A DNA stretch of 64,000 bases from Luteitalea sp. TBR-22. Its GTDB lineage: Bacteria; Acidobacteriota; Vicinamibacteria; Vicinamibacterales; Vicinamibacteraceae. The position numbers and the translations under genes were made by a program. The stretch covers positions 5,974,501 to 6,038,500 of the forward strand of contig NZ_AP024452.1 of the NCBI RefSeq assembly GCF_016865485.1, in the 5' to 3' direction. The notes beneath the pieces are model-generated. The model had not been told where the DNA came from. It searched no databases and was given only the letters and a program-made list of their open reading frames with translations. Position 1 is the first letter of the stretch. Every line of letters begins with the position of its first letter. This document shows, piece by piece, positions 1-64,000 of this stretch.

Positions 1-6
1 GCGATC

Positions 7-984
7 GTGACCACGACCTGGCGGATCGGCACGCGCGGCAGCGCGCTCGCGCTGTGGCAGGCCACCACGGTGAAGGCGCGGCTCGAGAGCATGGGTGTCG
101 CGCCGTGCGAGATCGTGGTGATCAAGACCGACGGCGACCGCCTGCAGGACGCGCCGCTCTCCGACGTCGGCGGCAAGCGGCTGTTCGTCAAGGAGATCGA
201 GGACGCCCTGCTGGAGGGCGAGATCGACCTGGCGGTGCACAGCTCGAAGGACATGGCCGTGGTGCTGCCCGGCGGACTGCACATCGCAGGCGTGCTGCCT
301 CGCGCCGACCCGCGCGACGCGGTCGTGCTGCCCGAGACCAGTGGGCTCGTCGACGCGACGCTGGCACAACTGAGCGAGGTGCTCGGCGCGACGCCGCGGA
401 TCGGCACGAGCAGCGTGCGGCGGGTGGCGCAGTTGCATCGGCAGTTCCCCGGCGCCGAGTTCCTGCCGGTGCGCGGCAACGTCGACACGCGCCTGCGCAA
501 GCTCGACGGGGGCGACTACGACGCGCTGGTCCTGGCGGCGGCCGGCCTGCAGCGGCTCGAGCGCGGGGCGCGCATCAGCGGGTACCTGCCCGTCGAGGCC
601 TGCATCCCGGCGCCCGGCCAGGGCATCGTGGCGATCGAGTGCCGCGAGGACGCCGAGGAGATCACGCAGACGCTCGTGGCGATGAGCGATCGTGCCGCGG
701 ACCTGGCCCTGCGGGCCGAGCGCGCGCTCGTCGCCGCGGTCGGCGGCGGCTGCCAGTTGCCCCTCGGCGCGCACTGTCGCCACACGGCCGACGGTGGCCT
801 CGAGCTGATCGCCTGCGTGACCTCGCTCGAGAGCGAGCACGAGGTGCGGGCCCTCGGCTTCGGCGAGGCCGAGGATCCGGAGGGCCTCGGCGAGCGCGTC
901 GCCGAGCGCCTCCTCGCCGACGGCGCCGGCGCGATCCTCGACGCGGTCCGCGAGTACGACGGGCCCCTGCCGGCGCAGGACTAG
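7..984 (+). CDS. hemC: Hydroxymethylbilane synthase (porphobilinogen deaminase)
   Basis: Polymerises four porphobilinogens into hydroxymethylbilane in the cytoplasmic heme/siroheme pathway. The N-terminal RIGTRGSALALWQ block, catalytic Asp82 in VHSSKDM, the RIGTSSVRR segment and Cys249 in VGGGCQLPLG (dipyrromethane cofactor attachment) are all present. At 325 aa it is close to the usual 310-320. The GTG start lies only 7 bases from the window edge, so an earlier start or upstream hem gene cannot be excluded. It is followed by cobA-hemD, hemB and hemL on the same strand, which is the order expected of a tetrapyrrole operon. Confidence 0.96.
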   Translation: MTTTWRIGTRGSALALWQATTVKARLESMGVAPCEIVVIKTDGDRLQDAPLSDVGGKRLFVKEIEDALLEGEIDLAVHSSKDMAVVLPGGLHIAGVLPRADPRDAVVLPETSGLVDATLAQLSEVLGATPRIGTSSVRRVAQLHRQFPGAEFLPVRGNVDTRLRKLDGGDYDALVLAAAGLQRLERGARISGYLPVEACIPAPGQGIVAIECREDAEEITQTLVAMSDRAADLALRAERALVAAVGGGCQLPLGAHCRHTADGGLELIACVTSLESEHEVRALGFGEAEDPEGLGERVAERLLADGAGAILDAVREYDGPLPAQD

Positions 985-1146
985 CCGCGCGACGAGCTCC
1001 CCCGTGGCTGGGGCTGGCGGGTCCCTCGTCACCGACGGCCCCGTCACGTGTCCACGGCGGCCCGGTCCCGTGTCCCGTGCCTCCCTTGTGACTGGTCGCT
1101 GTTCCCCTTCTCCCCCGATCAGCGCGTGCGGCAGTACCATCACTCC

Positions 1147-2679
1147 ATGACTCCCGTGTCCATCGTGGGCGCAGGCCCCGGAGATCCCTCGCTCATCTCC
1201 ATGCGCGGTCTGCGGTGCCTCACGCGCGCCGACGTCGTCGTCCACGATTCCCTCATCGACAAGCGGTTGCTGCGCATGGCGCGGCCCGACGCCGAGTGCA
1301 TCGACGTCGGCGACGCGGCGCCGGCCGGCGCCGCACAGGAAGCGATCTGCCTGCTGATCGCCGAGAAGGCCCGCGAGGGTCGTTCGGTGGTGCGCCTCAA
1401 GTGGGGCGACCCGTTCGTGTTCGACAGCGGCGGCAAGGAGGCGCTGTTCCTGCACGAGCAGGGCATCCGCTTCGAGGTGGTGCCCGGCATCCCGGCGCTG
1501 GTCGGCATCCCCGCCTACGCCGGCATCCCGGTGACGTACCCGGGGTCGGGCAACACGCTGACCTTCATCCGCGGTTTCGAGGACGGCGCGGAGGACACGC
1601 CCGATCTCGACTGGCACCAGCTCGCCAAGGTGGACGGGACGCTGCTCTGCTACGCGGGCCCGCGGCAGCTCGGTCGCGTCGCCGCCTCGCTGCTGGCGCA
1701 CGGGCGCCCCGGCGACGACTCGGCCGCGATCGTCTACAACGGCACGACCCCGCAGCAGCGCACCACCGACGGGACGCTGCGCGACCTGGCGCAGCGGCTC
1801 GAGACGCACCCGTCGCACGCGCCCGCCGTGCTGGTGGTCGGCCCGTCGGCAGGGCTGCGCGCCCACCTGCGGTGGTTCGACGAGCGGCCGCTGTTCGGCA
1901 CGCGCATCGTCGTGACCCGGTCGCGGGAGCAGGCGGGCGAGTTCGTGGAGCGGCTGCACGACCTCGGCGCCGAGGTGATCGAGGCCCCGTCCATCCACAT
2001 CGAGCCGCTCGAGGACTTCGAGGAGATCGACCGCGCCATCGCCACGATCTCGTCGTACCGGTGGCTGGTGTTCACCAGCGCCAACGGCGTCGACCACTTC
2101 ATGCGGCGCGCCCTGGCGCGCGTCAGGGACATCCGCGACCTCCACGGCCCGCACATCTGCGCCGTCGGGCCGGCGACTGCCGAGCGGCTGCAACGCCTGC
2201 ACCTGCGCGTCGACGTGATGCCCGAGGAGGACCGCGCCGAGGGCGTCGTGGCGGCGCTCAAGGCGACGGGCAGCCTCGAGGGACTGCGCATGCTGCTGCC
2301 GCGGGCCGACATCGCCCGCGAGTCGCTGCCCGACGAATTGCGCAAGGCCGGCGCCGAGGTGGACGACATCGCCGCCTACCACACCGTGCGCGCGACGTGG
2401 GGCCAGGAAGGCCAGCCCGACATCTACAAGAAGCTGCTCGAGGGCGACGTCGACATCGTGACGTTCACCAGCGCGTCGAGCGTGCGCCACTTCGTCACCA
2501 ACCTCGGCGAGGAACAGGCTGCCGACCTGCTGCAGCAGGTGGCGGTCGCCTCGATTGGCCCGGTCACTGCGGAAGCCGCGCAGCAACTCGGTGTCGCCAC
2601 CAGCATCATGCCGAAGGCGCCCTACACCATCCCGTCGCTGGTGGACGCCATCGTGCAACACGTGCGCGCGTCAAGGTAG
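1147..2679 (+). CDS. cobA-hemD: Uroporphyrinogen-III C-methyltransferase / uroporphyrinogen-III synthase fusion
   Basis: A bifunctional 510-aa protein. Residues about 1-245 are a SAM-dependent tetrapyrrole methylase (GAGPGDPSL near the N-terminus, RLKWGDPFVF loop, VVPGIPALVGIPAYAGIPVT), which makes precorrin-2 for siroheme or cobalamin. Residues about 255-505 are a HemD domain that cyclises hydroxymethylbilane (TRSREQ start, VFTSANGV, TFTSASSV). The ATG at 1147 is chosen because the methylase glycine loop begins a few residues later; an upstream ATG at 1048 would add a low-complexity tail. The family usually has RLKGGDPFVF, so Trp in place of the second Gly is a small oddity. The fusion would link the heme and siroheme branches in one polypeptide. 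Confidence 0.94.
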   Translation: MTPVSIVGAGPGDPSLISMRGLRCLTRADVVVHDSLIDKRLLRMARPDAECIDVGDAAPAGAAQEAICLLIAEKAREGRSVVRLKWGDPFVFDSGGKEALFLHEQGIRFEVVPGIPALVGIPAYAGIPVTYPGSGNTLTFIRGFEDGAEDTPDLDWHQLAKVDGTLLCYAGPRQLGRVAASLLAHGRPGDDSAAIVYNGTTPQQRTTDGTLRDLAQRLETHPSHAPAVLVVGPSAGLRAHLRWFDERPLFGTRIVVTRSREQAGEFVERLHDLGAEVIEAPSIHIEPLEDFEEIDRAIATISSYRWLVFTSANGVDHFMRRALARVRDIRDLHGPHICAVGPATAERLQRLHLRVDVMPEEDRAEGVVAALKATGSLEGLRMLLPRADIARESLPDELRKAGAEVDDIAAYHTVRATWGQEGQPDIYKKLLEGDVDIVTFTSASSVRHFVTNLGEEQAADLLQQVAVASIGPVTAEAAQQLGVATSIMPKAPYTIPSLVDAIVQHVRASR

Positions 2680-2757
2680 GGGCGCGGGGCCGGCGCGGCC
2701 CCGCCCTCGACCTGCCGCAATCCGAACTCCTGCCATCCTGCACCTCCGCGATTCCCC

Positions 2758-3729
2758 ATGTCCCTCGATCTCACCCGCCGCCCTCGCCGCCTGCGCCGCA
2801 CGCCCGGACTCCGCGCCCTCGTGCGCGAGACGCACCTCGAACCGTCGCAGTTCATCTATCCGCTGTTCGCCTGCCCGGGCGAGGGCGTGAACAAGCCGAT
2901 CGGCTCGATGCCCGGCGTCGCGCAGATGTCGGTGGACGAGATCGTCAGGGAGGTCGGCGCGGCGGCGGGCGATGGCGTGACGTCGGTGCTGCTCTTCGGC
3001 CTGCCCGCGCACAAGGACGAGCGCGGGAGCAGCGCGAGCGATCCGCAGGGGCCGGTGCAGCAGGCGGTGCGCGCCATCCGCGCCGCGTACCCGCAGACCG
3101 TCATCATCACCGACGTCTGCCTGTGCGAGTACACCTCGCACGGCCACTGCGGCATCGTCACCGACGGCATCGTCGAGAACGACCCGACCGTGGAACTGCT
3201 GGTGCAGGAAGCGGTGTCGCACGCCGAGGCCGGCGCCGACATCGTGGCCCCGTCGGACATGATGGATGGCCGCATCGGGGCGATCCGCGAGGGACTCGAC
3301 GCGGCCGGCCACGTCGACATCGCGATCATGAGCTACGCGGCCAAGTACGCCTCGGCGTTCTACGGCCCCTTCCGCGAGGCGGCCGAGTCGACACCGGCCT
3401 TCGGCGATCGCCGCAGCCACCAGATGGATCCCGCCAACGCCGAGGAGGCGCTCCGCCAGGTGGCGCTCGACATCGAGCAGGGCGCCGACATCGTGATGGT
3501 GAAGCCGGCGCTGCCCTATCTCGACATCCTGTGGCGCGTGAAGGATGCGTTCGCGCTGCCGACCGCGGCCTACCACGTGAGCGGCGAGTACTCGATGGTC
3601 AAGGCGGCCGGCGCCAGGGGCTGGATCGACGAGCCGCGGGCGATGATGGAGTCGCTCATCTCCATCCGCCGTGCCGGCGCCGACGCGATCATCACGTACT
3701 ACGCGCGCGAGGCGGCGCGCGCCCTCTAG
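2758..3729 (+). CDS. hemB: Delta-aminolevulinic acid dehydratase (porphobilinogen synthase)
   Basis: Condenses two 5-aminolevulinates into porphobilinogen. The protein is 323 aa, the normal family length. The active-site lysines are visible as Lys196 ([11 protein letters not shown]) and the Schiff-base Lys249 ([10 protein letters not shown]). The metal site [15 protein letters not shown], with Cys121, Cys123 and Cys131, marks it as the zinc-dependent type. It lies 78 bases after cobA-hemD and 39 before hemL, consistent with one transcript. Confidence 0.97.
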
Positions 3730-3768
3730 CCCCCGCGGGCGCGCCAGCGGCGTGTTAGGTTAGTCCTG

Positions 3769-5085
3769 ATGCCACGCACGCGCTCCACCGAGAACGACAG
3801 GTCGGCCAGGTTGTTCGCACGCGCCAGGCAGGCGATGCCCGGTGGCGTCAACAGCCCTGTCCGGGCCTTCAAGGCCGTGGGCGGCACGCCCCGCTTCATC
3901 AGGAGCGGCAAGGGCGCGTACGTCAAGGACGAGGACGGGCGTCGGTACCTCGACTACGTCATGTCGTGGGGACCGCTGATCCACGGCCACGCGCCCAAGG
4001 GCCTGCTCACCGCGCTGGCCGATGCCGCCAGGCACGGCACCAGCTTCGGCGCGCCCACCAGGCTCGAGATCGAGATGGCCGAGGCGGTGCGAGCGCGCGT
4101 GCCGTCGATGCAGTTGGTGCGCTTCACGAGCTCGGGCACCGAGGCCGCCATGAGCGTGCTCCGGGTCGCGCGCGCGGCGACCGGCCGCGATGCCGTCGTG
4201 AAGTTCGCCGGCTGCTATCACGGTCACGCCGACGGCTTCCTCGTGGAGGCCGGCAGCGGCGCGGTGACGCTCGGCGTCCCGACTTCGCCAGGCATTCCCC
4301 AGGCCGCTGCCGCACTCACGCTCACCGCCCGGTACAACGACCTGGCGTCGGTCGAGGACGTGGTGCGCCGCGCCAGGGGGCAGATCGCCGCCATCCTCGT
4401 CGAGCCAATCGCCGGCAACATGGGCGTGGTGCCGCCGATGCCGGGCTTCCTCGAGGGGCTGCGGGCGATCTGCGATCGCACCGGCGCGCTGCTGGTGTTC
4501 GACGAGGTGATCAGCGGCTTCCGCGCCTCGGCCGGCGGCGCGCAGCACCTGCTCGGCGTGACGCCCGACCTCACCTGCCTCGGCAAGATCATCGGCGGCG
4601 GCCTGCCCGTCGGGGCGTATGGCGGCCGTGAGGACCTGATGCGCATGGTGGCGCCCGACGGGCCCGTCTACCAGGCAGGAACGCTCTCGGGAAACCCGAT
4701 GGCGATGACGGCCGGCCTCTGGGCGCTGTCCAGGCTCGACGACAAGTTGTACGCGAAGCTCGAGCGCCTCGGCAGCATGCTGGCCGAGGGCCTGTCGGAT
4801 GCCGCGCAGCGCGCCGACGTCGCGATCAGCCTGAACCGCGTCGGGTCGTTGCTCACCGTGTTCTTCACCGACCGTCCCGTCATGAACTACGACGACGCGA
4901 AGCTGTCGGACACGAAGGCCTACGGCACGTTCTTCCAGGCGATGCTCGCGCAGGGCGTCTACCTGCCGCCGTCGCAGTTCGAGGCGTGGTTCCTGTCCGG
5001 CGCGCACACCCGCGGCGACGTGGACGACACCATCCGCGCGGCGCGCAAGGCCTTCAAGGCGGTGGCGCGCGCGGCGCGCGGCTGA
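3769..5085 (+). CDS. hemL: Glutamate-1-semialdehyde 2,1-aminomutase
   Basis: A PLP enzyme converting glutamate-1-semialdehyde to 5-aminolevulinate, the last step of the C5 route that starts from glutamyl-tRNA. The protein is 438 aa. Lys273 in LGKIIGGGLPVG is the PLP lysine. The PGGVNSPVRAFKAVGG N-terminal block, the GTEAAM substrate loop and VFDEVISGFR are characteristic. The presence of hemL rather than an ALA synthase shows that the organism uses the C5 pathway. A tRNA-Glu gene lies about 9 kb away, but that is probably coincidental. Confidence 0.97.
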   Translation: MPRTRSTENDRSARLFARARQAMPGGVNSPVRAFKAVGGTPRFIRSGKGAYVKDEDGRRYLDYVMSWGPLIHGHAPKGLLTALADAARHGTSFGAPTRLEIEMAEAVRARVPSMQLVRFTSSGTEAAMSVLRVARAATGRDAVVKFAGCYHGHADGFLVEAGSGAVTLGVPTSPGIPQAAAALTLTARYNDLASVEDVVRRARGQIAAILVEPIAGNMGVVPPMPGFLEGLRAICDRTGALLVFDEVISGFRASAGGAQHLLGVTPDLTCLGKIIGGGLPVGAYGGREDLMRMVAPDGPVYQAGTLSGNPMAMTAGLWALSRLDDKLYAKLERLGSMLAEGLSDAAQRADVAISLNRVGSLLTVFFTDRPVMNYDDAKLSDTKAYGTFFQAMLAQGVYLPPSQFEAWFLSGAHTRGDVDDTIRAARKAFKAVARAARG

Positions 5086-5101
5086 CCGACGCGGGCACGA
5101 C

Positions 5102-6085
5102 GTGCGTGCGTTCTACTGCGACCACTTCGTGCTGCCGCTGCCCGAGGGGCATCGCTTCCCCATGGACAAGTACGCGCGCCTCCGGGCCCGCGTGCTGCAG
5201 GAGCAGTTGCTGCCGCCCGGCGGCCTGATCGAGCCCCCCGCCGCCGCGTGGGAGGACCTGCTGCGCGTCCACACACCGGAGTACGTGGCACGCGTGCGCG
5301 ATGGCGCCCTCACCCGCGAGGAGCAGCGGCGCATCGGCTTCCCGTGGTCACCCGCGATGGTGGAGCGGTCGCGCCGCTCGGTCGGCGGCACGATCGAAGC
5401 GGCGCGCGCCGCGCTGCAGGACGGCGCCTCGGCCAACCTCGCGGGCGGCACGCACCATGCCTTCCGCGACCGCGGCGAGGGGTACTGCGTGTTCAACGAC
5501 GTCGCCGTGGCAGCGGTCACGCTGCTCGAGACCGGACGCGTCCGACAGGTGGCCGTGGTCGATCTCGACGTGCACCAGGGCAACGGCACGGCGGCCATCT
5601 TCGCGCACGACCGGCGCGTGTTCACGTGCTCGCTGCACGGGGCGACCAACTACCCGTTCCGCAAGGAGCGCAGTGACCTCGACGTGCCGCTGCCCGACGG
5701 GACGGGAGACGAGGCGTACCTCTCGGCGCTGGCGGTGTCGCTCGACGCCGTGTTCGACACGGCGCCCGACCTGGTGTTCTACGTGGCGGGCGCCGATCCG
5801 TACGAGGGGGACCGCCTTGGGAAGATGCGCCTGACCGAAGCCGGGCTGCGCAGGCGCGATGCGATCGTGCTCGGCAGGTGCCGAGCCGAGGCCGTGCCGG
5901 TCGCCGTGAGCATGGCGGGGGGATATGCCCCGGACGTGGACGCGATCGTGCGCATCCACGCCGGGACGATCGCCGAAGCCGCCGCCTGCGCGGGGCTGTG
6001 GCGGGGCGCTATTCCTTGGCCGCCCGGGCCTTCGCCCAGCGACGCTTCTGCGCGTCGGCAATCCGCTTGCGCGCCTCGGCACTGA
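5102..6085 (+). CDS. Histone deacetylase superfamily (AcuC/HDAC-like) protein
   Basis: A zinc-dependent deacetylase of the arginase/HDAC fold, 327 aa, starting at a GTG 16 bases after hemL. Visible motifs are GGTHHAFRDRGEGYCVFND (the His-His charge-relay pair), VVDLDVHQGNGTA (zinc ligands Asp and His) and VAGADPYEGDRLG (second zinc Asp). Bacterial members deacetylate acetyl-CoA synthetase or small molecules; the substrate here is unknown. The last 30 or so residues are low-complexity and overlap the 3' end of the convergent gene at 6009-6311 by 77 bases, so the conserved fold ends before the overlap and the tail is probably non-functional read-through. Confidence 0.88.
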   Translation: MRAFYCDHFVLPLPEGHRFPMDKYARLRARVLQEQLLPPGGLIEPPAAAWEDLLRVHTPEYVARVRDGALTREEQRRIGFPWSPAMVERSRRSVGGTIEAARAALQDGASANLAGGTHHAFRDRGEGYCVFNDVAVAAVTLLETGRVRQVAVVDLDVHQGNGTAAIFAHDRRVFTCSLHGATNYPFRKERSDLDVPLPDGTGDEAYLSALAVSLDAVFDTAPDLVFYVAGADPYEGDRLGKMRLTEAGLRRRDAIVLGRCRAEAVPVAVSMAGGYAPDVDAIVRIHAGTIAEAAACAGLWRGAIPWPPGPSPSDASARRQSACAPRH

Positions 6086-6311
6086 GCTTGCGCTTCTTGC
6101 GGACCGTCGGCTCTGCAGCGGCGGCGGTGCCTTCGGCGGCGGGCGCCGCCTTGCGGGACGAGGCGCGAAGCCCGCGAGCCTGTGACTCGAGTTCCGCGAG
6201 ATGTTGGCGCGTCCGCGCGATTTCCTGTTCGAGCCCGTGCAGGGCCCACGTGAGCAGCTGGCGGTTGCCGCTGCTCAGGACTGTCTTCGACGACTTACGT
6301 GACTTTGCCAT
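6009..6311 (-). CDS. Small basic protein with coiled coil and Lys/Arg-rich C-terminus
   Basis: A 100-aa protein starting MAKSRKSS. Residues about 12-40 form a predicted coiled-coil helix (LTWALHGLEQEIARTRQHLA), followed by an Ala-rich linker. The C-terminal block RKKRKLSAEARKRIADAQKR carries on into a basic RWAKARAAK end. This tail resembles the AEARxRIAxAQ(K/R)xRW motif found in other bacterial proteins, probably nucleic-acid binding (inference). The ATG is favoured over an upstream in-frame codon at 6356 because MAKS begins the hydrophilic conserved region. It converges on and overlaps the HDAC-like gene, and its start codon shares bases with the divergent TPR gene. Confidence 0.7.
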   Translation of the reverse strand: MAKSRKSSKTVLSSGNRQLLTWALHGLEQEIARTRQHLAELESQARGLRASSRKAAPAAEGTAAAAEPTVRKKRKLSAEARKRIADAQKRRWAKARAAKE

Positions 6312-7551
6312 GACGCCAGCTCCGGGAGGGTTGAAGGTTGGCCGAGGCACAAGCATAGCCTGCTTTGGCCTGTTGGTCGCGCTGTTGCTCGTCGTAAGTG
6401 CCGCCCGTGGGCAGGCGCAACCGCCGGGGCACGACGCCCGCCTCGCCGACGCCTATGCCTCCGCCTACGATCTCGATCACGACGAGGCCGTCGGGAAACT
6501 GGCGGCGCTGGCCAAGTTAGCGCCCGACTTACCCGACAGCTACCGGGCGCTGGCGTCGATCACGTGGCTGCGACTCCTGTTCGCGCGCGGCACGGTGCTC
6601 GCCGACGAGTATCTCGGGCGGATCTCGCGCCACGACGTCTCGTCGGCGCCGCCACCGGCAGACGTGCAGGCGGAGTTCCAGCGCTCGCTCTCGACGGCAC
6701 TGCGCCTGGCGGAGGCACGTGTCGCAGCCGCGCCGCGCGACGCCCGATCGCACTACGACCTCGCCTCCGCGCTGGGCTTGCAGGCCTCCTGGGCCGCCAC
6801 CGTCGAGGGCCGGATGGCCCGGGCATTCGGCGCGGCGCGGCGTGCGTATCATGCCGCGGAGCGGGCCGCCGCACTCGACCCGTCGGCGCCTGACCCACGG
6901 CTCATCCTCGGCACGTATCGGTACGTGGTTGCTGACCTCTCGCTGCCGGCGCGGATGGTGGCGTACCTGGCCGGCATGAACGGCGATCGCGAACGCGGCC
7001 TGCGGCTGCTGGAGGAGGCCGCCGCCAGCGGCCGGCCCGTCCAGACCGAGGCGCGGTTCGCCCTCGTGCTCCTCTACAACCGCGAGCGACGCTGGGACGA
7101 CGCGCTGCGCGTCCTCGCCCAGCTCAGGACGGCGCACCCGAGGAACCGGTTGCTGTGGCTCGAGAGCGGCGCCACCGCGCTGCGTGCGGCACGCCCGCGC
7201 GAGGCCCTGCAGTGGCTCGACGAGGGCCTGGCCATGGCGGCGCGCGACGCGCGGACCCGCATGTTCGGCGAGGAGGCACTGTGGCACCTGAAGCGCGCAC
7301 TCGCACTCAGGGCCCTCGCGCGCGACGAGGAGGCGCGGCGCGACCTGCTCGCCGGCCTCGAGGCACCGGAGGCGCGCGACTGGGTGCGTGGCCGGCTGCA
7401 CCTGGCGCTGGGCGAGCTCTCGCTGGCCTCGAACGATCGCGCCCAGGCACGGTGGCAGGCGTCCAAGGCACTCCCCCTGTTCGAGCGGGGCGCCGACCCG
7501 GAAGGCGCGCGGCTGGCGCGACAGTTGCTCGAACGCGCCGGTCGCGGCTAA
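6310..7551 (+). CDS. Exported TPR-repeat protein
   Basis: A 413-aa protein with an N-terminal signal segment (SIACFGLLVALLLVVSAARG, residues about 15-34) followed by helical tetratricopeptide-like repeats. One begins AYASAYDLDHDEAVGKLAAL; others are near RSHYDLASALGL, RAAEAALDPSAPD-type and ARFALVLLYNRERRWDDALRVL. These proteins are usually periplasmic scaffolds; no enzymatic motif is visible. The ATG is chosen because it precedes the signal peptide, although its ribosome-binding site would lie inside the divergent gene. An in-frame TTG at 6331 directly after GGGAGGG is an alternative. It is followed 15 bases later by a small membrane protein. Confidence 0.75.
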   Translation: MTPAPGGLKVGRGTSIACFGLLVALLLVVSAARGQAQPPGHDARLADAYASAYDLDHDEAVGKLAALAKLAPDLPDSYRALASITWLRLLFARGTVLADEYLGRISRHDVSSAPPPADVQAEFQRSLSTALRLAEARVAAAPRDARSHYDLASALGLQASWAATVEGRMARAFGAARRAYHAAERAAALDPSAPDPRLILGTYRYVVADLSLPARMVAYLAGMNGDRERGLRLLEEAAASGRPVQTEARFALVLLYNRERRWDDALRVLAQLRTAHPRNRLLWLESGATALRAARPREALQWLDEGLAMAARDARTRMFGEEALWHLKRALALRALARDEEARRDLLAGLEAPEARDWVRGRLHLALGELSLASNDRAQARWQASKALPLFERGADPEGARLARQLLERAGRG

Positions 7552-7566
7552 CGTCTTCCTGTCCCG

Positions 7567-8076
7567 ATGGCGACGCGACGCTGGGTGCAGGTGGTGCTGG
7601 CGGTACTGCTCGTGCTCACGCTCGGCGTGATCGTGCTGGCGGGCAGTTGTGCCTACCTGGTGCGTCAGCAGGTTCGGGTCACCGATGCCTCGTCGCCTGC
7701 CGAGTTCGACCGCGAAGTCGACGCCGTGCTGCGGCGTTTCAGGGGCGTGCCCGCACTGGTCGAGGACACCGACAGCGGCCCGCGGATCGCGACGCGGGCG
7801 ATGAGCGACCGGCAGAAGGCCGTCGCCAAGGGCAAGCTCCGCGCGCTGAAGAACCTCAACGTCCTCGTGTTCTCCACCCGTGAGAACAAGCTGGTGCGGC
7901 TGTCGATCCCGTTCTGGCTGCTGCGCATGTCGCCCGACGGCACGGTGGACATCAACGACGATGAAGTCGATCTCGGCAAGCTCCGGCTCTCGATCGACGA
8001 TCTCGAAGCGGCCGGGCCAGGCCCGCTGTTCGTGAGGCGATCCGGCGACTCGAAGGTGCTGGCCTGGACCGAGTAG
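7567..8076 (+). CDS. Hypothetical membrane-anchored protein
   Basis: A 169-aa protein of unknown function. Residues about 7-33 are one transmembrane or signal-anchor helix (VQVVLAVLLVLTLGVIVLAG). The remaining 135 residues are soluble and probably extracytoplasmic, with charged alpha/beta character and a central LSIPFWLLRMSPDG segment. A Gly-Ser-Cys just after the helix could be a lipobox, but the fit is imperfect. It is 15 bases downstream of the TPR gene and probably co-transcribed. I do not recognise a family. Confidence 0.65.
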   Translation: MATRRWVQVVLAVLLVLTLGVIVLAGSCAYLVRQQVRVTDASSPAEFDREVDAVLRRFRGVPALVEDTDSGPRIATRAMSDRQKAVAKGKLRALKNLNVLVFSTRENKLVRLSIPFWLLRMSPDGTVDINDDEVDLGKLRLSIDDLEAAGPGPLFVRRSGDSKVLAWTE

Positions 8077-8189
8077 CGACGACGAATCGCCCCGGCTCCT
8101 TGGCTGCGGCCGAGCTGTCCGTCACGTGTGACACGCACTCTGGCACGTACCTTGATCGATCGACTGGTGTTCATCCGAAAGGGGACACC

Positions 8190-8840
8190 ATGACGAGCAC
8201 CCTCCCCCGCATCACGTTCGCCGCTCTGCTCACCCTCGGAGCGTCGTCGGCAATCGCAGGACCGCAGATCGTGCACGCGCAGTGGGGTTCGCCCTCGCGC
8301 CAGCAGTACCAGCGCGACTACGACATCGGCTATCGGGAAGGCATCCGCGAGGGCGAGCGCGACGCGCGGAGCAATCGCCCGCCCGACTACCGTCGGCACG
8401 ATGACTATCGCCGCGGCAGCGCCAACAACGGATGGGGCTGGGGTAGCGGCAACAGTGGTCCCAACAGCGACGACGCATTCCGCCGCGGTTTTGCCGAAGG
8501 CTACATGGCGAGCTACGACCGGTATCGCGGCAGCTACGGCGGATACGGCCGTCCCGGGTACCCCGACTACGGTGGCGGCTACGGCGGTGGCTACGGTTAC
8601 CCCGGAAATCAGCGCTCCTACTCACCAGCGGCGCAGCGCGGATTCGACGACGGGTACCGCGACGGCCGCGACGACGCCCGCGACCGCGATCAGTACGAGC
8701 CGACGCGCAAGAAGAACTATCGCGAAGGCGACGAGGGGTACTCGAGCCGTTATGGTTCGCGCGATCAGTACAAGTACGAGTACCGCCAGGCGTTCCAGCA
8801 GGGCTACGACCGCGGCTACCGCGAGGGCCGGTATCGGTAG
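8190..8840 (+). CDS. Secreted Gly/Tyr/Arg-rich repeat protein
   Basis: A 216-aa exported protein. Residues 1-31 are a signal peptide (MTSTLPRITFAALLTLGASS, cleavage after an Ala-rich stretch). The mature part consists of aromatic-glycine repeats such as DIGYREGIREGERDAR, AFRRGFAEGYMASYDRY, GFDDGYRDGRDDARDRD and AFQQGYDRGYREGRYR. These follow an (F/Y)xxGYxxG(R/E) pattern, with a central Gly/Tyr-rich PGYPDYGGGYGGGYGYPG segment. An AAAGGGGA ribosome-binding site 7 bases upstream supports this ATG over one at 8100. Such repeats recall extracellular matrix or envelope proteins; no enzymatic role is apparent. Its stop codon is followed directly by a heptamer array. Confidence 0.7.
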   Translation: MTSTLPRITFAALLTLGASSAIAGPQIVHAQWGSPSRQQYQRDYDIGYREGIREGERDARSNRPPDYRRHDDYRRGSANNGWGWGSGNSGPNSDDAFRRGFAEGYMASYDRYRGSYGGYGRPGYPDYGGGYGGGYGYPGNQRSYSPAAQRGFDDGYRDGRDDARDRDQYEPTRKKNYREGDEGYSSRYGSRDQYKYEYRQAFQQGYDRGYREGRYR

Positions 8841-9145
8841 GGCACGACAGTCGGCAGTCGGCAGTCGGAAGTCGGCAGTCGCCGACCCGGATCGCGGTTG
8901 GTGGGCGAGGGTTGCGCCCTGGGCCCTTCCCGAATGCTGTCTGAGCCTTGAGCCCTGAGCCTTGAGCCTCCTTTGGCACTCACGAAAGGCGGCACGCGTC
9001 CGATTGAGTAGGTAGGTACAGCGGCCGGCAGATGTCCGGCGCCGGCAGCCGTCCCGGGACGCCGAACAGGCGTCCGCCCCTTCGGCCGAGAGGCCACGAG
9101 CGGGAGTCGCAGGCGGGTATACCGTCGCGCTCCCGTTTCGCGTTT
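8841..9145. repeat. Convergent gap with two heptamer arrays
   Basis: This 305-base gap separates two convergent genes and holds no credible ORF. Directly after the stop codon, 8847-8881 carries about five copies of CAGTCGG (one variant AAGTCGG). At 8942-8968 lie four copies of TGAGCCY, the reverse of the GGCTCAG element seen elsewhere, preceded by its conserved edge (here TGCTGTC). The remaining 9000-9145 is GC-rich with no evident function. Confidence 0.75.
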
Positions 9146-10585
9146 CTAGCGCAGGCGCAGGAAGCGCTTCATGCGCGCGACGAGCGAGGCAGGCGCCTCC
9201 ACCGCGGCGCCGCGGCGCGTGGCGTGATCGGCCGACAGCACCTGCAGTTCGGCGCGCCGACGGGAGACGGCCTCGGCGAGGGTCTCGAGCACGCCCGGGG
9301 TGCCTTCCGCCAGCGCGCGCAGGGTCGTGTCGTCGAGTTCGAACACCAGCGTGTCCGTGGTCGCCGTGACGGTGGCCGAGCGCGGTTCCCCGGTCAGCCA
9401 CGACATCTCGCCGAACACCTCGCCGACGCCGAGCCGCGCGACCTCCTGGTCATCGGGCGCGAGGCTGACCCGCACCACGCCCCGCGCCACCAGGAAGCTC
9501 GTGCGACCGGTCTCGCCCTGGCGGACGATCGTCTCGCCGCTTCCATAGAGCCGCGGACGCGCCGAGGCTGCCAGCGTGGCCCGCGCGTCGGCGCTGAGGC
9601 CGCCGAGCAGGACGCTTCCGCCAATCAGCGCCGGCAGGTCCGCCTGTTCCGGGAAGCTGACGACCGGCATCGCGCCGGGCGAGTACTCCACCTGGATCGG
9701 GTACGGGATGTCGAGGCCGTGGCGCTGGAAGGTGTACCAGATCGCGGTGCGCATCTGGTCCTGGGCCAGCGAGGCGCGCTCCATGTCCTGCACGAAGCAC
9801 CGGGCACGATAGGTGATCGCCGAGTTGGCGAAGTCCACCACGAGCACGTCGGGGGCCGGCGAGGACATGGCCAGCGGCACCGCCGCGAGTGCCTCGCCGA
9901 TCACGGCCTTCACCTGGTTGGGCGGCGCCGTGTAGGTGACGCCGACGTCGACGAACACGCGGGTCGGCGGCGCCGGCTCGGAGAAGTTGACGATGGCGCC
10001 GTCGGCGATGCTGCTGTTGGGCAGCGCCACGAGCGTGCTCTCGCGCGTGCGCAGCACCGTGGACCGCCAGGAGATCTGGGTGACCCGGCCCTCGTGATCG
10101 CCGACGCGGATCCAGTCGCCCACCTTGTACGGCTGGTCGGCCTGCAGCGCCAGGCCCGCAATGGCGTTGCCGAGCGTGTCCTGCAGCGCCAGGCCGAGCA
10201 CGACGGCGCCGGCCGCTGCCGTCAGCTGCAGGCGGTCGTTGAAGAAGAGGACGACGACCGTGACGAACAGCGCCACGGTGATGGCGTCCTGCAGGATGGC
10301 CGGCAGGCGCTCGGGCAGCCGATCCTCGCGGAACGGATTCACCGCCAGCAGGACGATCAGGTTGCTGGCCGCCAGCACCAGCAGCACGGGCTCGATCGTC
10401 GCCAGCGTGCGGCCGATGCCCGGCGGCGTGCCCGGCCACAGGGCGAGCAGGTGCGCCACGAGGTAGCCGGCGGCGAGCGCCACCGACAGCACCAGCTTGC
10501 GCTGCACGTAGGTGTTGCGGGTGCCGGCCCGCGCCGCGAGGGCGAGGACCAGCACCAGCACACCGACGATGAGTTGCACGGACAC
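9146..10585 (-). CDS. MscS-family mechanosensitive channel with C-terminal cyclic-nucleotide-binding domain
   Basis: A 479-aa inner-membrane channel. Four hydrophobic helices occupy roughly residues 3-20, 30-50, 65-85 and 105-125. The pore helix and beta domain follow (GLALQDTLGNAIAGLALQ, then KVGDWIRVGDHEGRVTQISW, residues about 130-175). Residues about 345-455 form a cNMP-binding fold with the phosphate-binding cassette GEMSWLTGEPRSATV. The architecture matches bacterial cyclic-nucleotide-gated MscS-like channels. The GTG start is followed immediately by the first helix. An adenylate/guanylate cyclase lies upstream on the same strand, so the ligand could be made by a neighbour (inference). 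Confidence 0.9.
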   Translation of the reverse strand: MSVQLIVGVLVLVLALAARAGTRNTYVQRKLVLSVALAAGYLVAHLLALWPGTPPGIGRTLATIEPVLLVLAASNLIVLLAVNPFREDRLPERLPAILQDAITVALFVTVVVLFFNDRLQLTAAAGAVVLGLALQDTLGNAIAGLALQADQPYKVGDWIRVGDHEGRVTQISWRSTVLRTRESTLVALPNSSIADGAIVNFSEPAPPTRVFVDVGVTYTAPPNQVKAVIGEALAAVPLAMSSPAPDVLVVDFANSAITYRARCFVQDMERASLAQDQMRTAIWYTFQRHGLDIPYPIQVEYSPGAMPVVSFPEQADLPALIGGSVLLGGLSADARATLAASARPRLYGSGETIVRQGETGRTSFLVARGVVRVSLAPDDQEVARLGVGEVFGEMSWLTGEPRSATVTATTDTLVFELDDTTLRALAEGTPGVLETLAEAVSRRRAELQVLSADHATRRGAAVEAPASLVARMKRFLRLR

Positions 10586-10590
10586 GATCA

Positions 10591-10664
10591 GGCGGCCTTC
10601 GTCATTGGGCCTTCGGCCTTCGGAAAGGGCTCAGGACTCAGGGCGCAGGGCTCAGAAAGCATGC
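10591..10664. repeat. GGCCTTC element followed by GGCTCAG array
   Basis: 10591-10623 is a 33-base element with heptamer phasing GGCCTTC, GTCATTG, GGCCTTC, GGCCTTC. Almost the same 33 bases recur at 17398-17430 (inverted) and 61551-61583. It runs into a degenerate GGCTCAG array (10627-10656) that ends with the conserved edge AGAAAGCATGCTG. The segment lies in front of the MscS gene start. Confidence 0.75.
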
Positions 10665-10719
10665 TGTCGTCGTGCGGCATGGTGTCCGAGCCCTCCGGCC
10701 AACGCCCCGGCGCTGTACG

Positions 10720-10772
10720 CGTCAAACGTCAACGTCAAACGTCAAACGTCAAACGTTAAACGTTAAACGTTA
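10720..10772. repeat. AACGTCA/AACGTTA heptamer array ending in a stop codon
   Basis: About seven copies of AAACGTC or AAACGTT in tandem. On the minus strand the M48 protease gene ends with TAA, and that TAA is the first three bases of the array unit (TAACGTT, TAACGTT, TGACGTT and so on). The repeat therefore starts exactly at the stop codon. One copy is shortened to six bases. Confidence 0.85.
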
Positions 10773-11891
10773 CGTCAGCTGCCCCGCCTTCTTGAACGCC
10801 TGGACGTCGGCCGGGGTCACCTTGACCGCCACGACCGCCGGGTTGCCGCCGCCCTTGGCGTCCTTCTCGGGGTCGAGTCCTCGGGCGCCTCCCGAGCCGA
10901 CGACCTGCGCCGACTTGGTCTCGCTGCCGCCCCCGCCGGTCAGCTTGGACAGGCCGAAGCCCTTCTTCTTGGGTGCCTCTTCCTTCGCCGGGGCGGGCTC
11001 GGCGCTCTTGCTGCCGCCCGAGCCACCCGCCAGGCCTTTGGTGCCGGCGGCCACCGTGGCGATCTGCGACTGCGGCACCGGCTTGTAGGAGATGCTCGAC
11101 TTGTAGCGCGCCTCCACCAGTTGCGTGCCGGCCAGCTTCTCCTTGGTGATCGTCGCGGTGAGCTTGTCCTGCCGCGCCTGCATCTCGGGGTGCGAGCTGA
11201 AGAGGCCACGCTTCTCGGTGGCGCTCTTGTTGCGCTCGGCCAGCGTGCCGAGGAAGCTGCCGAGCCCCTGCGGCGCGTAGCCGGCCTTGCTGATCAGCGC
11301 GATGCCCAGCGTGTCGGCGCTGCCCTCGTCGCCCCGGCTGTAGGCGTTGTCGAGGATGTTGTTGTACGCCGCGTTGGCGAGGAACTCGATCAGGGCGTTG
11401 CCGCCGGACACCTCCTCGGCGGCCGCGCTCTTGAGCGTGTTCTTCTTCAGGGTGTCGATCGTGTGCTCCTCGGTGACATGCACGATCTCGTGCGAGAGCA
11501 CGCCGGCCAGTTCCGCCTCGTTCTTCATCAGCGCGAGGGCGCCCCGGGTGATGTGGACGTAGCCGTGCGGCGCCGCGAACGCGTTGACCGCGTCGGTGTC
11601 GAGGACGATGAAGGTCCAGGGCAGGCCCGGCTTCGCGGTCTTCTCGGTGATGGTGCGCCCGACCAGCGTCACGTACTTGTGGACCGCCGGGTCCTGCACG
11701 ACCCCGTAGCGCTGCCGTACGAGCTCGCTCACCCGGGCGCCGAGCGCTGCCTTCTCCTCGTCGGTCCAGCGGAAGTCGTTGATCTGCTTGGCGCGCTTGG
11801 CGCCTTGCTCCAGCAGGCCGAACTGCGCCGCCGCCGGGCTGGCCAGCCCGAGGGTCACCAGGGCGCACAGGAAGAGGGAGGGAACCTTCAC
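10770..11891 (-). CDS. Exported M48-family metalloprotease
   Basis: A 373-aa zinc peptidase related to the M48B/BepA group. Signal peptide VKVPSLFLCALVTLGLASPA lies at residues 1-22. The core carries NAFAAPHGYVHITRGAL and the zinc motif HEIVH in LSHEIVHVTEEHT, with a downstream DEGSADTLGI glutamate that fits the third ligand. The C-terminal 100 residues are Gly/Ser/Lys-rich and probably disordered. Family members degrade misassembled outer-membrane proteins in the periplasm. The GTG start overlaps the cyclase stop as GTGA, so translation is probably coupled. The stop TAA begins a heptamer array. Confidence 0.85.
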   Translation of the reverse strand: MKVPSLFLCALVTLGLASPAAAQFGLLEQGAKRAKQINDFRWTDEEKAALGARVSELVRQRYGVVQDPAVHKYVTLVGRTITEKTAKPGLPWTFIVLDTDAVNAFAAPHGYVHITRGALALMKNEAELAGVLSHEIVHVTEEHTIDTLKKNTLKSAAAEEVSGGNALIEFLANAAYNNILDNAYSRGDEGSADTLGIALISKAGYAPQGLGSFLGTLAERNKSATEKRGLFSSHPEMQARQDKLTATITKEKLAGTQLVEARYKSSISYKPVPQSQIATVAAGTKGLAGGSGGSKSAEPAPAKEEAPKKKGFGLSKLTGGGGSETKSAQVVGSGGARGLDPEKDAKGGGNPAVVAVKVTPADVQAFKKAGQLT

Positions 11892-13933
11892 GATGGCATT
11901 CCTTTCGGGCCTTCGATGGTGGCCGTAGATGGCACGATGACCTCGAAGATATCGACAGGCACGCTCTTGCCCTTCACCACGACGGACCCGAGGGGGCGCA
12001 GCGCGCGGGGCGTGCGCAGTTGCCGGCGGGTGGCGTCGCTGATGATGATCTGCGTACCGTACTCCTTGTTCAACGACTCGAGCCGCGCCCCGAGGTTCAC
12101 CGCATCGCCGATGACGGTGTAGCTCCGGACCTGCCGCGAGCCGATCGTCCCGGCGATCATCTCGCCGGTGTTGATGCCGATGCCGATGCCGAGCGCGGGA
12201 CGCCCCTCGGCCCGCCACCCGGCGTTGAGCACCTCGAGCTCCTGCACCATGGCGATGGCCGTCGCCACGGCATGCTCGGCGTGATCCGGGTCGTCGAGCG
12301 GCGCGCCGAACAGACCCATGACCATGTCGCCGACGAACTTGTCGAGCGTCCCGCGGTGGGCGAACAGCACGTCCACCATCCGCGAGAAGTACTCGTTCAA
12401 CTGCCTGACCAGCGCCTCGGGATCGCCGCTCTCCGACAGCGTGGTGAAGCCGCGCATGTCCGAGAAGAGCACCGACATCTGCCGGCGACGGCCCCCGAGC
12501 TCGGCAAGCGCCGGGTTGGCCAGCACCTGTTCGTACACGTCCTTGGACAGGTAGCGCGAGAACAGCCCGCGCACCTGCCGCTTCTCGCGGCCCTCGACCA
12601 CGTACTGGTAGGCGAACCCGCCGCCCGCGGCCAGCACCCACCCGAGCGTGGCCGGCACGAGGGGCACCCAGAGGCCCCGCCCGAAGGCGAAGATGCCCGC
12701 CAGGTGCACCGCCGCCAGCAGGCCCGCCGCCGCAGCCAGCCCCACCGTCGCCCGCGCGGGCATCACGGAGAAGCGCGCACACACGGAAACGAGCAGCGCC
12801 AGGAGAACGCACAGCCACCGGTCGAGTCGGCGGACGACCTGCCCCGACAGCACCATGTCGGCCACGTTGGCGTGGATGTGAGGACCCGCCATGCCACCCG
12901 TGTTGCCGAACGGCACCGGGAACACGTCCTTCAGCCCGACCGCGGTCGCCCCGACGAACACCAGGGCGTCCTTGAAGTCGGACGGCGACACGAGCGGCTT
13001 CTGCCCCTCGAGCAGTTGTTGCTCCGAGTAGAAGAGGTCGTAGAACGAATACGTGCGGAAGGTCGGCGTGCGGCCGTCCGGCAGGACGGCCGGTCCGCGG
13101 TACCGGATGAACGAGCGTCGGCCGGTGGCGACCGGTCCCTGCTGCTGCTCGAAGCGCGGGATCTCGACGACCGGCGCCGGCACGCGTGCCGACCCGATCC
13201 GAAGCATGTCGCCCTCCAGCCGGACCTGCGCACTGGGGACGCCGAGCGCCATCTGGGCGGCCGCGATCCCGAGCGACGGCAGGAACACCCCATCCCGCCG
13301 CACGAAGGGGATGATCTGCCGCACCGGGCCGTCCTCCTCGACGAGCATCACGTTGTGCCCGAGCGCGCGCGCCGCCTCGCCGAGTCCCGGGAACGGTCCG
13401 GAGAGCGCCGGCCGGAGGTCCACGCTCTCGTCCAGCGGGTAGGCGCCCTGCGGCGCCGCCTTCAGCACCCGGTTCACGTCGTCGGCGCCCGTGGCTCCCT
13501 CGAAGACTCCCTCGGCCAGGTGCACGACGTTGCCGGCCGCCTTCGTGGAGTCCACGAGCGCCTGGTCCGACTCGGCGCCCGTCCACGTGGTGCCACCGAC
13601 GTCGAAGCCCGATCGCCGGTCGCGATCGGTGAGGCTGATGTCGTAGGCGACGGCTTTGGCCGGTCCGCGCGCCAGGAAATCGATGACGACGGCGTGGACC
13701 AGGCGGGGCCACGGCCAGCGCCCCACGACGGGCTCGAGGCGCCTCAGGCTGATCTCGTCGATCTCGACGATGGCGATCGCACGGTTGGCCTGCGCGGGCC
13801 GCGCGGTGCTGCGAAGGGCGAGGTCGTAGAGCTTGGATTCGGCGACCCGGAAGAACGGCAGGGCGCCGAGCAGCAGCGCCGCCAGGCCACAGGCCAGGCC
13901 CATCGCGGCCGCTTGGAGGAAGCGGGTACGCAT
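11888..13933 (-). CDS. CHASE2-domain class III adenylate/guanylate cyclase
   Basis: A 681-aa membrane sensor cyclase. An N-terminal helix (residues about 8-27) is followed by a periplasmic CHASE2 domain (about 35-335; VEIDEISLRRLEP, YDISLTDRD, FVGATAVGLKDVFPVPFG). Three helices follow at about 345-430, then the catalytic domain (about 475-650). The metal-binding aspartates lie in LFSDMRGFT and KFVGDMVMGLFG, and the C-terminal part has GIGIGINTGEMIAG and YTVIGDAVNLGARLE. It would make cAMP (or cGMP) in response to an extracytoplasmic signal. It overlaps the M48 gene by four bases. The MscS-cNMP channel further downstream is a plausible target. Confidence 0.92.
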   Translation of the reverse strand: MRTRFLQAAAMGLACGLAALLLGALPFFRVAESKLYDLALRSTARPAQANRAIAIVEIDEISLRRLEPVVGRWPWPRLVHAVVIDFLARGPAKAVAYDISLTDRDRRSGFDVGGTTWTGAESDQALVDSTKAAGNVVHLAEGVFEGATGADDVNRVLKAAPQGAYPLDESVDLRPALSGPFPGLGEAARALGHNVMLVEEDGPVRQIIPFVRRDGVFLPSLGIAAAQMALGVPSAQVRLEGDMLRIGSARVPAPVVEIPRFEQQQGPVATGRRSFIRYRGPAVLPDGRTPTFRTYSFYDLFYSEQQLLEGQKPLVSPSDFKDALVFVGATAVGLKDVFPVPFGNTGGMAGPHIHANVADMVLSGQVVRRLDRWLCVLLALLVSVCARFSVMPARATVGLAAAAGLLAAVHLAGIFAFGRGLWVPLVPATLGWVLAAGGGFAYQYVVEGREKRQVRGLFSRYLSKDVYEQVLANPALAELGGRRRQMSVLFSDMRGFTTLSESGDPEALVRQLNEYFSRMVDVLFAHRGTLDKFVGDMVMGLFGAPLDDPDHAEHAVATAIAMVQELEVLNAGWRAEGRPALGIGIGINTGEMIAGTIGSRQVRSYTVIGDAVNLGARLESLNKEYGTQIIISDATRRQLRTPRALRPLGSVVVKGKSVPVDIFEVIVPSTATIEGPKGMPS

Positions 13934-13942
13934 CTAGACGAC

Positions 13943-13966
13943 AAAGCCCCGCGGGGCGGGGCTGGT
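13943..13966 (-). terminator. Intrinsic terminator downstream of tRNA-Glu
   Basis: On the minus strand, AGCCCCGC and GCGGGGCT form an 8-bp GC stem with a short C loop, followed by TTTGT. It begins about 20 bases past the tRNA 3' end and before the cyclase start, so it should end the tRNA transcript. Confidence 0.7.
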
Positions 13967-13987
13967 CGGCTGGCTGAGCGCCATGGT

Positions 13988-14062
13988 TGGTAGCGGTACG
14001 GGGATTCGAACCCCGGTCCCGTGGCTGAGAACCACGTGTCCTAACCCCTAGACGATACCGCC
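13988..14062 (-). tRNA. tRNA-Glu (anticodon CTC)
   Basis: The cloverleaf folds on the minus strand. The acceptor GGCGGTA pairs with TACCGCT (one G-U), and the D arm contains TCGTCTAGGGGTTAGGA. The anticodon stem CGTGG/CCACG encloses loop TTCTCAG, giving CTC for GAG codons. The T arm CGGGGTTCGAATCCCCG is perfect. Discriminator A and an encoded CCA follow the acceptor. It serves protein synthesis and, through the C5 pathway, tetrapyrrole synthesis. Confidence 0.97.
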
Positions 14063-14146
14063 GTCCAGGCACACAGACCTTCGAGGATACGCACGAGGCG
14101 CGGTGCTGTCAACCGTGCGCCGGGTCGGCTTGTTATGATCGCGGGG

Positions 14147-15538
14147 ATGCGCAAGCTCCTCGCCGTGCTGCTGGTGGCCCTGGTCGGCCTCGGACTCGTG
14201 TGGTTCCTCGCGGGTCGCGCCGCGGGTCCCACCATCACCCTCGCTTCCCCCTCCAGCGTCATCGGGCAGAAGACGCCCCTCAAGTTCGACGTGTACGCCC
14301 CGGGGGGCGCGCTCACCGACATGTCGGTGCGGCTCGAGCAGGGTGGCCAGGCGACCGCGCTCGGGACGCTGGCCGCGCCGCAGGCCCTGAAGGTGGCGCC
14401 CGGCGCCGACCGCGTGAGCGTGGCCGGCGAGATCGGCAGGAGCGTGGCGCCCGGCCTGAAGACCGGCACCGCGACGCTGGTCATCGAAGCGACCCGGCCC
14501 GTGCTGTTCGGTCTGCGGCGCGTGAGCAGCGTGGTTCGCAAGGACCTGCAGGTGCGCCTCACGCCGCCGACACTGGCCGTGCTGTCGCAGTTCCACTTCA
14601 TCAACCAGGGCGGCGCCGAGGTGGTGGTCTACCAGGTGAACCCGGCCGACGTGCCGTCGGGCGTGCGGGTCGGCGATCGCGAGTTCGTGGGATTGCCGGC
14701 CGCCGGTGCGGGGATCCCGAATGCGGCGCCCGGGCTGCGCGTCGTGTTCTTCCCGTTCCTCTTCAACGAGTCGCCGGCCGCGCCCGTGTCGCTCTGGGCG
14801 CGGGACGAGGCGGGCAACCAGGCGCGGGCCAGCGTCGACGCGAAGGTCACGCCGAAGCAGTTCCGCAAGAGCACCATCCCCCTCGACGACGCGTTCCTCC
14901 AGAAAGTGGTGCCGGCGATCCTGCAGAACACGCCGGACCTGCAGGTGGCCGATGCCAACGACCTGCTCGGCAGCTACCTGACCATCAACCGCGAGCTGCG
15001 CAAGCGCAACAACGACACGATCCGGCAGATCAGCCTCACGAGGAGCGCGAAGGAAATCCTCTGGCGTGGCCCGTTCCGCCAGATGATGAACTCGGCGGTC
15101 GAGGCCGGCTTTGCCGACGAGCGCACCTACACCTATCAGGGCAAGGACGTGGACAAGCAGGTGCACCTCGGCTTCGACCTCGCCTCACTGCAGAACGCGC
15201 CCATCCACGCGGCCAACCGTGGCGTGGTCGTCTTCGCCGGCTTCCTGGGGATCTACGGCAACTGCGTGATCGTCGATCACGGCATGGGCCTGCAGTCGCT
15301 GTACGGTCACCTCAGCTCGATCGGCGTGCAGGAAGGACAGACCGTGGAGATGAACGCCGAACTCGGGCGCAGCGGCCAGACCGGCCTCGCCGGGGGCGAC
15401 CACCTGCACTTCACGATGGTCCTGCAGGGCGAGTTCGTGAACCCGGTCGACTGGTGGAGTTCGCAGTGGATCGAGGATCGCGTGATGCGCAAGCTGCGCG
15501 CCGCCGGCGCGCCGGCGGTGGCAGTGCCCACCCCGTAG
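14147..15538 (+). CDS. M23-family (LytM) metallopeptidase
   Basis: A 463-aa exported peptidase. Residues 1-25 are a signal segment (MRKLLAVLLVALVGLGLVWF). A beta-rich region with Ig-like character covers about 30-300. The LytM domain is at about 325-440, with zinc ligands HLGFDLAS and HLHF in GGDHLHFTM, plus IYGNCVIVDHGMGLQSLYGHL. It should cleave peptidoglycan cross-links or act as an activator in the periplasm. The ATG at 14147 is preferred because it opens a typical signal peptide; an in-frame ATG at 14135 is possible and neither has a strong ribosome-binding site. The stop codon lies inside a GTAG repeat head. Confidence 0.88.
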   Translation: MRKLLAVLLVALVGLGLVWFLAGRAAGPTITLASPSSVIGQKTPLKFDVYAPGGALTDMSVRLEQGGQATALGTLAAPQALKVAPGADRVSVAGEIGRSVAPGLKTGTATLVIEATRPVLFGLRRVSSVVRKDLQVRLTPPTLAVLSQFHFINQGGAEVVVYQVNPADVPSGVRVGDREFVGLPAAGAGIPNAAPGLRVVFFPFLFNESPAAPVSLWARDEAGNQARASVDAKVTPKQFRKSTIPLDDAFLQKVVPAILQNTPDLQVADANDLLGSYLTINRELRKRNNDTIRQISLTRSAKEILWRGPFRQMMNSAVEAGFADERTYTYQGKDVDKQVHLGFDLASLQNAPIHAANRGVVVFAGFLGIYGNCVIVDHGMGLQSLYGHLSSIGVQEGQTVEMNAELGRSGQTGLAGGDHLHFTMVLQGEFVNPVDWWSSQWIEDRVMRKLRAAGAPAVAVPTP

Positions 15539-15707
15539 CCGTCGACCTTCAGGTCGACGGTCGGCCTGGGTAGGCGACGCCCTTGGGTAGGGCCGGCTCT
15601 CCAAGCCGGCCGTCGCCAACACCGCAACGAAGCAGACGGCCCGTTCGACGTTCGGCTGCACTCAGGTCGCCCCGAGCAGAGTCGGGAGGCGAGAACGGGC
15701 CCTACCC
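15535..15707. repeat. Mosaic of GTAG-headed palindromic (REP-like) units
   Basis: Unit 1 (15535-15560) has GTAG overlapping the M23 stop codon, then the palindrome GTCGACCTTCAGGTCGAC. A partial unit starts at GTAG 15570. Unit 3 (15587-15614) is GTAG plus GGCCGGCT, loop CTCCA, AGCCGGCC. A 9-base inverted repeat GGCCCGTTC/GAACGGGCC spans the 3' half and ends in CTAC near 15703. The segment fills the gap before ctaB. Confidence 0.75.
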
Positions 15708-15757
15708 GCCCCGGGCGTCTATACTTGACGTTTGGGGCACACGCCCCTCGATTGGCC

Positions 15758-16648
15758 ATGCGCCCTCACGCCGCCACGTTTCCCCTGACCTCGACCCGGA
15801 TGTCGGACTACCTGCAGCTCACCAAGCCGCGCCTGAACCTGCTCGTGGTGTTCACGACCGGGGTGGGGTACTGGCTGGGTGTGGCCGGGCACGTCGACCC
15901 GGTCGTGCTGTTCCACGCCGTGGTGGGCACGGCGCTGGTGGCGGGCGGGTCGGCGGTGTTCAACCAGTTGTACGAAGCCGACGTCGACGGCCTGATGGCG
16001 CGGACGCGCCTGCGGCCGCTCCCCGATGGGCGGCTGACGCCATGGCGCGCCTACGTGTTCGGCATGATCCTCAGCGCACTGGGGCTCGCGCAGCTCACCT
16101 TCGGCGTCAATCACCTCAGCGCCGTGGTCGCCTTCGCGACGCTGGTCAGCTACGTGGTCTGGTACACGCCGATGAAGCGCCGCTCGTCGCTGGCGACGGT
16201 GGTCGGCGCCATTCCAGGCGCACTGCCGCCGGTGATCGGCTGGGCCGCGGCCACCAACTCGCTGACTCGCGAGGCCTGGCTGATGTTCGCCATCGTGTTC
16301 CTGTGGCAGATGCCGCACTTCCTGTCGCTGGCGTGGCTGTTCCGCGAGGAGTACGAGCGAGCCGGCTTCCCGGTGCTGCCGGTGGTGGAGCCGACGGGCA
16401 AGAGCACCGCCCGACAGACCGTCATGTACACCGCCGCGCTGATTCCGGTCAGCCTGGCGCCGGCGCTGACCGGCCTGGCCGGACCGCTGTACTTCGTCGT
16501 CGCGCTGGTGCTGGGCCTCGCGTTCCTCGTGCTGGCGATCCGCTTCGCGCGCGACCTGCACCGGCAGACCGCACGCCAGCTGTTCCTGGGCTCGTTGATC
16601 TACCTGCCGTTGATCTGGCTGTTCATGATTGCCACGCGGGTACCGTAG
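15758..16648 (+). CDS. ctaB: Protoheme IX farnesyltransferase (heme O synthase)
   Basis: An integral-membrane UbiA-family prenyltransferase that adds a farnesyl group to heme B for cytochrome oxidases. About nine helices are visible. The first Asp-rich motif NQLYEADVDGLMARTRLRPL matches the family NxxxDxxxD...RTxxRP pattern, and VVWYTPMKRRS is the second conserved loop. From the ATG at 15758 it is 296 aa; an internal ATG at 15800 (MSDYLQLTKPRLN) would give 282 aa and also fits the family. A DUF420 oxidase-assembly gene follows, consistent with terminal-oxidase biogenesis. The oxidase subunits themselves are not in the window. Confidence 0.93.
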   Translation: MRPHAATFPLTSTRMSDYLQLTKPRLNLLVVFTTGVGYWLGVAGHVDPVVLFHAVVGTALVAGGSAVFNQLYEADVDGLMARTRLRPLPDGRLTPWRAYVFGMILSALGLAQLTFGVNHLSAVVAFATLVSYVVWYTPMKRRSSLATVVGAIPGALPPVIGWAAATNSLTREAWLMFAIVFLWQMPHFLSLAWLFREEYERAGFPVLPVVEPTGKSTARQTVMYTAALIPVSLAPALTGLAGPLYFVVALVLGLAFLVLAIRFARDLHRQTARQLFLGSLIYLPLIWLFMIATRVP

Positions 16649-16858
16649 GAACGGGAGTCGGGAGTCGGGAGTCGGGAGTCGCAAACGCGCAACCGACCCA
16701 GGCTTGCTGATGCACGCAAGCGCCGCCAAGAACGCGGAGCGGGGACTCGGCGTCATACTCTCGAGGCACATGCTGCGGGAACCGCCGGGCTGATCCGGCG
16801 GCGCCCAACTTTCGGCGACTCCCCCCTCCCGACTCCCGATTCCCGACCCCGCGCCGAC
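16649..16858. repeat. Gap flanked by inverted GGGAGTC arrays
   Basis: Four GGGAGTC copies at 16653-16681 follow the ctaB stop. At 16815-16850 the same repeat reappears inverted (GACTCCC, GATTCCC) just before the DUF420 start. The 130-base interior contains a GC hairpin CCGCCGG/CCGGCGG at 16782-16801 and no ORF of note. The outward-facing symmetry gives the gap a mini-element appearance. Confidence 0.7.
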
Positions 16859-17272
16859 GTGACCGTCTCCGACCTCCCCGCGCTCAACGCCAGCCTCAAC
16901 CTGCTGGCCACGCTGTTCCTGGCGGCCGGGTACGTGTTCGTGCGCCAGCGGCGCATCGGGCCGCACCGGCTGTGCATGCTCGGCGCGCTGGCCTCGTCGG
17001 CCGCGTTCCTCACCAGCTACGTGATCTACCACTACCACGCCGGCTCCAGGCCCTTCGGCGGGACGGGCCTGCTGCGCGTGGTGTACTTCGTCATCCTGAT
17101 CTCGCACGTGATCCTCGCCACGGCCATCGTGCCGATGGTGCTGATGACGGTGTCGCGAGCGCTGTCGGGCCGCTTCGACCCGCATCGCCGTATCGCCCGC
17201 GTCACGTGGCCGCTCTGGATGTACGTGTCGGTGACCGGTGTGATCGTGTACCTGATGCTGTATCGGATGTAG
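16859..17272 (+). CDS. DUF420 membrane protein (CtaM-like oxidase assembly factor)
   Basis: A 137-aa membrane protein with four helices (residues about 8-25, 38-58, 72-98 and 118-136). The conserved histidines of DUF420 are visible in GPHRLCMLG, YVIYHYHAG and LISHVILA, and RRIARVTWPLWMYVSVTGV is the C-terminal signature. Bacillus CtaM/YozB of this family is needed for activity of heme-A oxidases. Its position after ctaB supports that role. The GTG start directly follows an inverted heptamer array, and the stop codon is followed by a GGGATCG array. Confidence 0.85.
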   Translation: MTVSDLPALNASLNLLATLFLAAGYVFVRQRRIGPHRLCMLGALASSAAFLTSYVIYHYHAGSRPFGGTGLLRVVYFVILISHVILATAIVPMVLMTVSRALSGRFDPHRRIARVTWPLWMYVSVTGVIVYLMLYRM

Positions 17273-17312
17273 TCGGGGATCGGGGATCGGGGATCGCGGA
17301 TCGGGCACCGGA
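17273..17312. repeat. GGGATCG heptamer array
   Basis: After the stop codon (TAGTCGG) come GGATCGG, GGATCGG, GGATCGC, GGATCGG and a GGGCACC unit. The first heptamer contains the TAG stop and matches the repeat at its last four positions. Confidence 0.75.
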
Positions 17313-17397
17313 AGCTGTTGTGCACGGTTGGGCTGACTTGCACCACGTCTCATCCGCCCACCATCGCGAGACCTGTTGCGCGGATTTCACCGTTCTT

Positions 17398-17430
17398 CCG
17401 AAGGCCGACGGCCGAATGACGAAGGCCGCC
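17398..17430. repeat. Inverted copy of the 33-base GGCCTTC element
   Basis: The reverse complement differs by one or two bases from the elements at 10591-10623 and 61551-61583, including the interrupting GTCATTC heptamer. It lies just upstream of the SDR gene start. Confidence 0.75.
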
Positions 17431-17444
17431 TGCGAGGACCCTTC

Positions 17445-18185
17445 ATGCAACTGCTTCATCGTGTCGCGTTGATCACCGGCGGCAAGCGCATCGGCCAGGT
17501 CGTGGCCGAGGAACTCGCCCGCGCCGGCGCCGACGTGGTGCTGTCGTATCGCTCCTCGCGGCAGGAAGCGGAGGACACGGCCGCGCGCGTCCAGGCGCTC
17601 GGTCGACAGGCGCTGGTGCTGCAGGCGGACGTGAGTCGTCCCGAGGACTGCGCACGGCTGGCGCGCGACGTCGATGCGCGCCTCAGCAGCCTCGACATCG
17701 TCGTGAACATGGCGTCGACGTACGTGTCGCGCCCGCTCGAGGCGATCGACGCCGCGGCATGGCGCGCCGACATCGACGCCAACCTGTCGTCGGCCTTCCA
17801 CGTGACGCACGCGATGCTGCCACTGCTGCGGCGACGCACGCCGGCGCACGTGGTGAACTTCACCGACTGGTTACCGGCCAGCGGCCGGGCCGGCTACACG
17901 GGGTTCGTCGCGTACTACGTCGCGAAGGCCGGCGTGAAGGCGCTGACCGAGGCGCTGGCGCTCGAGCTCGCCTCCGAGCGCATCCTCGTGAACGCCATCG
18001 CGCCTGGCCCCATCGTCCCGCCGCCGGACCTGAGCGAGGAAGAGAAACGCGAGGTCGCCGAGGCCACGCCGCTGCAGCGCTGGGGCGGCGAGCTCGAGAT
18101 CGCGCGCGCCGTGATGCTGCTCGTGACCACGCAGTTCATCACCGGCGAGACGATTCGCGTCGACGGCGGACGGCACGTGAAGTAG
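17445..18185 (+). CDS. SDR-family oxidoreductase (FolM/pteridine reductase-like)
   Basis: A 246-aa NAD(P)-dependent short-chain dehydrogenase. The Rossmann loop ALITGGKRIGQVVAEELARAG lacks the usual third Gly and resembles FolM/PTR1 pteridine reductases. VNMAS stands for the NNAG motif and YYVAKAGVKALTEALALEL carries the catalytic Tyr-x3-Lys. IAPGPIVPPP and the ITGETIRVDGGRHVK C-terminus are typical. The ATG at 17445 places the glycine loop at residue 10; an upstream ATG would translate a repeat element. Pteridine or quinonoid substrates are possible but not established. Confidence 0.88.
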   Translation: MQLLHRVALITGGKRIGQVVAEELARAGADVVLSYRSSRQEAEDTAARVQALGRQALVLQADVSRPEDCARLARDVDARLSSLDIVVNMASTYVSRPLEAIDAAAWRADIDANLSSAFHVTHAMLPLLRRRTPAHVVNFTDWLPASGRAGYTGFVAYYVAKAGVKALTEALALELASERILVNAIAPGPIVPPPDLSEEEKREVAEATPLQRWGGELEIARAVMLLVTTQFITGETIRVDGGRHVK

Positions 18186-18186
18186 G

Positions 18187-18208
18187 GTCGGGCACCGGGC
18201 ACCGGGTA
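18187..18208. repeat. GGGCACC heptamer array
   Basis: Two exact GGGCACC copies and a GGGTAAG variant directly follow the SDR stop codon. The convergent esterase gene begins its own array 37 bases on. Confidence 0.65.
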
Positions 18209-18244
18209 AGGCGACATCGGCGACGAGCGGGCGGACTCTCGAAA

Positions 18245-19882
18245 TCAGTGTGCTCTCTGGGCCCTGAGCCTTGAGCCCTGGGCCTGGTCCCCGCCCACCC
18301 GCGCGCTGATCCAGTCGCCGACCTTCTGCTCCCATACGCGCCAGGCGGGTTCCTCGTGCCACGCCTCCATGCCGTGTGGCGCGCCCTCGATTTCGATGCC
18401 CTCGGCGTTGGCGAGATTGACGGCCAGGTGCATGAGATAGGCGCGGTACTCCGCGACGAGCCGGTCGGCGGTGCCGACGACGAGCAGCGTGGGCGGCTGC
18501 GACCTGGCCGACTCGGGCGACTGGTGTAGCGGGGAGTGCTGGCGCAACGTGGCCACCGCCGCGTCGTCAAGGCGCGTGATGCCGAACAGTCGTCGGGCCA
18601 GCGAGCGCGGGTTGGACGGGTCACCGGCCATCGCCTCGAGGTCGTACACGCCGTAGAACGAGACGATGCCCGCGAGTAAGGGGTCGCGGCTGCCGACCAG
18701 CGTCACGAGCTGCCCGCTCGCGGACTCGCCGACCAGCACGAGGCGCTTCGGGTCGATGCGCAGGTCCGTTGCGTGCGCGCGGACGTACTGCAGCGCGGCC
18801 TGCACGTCGGCCACCTGCTCGCGGTTGGTGACGGCGGGCGTGAGCCGGTAGTCGATCGACACCCACGCCAGGCCGCGAGAGGCGGCCAGCGCCAGCATCG
18901 GCGCGATGTAGGTGACGCGGTCGCCGGCCTCCCAGCCGCCGCCGTGCACCAGCACGACGGCGCCGTGCGGTCCGGGCGTCGAGGGCACCCACGCATCGAG
19001 GGAGAGCCCGTGGGCCGTGTCGTACACGACGCGCTTGCGGAGTCCGTCGGCCCTGGCGGCCGCGCGCGCGGCGGCCGGCACCAGCCCGACCCGTGGCGCC
19101 AGCGACGCGATCAGCGCCGCCTTGTAGCCCCACTGCGAGGGCCACCAGTTCTCCACGCGATGGCTCGCGCCGGGCACCTCCACCACCTCGCATGCCGCGG
19201 TGGCCTTCGCGCACGCGGTGCGGGCCTCGGCCACGGGCACCTCCGAGTCGGCGCCGCCATGGACGATGCGCGTGGGGACGGCCGGGAGCGTGGCACCGGC
19301 GAAGCGGCCGCCGACGATCACGACCGACGCCGGCGCTGCCGGCGCACCGGCGAACCGACCGAGCCGCAGTTCGAGCAGGCGGGCCGCGACCCGCAGTGCG
19401 ACGGGCGCCGCGCTGTCTTCGGCCACCAGCACCGTCCTGTATTGGTCGACGTGCAGTGCCGCGGCGTGGCACGTCGTGAGCATCCGCAGCGCCGCCGTGA
19501 GGTCCTCGGCCGCGGCATCACCGCCACCAGACCGGTAGTCGACCGTCGCAGCGACGTATCCGGCGTCGCCGAACAGCTCGACGAGCTGGCCGACGTACGA
19601 CGAGCGCTGGCCGACCGTGCCCTTGCCGCCGCGCAGCACCACGGCGAGAGGTCGCGCCGCCGTATCGGCGTGCGGGTACACGTCGAGCGCGAGCGGCTCG
19701 CGGGTGCTCCCGCCGAACCGCACGTTCATCAGCCCCCCCGGCAGCAGCGCGCCGCCCTGTGTGCCCGCCGGCTTCAGCGGCAGGCAGTCCTTGGCGGCCG
19801 GTTGCGCGTGGGCGGGCTGCCCCGCACCTGTCACGACGAACAGCAGGGCGACGCCGAGCACCTCCGCAAGCCGGTTGCGCAT
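18245..19882 (-). CDS. Exported tandem alpha/beta-hydrolase (esterase/lipase family)
   Basis: A 545-aa protein: signal peptide (residues 1-26, VALLFVVTGAGQPAHA), an N-terminal alpha/beta-hydrolase-like half and a C-terminal BD-FAE/HSL-type half. The second half has the oxyanion motif HGGGWEAGD and nucleophile GESASG, with late Asp and His in VVGTADRL and GAPHGMEAWH. The first half shows only VAEDSAAPVAL where the nucleophile elbow should be, and looks degenerate. An ATG at 19891 is an alternative start. The last dozen residues (QGSRLRAQRAH) are encoded by a GGCTCAG heptamer array, so the original C-terminus has been extended. Confidence 0.83.
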   Translation of the reverse strand: MRNRLAEVLGVALLFVVTGAGQPAHAQPAAKDCLPLKPAGTQGGALLPGGLMNVRFGGSTREPLALDVYPHADTAARPLAVVLRGGKGTVGQRSSYVGQLVELFGDAGYVAATVDYRSGGGDAAAEDLTAALRMLTTCHAAALHVDQYRTVLVAEDSAAPVALRVAARLLELRLGRFAGAPAAPASVVIVGGRFAGATLPAVPTRIVHGGADSEVPVAEARTACAKATAACEVVEVPGASHRVENWWPSQWGYKAALIASLAPRVGLVPAAARAAARADGLRKRVVYDTAHGLSLDAWVPSTPGPHGAVVLVHGGGWEAGDRVTYIAPMLALAASRGLAWVSIDYRLTPAVTNREQVADVQAALQYVRAHATDLRIDPKRLVLVGESASGQLVTLVGSRDPLLAGIVSFYGVYDLEAMAGDPSNPRSLARRLFGITRLDDAAVATLRQHSPLHQSPESARSQPPTLLVVGTADRLVAEYRAYLMHLAVNLANAEGIEIEGAPHGMEAWHEEPAWRVWEQKVGDWISARVGGDQAQGSRLRAQRAH

Positions 19883-20114
19883 GTGCCGCATTATCGGCCA
19901 GCGTGGGGCCGGCGCGACCAACCGCGGCCCGGATGGCTTGACCGGAACTCGACACACTCTCGACGCGGCGCCGACCCGAGCCCCGTGACACGCCCACGGC
20001 GATACGGCAAGCTACTGCCCGCACGAAGCTCATGCCTGCCTCGCACTCCTGGTTTCGAGGCCCGAAGCGACTCCTCTGGCCGACACCCTCTGGTGGCAGT
20101 GGACTCGCGGCGGG

Positions 20115-21248
20115 ATGACGTCGCCGGGCCGCGCGGTGTACCCGCACCAGGCTGGCGACATCACCGCACTGTGGCAGCCAGCAGCAGATGGCGCCGTCGT
20201 CGCGTTGATCGCGGGGCCTCGCTTCCGGTCGCGTACATGGCTGGCTCCGCTCGGGACGCCCGCGGGACTCGACGTGACGTTCGTGAATCCCGACCTCAGG
20301 CACACGCGGACCGCGTCAGGCGCAGACACCCCGCTGCTGCGTCGCGCGGCGGCGGACACCGGTCTCCCGTGGACGCTCGTGTTCGCCGATGCGCCTGCGA
20401 CGTCAGGCTCCGAAGACGACGGCGCACGGCGAACCGTGATCCTCGCCGGGCTTGGCCTGCTGATGGTGGTGGTCGCCTCCGGCGCCGTCATCGTGGCGCG
20501 CGGGGTCGCACACGAACTCGAGGTCGCGCGCCTGCAGTCGGACTTCGTATCGGCCGTGTCGCACGAGTTCCGCACGCCCCTCACGTCGCTGCAGCAGTTC
20601 ACCGAACTCCTCAACGACGCGCCGGAGCCCCCGAGCGAGAAGCGCCGCCTCTTCTACCTGGCGCAGGCGCGGGCCGTGGGTCGGCTGCAGCACCTCGTCG
20701 AGACGCTCCTCGATTTCGGGCGCATGGAGGCCGGCGCCTACACGTACCGGATGACGCGGGTGGCCGTGGAGACGCTGGTGACCGCCGTCGTGCACACCTT
20801 CAGGCGAGATGGTGCGCCCACGGACTTCGTGGTCGGGTGCCGGATCGACCCTGCCTGCGGTGACGTCGTCGCCGATGACGAGGCCCTCGGTCGTGCCCTG
20901 CGCAACCTGCTGGAGAACGCCGTGAAGTACTCCGGGGACGGCCGCCGCATCGACGTCCTGGCCGAACGCGTCGGCGACACCGTGGCGATCAGCGTGCGCG
21001 ACGAGGGCCTCGGCGTGCCGCACGCCGAGCAGTCGAGGATCTTCACGAAGTTCGTGCGCGGCGCCTCCAGCCGCACCTATGGCATCAATGGCAGTGGCAT
21101 CGGCCTGGCCATGGTGCGCGAGATCGTCCGCGCGCACGATGGCGACATCACCGTCGAGAGCGATGGCCGTCGCGGCAGTACGTTCACGGTGCGGCTACCG
21201 GCGGCGCAGGCCGCCACGGATGACTGCGCGAGGGATCGAGTGTCATGA
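20115..21248 (+). CDS. Sensor histidine kinase (possibly N-terminally truncated)
   Basis: A 377-aa kinase. Residues 1-105 are extracytoplasmic, then one helix (VILAGLGLLMVVVASGAVIV), a dimerisation domain with phospho-acceptor His in SHEFRTPLTSLQQF, and an HATPase domain (NLLENAVKYSG, DEGLGVP, GSGIGLAMVREIV). The partner response regulator overlaps by ATGA. No first membrane helix or export signal precedes the sensing region. A frame shifted by one base upstream encodes an ATG at 20032 followed by RGPKRLLWP, and the kinase frame itself reads LWWQWTRGG before the ATG. A small deletion or frameshift may therefore have removed the original N-terminus. Confidence 0.85.
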   Translation: MTSPGRAVYPHQAGDITALWQPAADGAVVALIAGPRFRSRTWLAPLGTPAGLDVTFVNPDLRHTRTASGADTPLLRRAAADTGLPWTLVFADAPATSGSEDDGARRTVILAGLGLLMVVVASGAVIVARGVAHELEVARLQSDFVSAVSHEFRTPLTSLQQFTELLNDAPEPPSEKRRLFYLAQARAVGRLQHLVETLLDFGRMEAGAYTYRMTRVAVETLVTAVVHTFRRDGAPTDFVVGCRIDPACGDVVADDEALGRALRNLLENAVKYSGDGRRIDVLAERVGDTVAISVRDEGLGVPHAEQSRIFTKFVRGASSRTYGINGSGIGLAMVREIVRAHDGDITVESDGRRGSTFTVRLPAAQAATDDCARDRVS

Positions 21249-21925
21249 GTCGCATCCTCATCATCGAAGACGACCCGGACATCGCCCTGGGTCTGCAGGA
21301 GGACCTGGCGCGGCACGGGCACGACACCGACGTCGCACGAGACGGCGAGGCGGGGCTTCGCCGCGCGCGCGACGGGGCGTGGGACGTCATCCTGCTCGAC
21401 GTGATGCTGCCGCTGCGCGATGGCTTCGAGGTCTGCCGCGAACTCCGGCGGTTGCGGGTGAAGACGCCGGTGATCATGCTCACCGCGCGCACGCAGGAGG
21501 CCGAGAAGGTGCTCGGGCTCGAGGTTGGCGCCGACGACTACGTGACCAAGCCGTTCAGCGCCGCCGAACTGCGCGCGCGGATCAAGGCCGTGACCCGCCG
21601 GTTCGCCGACGACGATGACAGCGCGGGCACGTACCGGTTCGGCCAGTGCGAGGTGGACTTCGATCGGGCGGAACTCCGGCGGGCAGGCGTGGTCGTGGAC
21701 GTGACGGCGCTCGAGTTGCGCCTGCTTCGGGTGTTCTCGCGCAGTCGCGGCCGCGTCCTCACCCGTGAGCAGTTGATCCGGCAGGCCTGGGGCGACAACG
21801 TGTACATCGGCGATCGCGTGGTCGACACGCACATCCTGAACCTGCGCAAGAAGGTGGAGGCGGTGCCGACCTCCCCGCAGCACATCAGGAGCGTGCGCGG
21901 CATCGGGTACCGGTTCGATGGCTGA
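21245..21925 (+). CDS. OmpR/PhoB-family response regulator
   Basis: A 226-aa regulator. The receiver domain (residues 1-118) has the acidic pair in IIEDDPDIA, phospho-acceptor Asp in ILLDVMLPLRDGFEV, Thr in MLTAR and Lys in TKPFSAAEL. The C-terminal winged helix (about 130-225) includes LTREQLIRQAWGD, VVDTHILNLRKKVE and VRGIGYRF, which binds DNA. It overlaps the kinase gene by four bases (ATGA), so the pair is translationally coupled. Possible targets include the propeller-protein gene 76 bases downstream on the same strand. Confidence 0.95.
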   Translation: MSRILIIEDDPDIALGLQEDLARHGHDTDVARDGEAGLRRARDGAWDVILLDVMLPLRDGFEVCRELRRLRVKTPVIMLTARTQEAEKVLGLEVGADDYVTKPFSAAELRARIKAVTRRFADDDDSAGTYRFGQCEVDFDRAELRRAGVVVDVTALELRLLRVFSRSRGRVLTREQLIRQAWGDNVYIGDRVVDTHILNLRKKVEAVPTSPQHIRSVRGIGYRFDG

Positions 21926-22001
21926 CGGCTCGACGCAAACTCCACGCGCGCTGGGTGAGGGGTCGACGACGGCTGCCTAGAGTGACGCCAGGAGGCTCGA
22001 C

Positions 22002-24068
22002 ATGAAGACCCGTATCCTGATGCACGTCACCACAGCGGCGCTGCTCACCGCACTGTCCGGCAGCCTTGCCGCTCAAGGCCCCGCCTCGTCGGCGCAGGCC
22101 CTGCTGCGGACAGCCACCGACACGGAGGTCGTCGATGGCGACCCGAAGCGCGCGATCCCGCAGTACCTGGCCATCGTCGAACGCTACGGCAGCACTGACA
22201 GGGCCACGGCTGCGCAGGCACTGCTGCGCGCGGCGGAAGCGTATCGCAAGCTCGGCGACCCGCAGGCCGCGCGGGCCTATCAGCGACTGGTGGCCCAGTA
22301 CCCTGACCAGCCCTCGGCCCTGAAGGTCGCGCGCACCCGCCTCTCGGCGACCACCGCGCAGGCGACCACCACGCCGGCCGTCCGCTCGCTGTGGAGTGGC
22401 GCCGACGTCGATCATCGCGGGCGCGTGTCGCATGACGGCAGGTACCTGTCGGGGGGCGACCGCACCGGGCGCGGCATGCTGATGATCCGCGACCTGGCTA
22501 CCGGAGAGATGACCAGGCTCACGTCCGGCACGAAGCCCTACGAGTACGTGGAGCACTCGATCTTCTCGCCCGACGACACCAGGCTGGCCTACGTCTGGCT
22601 GAACGAGCGTCTTCGCTACGACCTGCGCGTCATCGATCGCACCGGCGGCCAGCCCCGGGTGCTGTACGAGTTGCCGGCGAAGGGCTGGATGCAGCCGTTC
22701 GACTGGTCGCCTGACGGCCGCCACATCGCCGTGCAGGTGAACACCGACGGCGTCCAGAAACTCGTCCTGGTATCGGTCGCCGACGACGCCGTCCGCGTGC
22801 TCAAGACGTTCGACTGGCGGTCGCCCATGAACATGAGCTTCTCGCCGGATGGCCGCTTCATCGCCTACGACCACTCACCGACCGACGATGGCCGGGCGCG
22901 CGACGTGTTCGTGATCGCCGTCGATGGTTCGCGGGAAGCGACGCTCGTCGATCACACGGCACACGACCAGGTGCTCGGGTGGTTCCCCGACGGCAAGCGC
23001 CTGCTCATCACGAGCGACCGGTCAGGCTCCAACGATGCCTACGCGCTCGACGTCGTCGATGGCCGGGCCGCGGGGGAGCCTCGGCTGGTCAAGCGCGACA
23101 TCGACTTCGTGGCCGCACCGATGGGGTTCACGCGGCGGGGCGAGTTCGTCTACGGCATCCGGCCACGCTCGGCCGACGTGCACATCGCGTCGATCGACCC
23201 CACCACGGGCCGGGCCACGGCGGCCGAGCGTCCCGTCGGCGGTGGCTTCACGGGCAACCGGTTCGTGGGCACGTGGTCACCCGACGGTGCGTCGATGGCC
23301 TACCTGTCGTCTCGCCCTTACCAGAACAACCTCCGCATGCTGTCGGTGGCCTCGACGCACTCAGGCGAGGTGCGCACCGTGCCCGTCGCGCTCAACTGGT
23401 TCTACCCCCTCGTGTCATGGGCACCCGATGGGCGCCACCTGATCCTCGATGGCCAGGACGTCAAGGGTCGGTTCGGCCTGCAGCGCGTCGACCTCTCGTC
23501 CGGGCGCGTCGAGTTGCTGCTCGCAGCCGACGGCGCCGACAGCGCCAACAGCAGCTATCCGGTCGTCCATTCGCCGGACGGCCGGTTCCTGTACCTCGTG
23601 ACGCAGTCGGGTCACGTCACGCGGCGCGAGATCGCCACGGGCGCGACGTCGGTCGTCGCACAGGGGCCGATCGTGACTTTCGCGCTGTCGCGCGACGGAC
23701 GCACGTTGGCGGTGGTGCGGAGGCGATCGGCGGACGGCCGTGCGGTCGACCTCACGGCGACCGCGCCGTCGACCGACATCATCGAGGTGGCCCCAGTCGA
23801 CGGCGGTCCGGCGCGCCAGGTCTTCACCGGTTCGCAACTGGGCCAGGCGCTGGCGTGGGCGCCAGATGGCCAGTCCATCTACGTCGCCCAGATGCCGGCG
23901 GGAACCGTCTGGCGCGTGCCTGCCGCGGGTGGGCCCGCCCAGGAACTGCCGATGAAGGTCGCAGGACTCACGCACATCAGCGTCCATCCGGACGGCAGGC
24001 AGATTGCCCTCAGTGGACGGACGCAGCAGCGCGAGGTGCTGGCGCTGGACCTCCGCGACGGACGGTGA
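22002..24068 (+). CDS. Exported TPR plus TolB-like (PD40) beta-propeller protein
   Basis: A 688-aa protein. Signal peptide at residues 1-24 (LLTALSGSLAAQ). Residues about 25-115 are helical TPR-like repeats (AIPQYLAIVERYG, AAQALLRAAEAYRKLGD). From about 130 on there are repeated WD40-like/PD40 blades with the SPDG signature: FSPDDTRLAY, WSPDGRHIAV, FSPDGRFIAY, WSPDGASMAYLSS, WAPDGRHLIL, HSPDGRFLYL, WAPDGQSIYV. Such propellers bind proteins or ligands in the periplasm; no catalytic motif is visible. GGAGG eight bases before the ATG supports the start. The two-component system lies immediately upstream. Confidence 0.82.
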   Translation: MKTRILMHVTTAALLTALSGSLAAQGPASSAQALLRTATDTEVVDGDPKRAIPQYLAIVERYGSTDRATAAQALLRAAEAYRKLGDPQAARAYQRLVAQYPDQPSALKVARTRLSATTAQATTTPAVRSLWSGADVDHRGRVSHDGRYLSGGDRTGRGMLMIRDLATGEMTRLTSGTKPYEYVEHSIFSPDDTRLAYVWLNERLRYDLRVIDRTGGQPRVLYELPAKGWMQPFDWSPDGRHIAVQVNTDGVQKLVLVSVADDAVRVLKTFDWRSPMNMSFSPDGRFIAYDHSPTDDGRARDVFVIAVDGSREATLVDHTAHDQVLGWFPDGKRLLITSDRSGSNDAYALDVVDGRAAGEPRLVKRDIDFVAAPMGFTRRGEFVYGIRPRSADVHIASIDPTTGRATAAERPVGGGFTGNRFVGTWSPDGASMAYLSSRPYQNNLRMLSVASTHSGEVRTVPVALNWFYPLVSWAPDGRHLILDGQDVKGRFGLQRVDLSSGRVELLLAADGADSANSSYPVVHSPDGRFLYLVTQSGHVTRREIATGATSVVAQGPIVTFALSRDGRTLAVVRRRSADGRAVDLTATAPSTDIIEVAPVDGGPARQVFTGSQLGQALAWAPDGQSIYVAQMPAGTVWRVPAAGGPAQELPMKVAGLTHISVHPDGRQIALSGRTQQREVLALDLRDGR

Positions 24069-24083
24069 GGGCCGGCGGCACGA

Positions 24084-24103
24084 CACATTACCGTGGTAAT
24101 GTG
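24084..24103. promoter_or_regulatory. Palindromic operator of the vapBC pair
   Basis: CACATTACC and GGTAATGTG form a perfect 9-base inverted repeat around a GT centre, ending six bases before the antitoxin ATG at 24109. It is AT-rich compared with its surroundings and could include the -10 region. AbrB-type antitoxins usually repress their own operon through such sites, so autoregulation is inferred. Confidence 0.75.
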
Positions 24104-24108
24104 CGCTC

Positions 24109-24372
24109 ATGGTCATCACACGTTCACGGCTGACCGCCCAGGGCCAGGTCTCGGTGCCGGCAGAGGTGCGACGCAAGCTCGGCATCGGGCCCGGGAGCCT
24201 GCTGGAGTGGACACAGGAGGGCGACGCGATCGTCGTCCGACGCTCGGGCACATACACCTCCGAGGACATCCAGCACGCCCTCTTCGGTGATGCGTCCCCC
24301 GAGCGGCGGTCCCTTCGCGCCTTGAAGGAAGGTATCCGGGCGCACGTCCGGGCCCGCCATGCGCGCGGTTGA
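24109..24372 (+). CDS. vapB: AbrB/SpoVT-type antitoxin
   Basis: An 87-aa swapped-hairpin DNA-binding protein. The N-terminal domain reads RSRLTAQGQVSVPAEVRRKL then GIGPGSLLEW, the standard AbrB/MazE fold. The C-terminal half (SEDIQHALFGDASPERRS onward) would wrap and inhibit the toxin. It overlaps the PIN toxin gene by 14 bases and is preceded by a palindromic operator, the usual arrangement of a type II toxin-antitoxin module. Confidence 0.9.
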   Translation: MVITRSRLTAQGQVSVPAEVRRKLGIGPGSLLEWTQEGDAIVVRRSGTYTSEDIQHALFGDASPERRSLRALKEGIRAHVRARHARG

Positions 24373-24739
24373 CACCAACGTGCTCGTCCGCCTGCTGACG
24401 CGGGATGACGCCAGGCAGGCGGCCGCCGCGGATGCCTTCGTGCAGCCGGGAGCGTGGGTGTCGGTCGTCGTCCTCGTCGAGGCGATGTGGGTACTCGGCA
24501 CCGTCTACGAGCGCGATGCAAGGCAGATCGCCCTGGCCCTCGAGATGCTGCTGAACCATCGGAGCCTGGTGCTCCAGCACGCCGATGCCGCGCAGGCCGC
24601 GCTCCAGGTGTTCCGGCGCCGTCCGGCCCTGGGCTTCTCCGACTGCCTGGTGGTCGAACTGGCCAGGGCGGCAGGGCACGTACCTCTCGCCACCTTCGAT
24701 CGCGCCCTCGGCAAGCTCGAGGGCACAGCCAGGCTCTGA
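24359..24739 (+). CDS. vapC: PIN-domain toxin (VapC-type ribonuclease)
   Basis: A 126-aa Mg-dependent RNase. All four acidic residues are visible: Asp5 (AVDTNVLVRLL), Glu41 (VEAMWVLG), Asp95 (GFSDCLVVELA) and Asp114 (ATFDRALGKL). VapC enzymes cleave tRNAs or rRNA; the target here cannot be read from the sequence. It begins inside the antitoxin gene, so the two are co-translated. The intact catalytic set suggests an active toxin. Confidence 0.92.
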   Translation: MRAVDTNVLVRLLTRDDARQAAAADAFVQPGAWVSVVVLVEAMWVLGTVYERDARQIALALEMLLNHRSLVLQHADAAQAALQVFRRRPALGFSDCLVVELARAAGHVPLATFDRALGKLEGTARL

Positions 24740-24793
24740 CTCCGGGAGACAACGGCAGCGGGAAGAGCGACCATTCGGCGCACTGGCGCGATA

Positions 24794-26548
24794 ATGCGGG
24801 CCTTGCACACACGGTACGCCGCCTCGCTCCTGCTGCTGGCCCTCGCGGTCGGCTGCGCCCGCCCGACCACGCCCGAGGCGACGGCCGGTTCGGTCCCGGC
24901 AGCCTGGCCGCACCGCCTCGACGCCCCCGTCGCGACGGGTGAACACGGCATGGTCGTCACCGACGCACCGCTGGCGACGCAGGTCGGCCTCGACGTGCTG
25001 CGCGCAGGAGGGACCGCCGTCGATGCGAGCATCGCCGTCGCCTTCGCACTCGCGGTCGTGTGGCCCGAAGCCGGCAACGTCGGCGGTGGCGGCCTTGCGG
25101 TGCTGCACGTGAACGGCTCGACGACCGCACTCGACTTCCGGGAGACGGCTCCCGGCGCCGCGCATCGCGACATGTACCTCGATGCCGCCGGTGCACCGAC
25201 GGACCGATCCGTGACCGGGCACCTGGCCGCCGGCGTACCGGGCAGTGTTGCCGGGCTCTGGGAGCTGCATCGCCGGCACGGCACGCGCCCCTGGGCCGAC
25301 CTCCTGCAGCCCGCCATCGCACTCGCCGAGCAGGGCTTCCTGGTAGGTCGCGACGTCTCAGGCGACATCACGGCCGAGGCGTCGCGCCTGGCGCGCTTCC
25401 CCGAGTCGGCGCGGCTGTTCCTGCCCGGCGGCGCGCCCCTCGCGCCGGAGGCACGATTGGCCAATCCCGACCTCGCACGCGTGCTGTCACGCATCGCGCA
25501 GCGCGGGCGCGACGGCTTCTACACGGGCGAGACGGCCGACCTCCTCGTGGCCGAGATGCGTCGCGGTGGCGGCATCATCACGCACGACGACCTGGCCGGC
25601 TATGCCGCTCGCTGGCGCGACCCCATCGTGTTCACCTACCGCGGACACCGCATCGCCAGCATGCCCCCGCCCTCGTCAGGCGGCGTGACGCTGGCGATGA
25701 TCGCGCAACAGCTCGAGTCTCACGACCTGAAGGCCCTCGGCTGGCGCTCCGCCACGACGGCACACCTGCAGGCCGAAGCGATGCGGCGCGCCTTCGCCGT
25801 TCGCAACGAGCAGCTCGGCGACTCCGACTTCGTCAAGGTCGACATCCTCAGGCTGTCGTCGAGGGCCTTCGCGCAGCAGCTCGCCCGCTCGATCAGGAGC
25901 GACCGCGCCACGCCGTCGTCGGAGGTCTCCGGCCGGACCGGTGCGGGCCCCGACGGGCCGCATACCACGCACTTCTCGGTGGCCGACCGCTTCGGGAACG
26001 CGGTGGCCCTCACGACCACGATCAACTCCGGTTTCGGCTCGGCGGTGACGGTGACGGGCGCGGGCTTCCTGCTGAACAACGAGATGGACGACTTCGCCAG
26101 CAAGCCGGGCGCCCCCAACCAGTTCGGCCTGGTGCAGGGCGAGGCCAACGCCATCGCGCCTGGCAAGCGCATGCTCTCCGCGATGACCCCCACGATCGTC
26201 TTCGGTGGGGACGGCGCGCCAGCGCTGGTGACCGGCGCGAGCGGTGGGCCCTACATCATCACGACCGTCTTCCAGCTGCTGTCGGCCATCGTCGATCACG
26301 GCGTCGACGTCGGCGCGGCGATGAGCGGTCCCCGCATCCATCACCAGCACCTGCCGGACGCGATCGCCCTGGAGAAGGACGGCTTCGACGCGGCCACCAC
26401 GGCCGCCCTCGAGCGACTCGGGCACCGACTCACCTTCTTCGAGGTGCCCTCGACGGGCTGGACTGTCGCCGCGACGATCACGCGCAAGAACGGCCAGTGG
26501 CGCGGCATGGCCGACCCGCGCCTGCACGGCTCCGCGGCCGGGTATTAG
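24794..26548 (+). CDS. ggt: Gamma-glutamyltransferase (lipoprotein-like signal)
   Basis: An N-terminal-nucleophile hydrolase of 584 aa that transfers or hydrolyses gamma-glutamyl groups, for example from glutathione. The N-terminus has a lipobox (LLLLALAVGC), suggesting an envelope-anchored form. The heavy-chain core includes GGTAVDASIAVAFAL and NVGGGG. Autoprocessing is expected at the Thr of TTHFSVADRFGNAV, and the light chain has NNEMDDF, MSAMTP-type LSAMTPTIVF and GASGGPYIITT. The single polypeptide should mature into two subunits. The stop is followed by a REP-like pair and a heptamer array. Confidence 0.93.
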   Translation: MRALHTRYAASLLLLALAVGCARPTTPEATAGSVPAAWPHRLDAPVATGEHGMVVTDAPLATQVGLDVLRAGGTAVDASIAVAFALAVVWPEAGNVGGGGLAVLHVNGSTTALDFRETAPGAAHRDMYLDAAGAPTDRSVTGHLAAGVPGSVAGLWELHRRHGTRPWADLLQPAIALAEQGFLVGRDVSGDITAEASRLARFPESARLFLPGGAPLAPEARLANPDLARVLSRIAQRGRDGFYTGETADLLVAEMRRGGGIITHDDLAGYAARWRDPIVFTYRGHRIASMPPPSSGGVTLAMIAQQLESHDLKALGWRSATTAHLQAEAMRRAFAVRNEQLGDSDFVKVDILRLSSRAFAQQLARSIRSDRATPSSEVSGRTGAGPDGPHTTHFSVADRFGNAVALTTTINSGFGSAVTVTGAGFLLNNEMDDFASKPGAPNQFGLVQGEANAIAPGKRMLSAMTPTIVFGGDGAPALVTGASGGPYIITTVFQLLSAIVDHGVDVGAAMSGPRIHHQHLPDAIALEKDGFDAATTAALERLGHRLTFFEVPSTGWTVAATITRKNGQWRGMADPRLHGSAAGY

Positions 26549-26612
26549 GCAGGGCGCGGTGTCCCCACCGCGCCGTCGTCGATGGCGGCGCGGTCGGAGA
26601 CCACGTCCTACC
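26549..26612. repeat. Facing pair of REP-like palindromes
   Basis: Left unit GGGCGCGGT, loop, ACCGCGCC (head GCAG, one base off GTAG). The right unit is inverted and ends in CCTAC, with stem GGCGCGGT/ACCACGTCC. Together they form a BIME-like structure between convergent genes. Confidence 0.65.
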
Positions 26613-26617
26613 CGCCC

Positions 26618-26668
26618 CGATTCCCGATTCCCGACTCCCGACTCCCGACTCCCGACTCCCGACTCCCG
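26618..26668. repeat. GACTCCC (GGGAGTC) heptamer array at a stop codon
   Basis: Seven tandem heptamers. Read on the minus strand, the hydrolase gene ends TGACGGG and is followed by AGTCGGG five times and AATCGGG twice, so the array starts at the stop codon. Confidence 0.85.
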
Positions 26669-29107
26669 TCACCGATACAGCAGATACTTCGCCCGCAGCG
26701 TCGTCCAGTTGACCTCGTCCTGCGCCCACTGCGCGGCGAGTTGCGCCGGGTCCTCACCCGTCATCGCGCGCGCGAGCTGGTCGGCCGACCCGAACAGCGT
26801 CGCCGTCCGCCGCAACTCGAGCTTGCCCGGGAACAGCCTGGCGATGGCCGCGATGATCTCGAGGCCGACGCGCACCGGGCGCAGCGCCGTGCGGTCGGTG
26901 ACGATGAAGTAGATGCCCTGGCAGGCTTCGTCCTTGTACACGCTCGACGAGGGCGTGAACATGATCGGGTAGAACCTGATGCCCGGCAGGTTGCGCGCGT
27001 TGAGCTCCTCGGCCAGCAGCGTGCCGTCGATCCAGGGCGCGCCGATGCGCTCGAAGGGCGCATCGGTGCCGCGCCCCACCGACAGGTTCGCGTACTCGAC
27101 TGCGCCGACGCCCGGGTACATGGTCGCCTGCGTGAGGTTGCGCATGTTCGGCGACGGGTTCACCCACATCAGGGCCGTCTCGTCCCACCACGCGTCGCGC
27201 GACCAGTTGCGCATCTCGACGACCGAGAGCTTCGCGCCGATCCTGCGCTCCTCGTTGAACAGCCTCGCCAGTTCGCCCAGCGTCATCCCGTGCCGCACCG
27301 GCATCGTCGGGAAGTACGCGATGTAGCTGCGCTCGGCGCCCTCGGGCAGCGGATCGGGCTTGGGCCCCTCCACCTGCCAGCCATTGATCGGGTTCGGCCG
27401 GTCGAGCACGACCACCTCGATGCCCCGCGACGCCGTGTCCTCGAGCAGGTACCCCAGCGCCGACATGTACGTGTAGAACCGCGCGCCGATGTCCTGCAGG
27501 TCCACCACCATCGTGTCGATGCCCTGCAGCATCTCCGGCGTCACCCGGCGGGTCTTGCCGTACAGCGAGTGGATCGTCAGCCCGGTCTTCTCGTCCACCG
27601 ACGAGGGCACGTCCTCGTCGAGGATGCCGCGGATGCCGTGCTCCGGGCTGAACAACGCGACCACCGTCAGGTTCTTCGCCGCGACGAACGCGTCGATGGT
27701 CGACTGCCCGCCGCGCGTGCGACCGGTGTGGTTGGTGAGCAGGCCGATCTTCCGGCCGGCGAGCCGCGCGAAGCCCTCGGCCTGCAGCACGTCGATGCCA
27801 GTCATGGTCCGGAGGGGCGTCGAGCGCCCGCCCACCGTGCCCGACGGCCCCACCGCCGAGAAGTCGTGCGTGTCGACCACCGGCGCGGGTGCGACCCGGA
27901 TGGCGCCGCCGACGATGTTGGCGACGCGCGCGCGGAGGGCGCCGACGTCGCCCTTGCCGTCGGGGTGGACACGGTTGGACAGGAACACGATGAACGTCCT
28001 GGTGCCGGGATCGATCCACAGCGACGTGCCGGTGAAGCCCGTGTGGCCGAAGGAGCGCGCCGGCAGCAGGTCGCCCTTGTTGGCCGAATAGCTCGAGTTG
28101 ATGTCCCAGCCCAGCCCACGCACGTTGCGCTCGCCGGGCGGCGTGGAGGGCGAGGTCATGCGCGCCACGGTGAGCGGCGCGAGGATGCGCACGCCTTCGA
28201 GCGACCCGCCGTTGAGCAGCATGCGCGCGAAGCGGGAGAGGTCGGCGGCCGTCGTGAAGAGCCCGGCGTGGCCCGCGACGTTGTCCATGCGCCGCGCCGT
28301 GGGATCGTGCACCACGCCGCGCAGCCACGTGCCATCGGCCTGCCCGCACGGGAACGAGATCGGCCGGCACTTCTCGGTGGGCGCCATGCGCGACGTCAGC
28401 GAGGCGGGCGGACGGAACATCGTGTCCTTCATGCCGAGCGGCACGAACACCCGCTTGCGCGTGAACTCGTCGAGCGGCTCGCCAGACACCACCTTCACGA
28501 GGTGTCCCAGCAGGAAGAAGTTGATGTCGGAGTAGATGACGCGCTCGTCGATGCGCGCCACGGGCACCTCGTCGAGCGCCTTGCTGATCGCCGTGTCGTA
28601 GCCGTTCCACTCGGGGTTGAACTCGAGGTCGGGACGGAGGCCGGAGGTGTGCGTCAGCAGGTGGCGGATGGTGATGTCGCGCTTGCCGTACTTCTCGAAG
28701 CCCGGCAGGTGCATGGCGACGCGGTCGGTGAGCCGCAGCTTGCCCTCCTCGACCAGCATCATCACCGCCGTGGTCGTGGCGACCACCTTGGTGAGCGACG
28801 CGGCGTCGAAGATGGTGTCGGCGGTCATCGGCTCCGGCGTCGGCTGCACCTGGCGCTGGCCGATCGAGGCCTGCCACTCGACGGCCCGCTCCGTGCCGAC
28901 GGCCACCACGGCCCCTGGCAGTTCCTTGCGAGCGATCGCCGCCTCGACGGTCTTCACGATGGCGGCCAGCCTGCCTCGGTCGAAGCGGCCCGACGGTGCC
29001 GGCTGGCGCGGCGGGCGCGTGGTCCGGGAGGGCGCCTGCGCGTGTGCCAGGGGCGTCACGAGCAGGGAGGCGAGCAGGCACACGGCGGGGGCGAGCATTC
29101 GCGGCAT
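26669..29107 (-). CDS. Exported serine beta-lactamase-fold hydrolase fused to NamZ (DUF1343) muramidase
   Basis: An 812-aa two-domain protein with signal peptide (residues 1-24, CLLASLLVTPLAHA). Residues about 45-390 are a class C beta-lactamase/penicillin-binding fold with nucleophile SLTK (DAASLTKVVATT) and YSDINFF as the Tyr motif. Residues about 425-810 are DUF1343, the family of NamZ exo-beta-N-acetylmuramidases: KIGLLTNHTGRTRGG, FSPEHGIRG, DLQDIGARFYTY, DRPNPINGW, CQGIYFIVTD. Combining a peptide-acting fold with a MurNAc-releasing enzyme suggests peptidoglycan turnover or muropeptide scavenging in the periplasm (inference). The stop codon opens a heptamer array. Confidence 0.9.
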   Translation of the reverse strand: MPRMLAPAVCLLASLLVTPLAHAQAPSRTTRPPRQPAPSGRFDRGRLAAIVKTVEAAIARKELPGAVVAVGTERAVEWQASIGQRQVQPTPEPMTADTIFDAASLTKVVATTTAVMMLVEEGKLRLTDRVAMHLPGFEKYGKRDITIRHLLTHTSGLRPDLEFNPEWNGYDTAISKALDEVPVARIDERVIYSDINFFLLGHLVKVVSGEPLDEFTRKRVFVPLGMKDTMFRPPASLTSRMAPTEKCRPISFPCGQADGTWLRGVVHDPTARRMDNVAGHAGLFTTAADLSRFARMLLNGGSLEGVRILAPLTVARMTSPSTPPGERNVRGLGWDINSSYSANKGDLLPARSFGHTGFTGTSLWIDPGTRTFIVFLSNRVHPDGKGDVGALRARVANIVGGAIRVAPAPVVDTHDFSAVGPSGTVGGRSTPLRTMTGIDVLQAEGFARLAGRKIGLLTNHTGRTRGGQSTIDAFVAAKNLTVVALFSPEHGIRGILDEDVPSSVDEKTGLTIHSLYGKTRRVTPEMLQGIDTMVVDLQDIGARFYTYMSALGYLLEDTASRGIEVVVLDRPNPINGWQVEGPKPDPLPEGAERSYIAYFPTMPVRHGMTLGELARLFNEERRIGAKLSVVEMRNWSRDAWWDETALMWVNPSPNMRNLTQATMYPGVGAVEYANLSVGRGTDAPFERIGAPWIDGTLLAEELNARNLPGIRFYPIMFTPSSSVYKDEACQGIYFIVTDRTALRPVRVGLEIIAAIARLFPGKLELRRTATLFGSADQLARAMTGEDPAQLAAQWAQDEVNWTTLRAKYLLYR

Positions 29108-29165
29108 GGCAGCGAATTATGCCCCGTGCGGACCGCAACCCGAACGGGAGGATAATCCGCCTATC

Positions 29166-31451
29166 GTGGACAAGAGCCTTCGTTCAGCGATTGTCGTCGG
29201 TGCGGGAACCATGGGCGCGCAGATCGCCGCGCACCTGGCCAACGCGGGCGTCGAGGTGCACCTGGTGGACGTCGATGCCGCCACGGCGGCCGCCGGCTGG
29301 AAGCGCGCGCTGGCCCTCAAGCCCGACCCGCTGTTCACGCCCGCCCACGCCGCGCTGGTCCGTACGGGGGCAATCGGGGACGCCGACTTCTCGGCGACAG
29401 ACTGGATCATCGAAGCCATCGTCGAGAAGCTGGAGCCCAAGCGCGAGTTGTTCGCCCGGATTGACGCCCAGCGCGGCGCCCGCACCATCGTCAGCTCGAA
29501 CACCTCGGGGTTGCCGCTGGCGAGCCTGGTCGAGGGCCGGTCCGAGGCCTTCGCGGCGCACCTGCTGGGCACGCACTTCTTCAACCCGCCCCGGTACATG
29601 CCGCTGGTGGAGGTCATCCCGGTGGCGGCCACCAGCGAGGAGACACTCGCGCGCGCCCGGCACTGGCTCGAGGTCAGGCTCGGCCGCAGCGTCGTCGTCG
29701 CCCGCGACTCGCCCAACTTCATCGCCAACCACCTCGGCCTGTACGGCCTGTTCAAGGTGCTGCAGGCCTGGGAGCAGGGGCCGTTCGACATCGACGCCAT
29801 CGACGCACTGACCGGCCCGACGATCGGCCGCCCCAAGAGCGCGACGTTCCGCACCATCGACATCACCGGCCTGGACGTGGCCGCCTACGTGGCCGGCAAC
29901 TTCGCGAGGAGCACGACCGACGCCGACCTGAAGCGGCTGTTCACGCTGGGACCGCGGGTCGCCGGCATGCTCGAGCGCGGGCTGGTCGGCGAGAAGGCCG
30001 GTCAGGGGTTCTTCAAGCGCGTGAAGGGAGCGGGCGGCTCTTCCGACATCCTCGTGCTCGATCCGGCAACGTTCACGTACGTGCCGCGCACGCCCGTCCA
30101 ACGACCGGCACTCGACGCGCTGCGCGACGTCCGCGGCGGCGCCGCGGCCCGCATCAAGGCGCTCCTGCTCGGGACGTCCGAGGAGTCGGCGTTCACCAGG
30201 GCGACGCTCGGCGACACGCTGCTCTACGCCGCTCGCGTATGGCAACACGTCGCGCACGACATCGACGATGTGGATCGGGCGATGCGGTGGGGGTTCGGGT
30301 GGGAACTCGGGCCGTTCGAGACCATCGACGCGGTCGGCATTCGCGAGCTGGTCGGGGCGATGGGCGCCGAGCCACCCCCCTTGCTGGCCGAGGCACTCGC
30401 GGCAGGCCGCAACACGGTCAGGACGCAGCCGTTCCTGGCAGAGCCCGCGGAACTGCTGGTGCTCGCTGGCGCGCGCGCCCGGAACGCCGTCGTCGAGAGC
30501 AACGCGGCCGCCTCGGTGCTCGACACCGGAGAGGGCATCTTCGCCGTCGAGCTGCACTCGAAGATGAACGCCATCGGCGGCGACACGCTGGCGATGATCC
30601 GCGCCGGGATCGCCCGCGCCGAGCAGGAGGGCGTCGGCCTGCTCATCGCCACCCAGGGCCAGGCGTTCTCCGCGGGCGCGAACCTCATGCTCCTCGTGAT
30701 GGCGGCCCAGGAAGGCGACTGGGACGAGGTGGACGCAATGGTCCGCGCGTTCCAGTCCACCGTGCTGTCGTTGCGCGATGCGCAGGTGCCGGTGGTGAAC
30801 GCCGTGAACGGCCTCACGCTCGGTGGCGCCACCGAGATGTCCTTGCATGCCTGCGCCGTGCAGGCGGCGGCCGAGACGTACATGGGCCTGCCGGAGGTCG
30901 GCGTCGGCCTGATCCCGGCCGGGTGCGGCACCAAGGAGATGCTGTGGCGGGCCGCCAACCGGCGCGCGTCCAGGCAGGCCGACCTGCTCCCGTTCGTGCA
31001 GAAGGCGTTCGAGACGATCGGTTTCGCCACCGTGTCGACCAGCGCCCCGCAGGCACGCGAGCTCGGCTTCCTGCGCGACGGCGACGGCGTCACGATGCAC
31101 CGCTCCCGGCTGCACGCCGACGCCCGTGCGCTCGTGAAGGCCCGCGCTGCCGGTTACCTGCCGGGCCATGCACCGGCGGCCATTCCGGTCGGCGGGCCGG
31201 ACGTGCGAGCCGCGCTCGACCTCGGCGTGCACCTCGCCCATCGCGCGGGACGCATCAGCGACCACGACGCGACGATCGGAAGGAAGCTCGCGTGGATTCT
31301 CTCGGGCGGCGACGTGCCGCACGCCACGGAGGTGCCGGAGTCGTACGTGCTCGACCTCGAGCGCGAGGCGTTCCTGAGCCTGTGCGGCGAGCCGAAGACG
31401 CAGGCGCGCATCGCGCACACGTTGAAGACCGGCAAGCCGCTGAGGAACTGA
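29166..31451 (+). CDS. fadN: 3-hydroxyacyl-CoA dehydrogenase / enoyl-CoA hydratase (FadN-type)
   Basis: A 761-aa beta-oxidation enzyme. The NAD-binding dehydrogenase comes first (VVGAGTMGAQIAAHLANAGV; FNPPRYMPLVEVIP; DSPNFIANHLG, residues about 5-310). A second 3HCDH domain follows, and the crotonase fold is C-terminal (about 460-700; GEGIFAVELHSKMNAIGGD, ATQGQAFSAGANL, LGGATEMSLHA). This order is that of Bacillus FadN and reversed from E. coli FadB. The GTG start puts the glycine loop at residue 9. It overlaps the hydrolase gene by one base (TGATG), starting an operon of fatty-acid and menaquinone genes. Confidence 0.92.
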   Translation: MDKSLRSAIVVGAGTMGAQIAAHLANAGVEVHLVDVDAATAAAGWKRALALKPDPLFTPAHAALVRTGAIGDADFSATDWIIEAIVEKLEPKRELFARIDAQRGARTIVSSNTSGLPLASLVEGRSEAFAAHLLGTHFFNPPRYMPLVEVIPVAATSEETLARARHWLEVRLGRSVVVARDSPNFIANHLGLYGLFKVLQAWEQGPFDIDAIDALTGPTIGRPKSATFRTIDITGLDVAAYVAGNFARSTTDADLKRLFTLGPRVAGMLERGLVGEKAGQGFFKRVKGAGGSSDILVLDPATFTYVPRTPVQRPALDALRDVRGGAAARIKALLLGTSEESAFTRATLGDTLLYAARVWQHVAHDIDDVDRAMRWGFGWELGPFETIDAVGIRELVGAMGAEPPPLLAEALAAGRNTVRTQPFLAEPAELLVLAGARARNAVVESNAAASVLDTGEGIFAVELHSKMNAIGGDTLAMIRAGIARAEQEGVGLLIATQGQAFSAGANLMLLVMAAQEGDWDEVDAMVRAFQSTVLSLRDAQVPVVNAVNGLTLGGATEMSLHACAVQAAAETYMGLPEVGVGLIPAGCGTKEMLWRAANRRASRQADLLPFVQKAFETIGFATVSTSAPQARELGFLRDGDGVTMHRSRLHADARALVKARAAGYLPGHAPAAIPVGGPDVRAALDLGVHLAHRAGRISDHDATIGRKLAWILSGGDVPHATEVPESYVLDLEREAFLSLCGEPKTQARIAHTLKTGKPLRN

Positions 31452-32218
31452 TGATCGTCGCCGGACAGGGACCGACCCTGCTGCTGATCCCGGGCATCCA
31501 GGGCCGGTGGGAGTGGGCACGGCCGGCGGTGCAGCAGCTGGCTCGCCATCATCGCGTGGTGAGCTACTCGCTCAGTGGTGAGCGCGACGCCGTTCCCCCG
31601 TCGCCGCCCCGGACGTTCGACGACCTCGTCCGCCAGGCCCTGAACGCGCTGAACCGCGCCACCGACGGCCCGGCCGTCGTGTGTGGGGTCTCTTACGGCG
31701 GCCTCATCGCGCTCAGGCTGGCGGCGCGTCACCCCGAGCGTGTGCGGGCGCTCGTGCTGGCCTCGCCGCTCAACGCCGACTTCGCGCCCGACGCTCGGAT
31801 CCGGCGATGGATCGCACACCCGCGCCTGATGGCCCCGGCATTCATCGCCGGCTCGCCGGGCCGCATCGTGCCGGAGTTGCGCGCTGCCCATGGCGCCGCG
31901 TGGGTGCCGCGTGCCCTTGGACTGATCGGCCGCGTGATGCGCGCCCCGCATTCGCCCGACCGCATGGCGCAACGCATCAGACTGATCGAGCCGGAGGACT
32001 TCGTGTCCGATTGCCGGTCCGTGACGCAGCCGACGCTGCTGGTCACCGGCGAGCCGGGCCTGGACCGCATCGTGCCCGCCGAGGCGAGCTGCCGGATGCT
32101 GGACTGGCTGCCCAACGCCCGGCACGTCACGCTCGACAGGACCGGCCACTGGGGCATCGTCACGCGCCGGGAAGCCTTCGCGCGCGAGATCACCGCATTC
32201 GTGGAGACACTACCGTGA
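31451..32218 (+). CDS. Alpha/beta-fold hydrolase
   Basis: A 255-aa cytoplasmic hydrolase. LLIPGIQGRWEW is the oxyanion segment and CGVSYGGLIALRLAARHP carries the nucleophile Ser. The acid and base are probably in VTGEPGLDRIV and DRTGHWGIV. It overlaps fadN by one base and fadA by GTGA, so it is tightly bound to the beta-oxidation operon. A thioesterase or ester-hydrolase role in acyl-CoA metabolism is plausible but not shown by the sequence. Confidence 0.85.
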   Translation: MIVAGQGPTLLLIPGIQGRWEWARPAVQQLARHHRVVSYSLSGERDAVPPSPPRTFDDLVRQALNALNRATDGPAVVCGVSYGGLIALRLAARHPERVRALVLASPLNADFAPDARIRRWIAHPRLMAPAFIAGSPGRIVPELRAAHGAAWVPRALGLIGRVMRAPHSPDRMAQRIRLIEPEDFVSDCRSVTQPTLLVTGEPGLDRIVPAEASCRMLDWLPNARHVTLDRTGHWGIVTRREAFAREITAFVETLP

Positions 32219-33393
32219 CCGACGCCGTCATCGTCTCAGCCGTCCGCACACCGGTCGGCAAGGCCCCGCGCGGCCAGTTCCAGTACGTCCGCCCCGACGA
32301 CCTCGCGGCGATCGCCATCAGGGCCGCCATGGACCGCGTGCCGACGCTCGACGCCTCGACCATCGATGACGTGATCCTCGGCTGCGCGATGCCGGAGGCC
32401 GAGCAGGGCATGAACGTGGCGCGCATCGCCAGCCTGCGCGCCGGCGTGCCGCACTCGGCGGCAGCCGTGACGGTGAACCGCTTCTGCGCGTCGGGACTCG
32501 AGGCGATCGCGACCGCCGTCGACCGCATCCGGAGCGGCGCGGCCGACGTCGTCATCGCCGGCGGCACCGAGTCGATGAGCCTCGTGCCGATGGGCGGCCA
32601 CAAGATCGCGCCCAACCCGGGCCTGGTCGCGTCGTACCCCGACGTGTACCTCACCACGGGCCTGGTGGCCGAGAACCACGCCCGCGAGCACGGGATCTCA
32701 CGCCAGGCACAGGACGCCTACGCGCTCGAGAGTCACCGGCGAGCCGTCGCCGCGCAGGCGGCAGGTCGCTTCGCCGATGAGATCGTTCCCGTTCCCGTGG
32801 CGCGGATCGGCGCCGCCGGCGCCACGGCGCTCGCACCCGCGTCCGTGATCGTGAGCGCCGACGAAGGTCCGCGCGCCGACACGTCGATCGAGGCGCTCGG
32901 CAAGCTGCGCCCCGCGTTCCACGTGCAGGGGACGGTCACCGCCGGCAACGCGTCGCAGATGAGTGACGGCGCCGCGGCCGTGGTCGCGATGAGCGAAACG
33001 CGCGCCCGGGAACTCGGCATCGCGCCGATCGCCAGGCTCGTGGCATACGCGACGGCGGGCGTCGAGCCGGAGCGATTCGGGATCGGCCCGGTGCCGGCGG
33101 TGCGCAAGCTGCTGGCCCGCACCGGACTCGCGCTGGCCGACATCGACCTGTTCGAGCTGAACGAGGCGTTCGCCAGCCAGGTGCTCGCGTGCGCCCACGA
33201 TCTCGAGCTCGACCTGGCGAAGGTCAACGTCAACGGCGGGGCGATCGCGCTCGGGCACCCCCTCGGTTGCACGGGCGCGAAGCTCACGGCGACGCTGGTC
33301 CACGAGCTCCGTCGCCGGAAGGGCCGCTACGGCATCGTGACGATGTGCGTGGGCGGCGGGATGGGCGCGGCCGGCTTGTTCGAGGCGCTGTGA
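32215..33393 (+). CDS. fadA: Acetyl-CoA acyltransferase (thiolase)
   Basis: A 392-aa thiolase that cleaves 3-ketoacyl-CoA in the last step of beta-oxidation. The nucleophile Cys is in VNRFCASGLEA, the catalytic His in NGGAIALGHPLGCTG, and the second Cys in VTMCVGGGMGAA. The GTG start overlaps the preceding stop as GTGA. Length and motifs fit degradative FadA rather than biosynthetic acetoacetyl-CoA thiolase, but the two groups are close. Confidence 0.93.
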   Translation: MTDAVIVSAVRTPVGKAPRGQFQYVRPDDLAAIAIRAAMDRVPTLDASTIDDVILGCAMPEAEQGMNVARIASLRAGVPHSAAAVTVNRFCASGLEAIATAVDRIRSGAADVVIAGGTESMSLVPMGGHKIAPNPGLVASYPDVYLTTGLVAENHAREHGISRQAQDAYALESHRRAVAAQAAGRFADEIVPVPVARIGAAGATALAPASVIVSADEGPRADTSIEALGKLRPAFHVQGTVTAGNASQMSDGAAAVVAMSETRARELGIAPIARLVAYATAGVEPERFGIGPVPAVRKLLARTGLALADIDLFELNEAFASQVLACAHDLELDLAKVNVNGGAIALGHPLGCTGAKLTATLVHELRRRKGRYGIVTMCVGGGMGAAGLFEAL

Positions 33394-33411
33394 CGGGTCG
33401 CGCGACGTTCG

Positions 33412-33984
33412 ATGGCTGATCGCTCACGGATCCTCGTCGTCGCGGCCACCGACCGCGAGCTCGCGACGGCCGACGGCTGGCGCACGCTGGTGTGCGGCGT
33501 CGGTCCCGTCGACGCCGGAGCGGCGACGGCCGCGGCCATCGCCGTGGACAGGCCGGCGGCGATCGTCCATGTCGGCATCTGCGGTGCGAGGCGACGCCGC
33601 GCGCTGGCTCCGGCGACCATCGTCATCGGCACGGAATCGCGCTATCACGACCTCGGCGTGCCGGAGCGGTTCGCGCCGTCGCGCCTCACCGGGGATCCGC
33701 GTCTCGTCGAGGCTGCCCGGCGCGCGTGCCCGGGCGCACTGGTCCTCGCCATCGGCACCAGTGGACGCATCGGCGGCACCCTCGACACCGACGTCGAGGC
33801 GATGGAGGGCTTCGCGGTGCTGCGGGCCGCGCAGCTGGCCGGCGTGCCGGCCATCGAGGTGCGCGCGGTGTCCAACGAGATCGAGGAGGAAGACCGGGCG
33901 CGGTGGCATTTCGCGGCCGCGTTCGCCGCCATCGTCGCCGCCACGCCGCGGCTCGTCGAGGAAGTGGCCCTGTGCGTGAACTGA
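33412..33984 (+). CDS. mqnB: Futalosine hydrolase
   Basis: A 190-aa nucleosidase of the phosphorylase/MTAN fold that removes hypoxanthine from futalosine in menaquinone synthesis. LVCGVGPVDAGAATA is the N-terminal nucleoside loop, VEAMEGFAVLRAAQLAGVP holds the Met-Glu substrate motif, and EVRAVSNEIEEED the C-terminal acidic residue. It is slightly shorter than the usual 210-230. The family call is firmed up by mqnD, which overlaps its end by 13 bases. Confidence 0.85.
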   Translation: MADRSRILVVAATDRELATADGWRTLVCGVGPVDAGAATAAAIAVDRPAAIVHVGICGARRRRALAPATIVIGTESRYHDLGVPERFAPSRLTGDPRLVEAARRACPGALVLAIGTSGRIGGTLDTDVEAMEGFAVLRAAQLAGVPAIEVRAVSNEIEEEDRARWHFAAAFAAIVAATPRLVEEVALCVN

Positions 33985-34754
33985 CCTTCGGCCATTCGCC
34001 CTGTCCCAACGACACGTTCGCCTTCCATGCCCTCACGCACGGGCTCGTGCACACGCCGTTGCGCGTGCGGCCCGTGCTGCTCGACATCGAGGAGCTCAAC
34101 AGGCGCGCCCACTCGGGCGAGTTCGACCTCACCAAGCTGAGCGTCGGCGCGTTCGCCGCGGTCGGCGATCGCTATCGGCTGCTCCGCAGCGGCGCGGCGC
34201 TCGGTCACGGGGTGGGGCCGCTCGTCGTGGCCCGGCGCGAGATGACGCTGCAGGACGCCGCGGCCGGACGCATGGCGATCCCCGGCCGGGAGACGACCGC
34301 CTACCGCCTCCTGCGGCTGGCGGCACCGACGCTGCACGACGTCGTCGAGCTGCGCTACGACCGGATCCTGCGAGCGGTGGAGGCGGGCGAGGTCGACGCG
34401 GGGCTGATCATCCACGAGAGCCGCTTCACGTACGCCGACCACGGTCTCGTGAAGGTGATCGACCTGGGCGACTGGTGGGAGCAGGAGACACACCTGCCGG
34501 TGCCGCTGGCCGGCATCTGCGCCCGCGCCGACCTCGACGACGAGACGCGTGCCGCGGCCGACGCGGCGATTCGCGCGTCGGTGGCCTACGCCTTCGCACA
34601 CCCGGAGGCGAGCCGCGTGTACGTGCGCGCCCACGCCCAGGAGATGTCGGAGGAGGTCTGCGCGCAGCACATCGCGCTGTACGTCAACGAACACAGCCTG
34701 GACGTCGGCGACGAGGGCCTGCGCGCCATCCAGCGCCTCGTCGGGCAGGGGTAG
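33972..34754 (+). CDS. mqnD: 1,4-dihydroxy-6-naphthoate synthase
   Basis: A 260-aa periplasmic-binding-protein-fold enzyme that releases 1,4-dihydroxy-6-naphthoate from cyclic dehypoxanthinyl futalosine. The N-terminal GHSPCPNDTFAFHAL signature separates MqnD from MqnA. DLTKLSVGAF, ALGHGVGPLVV, IPGRETTAYRLL and AGLIIHESRFTY are further conserved blocks. The GTG start lies within mqnB. MqnA, MqnC and MqnE are not in this window. The TAG stop is part of a GTAG repeat head. Confidence 0.93.
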   Translation: MRELTFGHSPCPNDTFAFHALTHGLVHTPLRVRPVLLDIEELNRRAHSGEFDLTKLSVGAFAAVGDRYRLLRSGAALGHGVGPLVVARREMTLQDAAAGRMAIPGRETTAYRLLRLAAPTLHDVVELRYDRILRAVEAGEVDAGLIIHESRFTYADHGLVKVIDLGDWWEQETHLPVPLAGICARADLDDETRAAADAAIRASVAYAFAHPEASRVYVRAHAQEMSEEVCAQHIALYVNEHSLDVGDEGLRAIQRLVGQG

Positions 34755-34856
34755 GTCCGGCCACGAACGACAGGGGCAGGGCGCAGCGCGAGCGACAGGG
34801 GTAGGGCGCAGCGCGAGCGACACAGGGGTAGGGCGCGGCCTCCGACCGCGCCGTTG
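34751..34856 (+). repeat. Direct tandem of GTAG-headed repeat units
   Basis: GTAG at 34751 (overlapping the mqnD stop), a GCAG variant at about 34776, and GTAG at 34801 and 34828. The two middle units share GGGCGCAGCGCGAGCGACA. The last has a clean stem GGCGCGG/CCGCGCC with loop CCTCCGA. Unlike the other loci, these units run in the same direction. Confidence 0.7.
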
Positions 34857-34875
34857 GCAGATCGGTTGGTGCACC

Positions 34876-36615
34876 GTGAATGCTCAACATGGCGGCGCGT
34901 GGCTGCTCGGCGACACGTCGCCGAGTGAGGTGTTCACCCCCGAGGACCGTAGCGCGGAGCACCGGCTCATCTCGGCGACGGCGCTGCAGTTCATGGAGCA
35001 GGAGGTGCTGCCCCGTCGCGACGACCTCGAGGCGAAGGACTGGCCGCTCACCCGCGCGCTGCTGCGGCAGGCGGGCGACCTCGGCCTGCTCGGCGTCGAT
35101 GTCCCCGAGGACCTCGGCGGGGTGGGCCTCGACATCGTCAGCTCCGTGCTGGTGTCGGAGGCCTTCGGCCGCTACGCGTCGCTGGCCACCACCGCGGGCG
35201 CGCACATGGGCCTGTGCATCGTGCCGGTGCTGTGGTTCGGCACCGAGGCGCAGCGGGCGCGCTACCTCCCGCGGCTGGCGTCGGGCGAGCTGGTCGGCGC
35301 GTACGCCCTCAGCGAGGCGGGTTCCGGATCGGATGCCCTCGGCGCGCGCGCCACCGCGACGCGGCTGCCTGACGGCGGCTACGAGCTGAACGGCGAGAAG
35401 CTGTGGATCAGCAACTGCAGCTTCGCGGACCTGTACGTGGTGTTCGCGAAGGTCGACGGGCAGCACTTCACCGCATTCCTCGTCGAGCGGACGACGCCCG
35501 GCCTGTCACCAGGCAGGGAAGAACACAAGATGGGGCTGCACGGGTCGTCGACGGCGCCGCTGTTGTTGCAGGGCGTGCGCGTCGCGGGCGACGCCGTGCT
35601 CGGCGAGGTGGGCAAGGGGCATCGCGTCGCGTTCACCGTACTGAACTACGGTCGGTTCAAGCTCGGGGCGATGACCACGGGCGGAATGCGGCAGGCGCTG
35701 CGCGATGCGGCCACCTATGCCTCCTCGCGCCGGCAGTTCGGCAAGCCCATCGCGCAGTTCGGCGCCATCCAGTCCAAGCTGGCCGAGATGGCCACGCGGT
35801 TGTACGTCACCGAGAGCGCGATGTACCGGCTGGCGGGCTCGCTGCAGGCCGAGGGCGTGGCGCACCAGGACCTCGGGCGGGTGTTCGAGCAGCACGCGGT
35901 GGAAGCCGCCATCCTGAAGGTGCTCTCGAGCGAGGCGCTGCAGTACGTGCTCGACGAGAACGTGCAGATTCACGGTGGCAACGGCTTCGTGCGCGATTAC
36001 CCGGCCGAGGGCGCCTACCGGGACGCGCGGGTCAACCGCATCTTCGAGGGGACCAACGAGATCAACAGGCTGCTGCTGGCGGGACAGCTCGCGCGACGGG
36101 CGGCCAGGGGCGAGATCCCGCTGATCGCGGCGGCCAGGGCGCTGCCCGACGAGTGGCTCGCGATGGCGCCGCCGACACCCGAGGCGCCGGTTGCCCTGGT
36201 GCGGCATGTCGCGGCCGGGCTCCGGAAGTGCACGGTTCTCCTTCTCGGTGCGGCGATGCAGCGCTACCGGGAGGCACTGGCCGAGGAGCAGGAAGTGCTC
36301 ACGTGGGTCGCCGATGCGGCCATCGAGGCCTACGCCGTCGACAGCGTCGCCCTGCGCCTGGCGCGGGTGCTCGAGCGCGACTCGCCGGTCGCGGCCGCGC
36401 ATCGCGAGGCGGCCTGCCTCGCCGCCGTGGAGGGTGCCCTGCGCGGGGATGCGCTGCTCAGGCGGGCGCTGCCAGCAGTGCTCGACGGCGACACGCTGCG
36501 CATCGCCCTGGCCGGCGCGCGACGCATGCTGAAGGTGCCCGCGATCGACCAGCGGCCGTGGCGACGGGACCTGGCGGCGGCCTGCCTGGCGCGGCCCGCC
36601 GCAGTGTTCGGCTAG
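34876..36615 (+). CDS. Acyl-CoA dehydrogenase, long C-terminal form (FadE/VLCAD-like)
   Basis: A 579-aa flavoprotein catalysing the first step of beta-oxidation. YALSEAGSGSDA is the FAD/substrate loop, GEKLWISNCSFADLY the second motif, RQFGKPIAQFGAIQSKLAEM the third. The catalytic Glu lies in NRIFEGTNEINRLLL. The 180-residue C-terminal extension resembles VLCAD/ACAD9 and Bacillus FadE. The GTG start lies beyond a REP-like array, so it is separated from mqnD by 121 bases. Electrons would pass through ETF to menaquinone, whose synthesis genes are adjacent. Confidence 0.92.
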   Translation: MNAQHGGAWLLGDTSPSEVFTPEDRSAEHRLISATALQFMEQEVLPRRDDLEAKDWPLTRALLRQAGDLGLLGVDVPEDLGGVGLDIVSSVLVSEAFGRYASLATTAGAHMGLCIVPVLWFGTEAQRARYLPRLASGELVGAYALSEAGSGSDALGARATATRLPDGGYELNGEKLWISNCSFADLYVVFAKVDGQHFTAFLVERTTPGLSPGREEHKMGLHGSSTAPLLLQGVRVAGDAVLGEVGKGHRVAFTVLNYGRFKLGAMTTGGMRQALRDAATYASSRRQFGKPIAQFGAIQSKLAEMATRLYVTESAMYRLAGSLQAEGVAHQDLGRVFEQHAVEAAILKVLSSEALQYVLDENVQIHGGNGFVRDYPAEGAYRDARVNRIFEGTNEINRLLLAGQLARRAARGEIPLIAAARALPDEWLAMAPPTPEAPVALVRHVAAGLRKCTVLLLGAAMQRYREALAEEQEVLTWVADAAIEAYAVDSVALRLARVLERDSPVAAAHREAACLAAVEGALRGDALLRRALPAVLDGDTLRIALAGARRMLKVPAIDQRPWRRDLAAACLARPAAVFG

Positions 36616-36641
36616 CCATCACGGCACGGTATGCTTGCCTT

Positions 36642-37262
36642 GTGAGATTCCCGTTGCTGGCGCGTACCCTGCCGGCCGCCGCGGTCGCGGTCACGCTCGC
36701 GGCCTGCTCGACGCAGCCGCCGCAGGTGGACCACGCCACGAGCGTCGCCGCGCACCGTGCCGAGAAGGATGCGATGTTCCGCGAGGCCCAGGACTCGCCG
36801 GTACCGAAGGCCGAGATGGACCGGTTCGTGCCGCTGGCCTACTACCCCATCGACCCGTCGTACCGCACGCCGGCATCGCTCGCGCGGCTGCCCGACGCCG
36901 AGTCGCCGGCATTCGAGATGCCGACGTCGACGGGCCAGCGTCGGCAGATGCGCAAGGCCGGCAAGCTGAAGTTCTCGCTGCACGGCCAGACCCACGAACT
37001 CACGGCGTTCATCTCGGCCGAGGACGTCGCGGCGCAGCGGCTGTTCGTGCCGTTCCGCGACCTCACCGCGGGCCTCGAGACGTACTCGTCTGGCCGCTAC
37101 CTCGACCTGACCCGCACGCCGACAGGCCTGTACGACCTCGACTTCAACATGGCCTACCAGCCGTACTGCTACTACGACGCACGGTACGACTGCCCGATCC
37201 CCCCGGCCGAGAACCGGCTCTCGATGCCGATCCGCGCCGGTGAGCGCATGAGGAAGCCGTAA
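36642..37262 (+). CDS. DUF1684 lipoprotein
   Basis: A 206-aa predicted lipoprotein. The signal ends in the lipobox LAAC (VAVTLAACSTQPP). The DUF1684 core follows: AEKDAMFREAQDSPVP, RFVPLAYYPIDPSYR, FRDLTAGLETYSSGRYLDL and the highly conserved DFNMAYQPYCYYD near the C-terminus. The function of the family is unknown. A GTG start is chosen because it opens the signal peptide. The next gene begins at the base after its TAA, suggesting coupling. Confidence 0.85.
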   Translation: MRFPLLARTLPAAAVAVTLAACSTQPPQVDHATSVAAHRAEKDAMFREAQDSPVPKAEMDRFVPLAYYPIDPSYRTPASLARLPDAESPAFEMPTSTGQRRQMRKAGKLKFSLHGQTHELTAFISAEDVAAQRLFVPFRDLTAGLETYSSGRYLDLTRTPTGLYDLDFNMAYQPYCYYDARYDCPIPPAENRLSMPIRAGERMRKP

Positions 37263-37961
37263 GTGGCGCTCGCCGCAGTGGTGTTCGACTTCGACGGAGT
37301 GCTCGCCGACAGCGAGCCGGTGCACCTGCAGGTCTTCCAGGTGGTGCTCGATCGCATCGGCATCACCCTGAGCGCCGAGGAGTACTACGCGCAGTATCTG
37401 GGGTACAGCGACCGCGATGCCTTCGTCCACGTGCTGCGCGATCGCGGGCTGTCGATCGGCGAGGCCGAACTCGAGGCGCTGATCGAAACGAAGAAGGAGT
37501 TGTTTCCGGAGGCGATCGGCGACCACGCACTGTACCCGGGCGCGGCGGAGTGCGTGGCGAGGGTATCGGCGCACGTGCCGGTGGCCATCGCGTCCGGCGC
37601 CCTGCGACACGAGATCGAGCTGATCCTCGATCGCAGCGGACTGCGGCCGCACTTCCCGATCATCGTCTCTGCCGGCGAGACGCCGCGGAGCAAGCCCGCC
37701 CCCGACCCGTATGCGCGGGCGTTCGAGCTGCTGCGCGAGCGCGGCGCCATCGCGCCAGGCGCGCAGCCCTCGGACGTGGTGGCCATCGAGGACTCGGAGT
37801 GGGGCCTGCAGTCGGCGCGCGGCGCCGGCTTGCGGACGATGGGTGTGCTGACCTCGTACACCGCCGATCGCCTGCCCAGCGCCGAGGCGATCCGCGCGTC
37901 GATCGCCGACGTGACGATCCAGGACCTGGAAGATCTCGTCGCCCGCGAGGCGCTCGCGTGA
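37263..37961 (+). CDS. HAD-superfamily hydrolase (beta-phosphoglucomutase-like)
   Basis: A 232-aa phosphatase or phosphomutase. Motif I is VFDFDGVLADSEP (nucleophile and acid Asp), motif II is the Ser in VAIASGALR, motif III is Lys in PRSKPAPDPY and motif IV is VAIEDSEWGLQSARGAG. The helical cap between residues about 18 and 85 is of the PGMB/phosphatase type. The substrate is not predictable. It starts at a GTG immediately after the DUF1684 gene and overlaps the next gene by GTGA. Confidence 0.9.
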   Translation: MALAAVVFDFDGVLADSEPVHLQVFQVVLDRIGITLSAEEYYAQYLGYSDRDAFVHVLRDRGLSIGEAELEALIETKKELFPEAIGDHALYPGAAECVARVSAHVPVAIASGALRHEIELILDRSGLRPHFPIIVSAGETPRSKPAPDPYARAFELLRERGAIAPGAQPSDVVAIEDSEWGLQSARGAGLRTMGVLTSYTADRLPSAEAIRASIADVTIQDLEDLVAREALA

Positions 37962-38848
37962 CCCGCGCCGAGATGGACGCCTTCGTGGCGCTGGCACAGC
38001 GGCCGGGCGAGGACGACCTGGCCGAGGCGGCGCTGCAGCTCGCGCGGCTGGAGCACCCGCACCTGCGCGCGGACGACACGATGGAGGCGCTGCAGCGGCT
38101 GGCCGACCGGACGACGTCGTTCGTGCAGGCCTCGGCGGCGCCCGGCGACGTGCTCGGCCACGTGCAGCAGCTCGGGCAGTTCCTGTTCGACACCGAGGGC
38201 TTCACCGGCAACGTCGGCGAGTACGACGACCCGCGCAACAGCTTCCTGAACGACGTGATCACGCGCCGCACCGGCATCCCGATCACGCTGTCGATCATCT
38301 ACCTGCACGTCGGCCGGCGGGTGGGCCTGTGGCTCGAGGGCGTGAACTTCCCCGGCCACTTCCTGGTGCGCTGCAAAGGCATGCTCGGGGATGCCGCGCC
38401 GACCGAGGACCTGATCCTCGATCCCTTCCATGGCGGCATCGTCCTCACCGAGCGCGATTGCGCCAGGATGCTGGCGCGGCACGCCGGCGAGGGGGCGCGG
38501 TTCGAGCGCGGCCTGCTGGCGCCGGCGTTCAAGACGCAGATCCTCGTGCGCATGCTGGTGAACCTGAAGCGGGCATACGCGAAGCTCCGCTCGTTCGCCC
38601 AGGCTCGCGACGTGTCGGACCTGCTCCTCGCGCTCGACCCTACCTCGTTGACCGAACTGCGCGATCGGGGACTGCTGGCCTACCAGATGGGTCGGTACGG
38701 CGCGGCCCTCGCCGACCTCGAGCGGTATCTCGCCCTCACGGCCCGCCATAGCCGTGCCGAGGCCGACGACACCGACGTCAAGGAAGAGTTCGAGGCCGTC
38801 TGGGAACACGTGAAGAACCTGCGTCGCCGGGTCGCCTCGCTCAACTGA
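37958..38848 (+). CDS. SirB1/transglutaminase-like protein with TPR
   Basis: A 296-aa protein of the SirB1 group. The transglutaminase-like core includes DPRNSFLNDVITRRTGIPIT, LSIIYLHVGRRVGL and GVNFPGHFLVRC, in which the typical catalytic Cys of true transglutaminases is not obvious. A C-terminal TPR (VNLKRAYAKLRSFAQA, DLLLALDPT) follows. The exact biochemical role of the family is unclear. It overlaps the HAD gene as GTGA and ends the operon. Confidence 0.85.
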   Translation: MTRAEMDAFVALAQRPGEDDLAEAALQLARLEHPHLRADDTMEALQRLADRTTSFVQASAAPGDVLGHVQQLGQFLFDTEGFTGNVGEYDDPRNSFLNDVITRRTGIPITLSIIYLHVGRRVGLWLEGVNFPGHFLVRCKGMLGDAAPTEDLILDPFHGGIVLTERDCARMLARHAGEGARFERGLLAPAFKTQILVRMLVNLKRAYAKLRSFAQARDVSDLLLALDPTSLTELRDRGLLAYQMGRYGAALADLERYLALTARHSRAEADDTDVKEEFEAVWEHVKNLRRRVASLN

Positions 38849-39237
38849 GGCGGCCTCCCGGCCGCTCCTCGGCTCCAGAGCCGAGCGGACTTCGCCGTCT
38901 GGCCTGACCACTTCGTCTCGCAAAGAAGAACGGTTCCTTGGATTCGTACGATCCAAAGATCCTGTATCCGCGGTGATCGCGGACCTCTGAAGTCGCCAAA
39001 ACACCAGGTTTCATCAGCCCGTCCTCCCTGGCAGGAGGGTTGCTAAAGGTCAGCCGCAACTGGCGGGTTCGTCCCCGCAGGCCAGCGGTTCGGCCCTGCC
39101 TGCGGACGGTCGATGGCGGTTTTCCCGGGAGTGAGGGCTCCCGGCGGCCATCGGCCCACCCACCAGTCTGCGGATGGGCCGGGCCGTTCCCGCGATTGGC
39201 GGGCCGGCAGTGGATGGGCACCCTGGAGGAGGAACGG
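38849..39237 (+). other. 389-base hairpin-rich leader of the TonB receptor gene
   Basis: No convincing gene. Successive inverted repeats: CTCGGCTC/GAGCCGAG (38868-38885, possibly the end of the upstream operon), TTGGAT...ATCCAA (38938-38956), TCCGCG/CGCGGA (38967-38983) and CCTCC/GGAGG (39023-39038). A larger one has outer arms GATGGC/GCCATC around an inner CCGGGAG/CTCCCGG stem (about 39112-39152). It ends with a strong GGAGGAGG ribosome-binding site (39225-39232). I do not recognise a known riboswitch consensus. Confidence 0.5.
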
Positions 39238-42177
39238 ATGAGAGGCAGATTGCTCGCCCTTGTGGCGCTGCTTGGCCTGCTCGTGGGCGTGACGCCGGCA
39301 ACGGCGCAGGCCCCGACAGGCGATATCGTCGGCCGTGTGGCCGACGCGTCGGGGGCCGTGCTCCCCGGCGTGGTGGTGACGGTCTCGGGTGGCGCGCTGA
39401 TTCAGCCGCTGACGGCGACGACCGGCGAGACGGGGACCTACCAGTTCCCGGGCCTGCAGCCGGGCAACACGTACGTGGTCAAGTTCGAGCTGACCGGCTT
39501 CCGCACGGTGATCGTGGAACGAGTGGCGGTGGGCGTCGGGTCGAACACCACGACCAATGCGACGCTGGAGGTCTCGGCCCTGCAGGAGACGGTGACGGTC
39601 TCGAGCGAGGCGCCGATCGTCGACACCCGCAAGACGGGCACCAAGAGCAACTACACGCAGGAACAGTTGCAGAACGTGCCCTCGGCCCGTGACCCGTGGG
39701 TCATGCTCGAGCGCACGCCGGGCATCGCCATGGACCGCGCCAACGTCGGCGGCAGCCAGTCGGGCCAGCAGTCGGGCTACATCTCGCGCGGCGCCACCAC
39801 CACGAACAACAAGTGGCTGCTCGACGGCGTGGACATCACCGACCAGGCCGCCACCGGCGCCTCGGCGGTGTACTACGACTTCGACATGCTGCAGGAGATG
39901 CAGATCAGCACCGGCGGCAACGACGTGACGCAGCAGACCGGTGGCGTCGGCATCAACCTGGTGACCAAGAGCGGCAGCGACACGATCCGTGGCTCGGGCC
40001 GCTACTACTGGACCGACGAGTCGCTCGGCTCGGTGAACCTCACCGAGGAACTCCGCGCCCAGGGCGCGCGCTCGGGCGCGCCCATCCAGAACATCAAGGA
40101 CTACGGCATCGAGGGCGGCGGCCCGATCTGGAAGGGCCGTGCCTGGTTCTGGGGCTCGTACTCGAAGAACGACATCAAGGTCGGCGTGGTCAACTTCTAC
40201 CAGAAGCGGCCCGGCTGCCCGGTGAACGCCTCAGACCCCCTCGCGCAGTCGCTGCCGGTGGACGCGATCAACGAGTGCCTCAACACCGACCTGACGGTGC
40301 TCGACAACTACAACATCAAGGGCAGCGCGCTGCTCTTCTCGGGCAACACGTTCACCTGGCACAGCAACTTCGCCGACAAGATCCGCAACGCACGCGACGC
40401 CAGCGACACGCGCCCGTTCGAGACCACCTACATCCAGGAAGGCCCGGTCTGGACGCACAAGGCCAGCGACCGGCACGTGTTCAACGACCGCTGGATCGCC
40501 GAGGCGGCCTACGCGTACGTCGGCGGTGGCTTCGGCCTCCTGTTCCAGGACCCGGCCAACCGCGACATCCAGCCGCTGAACGACCTCGGCACGGGCCGCT
40601 GGGAGCGCTCGTTCAACCAGTCGGAGTTCGACCGCCCGGCGACGAGCGTGAACCTGACGACGACGTACTTCAAGCCCGCGACCCTCGGTGGTGACCACGC
40701 CTTCAAGATCGGCTACAACTTCCGCGACACCCCGGCGAGTTCCACGACGGTGTACGGCGGCGACGTGTACGCGCAGACGCGCAACGGCGTGCCCGAGCGC
40801 GCGCAGTTCTGGCGCAGTGCCGCCACCGAGTACGCGATGACCACCCACAGCGTGTTCGCGCAGGACACCTACACGCGCAACAAGCTGACGCTGACGGCCG
40901 GCATCCGCTGGGACCGCCAGGACGACTCGGCGCTCGCGAGCACGGTCGAGGCCAACCGGCTGATCCCGCAGTGGCTGCCCGGCATCGCCTTCCAGGGCGC
41001 CGACTCCGGCGTCGTGTTCAGCAACTGGTCGCCTCGCCTCGGCGTCGGCTACGACGTCTTCGGCACGGGCCGCACGGTGGCGCGCTCGTCCTTCTCGGTC
41101 TACTACGGCCAGATCGCGCCGGGTAGCCTGTCGGGCACGCTCAACCCCGTGAGCGCTGCCAGCATCTCGTTCCCCTGGAACGACGCCAACGGCGACCGCT
41201 TCGTGCAGATCAACGAGGTCAACCTGCAGCGCTCGGCGGTCATCACCTTCAGCGGCAACTACAACCCGGACAACCCGGGCTTCCTCGGCACCACCAACAC
41301 GGTGGACTCGGGGCTGAAAAACGACAGGACCGTGGAATGGACGGCAACGGTCGATCACCAGCTGACCAACCGGATGGCGGTGTCGCTGAGCTACATCTAC
41401 CGCAGCTACTCCGACTTCCGCTTCGACCAGCGCGTCGGCATCGACGCGTCGAACTGGTCGCCGGTCACCTACCAGCCGACCTGCGCGGCGGCGGCGCCGT
41501 CCTGCCCGCAGCTCACCTACTTCCAGCCGAACATCAGCATCCCCGGCACGCAGCGCCTCGTGAACCGCGGCGGCTACACGCGTGACTTCAACGGCATCGA
41601 GGCCACCTTCACCAAGCGGATGGCCGACCGCTGGATGCTCGACATGAACTACGCCTACAACGACGCGGTCGACAACTTCGACAGCATCCAGGGCTACAGC
41701 GCGACGTTCGACCCGACCAACCTGCAGATCTTCAACGGTCACCAGTACGCGGTGGAAGCCGGCGGATCGGGCATCGACAACGTGTTCGTCAACGCCAAGC
41801 ACATGTTCAAGATCGCCGGCGTGTACACGGCGCCCTGGGACATCAACCTCGGCGCGACCTACCAGATCCGCGACGGGTACCTCTTCCCGCAGCGCATCCT
41901 GTCGCCCAACCGCACGGGCGCGGCCGGCGCCGTCAACCTGGTCCTCGAGCCCTTCGGCGAGAGCCGCTACGACAAGTTCCAGATGATGGACGCGCGGGTC
42001 GCCAAGCGCTTCTCGTTCGGCCGCCGCAGCGTCGAGGGCAGCCTGGACATCTTCAACGTGTTCAACGTGAACACCGTGCTCACGCGGAACCTGAACCAGG
42101 CGGCGGCGACCGCCAACAACGTCACCGGCATCGTCGCGCCGCGCGTGCTGCGCCTCGGCGTGCGGGTGGTGTTCTAG
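39238..42177 (+). CDS. Oar-like TonB-dependent receptor with carboxypeptidase-regulatory domain
   Basis: A 979-aa outer-membrane protein. Signal peptide (residues 1-24), then a CarboxypepD_reg Ig-like domain (about 28-112; GDIVGRVADASGAVLPGV, ATTGETGTYQFPGL), then a plug (NYTQEQLQNVPSARDPW, GYISRGATTTNNKWLLDGVD) and a beta-barrel ending in the aromatic LRLGVRVVF. Such receptors are abundant in Acidobacteriota and import oligosaccharides, peptides or similar; the ligand is unknown. GGAGGAGG five bases before the ATG makes this start clear. The gene is monocistronic, with a long leader and its own terminator. Confidence 0.93.
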   Translation: MRGRLLALVALLGLLVGVTPATAQAPTGDIVGRVADASGAVLPGVVVTVSGGALIQPLTATTGETGTYQFPGLQPGNTYVVKFELTGFRTVIVERVAVGVGSNTTTNATLEVSALQETVTVSSEAPIVDTRKTGTKSNYTQEQLQNVPSARDPWVMLERTPGIAMDRANVGGSQSGQQSGYISRGATTTNNKWLLDGVDITDQAATGASAVYYDFDMLQEMQISTGGNDVTQQTGGVGINLVTKSGSDTIRGSGRYYWTDESLGSVNLTEELRAQGARSGAPIQNIKDYGIEGGGPIWKGRAWFWGSYSKNDIKVGVVNFYQKRPGCPVNASDPLAQSLPVDAINECLNTDLTVLDNYNIKGSALLFSGNTFTWHSNFADKIRNARDASDTRPFETTYIQEGPVWTHKASDRHVFNDRWIAEAAYAYVGGGFGLLFQDPANRDIQPLNDLGTGRWERSFNQSEFDRPATSVNLTTTYFKPATLGGDHAFKIGYNFRDTPASSTTVYGGDVYAQTRNGVPERAQFWRSAATEYAMTTHSVFAQDTYTRNKLTLTAGIRWDRQDDSALASTVEANRLIPQWLPGIAFQGADSGVVFSNWSPRLGVGYDVFGTGRTVARSSFSVYYGQIAPGSLSGTLNPVSAASISFPWNDANGDRFVQINEVNLQRSAVITFSGNYNPDNPGFLGTTNTVDSGLKNDRTVEWTATVDHQLTNRMAVSLSYIYRSYSDFRFDQRVGIDASNWSPVTYQPTCAAAAPSCPQLTYFQPNISIPGTQRLVNRGGYTRDFNGIEATFTKRMADRWMLDMNYAYNDAVDNFDSIQGYSATFDPTNLQIFNGHQYAVEAGGSGIDNVFVNAKHMFKIAGVYTAPWDINLGATYQIRDGYLFPQRILSPNRTGAAGAVNLVLEPFGESRYDKFQMMDARVAKRFSFGRRSVEGSLDIFNVFNVNTVLTRNLNQAAATANNVTGIVAPRVLRLGVRVVF

Positions 42178-42179
42178 AA

Positions 42180-42246
42180 GGGCTCAGGGCAGGGCTCAGA
42201 GAGCAGGGCCCGGCAAGGTAGGGCCGGCTCTCCGAGTCCGGCCCAC
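42180..42246. repeat. GGCTCAG array plus GTAG-headed palindrome
   Basis: 42180-42204 is a short GGCTCAG array with the AGAGAGC edge, right after the receptor stop. At 42218 a GTAG-headed unit follows, with stem GGCCGGCTC/GAGTCCGGCC and loop TCC. Confidence 0.7.
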
Positions 42247-42266
42247 GGACTTCGGGAATCACGGAA

Positions 42267-42299
42267 GGGCGGGCATCCACTCGGGTGCTCGCCCTTTTT
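42267..42299 (+). terminator. Intrinsic terminator of the TonB receptor gene
   Basis: A 12-bp stem, GGGCGGGCATCC against GGGTGCTCGCCC (two G-U pairs), with a four-base ACTC loop, followed by TTTTT. It is the strongest terminator I can see in the window. Confidence 0.85.
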
Positions 42300-42307
42300 C
42301 GCTCATG

Positions 42308-42370
42308 GGTAGGGCGCGGTCGCCCTGGGCGCCGAAGCGCGCCGCGCGGAGGTGGCCGACCGCGCCGTTC
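42308..42370. repeat. GTAG-headed unit with long interior
   Basis: GTAG followed by GGCGCGGTCG and, 40 bases on, the matching CGACCGCGCC. The interior holds another small palindrome (GGCGCC...GCGCGCC). It lies between the terminator and the metallothionein-like gene. Confidence 0.6.
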
Positions 42371-42466
42371 GCCCGCCCTCGATCCGCAGCATCGACATAT
42401 CGGCATGTGCGACGCGCTGGCCGGCGCGTGACGGGTGGGCGCATACTCCGCGCATCGGAGGCACTC

Positions 42467-42619
42467 ATGGACCCGAACGCCACGCACAAGTGCGCGCATC
42501 CCAGTTGCACGTGCCAGATCCCGGTGAGCCAGAAGTACTGCAACGAGTACTGCAAGTCGGCGCCCGAGACAGAGTTCCGCTGCTACTGCCAGCACGCCGA
42601 CTGTCGGAAGGCGCAGTAG
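42467..42619 (+). CDS. Bacterial metallothionein-like peptide
   Basis: A 50-aa cysteine-rich peptide. Eight Cys (9, 14, 16, 25, 29, 39, 41, 46) and three His (7, 11, 43) follow the SmtA/BmtA spacing: CAHPSCTCQI, YCNEYC, CYCQHADC. It should bind Zn, Cd or Cu in a cluster in the cytoplasm. GGAGG 6 bases upstream and loss of coding character before it fix this ATG. It is easily missed because it sits inside a longer spurious frame. A heptamer array starts just after the stop. Confidence 0.8.
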   Translation: MDPNATHKCAHPSCTCQIPVSQKYCNEYCKSAPETEFRCYCQHADCRKAQ

Positions 42620-42625
42620 GCACGG

Positions 42626-42659
42626 ATCAGGGCTGAGGGCTCAGGGCTGAGGGCTCAGG
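42626..42659. repeat. GGCTSAG heptamer array
   Basis: GGATCAG, then GGCTGAG and GGCTCAG alternating four times, filling the short gap between two convergent genes. Confidence 0.75.
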
Positions 42660-42689
42660 AACTCGAACGGATCGGCTGGCGCGGCGGCA

Positions 42690-43580
42690 TCATTGCGCCA
42701 ATCGCGCGTCGGACAGCAGCTCGGCGAAGAACCTGACCGTGTGCACGGCCTTGCCGAGCGGGATCCCTGTCGAGAGGCTGAACGGGATCGCATGCGCGTT
42801 CTCGATGAGCCCGGTGGGCAGTTCCTTCGGCTTCGGCTCGGGGATCCCGGTGAGCACTTCAAGCACCTCACCGGCCTCGTCGAGGAGCAGCGCCGTCAGC
42901 ATGAGGCCGTCTGGACGCACCGGGCCGCCGCTCTGCACGGTCAGCATCCCGTCGACCCTGTAGCCACTCAGCGTCGCCCGCCGCCTCTTCTCGGTGATCG
43001 ACGTGACGAGGTCTGTTGCCGGGCAGGGTGAGGCGTCGGTCTTCCGGTTCCGGTCCACCCACTGCAGCGGCGCGGCGACGGGCTTGCCCTCCTCGGTGAC
43101 CTGCACGATGTAGCCGGACGGCGGCGCCGCGAACTCGTCGTTGCGTCGCAGGCGGAACCTGTAGGGCAAGGCAGCGCCGGGATCCACGTGGCTGACCCGC
43201 GCCTCGTTCTCGATGGGATCGCCCATCGGGCGCCAGTGGTCGTCGGTGTACTGCAGGCGCACCGTGAGGTTGCGGGCGCACCCGCCGGCGTTGACCAGCG
43301 CGCCGACCAGCACGCCGAGCTTCGCGTTCTCGTAGGTGACCGCGGAGTTCCTGAGGGGACGCATCTCGAGGCCGTCACTGGTGAGGATGCGCGCCTCCCT
43401 CGGCATCGCCACCCACAGGGGCAAGGTGGGCCGCACCTCCACGGACCGCTCCTGCCGTGGCGGCCGCGACAGGTCCATCACCCCAATCTGCGCGAAGGAG
43501 ATCGTCGAGCAGGCCAGCCCGCCAGTCATCACGGCGATGATGCAGACTGAACGTCGCGCCAGGCCGTTGATATGTGGCAA
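42690..43580 (-). CDS. Hypothetical exported protein
   Basis: A 296-aa protein of unknown function. From a TTG start preceded by GGAG nine bases upstream, residues 1-31 form a signal peptide (SVCIIAVMTGGLACSTISFA). The mature part is beta-rich, with no catalytic motif and few cysteines. Segments such as SAVTYENAKLGVLVGALVNA, VRLQYTDDHWRP, GYIVQVTEEGKPVA and GEVLEVLTGIPEP suggest two beta-sandwich units. Starting further upstream at 43805 would translate a heptamer array into GLKAQ-type repeats, so that longer frame is rejected. Confidence 0.65.
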   Translation of the reverse strand: MPHINGLARRSVCIIAVMTGGLACSTISFAQIGVMDLSRPPRQERSVEVRPTLPLWVAMPREARILTSDGLEMRPLRNSAVTYENAKLGVLVGALVNAGGCARNLTVRLQYTDDHWRPMGDPIENEARVSHVDPGAALPYRFRLRRNDEFAAPPSGYIVQVTEEGKPVAAPLQWVDRNRKTDASPCPATDLVTSITEKRRRATLSGYRVDGMLTVQSGGPVRPDGLMLTALLLDEAGEVLEVLTGIPEPKPKELPTGLIENAHAIPFSLSTGIPLGKAVHTVRFFAELLSDARLAQ

Positions 43581-43663
43581 CTCGAGAGTCTCCGGGAGCA
43601 GTCCTGATGTTACCAGTGCACGCCCCGGCGCCCGCGCAAAGCCTTCCCCGGCTGTGAAGCGCT

Positions 43664-43783
43664 TTGAGCCCTGAGTCTTGAGCCTCGAGCCGCTTCCATG
43701 GTCGGCCTTCTGAGCCTTGAGCCCTGAGCCTTGAGCCGTTCTATGGTCCGCCTTCTGAGCCTTGAGCCCTGAGTCCTGAGCCC
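43664..43783. repeat. Nested TGAGCCY heptamers in 46-base direct repeats
   Basis: Two 46-base copies (from 43687 and 43733), each made of TGAGCCY heptamers plus the non-repeat block CTTCYATGGTCSGCC. The downstream copy forms the 3' end of the RNA methyltransferase gene. A single base change (CTA against CCA) in that copy creates the gene's stop codon. Confidence 0.75.
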
Positions 43784-44778
43784 TCGGTGATCTGATAGAG
43801 CGCAATCGCCAACGCCGTCGCGACGTTGATCGAGTCGGCGCCTGTGGCCATGCGAATGCACGCCAGGTGCGTGCAGGCTGCGAGCGCCTCCGCGCTCAGG
43901 CCGCTGCCTTCGTTGCCCACCACGACCGCCGCCGGCCGCTGCGGGTCGAGGCCTGCGATCACGTCCGCGAGAGGCGCGGGCGCACGGCCTCCCGCAACAC
44001 CGCGCGGCGTCATGCCGATGCTGCTGACTCCGTCTCGAGCCAGCGACGCGAGGATCCGGTCGATTGGCGCGGCCGCCCACGGCACGTCGAGGACCGCGCC
44101 CTGCGACGTGCGAACAGCCTTCCGGTACAGCGGGTCCGCACATCGGTCGTCGATCAGCACGCCCACCGCCCCGAACGCCCGCGCGTTGCGAAAGCAGCTG
44201 CCGATGTTGTCGACGTCGACGAGGTGTTCGAGGACGACGAGCAGGGCGCGGGAGTCGGGAGTCGGGAGTCGGGAGTCGCCGACCGCAACGGCAGAGCCTT
44301 CGATCACGTCAGCACCAGCCACCGCTCCATCAACGGACGTCGCCGTCGCGCCAGGGGCAGACGACGAGGCGCCATCTCCGGACGCCGCCGTCACGCCATC
44401 ACCGGACGTAGCCGTCGCGCTTGCGCGACGGTCAGGGCACGTCAGCGGAGGAACCGAGACGCCCATCGACAGCACATCGTCGACGGTGAGCGTTTCCGGA
44501 CGACGCACCAGCGCAAGCACGCCACGATGGAAGTTGAAGCCGGTGACGGCCTCCATCTCGCGGGGCGAGCGGATCTCGAGGCGGTCGCCCAGCCTGGCCT
44601 CCAGCGCGAGCGCCTGCGCCGCCGCGGGGGTCGCGAGCACCGACACGATGGCGTCGCCCCGCCCGGACGCCAGCAGTCCCTCGATGACCAGCCGTCCCTC
44701 GGCGAGGAACAGGCCCCGAACCCGAAGGGCGATCGGGTCGGCGAGGGCCACAGTCCAGTCCACGCCACTGTAAGGCAT
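43741..44778 (-). CDS. TrmH/SpoU-family RNA 2'-O-methyltransferase with repeat-derived linker
   Basis: A 345-aa SPOUT methyltransferase. Residues about 1-110 are the SpoU substrate-binding-like region (FLAEGRLVIEGLLAS, GFNFHRGVLALVRRP). The catalytic domain (about 175-335) has LEHLVDVDNIGSCFRNARAF, VVVGNEGSGLS and IRMATGADSINVATALAIAL, the knot that binds SAM. Between them lies a linker of about 60 low-complexity residues, partly encoded by a GGGAGTC array (GDSRLPTPDSR). The C-terminus (GSGLRAQGSEGGP) is also heptamer-encoded. The ATG overlaps the upstream stop (TGATG). The target nucleotide in rRNA or tRNA is unknown. Confidence 0.88.
   Translation of the reverse strand: MPYSGVDWTVALADPIALRVRGLFLAEGRLVIEGLLASGRGDAIVSVLATPAAAQALALEARLGDRLEIRSPREMEAVTGFNFHRGVLALVRRPETLTVDDVLSMGVSVPPLTCPDRRASATATSGDGVTAASGDGASSSAPGATATSVDGAVAGADVIEGSAVAVGDSRLPTPDSRALLVVLEHLVDVDNIGSCFRNARAFGAVGVLIDDRCADPLYRKAVRTSQGAVLDVPWAAAPIDRILASLARDGVSSIGMTPRGVAGGRAPAPLADVIAGLDPQRPAAVVVGNEGSGLSAEALAACTHLACIRMATGADSINVATALAIALYQITEGSGLRAQGSEGGP
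44250..44277. repeat. GGGAGTC array inside a coding region
   Basis: Four exact GGGAGTC heptamers lie within the RNA methyltransferase gene. Read on the minus strand they encode DSRLPTP-type residues with a period of seven amino acids. Confidence 0.85.
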
Positions 44779-45581
44779 CAGCGCTTGCGGGCCACCAGGC
44801 GCGCGGTCGGGACGGTTCGCGACGGCGCCCAGTCGTTCTGCTCCATGCCGGCGTCCAGATCCTCGGCGCGCAGGATGTGGAAGTCCTTCCAGATCGCAGC
44901 CAGCTCCGCCACGCTCCGGCGCGTGAGCACCGACGACTGGAACACGACGATGCCGCCAGGCTTGAGGGCGCGCGCGAAGGCGACGGGCCAGCGCGGGTCG
45001 TCGGCCTGCATGAAGCAGTACGCGCAGAGAATCATGTCCCACTGCGCGGTGCCGAAGTCGAAGGTGTCGTGGTTGCCCTCGAGCGTGGTGACCTTGACGC
45101 CGGCCTTCGCGGCCGCCGCCTGCGTCGCGGTGAGCGCGTCCTTCGCGATGTCATATCCTGTGATGTCCCAGCCCTGACCGGCAAGCCAGATGGCGTTGCG
45201 CCCACGTCCGATGCCCGGCTCGATGGCCCGTCCCGGCTTCAGGTGACGCACGGCTTCCTGCAGCAACTGCAGCGGCGCATCCGGTCCGCCGCCCGACTTG
45301 AACGAGGCGTTCCAGTACACCGCCTCGCGGGCCGACGACGCGCGGCGGAGCACGTTGATCCGCTCGAATCGACGCGCCGCCTCCTCCTTCGATATGCCTT
45401 CGGTTGCCAGTTGCGCGGCGTACCTGTCGGCCACCGGCACCCGCTCGCCCGGCGGCAGCGCGGGCAGCGTCGCCACCCACGTTTCGTAGTGCGCCCACAG
45501 CTTTGCATCGTCAGTCGCCGGGGCTGCGGGCTGCCCCAGCACGAGCGCGACGAGTCCCAAGACGGTGATCAGGTGTGACAT
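44778..45581 (-). CDS. Class I SAM-dependent methyltransferase with signal-like N-terminus
   Basis: A 267-aa protein. A hydrophobic N-terminal segment (MSHLITVLGLVALVLGQPAA) suggests export or anchoring, which is unusual for a SAM enzyme. The methyltransferase core at about 110-220 has motif I AIEPGIGRGRNAIWLAGQG, acidic motif II in ITGYDIAKDAL and a DMILCAYCFMQADD segment. The substrate is unknown. It is translationally coupled to the TrmH-family gene. The start at 45581 is chosen before the hydrophobic segment; in-frame ATG codons at 45590 and 45617 are alternatives. Confidence 0.78.
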   Translation of the reverse strand: MSHLITVLGLVALVLGQPAAPATDDAKLWAHYETWVATLPALPPGERVPVADRYAAQLATEGISKEEAARRFERINVLRRASSAREAVYWNASFKSGGGPDAPLQLLQEAVRHLKPGRAIEPGIGRGRNAIWLAGQGWDITGYDIAKDALTATQAAAAKAGVKVTTLEGNHDTFDFGTAQWDMILCAYCFMQADDPRWPVAFARALKPGGIVVFQSSVLTRRSVAELAAIWKDFHILRAEDLDAGMEQNDWAPSRTVPTARLVARKR

Positions 45582-45652
45582 GGCCGGCATCGTACGCGAG
45601 TTGGCCCGGATACGCATGTGCTAGCATCCGCGCACGCATTTTCAGATGAGGA

Positions 45653-45690
45653 CCGGGCACCGGATTTCCGGGCACCGGGCACCGGACACC
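45653..45690. repeat. GGGCACC heptamer array upstream of a start
   Basis: Three GGGCACC copies and degenerate GGATTTC/GGACACC units sit directly in front of the SnoaL-like gene, in its 5' leader. Confidence 0.65.
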
Positions 45691-45704
45691 TCATGGAGAT
45701 TCGC

Positions 45705-46100
45705 ATGACACCATTCGAGAACATCAAGGCGGCGTATGCCGCGTTTGGCCGCAACGATCCCTCCGTGCTGTTCGGCGCGATGGACCCCGCCATCGAGTGG
45801 CGCGAGGCGCCGGGCAATCCGCTCGCCGATCGCAACCCCTACGTCGGGCCGCAAGCCATCGGCGAGGGCGTGTTCGGCAGGCTGCTCGCAGCGATCGACG
45901 GGTTCACTGCGGTGCCGCACACCTGGATCGACGGCGGCGACCACGTGGTGGTGCTCGGCGACTACGGCGGCACGATGAAGGCCACCGGCGCCACGATCGC
46001 CGCGCCGTTCTGTCACGTGTACCGGTTCGCCGACGGGAAGATCGTCGCGTTCCAGCAATACACCGACACGGAGCAGTGGGCCCGCCTGATGCCGCTGTAG
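45705..46100 (+). CDS. SnoaL-like/ketosteroid isomerase-fold protein
   Basis: A 131-aa cone-shaped alpha+beta barrel of the NTF2 superfamily. NIKAAYAAFGRNDPSVLFGAMDPAIEWREA, GGDHVVVLGDYGGTMKATG and CHVYRFADGKIVAFQQYTDT are typical of SnoaL_2. Members include isomerases, hydrolases and non-enzymatic proteins, so no substrate is assigned. GGAG seven bases before the ATG at 45705 favours it over the in-frame ATG at 45693. Confidence 0.85.
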   Translation: MTPFENIKAAYAAFGRNDPSVLFGAMDPAIEWREAPGNPLADRNPYVGPQAIGEGVFGRLLAAIDGFTAVPHTWIDGGDHVVVLGDYGGTMKATGATIAAPFCHVYRFADGKIVAFQQYTDTEQWARLMPL

Positions 46101-46163
46101 CCGCTTGCTGGAGTTGGGCAGAGTGCCTGCGCCGCACGCATGAGTACGCTGCACGTCATTCAT

Positions 46164-46238
46164 CGACCGTCGGCCAAGGCCGACGGCTACAGCCCCCTGG
46201 ACTTGAAGCGTAGGCGTCGGGCTTGCCCGACGCTGAGG
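46164..46238. repeat. Facing pair of GTAG-headed palindromes
   Basis: The left, inverted unit has stem CCGTCGGCC/GGCCGACGG ending in CTAC (46187-46190). The right unit starts GTAG at 46210, with stem CGTCGGGC/GCCCGACG. A 19-base centre separates the heads. The pair lies between convergent genes. Confidence 0.8.
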
Positions 46239-46294
46239 GGGCCAACATCCCAGCGTGGATGCGGACGCCTGAAGAGTCGTGAAGCAGTGGCAGC

Positions 46295-47287
46295 CTAGCG
46301 CCGACGCGCCAGGGCGCGGGCGGGGTTGGTCACCATCAGCCGCGTGACCGCCTCCTCGCCGAGCGCCTCGCGCACCGCCGGCACGAAGCGGCGGAACACC
46401 GTGTCGAACGGGCGAAAGTTGCCGCCGCGCTCCTCGCCGACGTGATACCAACCCGCGTCGTGCGACACCAGCACGCGCCCGAGGTGACCCGCCTCGGCCA
46501 TCATCTTCACGAGCTGCACGTGACGGTCCACGGTGTCGGGACCGACGCCGTCGAACTCCACCCACGCGCCGCGCTCCGCCGCGCGCTTGAGCTGCGCATC
46601 GTCTGCCGCTTGCGCGTGCACCCAGATGAACGCGTCGAGCGGCACGCCGGCCTGCTCGAGCACGTCGAGTTCCTGGTGGGCCGGCCCGGCGCCCGTGTGC
46701 GAGGCGATCGGCAGGCCCGTTTCCTTGTGCGCGATACCGGCGGCCTCCACGAGCTTGCGATCCACATCGGAGAGCTCCACGCCGTCGACGCCGATCTTCA
46801 TGAAGCCTGGCAGGATGTCGGTGCCGTCGATGCCGCGCCGGGCCTCGTTGATCCAGCGCTGCGCGAGCTCGCGCGCCGACTCCTTGAAGGCGTGCGCCGG
46901 CAGGTGCTTGTCGCCCGCCGCGCCGTAGTACCCCGTGTTGCTCACGATGAGCAGCCCCGACGCTTCCGACAGCCGCTGGAGCAGGGCGACGTTCCTGCCG
47001 AGGAACGCCGGCGTCGCGTCCACGAGGGTGCGGCAGCCGAGTTCCTTCACCTCACGCAGGTGCGGTAGCGCCACCTCGAACACCTCGTCGGCGTTGTAGC
47101 GGCTGCGGCTGACCCTGTCGGCCCCGATGAAATCCACCAGCACGTGCTCGTGCATGAGCACCATGCCGAGGTCGCGCACCGGCACGTCGCCGGTGACGGT
47201 GGCGACCATTCCGTCCTGCGCGGACAGCACGGACGGCGCCGCGGCCAGCGCCGAGAGGGAGGCGAGGAAGGAGCGACGGTCGAGCAT
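46295..47287 (-). CDS. Phosphotriesterase-like amidohydrolase, exported
   Basis: A 330-aa TIM-barrel metal hydrolase. The N-terminus MLDRRSFLASLSALAAAPSV has a twin-arginine motif, so Tat export is likely. Metal ligands are recognisable: MHEHVLVDF (two His), the carboxylated Lys in FMKIGVDG, His in IASHTGAG and WVHAQ, and Asp in VSHDAGW. Phosphotriesterase-like lactonases and related enzymes share this set; the substrate is unknown. The ATG at 47287 is preferred over 47308 because it directly opens the Tat signal. Confidence 0.88.
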   Translation of the reverse strand: MLDRRSFLASLSALAAAPSVLSAQDGMVATVTGDVPVRDLGMVLMHEHVLVDFIGADRVSRSRYNADEVFEVALPHLREVKELGCRTLVDATPAFLGRNVALLQRLSEASGLLIVSNTGYYGAAGDKHLPAHAFKESARELAQRWINEARRGIDGTDILPGFMKIGVDGVELSDVDRKLVEAAGIAHKETGLPIASHTGAGPAHQELDVLEQAGVPLDAFIWVHAQAADDAQLKRAAERGAWVEFDGVGPDTVDRHVQLVKMMAEAGHLGRVLVSHDAGWYHVGEERGGNFRPFDTVFRRFVPAVREALGEEAVTRLMVTNPARALARRR

Positions 47288-47301
47288 GGGGTGATCATGA
47301 C

Positions 47302-47414
47302 GGCTCAAGGCTCAGGGCTCAAGACTCAGAGAGCTCACTGCGGCACAGCGGCCGGAGGGGTGCAGGCCCTTCATCAGCATGGTTTCTGAGCCCTGAGCCG
47401 TGAGCCTTGAGCCC
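47302..47414. repeat. Two inverted GGCTCAG arrays upstream of divergent genes
   Basis: 47302-47333 reads GGCTCAA, GGCTCAG, GGCTCAA, GACTCAG with the edge AGAGAGCTC. At 47385-47414 the element lies inverted (TGAGCCC...) with edge CATGGTTTC. The edges face each other across a 50-base centre, between divergent genes. Confidence 0.75.
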
Positions 47415-47439
47415 TCTCACGGGCACTTAGAATGTCCGG

Positions 47440-48120
47440 ATGCAGGCGTTCAGCATCGGGTCATCGGCCGGCGACCTCCTGGCGACGCAGTACGACCCGG
47501 AAGGGCCGGCGCGCCATACGCTGATCCTCGCCCACGGCGCCGGGGCCGGGCAGGCGCACCCCTGGATGCGGGCGCGGGCCGCCGACCTCGCCGCACGCGG
47601 CGTCCGCGTCGTGACGTTCGACTTCCCTTACGTCACCGCCCGCCGGAAGGTGCCCGACCGAGCGCCCGTCCTGATCGCGGCGTGGCGGGCCGTCGTCGAC
47701 GACGTCGCGCGCCGCTGGCCCGACGTCCCCCTGGCGATCGGCGGCAAGTCGATGGGCGGGCGCATGGCGACGATGCTCGTGGCGGAGCCGGACGCTCCGG
47801 CTGCGGTTCGGGGCTGTGTCGCGCTGGGGTACCCCCTCCACCCGCCCGGCAAGCCTGAGCAGCTCCGAGTCGCCCACCTCGGCGCGATCCGGGTGGCCCT
47901 GCTGGTGGTGCAGGGCGGGCGCGACCCGTTCGGCGGCCCCGACGACATCCGCCGCGAGTTCGCTGCCGCGGGAGCCCACCCCACGGTCGTCGACATGCCC
48001 TTCGGCGGGCACGGCTTCGAGGTGCGGGCGCGCGACGCCAGGCAGGCCGACGAGTACGCCCGCGTCGCCGACGCGGTGTCGCAGTGGCTTGATACACTGC
48101 AGCCCGCCGCCATCGGCTGA
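47440..48120 (+). CDS. Alpha/beta-hydrolase (KANL3/Tex30-like family)
   Basis: A 226-aa cytoplasmic hydrolase. LILAHGAGAGQAHPWM is the oxyanion region, GGKSMGGRMATM the nucleophile elbow, QGGRDPFGGPDD the acid and FGGHGFEVRARD the His. This belongs to the Tex30/KANL3 dienelactone-hydrolase-like group, whose substrates are not known. It is followed 16 bases later by the PqaA-type gene. Confidence 0.87.
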   Translation: MQAFSIGSSAGDLLATQYDPEGPARHTLILAHGAGAGQAHPWMRARAADLAARGVRVVTFDFPYVTARRKVPDRAPVLIAAWRAVVDDVARRWPDVPLAIGGKSMGGRMATMLVAEPDAPAAVRGCVALGYPLHPPGKPEQLRVAHLGAIRVALLVVQGGRDPFGGPDDIRREFAAAGAHPTVVDMPFGGHGFEVRARDARQADEYARVADAVSQWLDTLQPAAIG

Positions 48121-48136
48121 ACGAGGTCCCGTCCTG

Positions 48137-49564
48137 ATGTCCATCCGCCTGCTCTCCACTGCCCTGCTGGGGCTGCTCGCCACCGCTGTCCCCTCGCTGG
48201 CGCAACCGCTGCGCGTCCCGCTTGCCGACGCGTCGGCCACGTCGCTCGATCGCTACGTCGCCACGCCCGACCCGGCCTACAAGTGGGCGGTCGTCGGCAC
48301 GCGCCAGGAAGGCACGCTGGTGGTGACCACGATCGAGATGACGTCGCAGACGTGGCGCAAGCCCGGCGAGGTCGACCGCACCGAGTGGAAGCACTACCTC
48401 ACGGTCATCCGGCCGGAGACGGTCGAGAGCGACACGTCCCTGCTGTTCATCGCCGGCGGCGGCAACGACCGCCCGGCGACGCCGAAGACCGACGCGATGC
48501 TGGCCGCGATCGCCGCGCGCACGAAGACGATCGTCACCGAGCTGCGGATGATCCCGAACCAGCCGCTGACGTTCTTCAACGACGGCGTGGCCCGCAAGGA
48601 GGACGACCTCATCGCCTACGGCTGGCGCAAGTTCCTCGATGGCGGCGACGACCAGTGGCTGGCGCGGTTCCCGATGACCAAGGCCGCGGTGCGCGCGATG
48701 GACACGGTGCAGGCCTTCGCGCAGTCGCCCGAGGGCGGGCGCCGCGCCATCACGAAGTTCGTCGTCTCCGGCGGCTCCAAGCGCGGCTGGACGACGTGGA
48801 CGACCGCCGCGGTGGACAGCCGCGTGGTGGCGATCATGCCGGCCGTGATCGACGTGCTCAACATGCGGCCGTCGATGATCCATCACTACCGCGCCTACGG
48901 GTTCTGGGCGCCGGCGGTCGGCGACTACGTGACGCACGGGATCATGGACCGCATGAACGACCCGCGCTTCGACAAGCTGCTCGCGCTCGTCGAGCCGTAC
49001 TCGTACCGCAACCGCCTGACGATCCCGAAGTACATCATCAACGCCAGCGGCGACCAGTTCTTCCTGCCCGACTCGTGGCAGTTCTACTTCGACGACCTGA
49101 AGGGCGAGAAGTACCTGCGCTACACGCCCAATGCCGACCACTCGCTGAAAGGCTCCAACGCACCGACGGACCTGCTCGGGTTCTACGCGTCGATCGTGAG
49201 GAACACGCCACGCCCGAAGTTCACGTGGAAGGCCGGCAAGGACGGCGTCCTCGAGATCGCGCCGGAGACCAGGCCGACGAAGGTGACGTTCTGGCAGGCC
49301 ACCAACCCGAACGCCCGCGACTTCAGGGTCGAGACGCTCGGCGCCGTGTGGAAGGGCACGCCTGTCGAGCCCGACGCGTCCGGCGTGTACCGCGCGAAGG
49401 TCGAGGCTCCGGGCAAGGGCTTCACGGCCGGCTTCCTCGAGGTCGTGTTCGACGTCGGCGGCCCGGCCCCGCTCACCTTCTCGACCGGCGTCCGCGTGAT
49501 GCCCGACGTGCTGCCGTTCGCCGCGCCCCGCCCCGGCCAGCCGGCGGTGCCGTCGCAGCCCTGA
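48137..49564 (+). CDS. PhoPQ-activated pathogenicity-related (PqaA-type) exported hydrolase
   Basis: A 475-aa alpha/beta-hydrolase with signal peptide (residues 1-22, LLGLLATAVPSLA). The family core is visible: WKHYLTVIRPETVESDTSLL, ELRMIPNQPLTFFNDG, the nucleophile elbow VSGGSKRGWTTWTTAAVD, then INASGDQFFLPDSW and TPNADHSLKG, which supply Asp and His. The C-terminus carries a beta-sandwich. In Salmonella PqaA is linked to melittin resistance; the true substrate is unknown. Confidence 0.9.
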   Translation: MSIRLLSTALLGLLATAVPSLAQPLRVPLADASATSLDRYVATPDPAYKWAVVGTRQEGTLVVTTIEMTSQTWRKPGEVDRTEWKHYLTVIRPETVESDTSLLFIAGGGNDRPATPKTDAMLAAIAARTKTIVTELRMIPNQPLTFFNDGVARKEDDLIAYGWRKFLDGGDDQWLARFPMTKAAVRAMDTVQAFAQSPEGGRRAITKFVVSGGSKRGWTTWTTAAVDSRVVAIMPAVIDVLNMRPSMIHHYRAYGFWAPAVGDYVTHGIMDRMNDPRFDKLLALVEPYSYRNRLTIPKYIINASGDQFFLPDSWQFYFDDLKGEKYLRYTPNADHSLKGSNAPTDLLGFYASIVRNTPRPKFTWKAGKDGVLEIAPETRPTKVTFWQATNPNARDFRVETLGAVWKGTPVEPDASGVYRAKVEAPGKGFTAGFLEVVFDVGGPAPLTFSTGVRVMPDVLPFAAPRPGQPAVPSQP

Positions 49565-49571
49565 CGCCGAG

Positions 49572-52439
49572 ATGACCCCGACGACCAGCCGCCCACGGGC
49601 ACTGCTGCGCGCGGCCATCGCCGTGCTCGGCATCACGCTGGCCGTTCTCGCCGCGCTCAACCTGTTCATCGTCGGTCGTGCCGCGACCGACGAGAACCTG
49701 TTCATCGACCCGCTGTCGCGGGTGTACGTGGTCGAGCGGGTCGCCGGCACGCCCGGCACGCCTCGCGCCATCGACGGCCCGCCGGCGCCGCTGGTGCCTC
49801 GCCAGGTGTCGGCCGCCTCGTCGGTCGAGCCCGGCGACGTGCTGATGGAGTTCGACGGCCAGCGGATCTTCAACGGCGCCACCGGCGCGAGGGAGGCGCT
49901 CGCGACGCGCGACCGCGTCGAGGTCACGGTCCTGCGGGCGCGCCTGAAACAGGTCGTCTCGGTGGTCGTGCCCGCCGCCGAGCTGCGCGAGGCAATCCGC
50001 TCCATCGAGAACACGGTGCTGGTGATGCAGGTGACCCCCGGCGGCGCGTCCGACCTGGCGGGCATGCTGCCGGGCGACGTGATCACGCGCATCAACGGCG
50101 AGGGCTTCGCCGGGTCCGCCGATGCCGACCGGATCATGCGCACGTCGCAGGTCGGGCGCGCCAGCGCCTACGACGTGCTGCGCGGCGGCGAGACGCTGAC
50201 CCTCGAGGTGCGGCTCAAGGCGTTCGGCGTCGGCACCGGTGCGCTGCTGCTGTTCGTCGTCGGCTTCCTCTACATCGTCAGCGGGACGCTGTTCGCCACC
50301 TTGCGCACGCACATCAAGGCGGCCTTGTACCTCGGGCTCGGCTGGATCGGGACGGGATTTGCCATCGCGGTCATCCTCAACCACCCGCGCCGGACGATGC
50401 CGACCTGGTACCTGTTCAGCTCGGACGTGGCGCTCGCGCTGTCGGCGACGCTGGGGATCGTCCTGTGGCTGCACGCCCTGAAGTACTTCCCGCGCGAGCG
50501 GCCTGGATTGGTGGCACGCAAGCGGACGCTCAGGGGCGCCTACGTGCTGGCGGTGCTGCTGGCGATCGCGACGCTCGCATTCACGTGGAAGGCCTCGGTC
50601 AACATCGACGGCCTGTTCGTGCCGAGCGCCGTCATCGTGCTGATCTATGCCGGCCTCGCGGCCGCCGGCACCCGGAAGTCCTACAGTCCGGAGGACCGGC
50701 AGATTGCGGGTCCGGTGTCGGTGGCGACATCGATCGCCGTGATCTTCGCGATCGTCACCGTCGTGGTCGGCGTGATCGGCTCGCGTCGTGGTCCCACGAC
50801 TCCGGCCACCGTGTCGCTGATCCAGAGCTTCGGCGCACTGCTGCTGCTCGGCGTGCTCGCGGTGTACCTGCTCGTCATCGGCCGCTACCGCCTCCTCGAG
50901 CTCGACCTGCGCCTCAGGCGCAACGTGCAGTACCTCGTCATCAGCTCGGCGTGGACGACGACGGTCGTGGCCGCGGGGCTGTGGCTCTGGTGGCGGATGA
51001 TGCACGTCGAACTCGTGCTGCCGAACGTGCGGCTGACGCAGGATGCGCTCGAGGTGATGCCGACGCCCATGGAGGCGGTGCGCAACGACGTGTTCGAGAA
51101 GGGCGTGCTCATCGCGGGCGCGGTGGTGTTTGCGTACGCCTTCCGCGCGCTGCTCAAGCGCGGTCACCGCTTCCTCGCCGAGCAGTACTACCAGGGCGGA
51201 TACGACTACCAGCGCGCGGGGCGCGAGGTCACCGAGGTGATGGGCCCGCGCATGGACCTCGACGGGCTCGCGGAGGGCCTGCTGACCGTGATGAGCCGGC
51301 TGATGCCGGTCAAGCGGGCCGGCGTCGTGTTCGTGCAGGGCGAGCGCCTGGTGAGCTCGAAGCGTTCAATCGGGTTCGAGGGCGGCGATTGGGACATCTT
51401 CTGCAGCGGGTGCGTGGAAGAGGCGGTCTCGGTGCTCCGCAGCGCGCGCGAAGGCGAGCTCGACACCGAGTACGCGCCGCCGCGGCTCCGACTGGCGCTG
51501 CGCCGGGCGCAGGTGCACTACCTCTACCCCATCGGCGGGCACGACGAACTGCGTGGGGTGATTTTCGTGGGCGAGAAGCTGTCGGAGGCCGCGTACACGG
51601 CCGACGACTTCGCGTTCCTCGGCGCCGTCGCCGGGCGGGCCGCGCTGCTCGTCGAGAACGCGTTCCTGTACGAGAACCTGGCCGCCCAGGAGCGCGTGCG
51701 CCAGGAACTCGCCATCGCGCGGCGCATCCAGCTCGAGTCGCTGCCGCAGCGGCCGCCCAACGTGCCGGGCCTCGACGTGGCGGGCGTGTCGGTGCCCGCG
51801 CAGGAGGTCGGCGGCGACTACTTCGACTACCTCGAGGGCGTCGAGGGGCGTCTTGGCGTGATGATCGGCGACGTGAGCGGCAAGGGCACGTCGGCGGCGC
51901 TCTACATGTCGAAGCTGCAGGGGATCGTGCGCAGCCTGCACGGCTTCGGGCTGCCGCCGCGCCAGTTGCTGGTGCGCACCAACGACCTGCTCGGGCGCGA
52001 CATGGAGAAGCGCGCCTTCGTGACCGTGCTGGGCGCGTTCTTCGACACGCGGACGCGGGAGGCGACGGTCGTGCGCGCCGGCCACCTGCCCCTGTACCAC
52101 TGGCAGGCGGCGACCGGCACGGTGACGCGTGTGCTGCCGCGCGGCCTCGGCCTCGGCCTGGTCGCGGGCGAGTTGTTCGGGGTGGAACTCGAGGAGCGCA
52201 AGGTGTCGTACGCGCCGGGCGACGTGTTCCTGCTGGTGAGCGACGGCATCACCGAGGCCTACGATGCCGAGCGCGACGAGTTCGGCGAGGAACGCCTCGA
52301 GGCGCTCTTCACGCGCCTCGCGCGATCGAACACGCCCGTCGCCGGGATCGTGAGCGCGGTGAACGCCGCAGCCGGCGAACACGCTGCCGGCGCTGCTCAG
52401 CACGACGACCAGACGGTCATCGCGATCCGGGTCAACTAG
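49572..52439 (+). CDS. PDZ, multi-membrane, GAF and PP2C/SpoIIE serine phosphatase
   Basis: A 955-aa membrane-bound signalling protein. Helix at about 13-34; two PDZ-like segments (SSVEPGDVLMEFDGQRIF; GGASDLAGMLPGDVITRINGE); about seven helices between 220 and 530; a GAF domain at about 555-705 (LDGLAEGLLTVMSRLMPV). The PP2C/SpoIIE domain at about 740-955 has metal Asp in GGDYFDYLEG, GDVSGKGTSAALYM, VSDGITEAYDAE and HDDQTVIAIRV. It should dephosphorylate a serine/threonine-phosphorylated partner such as an anti-anti-sigma factor. It is seven bases downstream of the PqaA-type gene. Confidence 0.9.
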   Translation: MTPTTSRPRALLRAAIAVLGITLAVLAALNLFIVGRAATDENLFIDPLSRVYVVERVAGTPGTPRAIDGPPAPLVPRQVSAASSVEPGDVLMEFDGQRIFNGATGAREALATRDRVEVTVLRARLKQVVSVVVPAAELREAIRSIENTVLVMQVTPGGASDLAGMLPGDVITRINGEGFAGSADADRIMRTSQVGRASAYDVLRGGETLTLEVRLKAFGVGTGALLLFVVGFLYIVSGTLFATLRTHIKAALYLGLGWIGTGFAIAVILNHPRRTMPTWYLFSSDVALALSATLGIVLWLHALKYFPRERPGLVARKRTLRGAYVLAVLLAIATLAFTWKASVNIDGLFVPSAVIVLIYAGLAAAGTRKSYSPEDRQIAGPVSVATSIAVIFAIVTVVVGVIGSRRGPTTPATVSLIQSFGALLLLGVLAVYLLVIGRYRLLELDLRLRRNVQYLVISSAWTTTVVAAGLWLWWRMMHVELVLPNVRLTQDALEVMPTPMEAVRNDVFEKGVLIAGAVVFAYAFRALLKRGHRFLAEQYYQGGYDYQRAGREVTEVMGPRMDLDGLAEGLLTVMSRLMPVKRAGVVFVQGERLVSSKRSIGFEGGDWDIFCSGCVEEAVSVLRSAREGELDTEYAPPRLRLALRRAQVHYLYPIGGHDELRGVIFVGEKLSEAAYTADDFAFLGAVAGRAALLVENAFLYENLAAQERVRQELAIARRIQLESLPQRPPNVPGLDVAGVSVPAQEVGGDYFDYLEGVEGRLGVMIGDVSGKGTSAALYMSKLQGIVRSLHGFGLPPRQLLVRTNDLLGRDMEKRAFVTVLGAFFDTRTREATVVRAGHLPLYHWQAATGTVTRVLPRGLGLGLVAGELFGVELEERKVSYAPGDVFLLVSDGITEAYDAERDEFGEERLEALFTRLARSNTPVAGIVSAVNAAAGEHAAGAAQHDDQTVIAIRVN

Positions 52440-52788
52440 GCTCGGTTGGGGTCACCGATCTGCGGGGGCGCGGACGCCTTGGAGAGGCCTCCTTACCAAA
52501 GCGGAGATCGATTCGCCTCGCTCCTCCAGGCGTGTGACCCGAGCTGTCTCCTCCCAGCCGATCCGATCCGCAAGGTGCAACCGCATCCCACCAATCGCGG
52601 TGTGACGCTGCCGGTCCCGTACGCTCACCAGGACTTGACGACGTTAGACCGGCCCCGGCAGACCAAGTCAACGGTGGACCTGGCGATGAACGTCGGCAGC
52701 AACGACGGCAATACGCTCCGCGTCCGACACACGTGATGCACCAAGCCCGGCACGGGGCCGGGCCTGGAATGCTGCGCGTGTCGTGCGA
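52440..52788. other. 349-base convergent gap without repeats
   Basis: I see no convincing gene here and none of the heptamer or GTAG repeats found in the other convergent gaps. A hairpin near the right end is listed separately. The base composition is a little lower in GC than the flanking genes. Confidence 0.6.
52745..52763 (-). terminator. Possible terminator of the PEP-CTERM gene
   Basis: GCCCGGC and GCCGGGC form a perfect 7-bp stem with a five-base loop, 26 bases beyond the PEP-CTERM stop. The T tract on the minus strand is weak (TTGG), so this is tentative. Confidence 0.45.
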
Positions 52789-53301
52789 CTATGCCTGGCG
52801 TCGCCGGACCAGGCCGACGCCGAGCGAGCCAAGGGCCATGAGGGCGAGCGTGGCTGGTTCAGGGACGGTCGGTGGGGGTGGCGTCGTGACGAGCCTGAAA
52901 GTCAACGACCCGCTCGGACATGGAATGCCGAAGAGTCCGCACAGGGGAGCACTTCGTCTCTCGCTATAGGCGCCAGTCTCCCAATTGATGAACAGCAAGT
53001 CCGAGGACAGGAGTATCCCGGTGGCGAACTCGAGGGTGTTGTTGCGCCCGACGAGCTGAAATCCCATGGGGTTGGTCGGCAGGACGAGGCTACTGTCCCA
53101 TGGCCTGCCCTCATCCCACCAGGTGCCAGCTGGCACCCGGATCGACCATTTCGTCAGCTTGGTGCCGTCGCTCGTGAACGTCCCCGTCAGTCCGTTGGTG
53201 AACACGTAATCGCCAGGCGTCGTGATGGGTGCCGCCGCTGCCTGTCCGGTCCCCAGTCCCAATGCCGCCACGACAGCGACGGCTCGTAACACCTTCCGCA
53301 T
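52789..53301 (-). CDS. PEP-CTERM sorting-domain protein
   Basis: A 170-aa exported protein. Signal peptide (residues 1-24, VAVVAALGLGTGQAAAA), a beta-rich body without known motifs, and a C-terminal sorting signal VPEPATLALMALGSLGVGLV followed by RRRQA. Exosortases cleave at the VPEP motif, and the products are usually associated with exopolysaccharide matrix. A FemAB-type PEP-CTERM-associated gene lies 0.5 kb away, but no exosortase is in the window. The ATG at 53301 is chosen because it opens the signal peptide. Confidence 0.85.
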   Translation of the reverse strand: MRKVLRAVAVVAALGLGTGQAAAAPITTPGDYVFTNGLTGTFTSDGTKLTKWSIRVPAGTWWDEGRPWDSSLVLPTNPMGFQLVGRNNTLEFATGILLSSDLLFINWETGAYSERRSAPLCGLFGIPCPSGSLTFRLVTTPPPPTVPEPATLALMALGSLGVGLVRRRQA

Positions 53302-53488
53302 GCAATCTCCCTGCGCGCCGTCCAGGTTGCGTGGGCCATGGTCGCGACCGGCGCGTGTCAGGACGACACGGGCTGTCTCATGCCCCGGCGAGCGACTCGT
53401 CCGTTGCAAGAACGGCGCCCCCGACGGCATGCGGAGTTACATTCGATAGTGACGATGTCGGCCTTCCAGGGACGGACGCAGTTCATGC

Positions 53489-53778
53489 CTAAGCAGACAA
53501 ATGGCGCCACCCTGCCGTACTGCTCCGAAGGAGCCGCAAGGCCTTCGACGTCGCATCGTCGATCAACCCATTCACATGGCTGACGGTTCGCTGAGCGACG
53601 ACGGCCCCGAGCGGCGCCCGCCCTCGCGCGGGTCGCGGGGGGATGCTGGCCGCCTTGGCCGCGAACTTCTCGGCAAACGCGTCGGCCACGGCATCGACGA
53701 CGATGAGCCGCTCGGTCGACATGCAGATCTGGCCCTGGTTCATGAAGGCGCCGAAGGCTGCCTGACGGCCTCGTCGGT
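53489..53778 (-). pseudogene. Aldehyde dehydrogenase remnant
   Basis: About 95 residues of an aldehyde dehydrogenase survive, including the catalytic-Cys segment AAFGAFMNQGQICMSTERLI and PLGAVVAQRTVSHVNGLIDD. Both ends are missing from a normal 480-residue enzyme. A one-base shift near the upstream end splits DEAVRQ from AAFGAF, and the C-terminal end drifts into unrelated residues. It begins immediately after the FemAB stop codon. It looks most like the salicylaldehyde/vanillin dehydrogenase branch, but the fragment is short. Confidence 0.8.
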
Positions 53779-54813
53779 CTAGGGGATGTTCCCGATGATG
53801 AGCGGCCCGATCGTGTTCGCCACGGGCACCGGCAGCTTCTTCCACATCTCGATGGCCATCGCGAACTTGCCGCTGCCGGGGCTCTGGTCGGGCGGGCTGT
53901 CGCGCGCGATGAGCGCGTACTCCCAGTGCAGGGGCACCGGCTCGGCCTTCCATTGCTTCTTGAACAGGAACGTGCCCTCGCCCGGCGTCGACCGCCCGAA
54001 GTCGAACACCGTGCCGCCGCGCGCGATCACCTCCTTCAGCATGTGCCAGTACAGCAGCATGTTGGGGTTCATGTTGCGCGCCTCGCGCAGGGCCGACGCC
54101 CAGGGCACCTCGACGCGATCGGCGTGGACGATCGTCATCGACCCGGCGACCGGCTGGCCCTTGTGCCGCACCACGTGCAGGGCCCCCTTCGGTCCGCACG
54201 CCGCCAGCACCGCCGCGAAGAAGCGCTTCGGGTACACCGGCGTGCCGAGGTCGCGCATGTTCACGCTGAACACGGCATAGAAGGCATCGAGGAGCTCGGC
54301 GCCGCCGCTCTCGCTGGTCAGCTCGCTCTTCTCGGCCTTCCGGATCATGTTGCGGACCTTGTTGTCGAGCGCGGTCCACTGCGCCTCGGCCGACTCCTTC
54401 AGCGGCAGCAGCATGGTGACCTTGTGCTGCCGGACGGGCGCCTCGGGGAGTTGGCGCGCGACGTGGCGGAGCTCGACGTGCGCGGCGCCCCGGTCACGCG
54501 CCAGGCGCGTCGCCTCGGCAAGCAGGGGCGCGGCCGCCTCCGGTGTCGTGGCGAGGACGCCGCCGTAGTTGACGAACGGCAGCGAGCAGAAGAACTTCCC
54601 GAACAGCCGGCTCCGGAAGCCGACCACCGGCAGCACGCCGACGATGGCACCGGCCCGACGGGCGGCCAGGTAGAGCGGCTCGTGGCCGAAGACGGGGCCG
54701 AACACCTCGCGCCAGTTCCAGTCGTGATAGGCGGTGGCCTGCGGATGGGAGGCGACGAAGGCGTCCCAGTCGCCGCGCGTGGTTTCGAGGGAGACCGTGA
54801 GGGTGTCGGACAT
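53779..54813 (-). CDS. FemAB-related, PEP-CTERM/exosortase-associated protein
   Basis: A 344-aa GNAT-fold protein of the FemAB superfamily. HDWNWREVFGPVFGHEPLYLAA, FVNYGGVLA, NKVRNMIRKAEKSEL, MRDLGTPVYPKRFF, NMLLYWHMLKEVIARGGTVFDFGRST and FKKQWKAEPVPLHWEY match the group found with XrtA/PEP-CTERM exopolysaccharide loci. These proteins probably transfer an aminoacyl-type group to an envelope or polysaccharide target (inference). The usual neighbours (exosortase, glycosyltransferases) are absent, so this may be the edge or a detached part of such a locus. Confidence 0.87.
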   Translation of the reverse strand: MSDTLTVSLETTRGDWDAFVASHPQATAYHDWNWREVFGPVFGHEPLYLAARRAGAIVGVLPVVGFRSRLFGKFFCSLPFVNYGGVLATTPEAAAPLLAEATRLARDRGAAHVELRHVARQLPEAPVRQHKVTMLLPLKESAEAQWTALDNKVRNMIRKAEKSELTSESGGAELLDAFYAVFSVNMRDLGTPVYPKRFFAAVLAACGPKGALHVVRHKGQPVAGSMTIVHADRVEVPWASALREARNMNPNMLLYWHMLKEVIARGGTVFDFGRSTPGEGTFLFKKQWKAEPVPLHWEYALIARDSPPDQSPGSGKFAMAIEMWKKLPVPVANTIGPLIIGNIP

Positions 54814-54985
54814 TGGCGGGCTGCGACCGTCCGGCAGGCGCCGGCCGACCGAACGTCCTAGGCTAGCAGACGGTCAGGGCGGGCTGTTAACCAACCGGCC
54901 GGCCCGGCGTTGACCAGCATAGAAGCCGGATCCGGGTGGGCCGCACGGCGCGGCCGGCACCGCCGAGACCGGCAAGGTGATCATC

Positions 54986-55453
54986 ATGGGCGATCTCGCG
55001 CCGGTCCTCGGTATCCTCTCGGTCTTCGGTTCCCTGAGCTTCCTCACGTGGGTCATCGTCGATGGCCTGCGCCGCAAGCAGCAGCTGCGGGTGATGGAGT
55101 CCTTCCACAACAAGCTCCTCGACCGGATCAGCAACGGCAAGGAACTGGCCGAGTTCATGGACAGCCCGGGCGGGGTCAAGTTCATCGATTCCATCAGCAC
55201 GGAGCGGACGCACCCCGCCCAGCGCGTGCTGCGGGCGGTGCAGATCGGCATCGTGCTGTGCGCCGCCGGCATGGGCTGCCGGGTCATCAGCTGGCAGTCG
55301 TCGCTGGTGGAGCGCGATGCGACCGAAGGCTTTGCGATCCTCGGCATCCTCCTGCTGAGCGTGGGCATCGGCTATCTGGTGTCGGCCGGCGCCACCTTCG
55401 GACTCGGCCGCACGCTGGGCGTCTACGGACCTGCCGACGCGCCGTCGCGCTGA
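54986..55453 (+). CDS. Small membrane protein in ECF sigma operon
   Basis: A 155-aa protein with an N-terminal helix (residues about 4-25), a charged middle (RRKQQLRVMESFHNKLLDRI) and two C-terminal helices (about 78-98 and 108-130). No known catalytic motif is present. AAGGTG six bases before the ATG at 54986 supports that start over the GTG at 54977. It lies 31 bases before the sigma factor gene and could be part of its sensing module. Confidence 0.72.
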   Translation: MGDLAPVLGILSVFGSLSFLTWVIVDGLRRKQQLRVMESFHNKLLDRISNGKELAEFMDSPGGVKFIDSISTERTHPAQRVLRAVQIGIVLCAAGMGCRVISWQSSLVERDATEGFAILGILLLSVGIGYLVSAGATFGLGRTLGVYGPADAPSR

Positions 55454-55484
55454 CGCCTGCCGCCTTCTTCGATGAGCGTCCGCC

Positions 55485-56030
55485 ATGCGCCTGGTCACCG
55501 CCACGCCGTTGCCCGCGAGCCTCGCCGTGCCTGAACCGGGCACGGCGCTCGCCCTCGACGAGGCGGAGTTCCAGGCCTTCTACGACGCCACGGCGAGCCG
55601 GCTGCGTGCGTACCTGCGGCGCAGCCTGCCAGCCGAAGCCGTCGACGACGCGGTGCAGGAGGCGTACCTGCGACTGCTGCGCACGCCGCACGCGGCGCTG
55701 CCGCAGGATGAACGTCGCGCGTACCTCTACCGCATCGCGGCGAACCTGGCGACCGACGCGTACCGCGCCCGGCGCAAGGAGTCCGTGGCCGACGGGGTGG
55801 CCCCCGACGACCTGCCGGCGCGCGCCGCGGCCGCGGGGACGAGGCTCGACGTCACCCGCGCCCTCGACCGGTTGCGGGTGCAGGAGCGTACGATGCTCTG
55901 GCTCGCCTACGTGGAACAGGCCAGCCACCGCGAGATCGCCTCGGCGCTCGAAGTGAAGGAAGGCAGCGTGCGGGTCCTGCTCTCCCGCGCACGACACAAG
56001 CTCGCCGCCGCGCTCGGCGTGAGTCGGTGA
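55485..56030 (+). CDS. ECF-type RNA polymerase sigma factor
   Basis: A 181-aa sigma-70 family factor. Region 2 spans about 30-95 (FYDATASRLRAYLRRSL, DDAVQEAYLRLLR, YRIAANLATDAYRARR) and region 4 about 115-178 (ALDRLRVQERTMLWLAYVEQASHREIASAL split across the helices, GSVRVLLSRARHKLAA). It would direct transcription of an alternative regulon. The next gene encodes a zinc-finger membrane protein that looks like its anti-sigma factor. Confidence 0.93.
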   Translation: MRLVTATPLPASLAVPEPGTALALDEAEFQAFYDATASRLRAYLRRSLPAEAVDDAVQEAYLRLLRTPHAALPQDERRAYLYRIAANLATDAYRARRKESVADGVAPDDLPARAAAAGTRLDVTRALDRLRVQERTMLWLAYVEQASHREIASALEVKEGSVRVLLSRARHKLAAALGVSR

Positions 56031-56040
56031 GGAGGACGTG

Positions 56041-56523
56041 ATGCACGACGATCCCTGCCCGCGCGAACCCGAAGTGCTGCGTGCCGTGGAGGAGGGCCGG
56101 TGGCCGGCCGACCTGCGGGCGCATGCCGAGGCGTGTCAGGCGTGCCGCGAGGTCGAGACGGTGACGGCAGCATTGCGGGAGGTCGTCGACGCCGAAGCCG
56201 CCCTGCCCATGCCGGCGGCCGGCGACGTGTGGTGGCGCGCCGCGTGGCAGGCCCGGCGCGAGGCGCGGGCCCGGGCCCTCCGTCCGCTCGACACGCTGGA
56301 ACGGTCCGAGCCGCTGGTCGCCATGGTCGCGCTCGTCATCCTGCTCGTGGCGCGAGGCGACCTGGTGCTTCACGCTGCCGCCCGCTGGCTGTCACTCGAC
56401 GGCGGCGGGCAGGCCCTCGCGGCGGTCCTCCCCGCCGCGGTGCTCCCGTTCCTGCTGATCGGCCTGGGCCTGGGCGGCGTGGTGATCCTCGTCGGCCTCG
56501 GCGCGGTCGTGGCGAACGACTGA
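56041..56523 (+). CDS. Zinc-finger (zf-HC2-like) putative anti-sigma factor
   Basis: A 160-aa membrane protein. The N-terminal domain contains LRAHAEACQACRE, matching the HxxxCxxC motif of zinc-containing anti-sigma factors. Helices at about 84-103 and 125-158 anchor it in the membrane. It starts 10 bases after the sigma gene with GGAGG in front of the ATG. The pair is probably a membrane-sensing sigma/anti-sigma module. Confidence 0.82.
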   Translation: MHDDPCPREPEVLRAVEEGRWPADLRAHAEACQACREVETVTAALREVVDAEAALPMPAAGDVWWRAAWQARREARARALRPLDTLERSEPLVAMVALVILLVARGDLVLHAAARWLSLDGGGQALAAVLPAAVLPFLLIGLGLGGVVILVGLGAVVAND

Positions 56524-56697
56524 CGACAGAGGAAAGAGTAAAAGAGCAGAAGCGTAGAAGGCAGGGCGGGAAGGCGGAAGGACGAAGCGGGGCAAGTCTT
56601 CAAGGCTTCCCCCTTTCACCTTCGACCTTCCCGCCATGCCTTCTGCTCTTCTTACCTTCTACGCTTCTTTCTTCCCACGCAGGGTACGATCGACCCG
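56524..56697. repeat. Long imperfect inverted repeat made of purine-rich heptamers
   Basis: The left arm (56535-56590) contains AGAGCAGAAGCGTAGAAGG-type blocks; the right arm (56617-56672) holds the complementary CCTTCTGCTC and CCTTCTACGC blocks in shuffled order. A central GGGGCAAG/CTTCCCC hairpin closes the structure. It occupies the whole leader before the CocE-type gene and could fold into a long RNA stem. Confidence 0.7.
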
Positions 56698-58545
56698 ATG
56701 TCCCGCTACGTCCCGCACGTCCTGCTGGCCTCGGTCGTCCTGTCGCTCTGCTCGCTGACGCTGCTGGCGCAGCCGGCCACCGCGCCCGCGCCGCCGGCCC
56801 CGAGCGCGAAGGACACGCACCAGAAAGCGGAGCACCTCATCCCGATGCGCGACGGCGTGCGGCTGCACACCGCCGTGTATACGCCTAAGACGTGCCCGCC
56901 CGGTGGCGCGCCGATCCTGCTGCAGCGTACGCCGTACAGCGCGAGCCCCTATGGTCCCGACACGTACCCGCCCGTCGTCGGTCCGACGCGCGAGTACGCC
57001 GCCGAGCCATGGATCGTCGCCTACCAGGACGTGCGCGGTCGCTATCTCTCGGAGGGCGAGTGGGAGGAGGTGCGGCCGTACGTCCCGAACAAGACCGGCA
57101 AGCAGGTCGACGAGTCCTCCGACACCTGGGACACGATCGACTGGCTGGTCAAGCAGGTGCCCTGCAACAACGGCAAGGTCGGGATGTGGGGCATCTCGTA
57201 CCCGGGGTTCTACGCGCTGGCCGCGCTCATCGACGCGCATCCGGCGCTGAAGGCCGTGTCGCCGCAGGCACCCGTCACCGACTACTACCTCGGCGACGAC
57301 TCGTTCCACAACGGCGCCTTCATGCTGGCGCACAACTTCTCGTTCTACGTCGATTTCCCGCCACGCGGCCCACAGCCGCGTCGTCCGGCCCGCGACGCCC
57401 CCTTCGACTACGGCACGCGCGACGGCTACCGCTTCTACCTGCAGGCCGGCTCGCTGATGGAGATGAGCCGGAAGTACGGACTCGACAGGAACCCGTACTG
57501 GATGCAGAACCACGAGCACACGACGTACGACGCGTTCTGGAAGGCGCGATCCATCTGGCGGCATTTCCGCAACGTGACGCCGGAGGTGCTGGTGGTGGGC
57601 GGTTGGTACGACGCCGAGGACCTGAGCGGCGCGCTGCGGACGTTCCGTGCGCTGCGCGAGCAGAGCCCGCAGACGCGGTCGTCGCTGGTGATGGGCCCGT
57701 GGACGCACGGCGGATGGGCGCGCAGCGACGGCACCCGCACCGGGCAGATGGAGTTCGGACAGCCGACCGGCGTGCACTATCGCAAGGAGATCGAGCACCG
57801 GTTCTTCACGCGGGCGTTGCGCGACGGCGGCGCGCCGGCCGTGCCGGGCGTGTCGGTCTTCGAGACCGGCGCCAACCGCTGGCGCACGTCGGACTCGTGG
57901 CCGCCCGCCACCACACGCCAGGCCTACTACCTGGGCGAGGGCAGGACCCTCGTGACCACGGTCCCGTCGTCAGCGGAAGGCGCCGACGAGTACGTCAGCG
58001 ACCCGGCCAACCCCGTGCCGCTCGTGGGCGAGCCGGCCATCGGCATGCCGCGCGACTACATGGCGTCGGACCAGGCGTTCGCCGCCGGGCGTCCGGACGT
58101 GCTCGTCTACCGGAGCGCGGTGCTCACCGAAGACGTGACGGTCCTCGGCCCGATCGGCGTCGACCTGCGGGTGTCGACGACCGGCACGGATTCGGACTTC
58201 GTGGTGAAGGTGCTCGACGAGCCCGGGGAGGGACAGCCCGGCGCCGGCAAGCAGATCCTGGTGCGCGGCGAGCCGTTCCGCGGCAAGTTCCGGAAGTCGT
58301 TCGAGGCGCCCGAGCCCTTCGTGCCCGGGCAGCCCGATCGCATCCGCTTCGACCTGCCCGACGTGGCCCACACCTTCCTGAAGGGCCATCGCATCGTCGT
58401 GCACGTGCAGAGCTCGTGGTTCCCGCTCGTGGATCGCAATCCCCAGACCTTCACCGACATCCCGAACGCGAAGCCCGAGCAGTTCGTGAAGGCCACGCAG
58501 CGCGTCTACCGCGGCTCACACGTGATCCTGCCCGTGAGCCGGTAA
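56698..58545 (+). CDS. CocE/NonD (S15) family exported hydrolase
   Basis: A 615-aa X-Pro dipeptidyl-peptidase-like esterase. Signal peptide at residues 1-24 (VLSLCSLTLLAQ). Conserved blocks are PMRDGVRLHTAVYTP, QDVRGRYLSEGEW, the nucleophile elbow GMWGISYPGFYALAA, GGWYDAEDLSGAL (Asp) and MGPWTHGGWARSDG (His). The C-terminal beta-sandwich is visible in LTEDVTVLGPIGVDLRVS onwards. Members hydrolyse acyl-peptides, esters or cocaine-like molecules. The stop codon TAA is the first triplet of an AATTCGA repeat. Confidence 0.92.
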   Translation: MSRYVPHVLLASVVLSLCSLTLLAQPATAPAPPAPSAKDTHQKAEHLIPMRDGVRLHTAVYTPKTCPPGGAPILLQRTPYSASPYGPDTYPPVVGPTREYAAEPWIVAYQDVRGRYLSEGEWEEVRPYVPNKTGKQVDESSDTWDTIDWLVKQVPCNNGKVGMWGISYPGFYALAALIDAHPALKAVSPQAPVTDYYLGDDSFHNGAFMLAHNFSFYVDFPPRGPQPRRPARDAPFDYGTRDGYRFYLQAGSLMEMSRKYGLDRNPYWMQNHEHTTYDAFWKARSIWRHFRNVTPEVLVVGGWYDAEDLSGALRTFRALREQSPQTRSSLVMGPWTHGGWARSDGTRTGQMEFGQPTGVHYRKEIEHRFFTRALRDGGAPAVPGVSVFETGANRWRTSDSWPPATTRQAYYLGEGRTLVTTVPSSAEGADEYVSDPANPVPLVGEPAIGMPRDYMASDQAFAAGRPDVLVYRSAVLTEDVTVLGPIGVDLRVSTTGTDSDFVVKVLDEPGEGQPGAGKQILVRGEPFRGKFRKSFEAPEPFVPGQPDRIRFDLPDVAHTFLKGHRIVVHVQSSWFPLVDRNPQTFTDIPNAKPEQFVKATQRVYRGSHVILPVSR

Positions 58546-58679
58546 TTCGAAATTGGAAATTCGAAATTCAGGGCGGCTCGGCCTCGCGTCGACCTGAAGG
58601 TCGACGCCTACGACGTGAGGGACGTAGGTGCCGACCTTCAGGTCGGCACGCGCCCGCGAGCATTTCCAACTTCGAATTA
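58543..58679. repeat. Nested inverted repeat between two convergent stop codons
   Basis: Outer arms: GTAATTCGAAATTGG at the CocE stop and its inverted counterpart CCAACTTCGAATTAC at the M20 gene stop; each includes the gene's TAA. The left arm contains AATTCGA-type heptamers. Inside is a facing REP-like pair: stem GTCGACCT/AGGTCGAC ending in CTAC (58608-58611), and GTAG (58624) with stem GCCGACCT/AGGTCGGC. Confidence 0.85.
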
Positions 58680-60050
58680 CCCGCTCACACGCGACAGCTC
58701 GTCGTAGAGATACGCCGCCGCCAGCACGCCGTTGTGGAAGTTGCCGAGGTCGAGCCACTCGTTCGGCGCGTGGGCGTTCTCGCCGGGCAGGCCGATGCCG
58801 AAGAGCACGCTCGGCAGGCCCAGCACCTCCTGGAAGGTCGAGACGACAGGGATGGAGCCGCCCTCGCGCACGAACACCGGCGTGCGCCCGAAGCCCTTCT
58901 CGATGGCGCGGCCCGCCGCCTGCACCCACGCGTTGTCGAAGCCGGTCGTCCACGGCTTGCCGCCGTGCATGTGCGTCACCGTCACCTCGACGGTCTTCGG
59001 CGCGAGCTTCTTCACGTAGTCCTCGAACAGCTTGCCGATCGTCGCCGGATCCTGGTTCGGCACCAGGCGCATGCTCACCTTGGCCATCGCCTTGGCCGGA
59101 ATCACCGTCTTGGCGCCCTCGCCCGTGAAGCCGGCGAGCAGGCCGTTGACCTCGAAGGTCGGGCGCGCCCACTTGCGCTCGAGCGTCGAGTAGCCGCTCT
59201 CGCCGAACGGCTTGGGCAAGCCGATCTCCTTGGCCCAGCGCTTCTCGTTGAACGGCAGGCGCGAGAACTCCTTCTTCTCCGCCTCGGTCACGTCGACCAC
59301 CGCGTCGTAGAAGCCCGGAATCCTGACCTTCCCGCTCTTGTCCTTCATCTGCGAGAGCAGCTGCGTGAGCACGATGGCCGGGTTGGCCACCGCGCCACCG
59401 TACGACCCCGAGTGCAGGTCGGTGCTGCTGCCGCGGACGTCGATCTGGAAGTACGCCAGGCCGCGCAGGCCGTAGCAGATCGACGGCACGTCACGGTCGA
59501 ACATCGGCGAGTCGGAGATGACGACGACGTCGGCCTTCAGGAGGTCCTTGTTGGCGGCGATGAAGGTGTCGAGGTTGGCGCTGCCGACCTCTTCCTCGCC
59601 CTCGAGCATCACCTTGACGTTGATGGGGAGTGTTCCCGACTGCGAGAGGGTGGCTTCGATGGCCTTCAGGTGCATGAAGATCTGCCCCTTGTCGTCGGCC
59701 GAGCCGCGCGCGTAGATGGCGCCCTCGCGCACCGTCGCCTCGAACGGCGGCGACTCCCACAGGTCGATCGGGTCCACCGGCTGGACGTCGTAGTGCCCGT
59801 AGAACAGCATCGTCGGCGCCCCCGGGGCGCCGAGCCACTCGGCGTAGACGATCGGGTGGCCGGGCGTCTCGTGCAGCGTGGCGTTCTTCAGGCCGATGCG
59901 TTGCAGTTCCGCGACGCACCACTCGGCGCAGCGTCGGACGTCGGGCGCGTGCTCGGGCAGCGCGCTGATGCTCGGGATCGCCAGGAACCCTTTGAGCTGC
60001 TGGATGTAGTCGTCGCGGTGCGTGTTGATGTGATCGAGGATCTTGTTCAT
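58677..60050 (-). CDS. M20-family dipeptidase (zinc carboxypeptidase)
   Basis: A 457-aa metallopeptidase. Zinc ligands: His in GHYDVQP, Asp in ARGSADDKGQ, the catalytic and ligand Glu in LEGEEEVGS, Asp in VVISDSPMF and the late His in GENAHAPNEW. The dimerisation lid contains RGSSTDLHSGSYGG. Family members cleave dipeptides such as carnosine-like or Xaa-Xaa substrates. No signal peptide is seen, so it is cytoplasmic. It is preceded by a GGGATCG heptamer array. Confidence 0.94.
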   Translation of the reverse strand: MNKILDHINTHRDDYIQQLKGFLAIPSISALPEHAPDVRRCAEWCVAELQRIGLKNATLHETPGHPIVYAEWLGAPGAPTMLFYGHYDVQPVDPIDLWESPPFEATVREGAIYARGSADDKGQIFMHLKAIEATLSQSGTLPINVKVMLEGEEEVGSANLDTFIAANKDLLKADVVVISDSPMFDRDVPSICYGLRGLAYFQIDVRGSSTDLHSGSYGGAVANPAIVLTQLLSQMKDKSGKVRIPGFYDAVVDVTEAEKKEFSRLPFNEKRWAKEIGLPKPFGESGYSTLERKWARPTFEVNGLLAGFTGEGAKTVIPAKAMAKVSMRLVPNQDPATIGKLFEDYVKKLAPKTVEVTVTHMHGGKPWTTGFDNAWVQAAGRAIEKGFGRTPVFVREGGSIPVVSTFQEVLGLPSVLFGIGLPGENAHAPNEWLDLGNFHNGVLAAAYLYDELSRVSG

Positions 60051-60059
60051 GGGTGTCTC

Positions 60060-60089
60060 GGGGATCGCGGATCGCGGATCGCGGATCGG
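60060..60089. repeat. GGGATCG heptamer array
   Basis: GGGATCG, three CGGATCG copies and GGGCTCG lie just upstream of the M20 gene start. The unit is the same as at 17273. Confidence 0.75.
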
Positions 60090-60102
60090 GCTCGCGACAG
60101 AG

Positions 60103-60164
60103 GTAGGGCCGGGTGTCCCACCCGGCCGTTCGTGGCAGCGGCGCGGCCGGAGACCGCGCCCTAC
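60103..60164. repeat. Facing pair of GTAG-headed palindromes
   Basis: The left unit starts GTAG at 60103 with stem GGCCGGGT/ACCCGGCC. The right, inverted unit has stem GGCGCGG/CCGCGCC and ends in CTAC at 60164. Unlike the facing pairs elsewhere, the heads are on the outside. Confidence 0.8.
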
Positions 60165-60183
60165 CCGAGTGATGCGCCGTGGT

Positions 60184-61014
60184 CTACGTTTCTACCGGCA
60201 ACTCCAGCCTGTCGCCCCATTCCTTCCAGGAGCCCACGTAGTTGCGCACGCGGGGATAGCCGAGCAGGCGCAGGGCGAGATAGCCGTGCGCCGCGCGGTA
60301 GCCGCCCTGGCAGTAGGTGAGCACTTCCTTGTCGGGCGTGACGCCGAGCGGCTCGTACATCGCGCGCAGCTCGTCGCTGCTCTTGAAGCTGCCGTCGGGC
60401 CGCAGGTTCGTCGTCCACTCGACGTGCACGGCGCCAGGGATGCGTCCGCCCCGTGCCGCGCGCACGAGCGTCCCGTCGTACTCGCCATCGGACCGGGTGT
60501 CGAGGATGGCCACGTCGGTCGCCTTCAGCCGATCCCACACGTGACGGTACGAGGCGATGCGCTCCTCCACGGGAGTGCCGGTCCACGAGGTGGCCACCGG
60601 TGCCACCGGCTCGGTGCTCACCGGGTGCCCACCCGCCTGCCACGCACCGAAACCACCGTCGAGCTGCTGCGTGCGCGGGTGCCCGAAGAACTCGAGCGCC
60701 CAGAACGCGCGCGCCGCGCGCATCCCGGACTTCTCGTCGTAGACGATCACGCGCCGGCCCGCCTCCACGCCCCGTGACGCGAGCAGGTGCTCGAGGATCC
60801 ACAGGAACGCGCGCAGCGGTGCCGGATCGGTGTCGACAAGGCTGATGCCGAACAGGTCGAGGTGGACGGCGCCGGGCAGGTGCCCGGCCGCCCACGCCTC
60901 CGCCGGCCTGAGGTCGAGGAGCAGGGGCGTCTCGCCTGCCGCCAGTTGCGCCGACAACTCGCCGGGCGTGATCAGGAGCTGGGGGTTGGCATACCCCTTG
61001 GGGTTGTCCGCCAT
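60184..61014 (-). CDS. Two-domain rhodanese (thiosulfate/3-mercaptopyruvate sulfurtransferase)
   Basis: A 276-aa sulfurtransferase. The N-terminal inactive rhodanese domain has LLLDLRPAEAWAAGHLPGAVHLD and VIVYDEKSGMRAARAFWAL. The C-terminal domain has ILDTRSDGEYDG, GRIPGAVHVEW and the active-site loop TYCQGGYRAAHGY with catalytic Cys. The Cys-Gln-Gly-Gly loop is nearer the thiosulfate-type than the mercaptopyruvate (CGSGVTA) type. It is cytoplasmic and divergent from the winged-helix gene. Confidence 0.93.
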   Translation of the reverse strand: MADNPKGYANPQLLITPGELSAQLAAGETPLLLDLRPAEAWAAGHLPGAVHLDLFGISLVDTDPAPLRAFLWILEHLLASRGVEAGRRVIVYDEKSGMRAARAFWALEFFGHPRTQQLDGGFGAWQAGGHPVSTEPVAPVATSWTGTPVEERIASYRHVWDRLKATDVAILDTRSDGEYDGTLVRAARGGRIPGAVHVEWTTNLRPDGSFKSSDELRAMYEPLGVTPDKEVLTYCQGGYRAAHGYLALRLLGYPRVRNYVGSWKEWGDRLELPVET

Positions 61015-61116
61015 GGCAGCCATTGTACGAGTCGCCCCGGTCGCGCCGGCAATCGGCTTGGAGCCCGGCCCGTCGCGGCGTAGGATGCCTCTGGCGGCCC
61101 TTTCCGCCAGGTGCCC

Positions 61117-61542
61117 ATGACCGAACGACTCCGGACGCAGGACGACGTGCCTGTGGGCCGGTTGCGAGGCTTCCGACCGCGCGTACGGTCGATCGACTCG
61201 CACGCCGATCCCTCGTCGCCGCTCAACCTCGACAAGTTGATCCACGAGCGGCTCCGCCTGGCCATCGTGAGTTCGCTGGCCGTGCAGGACAAGCTGTCGT
61301 TCAACGACCTCAAGTCGCTGCTGCGCACGACCGACGGCAACCTGAGCGTCCATGCGCGCAAGCTGGAGGACGCGGGGTACATCAGCTGCACCAAGACGTT
61401 CGAGGGACGCCTGCCGCGCAGCGAGTACTCGCTGACCCGTGCCGGGCGTGTCGCCCTCGAGCGCTACCTGGGGCACATGGAAGCGCTGATCACCGCCACC
61501 CGCACCGGCAGCCCGAAGCCCGAGGAGCCGAAGCTGCCGTAG
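61117..61542 (+). CDS. Winged-helix DNA-binding regulator
   Basis: A 141-aa protein. After a 40-residue N-terminal extension, residues about 43-115 form a MarR/PadR-like winged helix: IHERLRLAIVSSLAVQDKLS, FNDLKSLLRTTDGNLSVHAR (recognition helix), GYISCTKTFEGRLPRSEYSL (wing). A dimerisation helix follows. It is divergent from the rhodanese gene, which it may regulate (inference). The stop is followed by the GGCCTTC element. Confidence 0.87.
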   Translation: MTERLRTQDDVPVGRLRGFRPRVRSIDSHADPSSPLNLDKLIHERLRLAIVSSLAVQDKLSFNDLKSLLRTTDGNLSVHARKLEDAGYISCTKTFEGRLPRSEYSLTRAGRVALERYLGHMEALITATRTGSPKPEEPKLP

Positions 61543-61550
61543 GGGCATGA

Positions 61551-61583
61551 GGCGGCCTTCGTCATTCGGCCTTCGGCCTTCGT
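61551..61583. repeat. 33-base GGCCTTC element
   Basis: Nearly identical to 10591-10623 and to the inverted copy at 17398-17430, including the GTCATTC interruption. Confidence 0.8.
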
Positions 61584-61596
61584 GGTGCCAGCCTGC

Positions 61597-61662
61597 CAGC
61601 CGACCTGAAGGTCGGCTGCTACGCCCCCCTCCCCCCGTAGGCGTCGACCTTCAGGTCGACGC
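61597..61662. repeat. Facing pair of GTAG-headed palindromes
   Basis: The left, inverted unit has stem GCCGACCT/AGGTCGGC ending in CTAC (61619-61622). The right unit starts GTAG at 61637 with GTCGACCT/AGGTCGAC. The centre is C-rich. This is the same pair type as at 58586-58650 with the stem variants swapped. Confidence 0.85.
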
Positions 61663-61715
61663 TCGGTCGGCATTCCCGGCATCGCGGCATCGCAGCATTA
61701 CCAGGGAACAGAGCC

Positions 61716-62543
61716 TCAGGCGACCGTGTTCGTGAGCGTGCCGATCCCGTCGATGGTGATCGCCACCTCGTCGCCGCTCGCCAGCGTGAAGTCGTCGGGA
61801 GGCACGATGCCCGTCCCGGTGAACAGGTAGCAGCCGACCGGGAACGTCGTCTCGCGATAGAGCCAGCCGGCCAGTTCGTCGAAGCCACGCTTGATCTGGC
61901 CGGTGGTCGTCTGCCCCTCGAACGCCACTGACCCGCCGCGGGTGATCGCCAGCCGGATGCCCGTCGTCGGGGGCAGGGCGGCCTCGGTGAACAGCACGCC
62001 GGGGCCGATGGCGCAGGCGCCGTCGTAGACCTTCGCCTGCGGCAGGTACAGCGGGTTCTCGCCCTCGATGTCGCGCGCGCTGACGTCGTTGCCCACCGTG
62101 TAGCCGACCACCGCACCAGCGGCGTTGATGACCAGCACCAACTCGGGCTCCGGCACCGACCAGGCCGAGTCGCGGCGCACGCGCACGGTGCCACCCGGAC
62201 CGACCACGCGCGGCGCCGTCGCCTTGAAGAACATCTCCGGCCGCGGCGCCTCGTAGACGCGATCGTAGAACGTCGCGCCGCCGCTCTCGCGCGACTCGTC
62301 CATGCGAGCGTCGCGGCTCCGGAAGTACGTCACGCCGGCCGCCCACACCTCCTGCGACCCGATCGGCGCCAGCAGCACCTGGGGTGTCGCGCCGTCGGTC
62401 TCCGGAGCCTTCGCGGCATGGGCGCGCAGCCGCGCCACCGGCGATCGATCCTGCAGGAGCTCGTCGAAGGAGAGGTCGGTAAGGCGCAGCGCGCGCCCGT
62501 CGGTGACGAGGACGAGACCGTGGTCGGTACGGTACAGCAGCAT
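61716..62543 (-). CDS. Fumarylacetoacetate hydrolase-family protein
   Basis: A 275-aa FAH-fold protein. Residues 1-80 are the small N-terminal domain. The catalytic part has [43 protein letters not shown], the acidic metal ligands around [20 protein letters not shown] and [12 protein letters not shown]. Members hydrate, hydrolyse or decarboxylate C-C bonds of keto-acids in aromatic or sugar-acid catabolism; the substrate is unknown. The ATG follows directly after the MBL gene stop (TGAATG), so the two are co-translated. Confidence 0.9.
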
Positions 62544-63344
62544 TCAGGCGCTCCGGAGGTGCCAGTGGTCGCCCGCCTCGGTGACGCGGCCGTCCTCCAC
62601 GAGCTTGTGAAGGTGGGCCAGCACGTTCTGCCGCGCCGCGGGCTTGAGGGCGTCGGCGGTGGCAGCATACAGGCGTTCCACGATGGCGTCAGCGGTGTCG
62701 ATGCCGGCGGCCAGGCACTCGAGCACCTGCTGTTCCCGCGTGAGGCGGTGCGACAGGTAGCCCCGCAGCAGCGACGCCGGCTGCAGGATGGGCTCGCCGT
62801 GCGCCGGCAGGATGACGCGCGGCTGCAGTTCCAGCACCGCCCGGAGCGTCTTCAGGTATGCGCGGAGGCTGCCGCCGTACTCGGCCAGGATCGTCACCGT
62901 GCTGCCGTTGATCGCCAGGTCTCCGCCCACGAGCACGCCGTCGTGGATGTCGAACACGCAGGAGTGGTCGGGCGCATGTCCCGGCGTGTGCAGGACCCAC
63001 AGGGGGCCGTCGCCGGCCGGGATCATCGGCTCCTTCTCGATGACCTGCCACTCGATGCCATCGCCCTCCGGCAGCGGCGCGCGCTTGCGGAACACCGCCT
63101 CCGGCCAGCGGGCGTGGACCGCCACGGCGCCGTCGATGTGATCGGGATGGGCGTGCGTGACGATCACCTGCGCCAGCGGCCCGTCGCCGGCCGCCTCGAG
63201 CGCCTCTGCGAGCTGATCGAGGAACGCGGGATCGCCGGTCGGCGCGTCCACCAGCGTCGGCACGGCGCCGTGCAGCAGGTAGGCATGCACGGTGCCGCCC
63301 GAGTAGGGCGAGGAGTGCGAGGCGGTGAGGCGGGTGTAGCGCAT
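62544..63344 (-). CDS. Metallo-beta-lactamase-fold hydrolase (LACTB2-like)
   Basis: A 266-aa binuclear-zinc hydrolase. Zinc ligands are in THAHPDHIDG, LHTPGHAPDHSCVF, GGDLAING and PAHGEPI. The C-terminal helical extension (LTREQQVLECLAAGIDTADAI, AARQNVLAHLHKLVEDGRV) is the winged-helix-like tail of the LACTB2 group, whose members act on RNA or on small esters. It is coupled to the FAH-family gene. Confidence 0.91.
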   Translation of the reverse strand: MRYTRLTASHSSPYSGGTVHAYLLHGAVPTLVDAPTGDPAFLDQLAEALEAAGDGPLAQVIVTHAHPDHIDGAVAVHARWPEAVFRKRAPLPEGDGIEWQVIEKEPMIPAGDGPLWVLHTPGHAPDHSCVFDIHDGVLVGGDLAINGSTVTILAEYGGSLRAYLKTLRAVLELQPRVILPAHGEPILQPASLLRGYLSHRLTREQQVLECLAAGIDTADAIVERLYAATADALKPAARQNVLAHLHKLVEDGRVTEAGDHWHLRSA

Positions 63345-63347
63345 GAG

Positions 63348-63397
63348 GGCTGGGGGCTCAGGGCTCAGGGCTCAGGGCTCAGGGCTCAGAAAGCATA
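63348..63397. repeat. GGCTCAG heptamer array with conserved edge
   Basis: Six GGCTCAG-type units followed by AGAAAGCAT, the same boundary as at 10657. It lies upstream of the MBL gene start and close behind the stop of the outer-membrane protein gene. Confidence 0.85.
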
Positions 63398-63456
63398 CCG
63401 ATCGATCTGCGTGCACTCTAAGCCTGGAGTCTCGAGCCTGCTGCCGTTCGGCAATC

Positions 63457-64000
63457 CTAGAAGTAGTACTTCACTCTCAGCGACAGGAAGTCGCGTTCGG
63501 TATAGCGACCGAGGAAGTCGTCGCCCTCGCCGCCGAACCAGGCCGCCGACCCCTCGATCCACAGGTTGTCCCTGACGTTCCAGGCCCCGAGGCCGCGGAC
63601 GAACGCCGTGCCTTCACTGGGGTCCACGACGGCGAAGCCCCGCACCAGCCGGGTGTCGCGCGCGAACTTGCGCTCCGCGCCGCCCACCAGTTGCAGCCCG
63701 CCCGTCGAGGGCACCAGCGACGCGGTCGGTCCCACCGCCCACGTCCGACGCACGATGGCGTTGCCGAACGTCCGCCACGGGCCGACCGTCCAGTCGAGTC
63801 CGGCGCCGACCTGCAGGCTCCTGCCGGCGACGACCGGACTGCCCGGCTCGGCCTGCACGGCCGTGTCCACGAGGAACGCGCCCTCGGCGCGCCACGTCAC
63901 CGCGCCGCGAGCGGCCTCGACGTCGCCGCCCACCATCGTCAGCCGCGACCACGACTCGCGCAGCGCCACGGTGGTGAGCGCCGGCGCGGCTCCGGCGCCA
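63457..64000 (-). CDS. Outer-membrane beta-barrel protein, C-terminal part (cut by window end)
   Basis: About 181 codons are visible; the gene continues beyond the window. The alternating hydrophobic strands (TMVGGDVEAARGAVTWRAEG, WRTFGNAIVRRTW, LQLVGGAERKF, NLWIEGSAAWFGG) end in SLRVKYYF. A terminal Phe of this kind is the signature recognised by the BAM complex. It may be a porin or surface-exposed barrel of the alginate-export/DUF1302 sort, but the family cannot be fixed from this part. Confidence 0.75.
   Translation of the reverse strand, partial: GAGAAPALTTVALRESWSRLTMVGGDVEAARGAVTWRAEGAFLVDTAVQAEPGSPVVAGRSLQVGAGLDWTVGPWRTFGNAIVRRTWAVGPTASLVPSTGGLQLVGGAERKFARDTRLVRGFAVVDPSEGTAFVRGLGAWNVRDNLWIEGSAAWFGGEGDDFLGRYTERDFLSLRVKYYF

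Follow-up and report, generated by a model that had tools for sequence, protein, structure and literature searches.

Among the seven-base repeats of bacteria, the STRR heptanucleotides are those of cyanobacteria. The excess of heptamers in bacteria has been linked, where it is discussed, to G-quadruplexes or to polymerase geometry. The closest described system is the GGGNATC heptamer of Xanthomonas and Nostoc (Rehm et al. 2015, PMC4692102), which, in the sections of that account drawn on here, is intergenic, prefers four units, forms convergent pairs and follows an edge rule, lying within 50 bp of ORFs in an orientation governed by strand. The same sections link the repeats to G-quadruplexes, give 83% of them as common to two Xanthomonas species, mention three tandem heptanucleotides in Calothrix and cite an observation from 2007 that seven-base repeats are over-represented in bacteria (PMC4692102). 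Heptamer-derived satellites are mentioned for other bacteria (PMC6749651), and the TAACTGA direct repeats of the Beggiatoaceae and others are summarized as short intergenic arrays, many of which lie just upstream of start codons (PMC4679880). REP elements, which are connected with RAYT transposases, are outlined in their source as short dispersed intergenic repeats, often in inverted pairs and mostly downstream of genes, that consist of a GTAG or CGTC tag and a palindrome, with stems of 8-9 bp in the CGTC types (PMC3733652). The literature listings and abstracts consulted contain no description of the repeats reported below in Acidobacteria.

The DNA analysed here, termed the window, is a stretch of 64,000 nucleotides (positions 5,974,501-6,038,500) from the 6,468,984-base (6.47 Mb) chromosome of Luteitalea sp. 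TBR-22, designated G000. It was compared with relatives that include G001, a complete genome of 7,480,314 bases from the same genus, probably Luteitalea pratensis; the samples used have a G+C content of 70.7% (G000) and 67.6% (G001). Genes were called with a codon-usage script, in which stop codons are exact and start positions are estimates.

A dispersed four-heptad element

A sequence-only reading of the window had reported three copies of a 33-base element, and these are indeed present at 10591-10623 (+), 17398-17430 (-) and 61551-61583 (+), with any pair differing at 2 of 33 positions. The 15-mer GGCCTTCGGCCTTCG, at up to one mismatch, has exactly three matches in the window, whereas shuffles average 0.01 and none of 100 reached three. 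The first copy (29-nt core at 10594..10622, +) has G, not C, before its third unit and lies 8 nt from the start codon of the called gene 9146-10585 (-). The second (17399..17427, -) is an exact match to the consensus with GGCCGTC as third unit, 17 nt from the start codon of the called gene 17445-18185 (+), and the third (61554..61582, +), also exact, has GGCCTTC at this position and begins 11 nt past the stop codon of the called gene 61117-61542 (+). All three read away from the gene.

The copies have repetitive neighbours. Copy 1 is adjoined by a GGCTCAG-type array with its characteristic family tail, AAAGCATGCTG (10626..10655, +), and is faced by a GTTTGAC/GTTTAAC array (10720..10770, -) that reads outward from the stop codon of the called gene 10770-11891 (-). 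Copy 2 is faced by a TCGGGGA array (17273..17305, +) directly past the stop codon of the called gene 16859-17272 (+). Beside copy 3 is a pair of GTAG-type REP hairpins in inverted order (61599..61662), a separate known element type, whose motif GTAGGCGTCGACCTTCAGGTCGACG also adjoins a Y1 transposase match in locus L214. An eight-base array, CGGCATCG, follows at 61668-61698 and also lies near the same gene in the G001 gap (locus L117), its presence in both genomes being unlike the heptamer arrays, which mostly differ between species. The window further contains a longer composite array in which GGCTCAG-type units form a higher period of 45 bases (43665-43782), a 25-base tandem repeat of 2.8 copies that falls outside the heptamer class (34764-34836), and a single GAAATTT arm of the four-heptad-armed element described below (58542-58569).

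The core of the element, GGCCTTCGTCATTSGGCC, was searched at up to one mismatch in five genomes (G000-G004) and 55 other relatives, with the reversed pattern as a control. It has 75 matches in G000, 56 in G001 and 24 in G004, which belong to one genus, with none in G002 and G003 and one match each in two of the 55 other genomes; the reversed control has none in G000-G004 and one in a single other genome. Chance origin is rejected by the shuffles and by these controls. At up to three mismatches the counts in G000 are 308 for the core and 35 for its reverse, indicating that loose matches contain noise. A 20-base pattern found eight stretches in one GTDB genome scan, five of them from a single Acidobacteria MAG, and the remaining ones, one each from Nitrospirae, Verrucomicrobia and Sphingomonadaceae records, may be chance.

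The extent of the element was derived from 94 distinct copies in fetched loci, selected by the core at up to two mismatches, of which the 77 with a GTCATTC-like second unit entered an information profile. As the first 18 positions were chosen by the search pattern, only those beyond them inform on the ends. Conservation begins at about -2 (T, 0.66 bits, followed by C, 1.04 bits) and extends to +29, beyond which information falls to about 0.2 bits or less; C occupies position -1 in 92% of the 77 copies and, this C and the T at -2 excepted, the sequence outside is close to background on both sides. The element is therefore sharp-ended, with flanks that are unrelated between copies, and comprises about 31 nt, namely four heptads and TCG; 58 of the 77 copies are within four mismatches of the full 29-nt four-unit consensus. 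The leading GGC of the 33-base sequence proposed earlier lies outside the repeat. Flank-to-flank matches among the element copies in fetched loci do not exceed those in shuffles and so give no sign of target duplication, and of the marks of a MITE the element likewise lacks inverted ends. A search of the window and seven loci holding element types with Rfam 15 at the gathering threshold returned only tRNAs.

The GTCATTC unit had been regarded as a foreign interruption of the GGCCTTC repeat. It differs from GGCCTTC at only 2 of 7 positions and keeps the register, and arrays of TTCGTCA units are present in G002 and G001; it is thus an in-register variant heptad, of which relatives also have separate arrays. 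The unit does vary: it is exactly GTCATTC in 47 of the 94 copies and one change away in 26 of the remaining 47. Free variation, which would have spoken against the earlier reading, is not seen within this set, whose two-mismatch selection narrows the range of variants. The variant classes of the element differ between G000 and G001 (chi2 34.8, 9 df), which fits copying after the species split and could partly reflect the base composition of the two genomes.

Comparison with relatives argues for insertion. The element is missing from the aligned relatives at the site of copy 1 (G001, G004 and G003), copy 2 (G001, G004 and G002) and copy 3 (G001, G004, G003 and G002), as judged by eye and, for G001, also by script. 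These relatives have shorter gaps and no GGCCTTC array there, and the G001 gaps matching copies 2 and 3 contain GATGCCT arrays instead. Insertion of a unit fits the three loci better than conversion of an existing array. The gap at copy 1, between called genes, is 184 bp in G000 versus 17 bp in G001; such growth, often larger than the element, suggests that several events are mixed. Across 224 conserved gene pairs of G000 and G001 the element, counted at up to five mismatches and hence including some plain arrays, occurs in G000 only at 7, in G001 only at 4 and in both at 3. Of these three, one lies about equally far from the same gene in both genomes and may be a shared copy of older date; for a second, the G000 sequence more closely resembles a plain GGCCTTC/GGCCTTG array. 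Heptad arrays in general are found in G000 only at 27 of the pairs, in G001 only at 13 and in both at 8, with the heptamer family common to both in one of the eight. The presence of the element is mostly lineage-specific. Copying of the whole four-heptad unit is strongly supported by the near-identical cores, the silent reversed control, the sharp ends and the unrelated flanks. The view that whole arrays are moved or converted between loci is accordingly upheld for the copying of units, and is not supported for conversion at the window sites.

Period-7 arrays as a population

The element is one family among the many period-7 arrays that populate the intergenic DNA. The sampled 464 kb of G000 and 470 kb of G001 contain 49 and 51 such arrays, respectively, between called genes, whereas no other period in the range 3 to 13 exceeds four and shuffles have none; a further 800 kb of G000 contains 65, against at most four among ten periods tested. 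Multiples of period 7 also appear, as expected. G000 favours GGGAGTC, GGGCACC, GGCTCAG, GGCAGTC, GTTTGAC and GAAATTY, and G001 favours GATGCCT, GAACGCC and GTCTCAG. Within 18 further genomes of the order, sampled at 5 to 40 kb each and hence too thinly for ranking, eight contain period-7 arrays of other units and ten contain none.

Members of this population share a preferred size and a common placement. Chains of three or more near-matching units (two-unit chains being left out) have exactly four units in 95 of 184 cases, a preference also displayed by GAAATTY (23/28) and GTTTGAC (8/16), both without G runs. In the sample used to choose strands, 63 chains versus 15 have the family strand placed with its 5' end nearer a gene, with 8 of 87 chains set aside. 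In a held-out 800 kb of G000, eight heptamer families read outward in 73 cases versus 14 (p 9e-11), with 10 of 97 chains excluded because they were genic or lacked neighbours. At distances of up to 12 nt from a gene edge the outward bias is 33 versus 3 in the strand-choosing sample and 43 versus 4 in the held-out one. Same-family neighbours up to 150 bp apart have the '+-' order, in which the arrays face each other, in 35 of 56 cases, and different families in one gap have it in 13 of 21; the '-+' order occurs in neither set. The G-rich strand was rejected as a general rule of polarity, since it gives 48 versus 15 in G000 but 24 versus 37 in G001, and by this measure there is one '-+' pair in G000 and six in G001. 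Strand in G001 is family-specific (50 versus 15 over six families, with strands chosen on the same sample; GGGAATC 2 versus 3). The repeat unit of several G001 arrays includes the gene's own stop codon (TGATGCC, TAATGCC or TAACGCC).

Some families are components of larger elements. GAAATTY arrays are the arms, each of four GAAATTT heptads, of dispersed elements mostly 124-141 bp long with a GC-rich two-hairpin core (L140:2042-2170, L138:13174-13301, L191:11441-11566 and others). Alignment of 10 copies reveals changes on both sides of 7 of the 40 predicted pairs, and the heptad arms vary little. Neighbouring GAAATTY arrays have the '+-' order in 13 of 14 cases. Among 14 of these elements with a gene on either side, eight lie between convergent genes, compared with 158 of 1002 neighbouring gene pairs overall, and six of the eight are within 10 nt of both stop codons. 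The element has no Rfam match above gathering thresholds and looks like a two-way hairpin terminator. GGCTCAG arrays have a conserved tail (AGAGCATTC-like or AAAGCATNCTG-like) and often an inverted partner. That some heptad arrays are parts of hairpin elements supports a mobile-element origin. The 33-mer itself forms few inverted pairs: one among 24 copies in the G000 sample (up to five mismatches) and one in G001.

Origin of the element

The reading we favour, to which we give a probability of roughly 0.4, is that the element is a four-heptad unit of about 31 nt copied into intergenic DNA near gene edges, by templated copying from a 3' end. Where an intergenic gap contains a break or a stalled end, a 3' end directed away from the gene would be left. 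A short (T)CG match could pair this end with an array at another locus, from which about four units would be copied before rejoining, possibly by the Ku end-joining pathway, and seven-base slippage may afterwards multiply the units and let them diverge. Templated copying would cover the polarity, the facing pairs, the sharp ends, the C at -1 and the absent duplication; as a form of break repair it leaves the four-unit size unexplained. Ku is present in all five genomes, including G002 and G003, which have no core match, and its presence allows end joining and does not discriminate between origins.

The sharp ends and polarity would be fitted equally by a transposase outside the types searched. 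More specifically, a transposase may move the element, the heptad arrays being arms or ends of small MITE- or REPIN-like palindromes and the 33-mer usually a single arm. The inverted arms of the GAAATTY and GGCTCAG families speak for this origin, and Y1-type insertion proceeds without target duplication, so that its absence here would suit such an enzyme. The distribution of candidate genes and the rarity of inverted 33-mer pairs tell against it, and we consider it unlikely. Y1 transposase matches number two in G000, four in G001 and two in G004, with none in G002 or G003. Eight loci of about 2-3 kb each were fetched, and the seven inspected (the eighth, L215, lies beside L212 and was left out) contain neither a heptad array nor the 33-mer; five of the seven have GTAG REP-like hairpins. 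These hairpins are in inverted order at L214, L213 and L209, the last, in G001, having about thirteen that are regularly spaced. Across 1.264 Mb of G000, eight spans are bounded by facing same-family arrays 0.3-6 kb apart, and the genes inside, inspected by eye over their first 90 residues, do not resemble transposases and look like ordinary cellular genes. As agents, Y1 transposase and reverse transcriptase (RVT_1) were both rejected, neither being associated with the element in the loci and genomes covered.

An origin closer to the sequence-only reading, in which arrays arise by seven-base slippage in place and then exchange sequence by ectopic gene conversion, is improbable. Slippage does shape the arrays once formed, as identical units are clustered as neighbours: they are adjacent in 95 of 172 cases versus 69.7 in shuffles (G000) and in 80 of 161 versus 43.6 (G001), values that none of 2000 shuffles reaches. 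Several heptamer families also begin and end in one phase, and exact period-7 runs, free of mismatches, become fewer as length increases, apart from bumps at about three and four units. The earlier statement that the element proves copying and not slippage was, therefore, right about copying and too strong in its wording. A slippage origin is, however, at odds with the relatives that have no GGCCTTC array at the window sites, and with four being the commonest size among chains of three or more near-matching units. Nor is a seed unit at the orthologous edge clearly more frequent than at random edges, the observed mean being reached by 74 and 34 of 500 simulations in comparisons (n = 18 and 9) that have weak power.

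It is still less probable that the element is a regulatory or terminator motif fixed by selection at gene ends, as its position beside stop and start codons and the terminator-like GAAATTY elements between convergent genes might suggest. When the element was mapped at up to five mismatches in 1.264 Mb of G000, the 24 copies included none inside called genes, and the reversed control had no match. The gene behind the 5' end is the nearer one for 20 of the 23 copies with genes on both sides, three breaking the rule, and the element lies behind stop codons in 12 and behind start codons in 11. It is thus sense in about as many cases as antisense, and since the RNA strand differs between the two settings, the near-equal split points to a polarity at the level of DNA and makes an RNA-level role a poor explanation. 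Folding of the window copies, which form short GGCC-type stems only, is not clearly unusual (z -0.77 to -1.90), heptad arrays in G000 are also found at 7 of 31 conserved divergent gene pairs, and there is turnover of sites between species.

An RNA-templated addition of heptamers, reverse-transcribed or telomerase-like, which the fixed strand of most families and the outward 3' polarity would allow, is very improbable, being largely refuted for RVT_1-type enzymes by the lack of any match at E 0.001 in the element-bearing G000, G001 and G004 (the only two matches are in G002), and is further disfavoured by unit variants that are common to neighbours, unlike the repeated copying of one template.

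A broader formulation, that a general and largely sequence-independent process in bacteria inserts four-heptad elements of many heptamers at gene edges, reading outward, needing no adjacent reverse transcriptase or Y1 gene and acting fast enough for congeneric species to differ gap by gap, is possible, though we hold it to be rather doubtful. If such a copying process is real, bacteria have an unnamed route by which intergenic gaps are filled with pieces of about 30 nt.

Comparison with described repeats

The element is consistent with a class of bacterial seven-base repeats that is poorly understood. G000 has several heptamer families in one genome, a feature in which it is like the STRR repeats. 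In comparison with REPs as outlined in PMC3733652, the 33-mer has its CGTC internally and not at the end, forms GGCC stems only and does not lie beside the inspected Y1 loci. The TAACTGA repeats involve a single heptamer, related heptamers being rarely repeated, and the summary of that system mentions no mosaic element (PMC4679880).

The likeness to the GGGNATC repeats, as portrayed in the sections cited, extends to intergenic location, period 7, a preference for four units, a strand rule at gene edges and convergent pairs (PMC4692102). Unlike the portrayal of GGGNATC there, the arrays of Luteitalea comprise many heptamers, some without G runs, include a mosaic element in which one variant unit is fixed, and show strong turnover of sites between species. 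Judged on sequence, GAAATTY and GTTTGAC, which have no G runs, and the 33-mer, which has GG pairs only, fall outside the G-quadruplex pattern. The four-unit preference and outward polarity of families without G runs therefore tell against an explanation by quadruplexes and bring the question within reach of a test. What is new here is that rules known for one G-rich heptamer hold for many heptamers, including those without G runs, and that corresponding gaps in two congeneric species are for the most part occupied by different heptamers.
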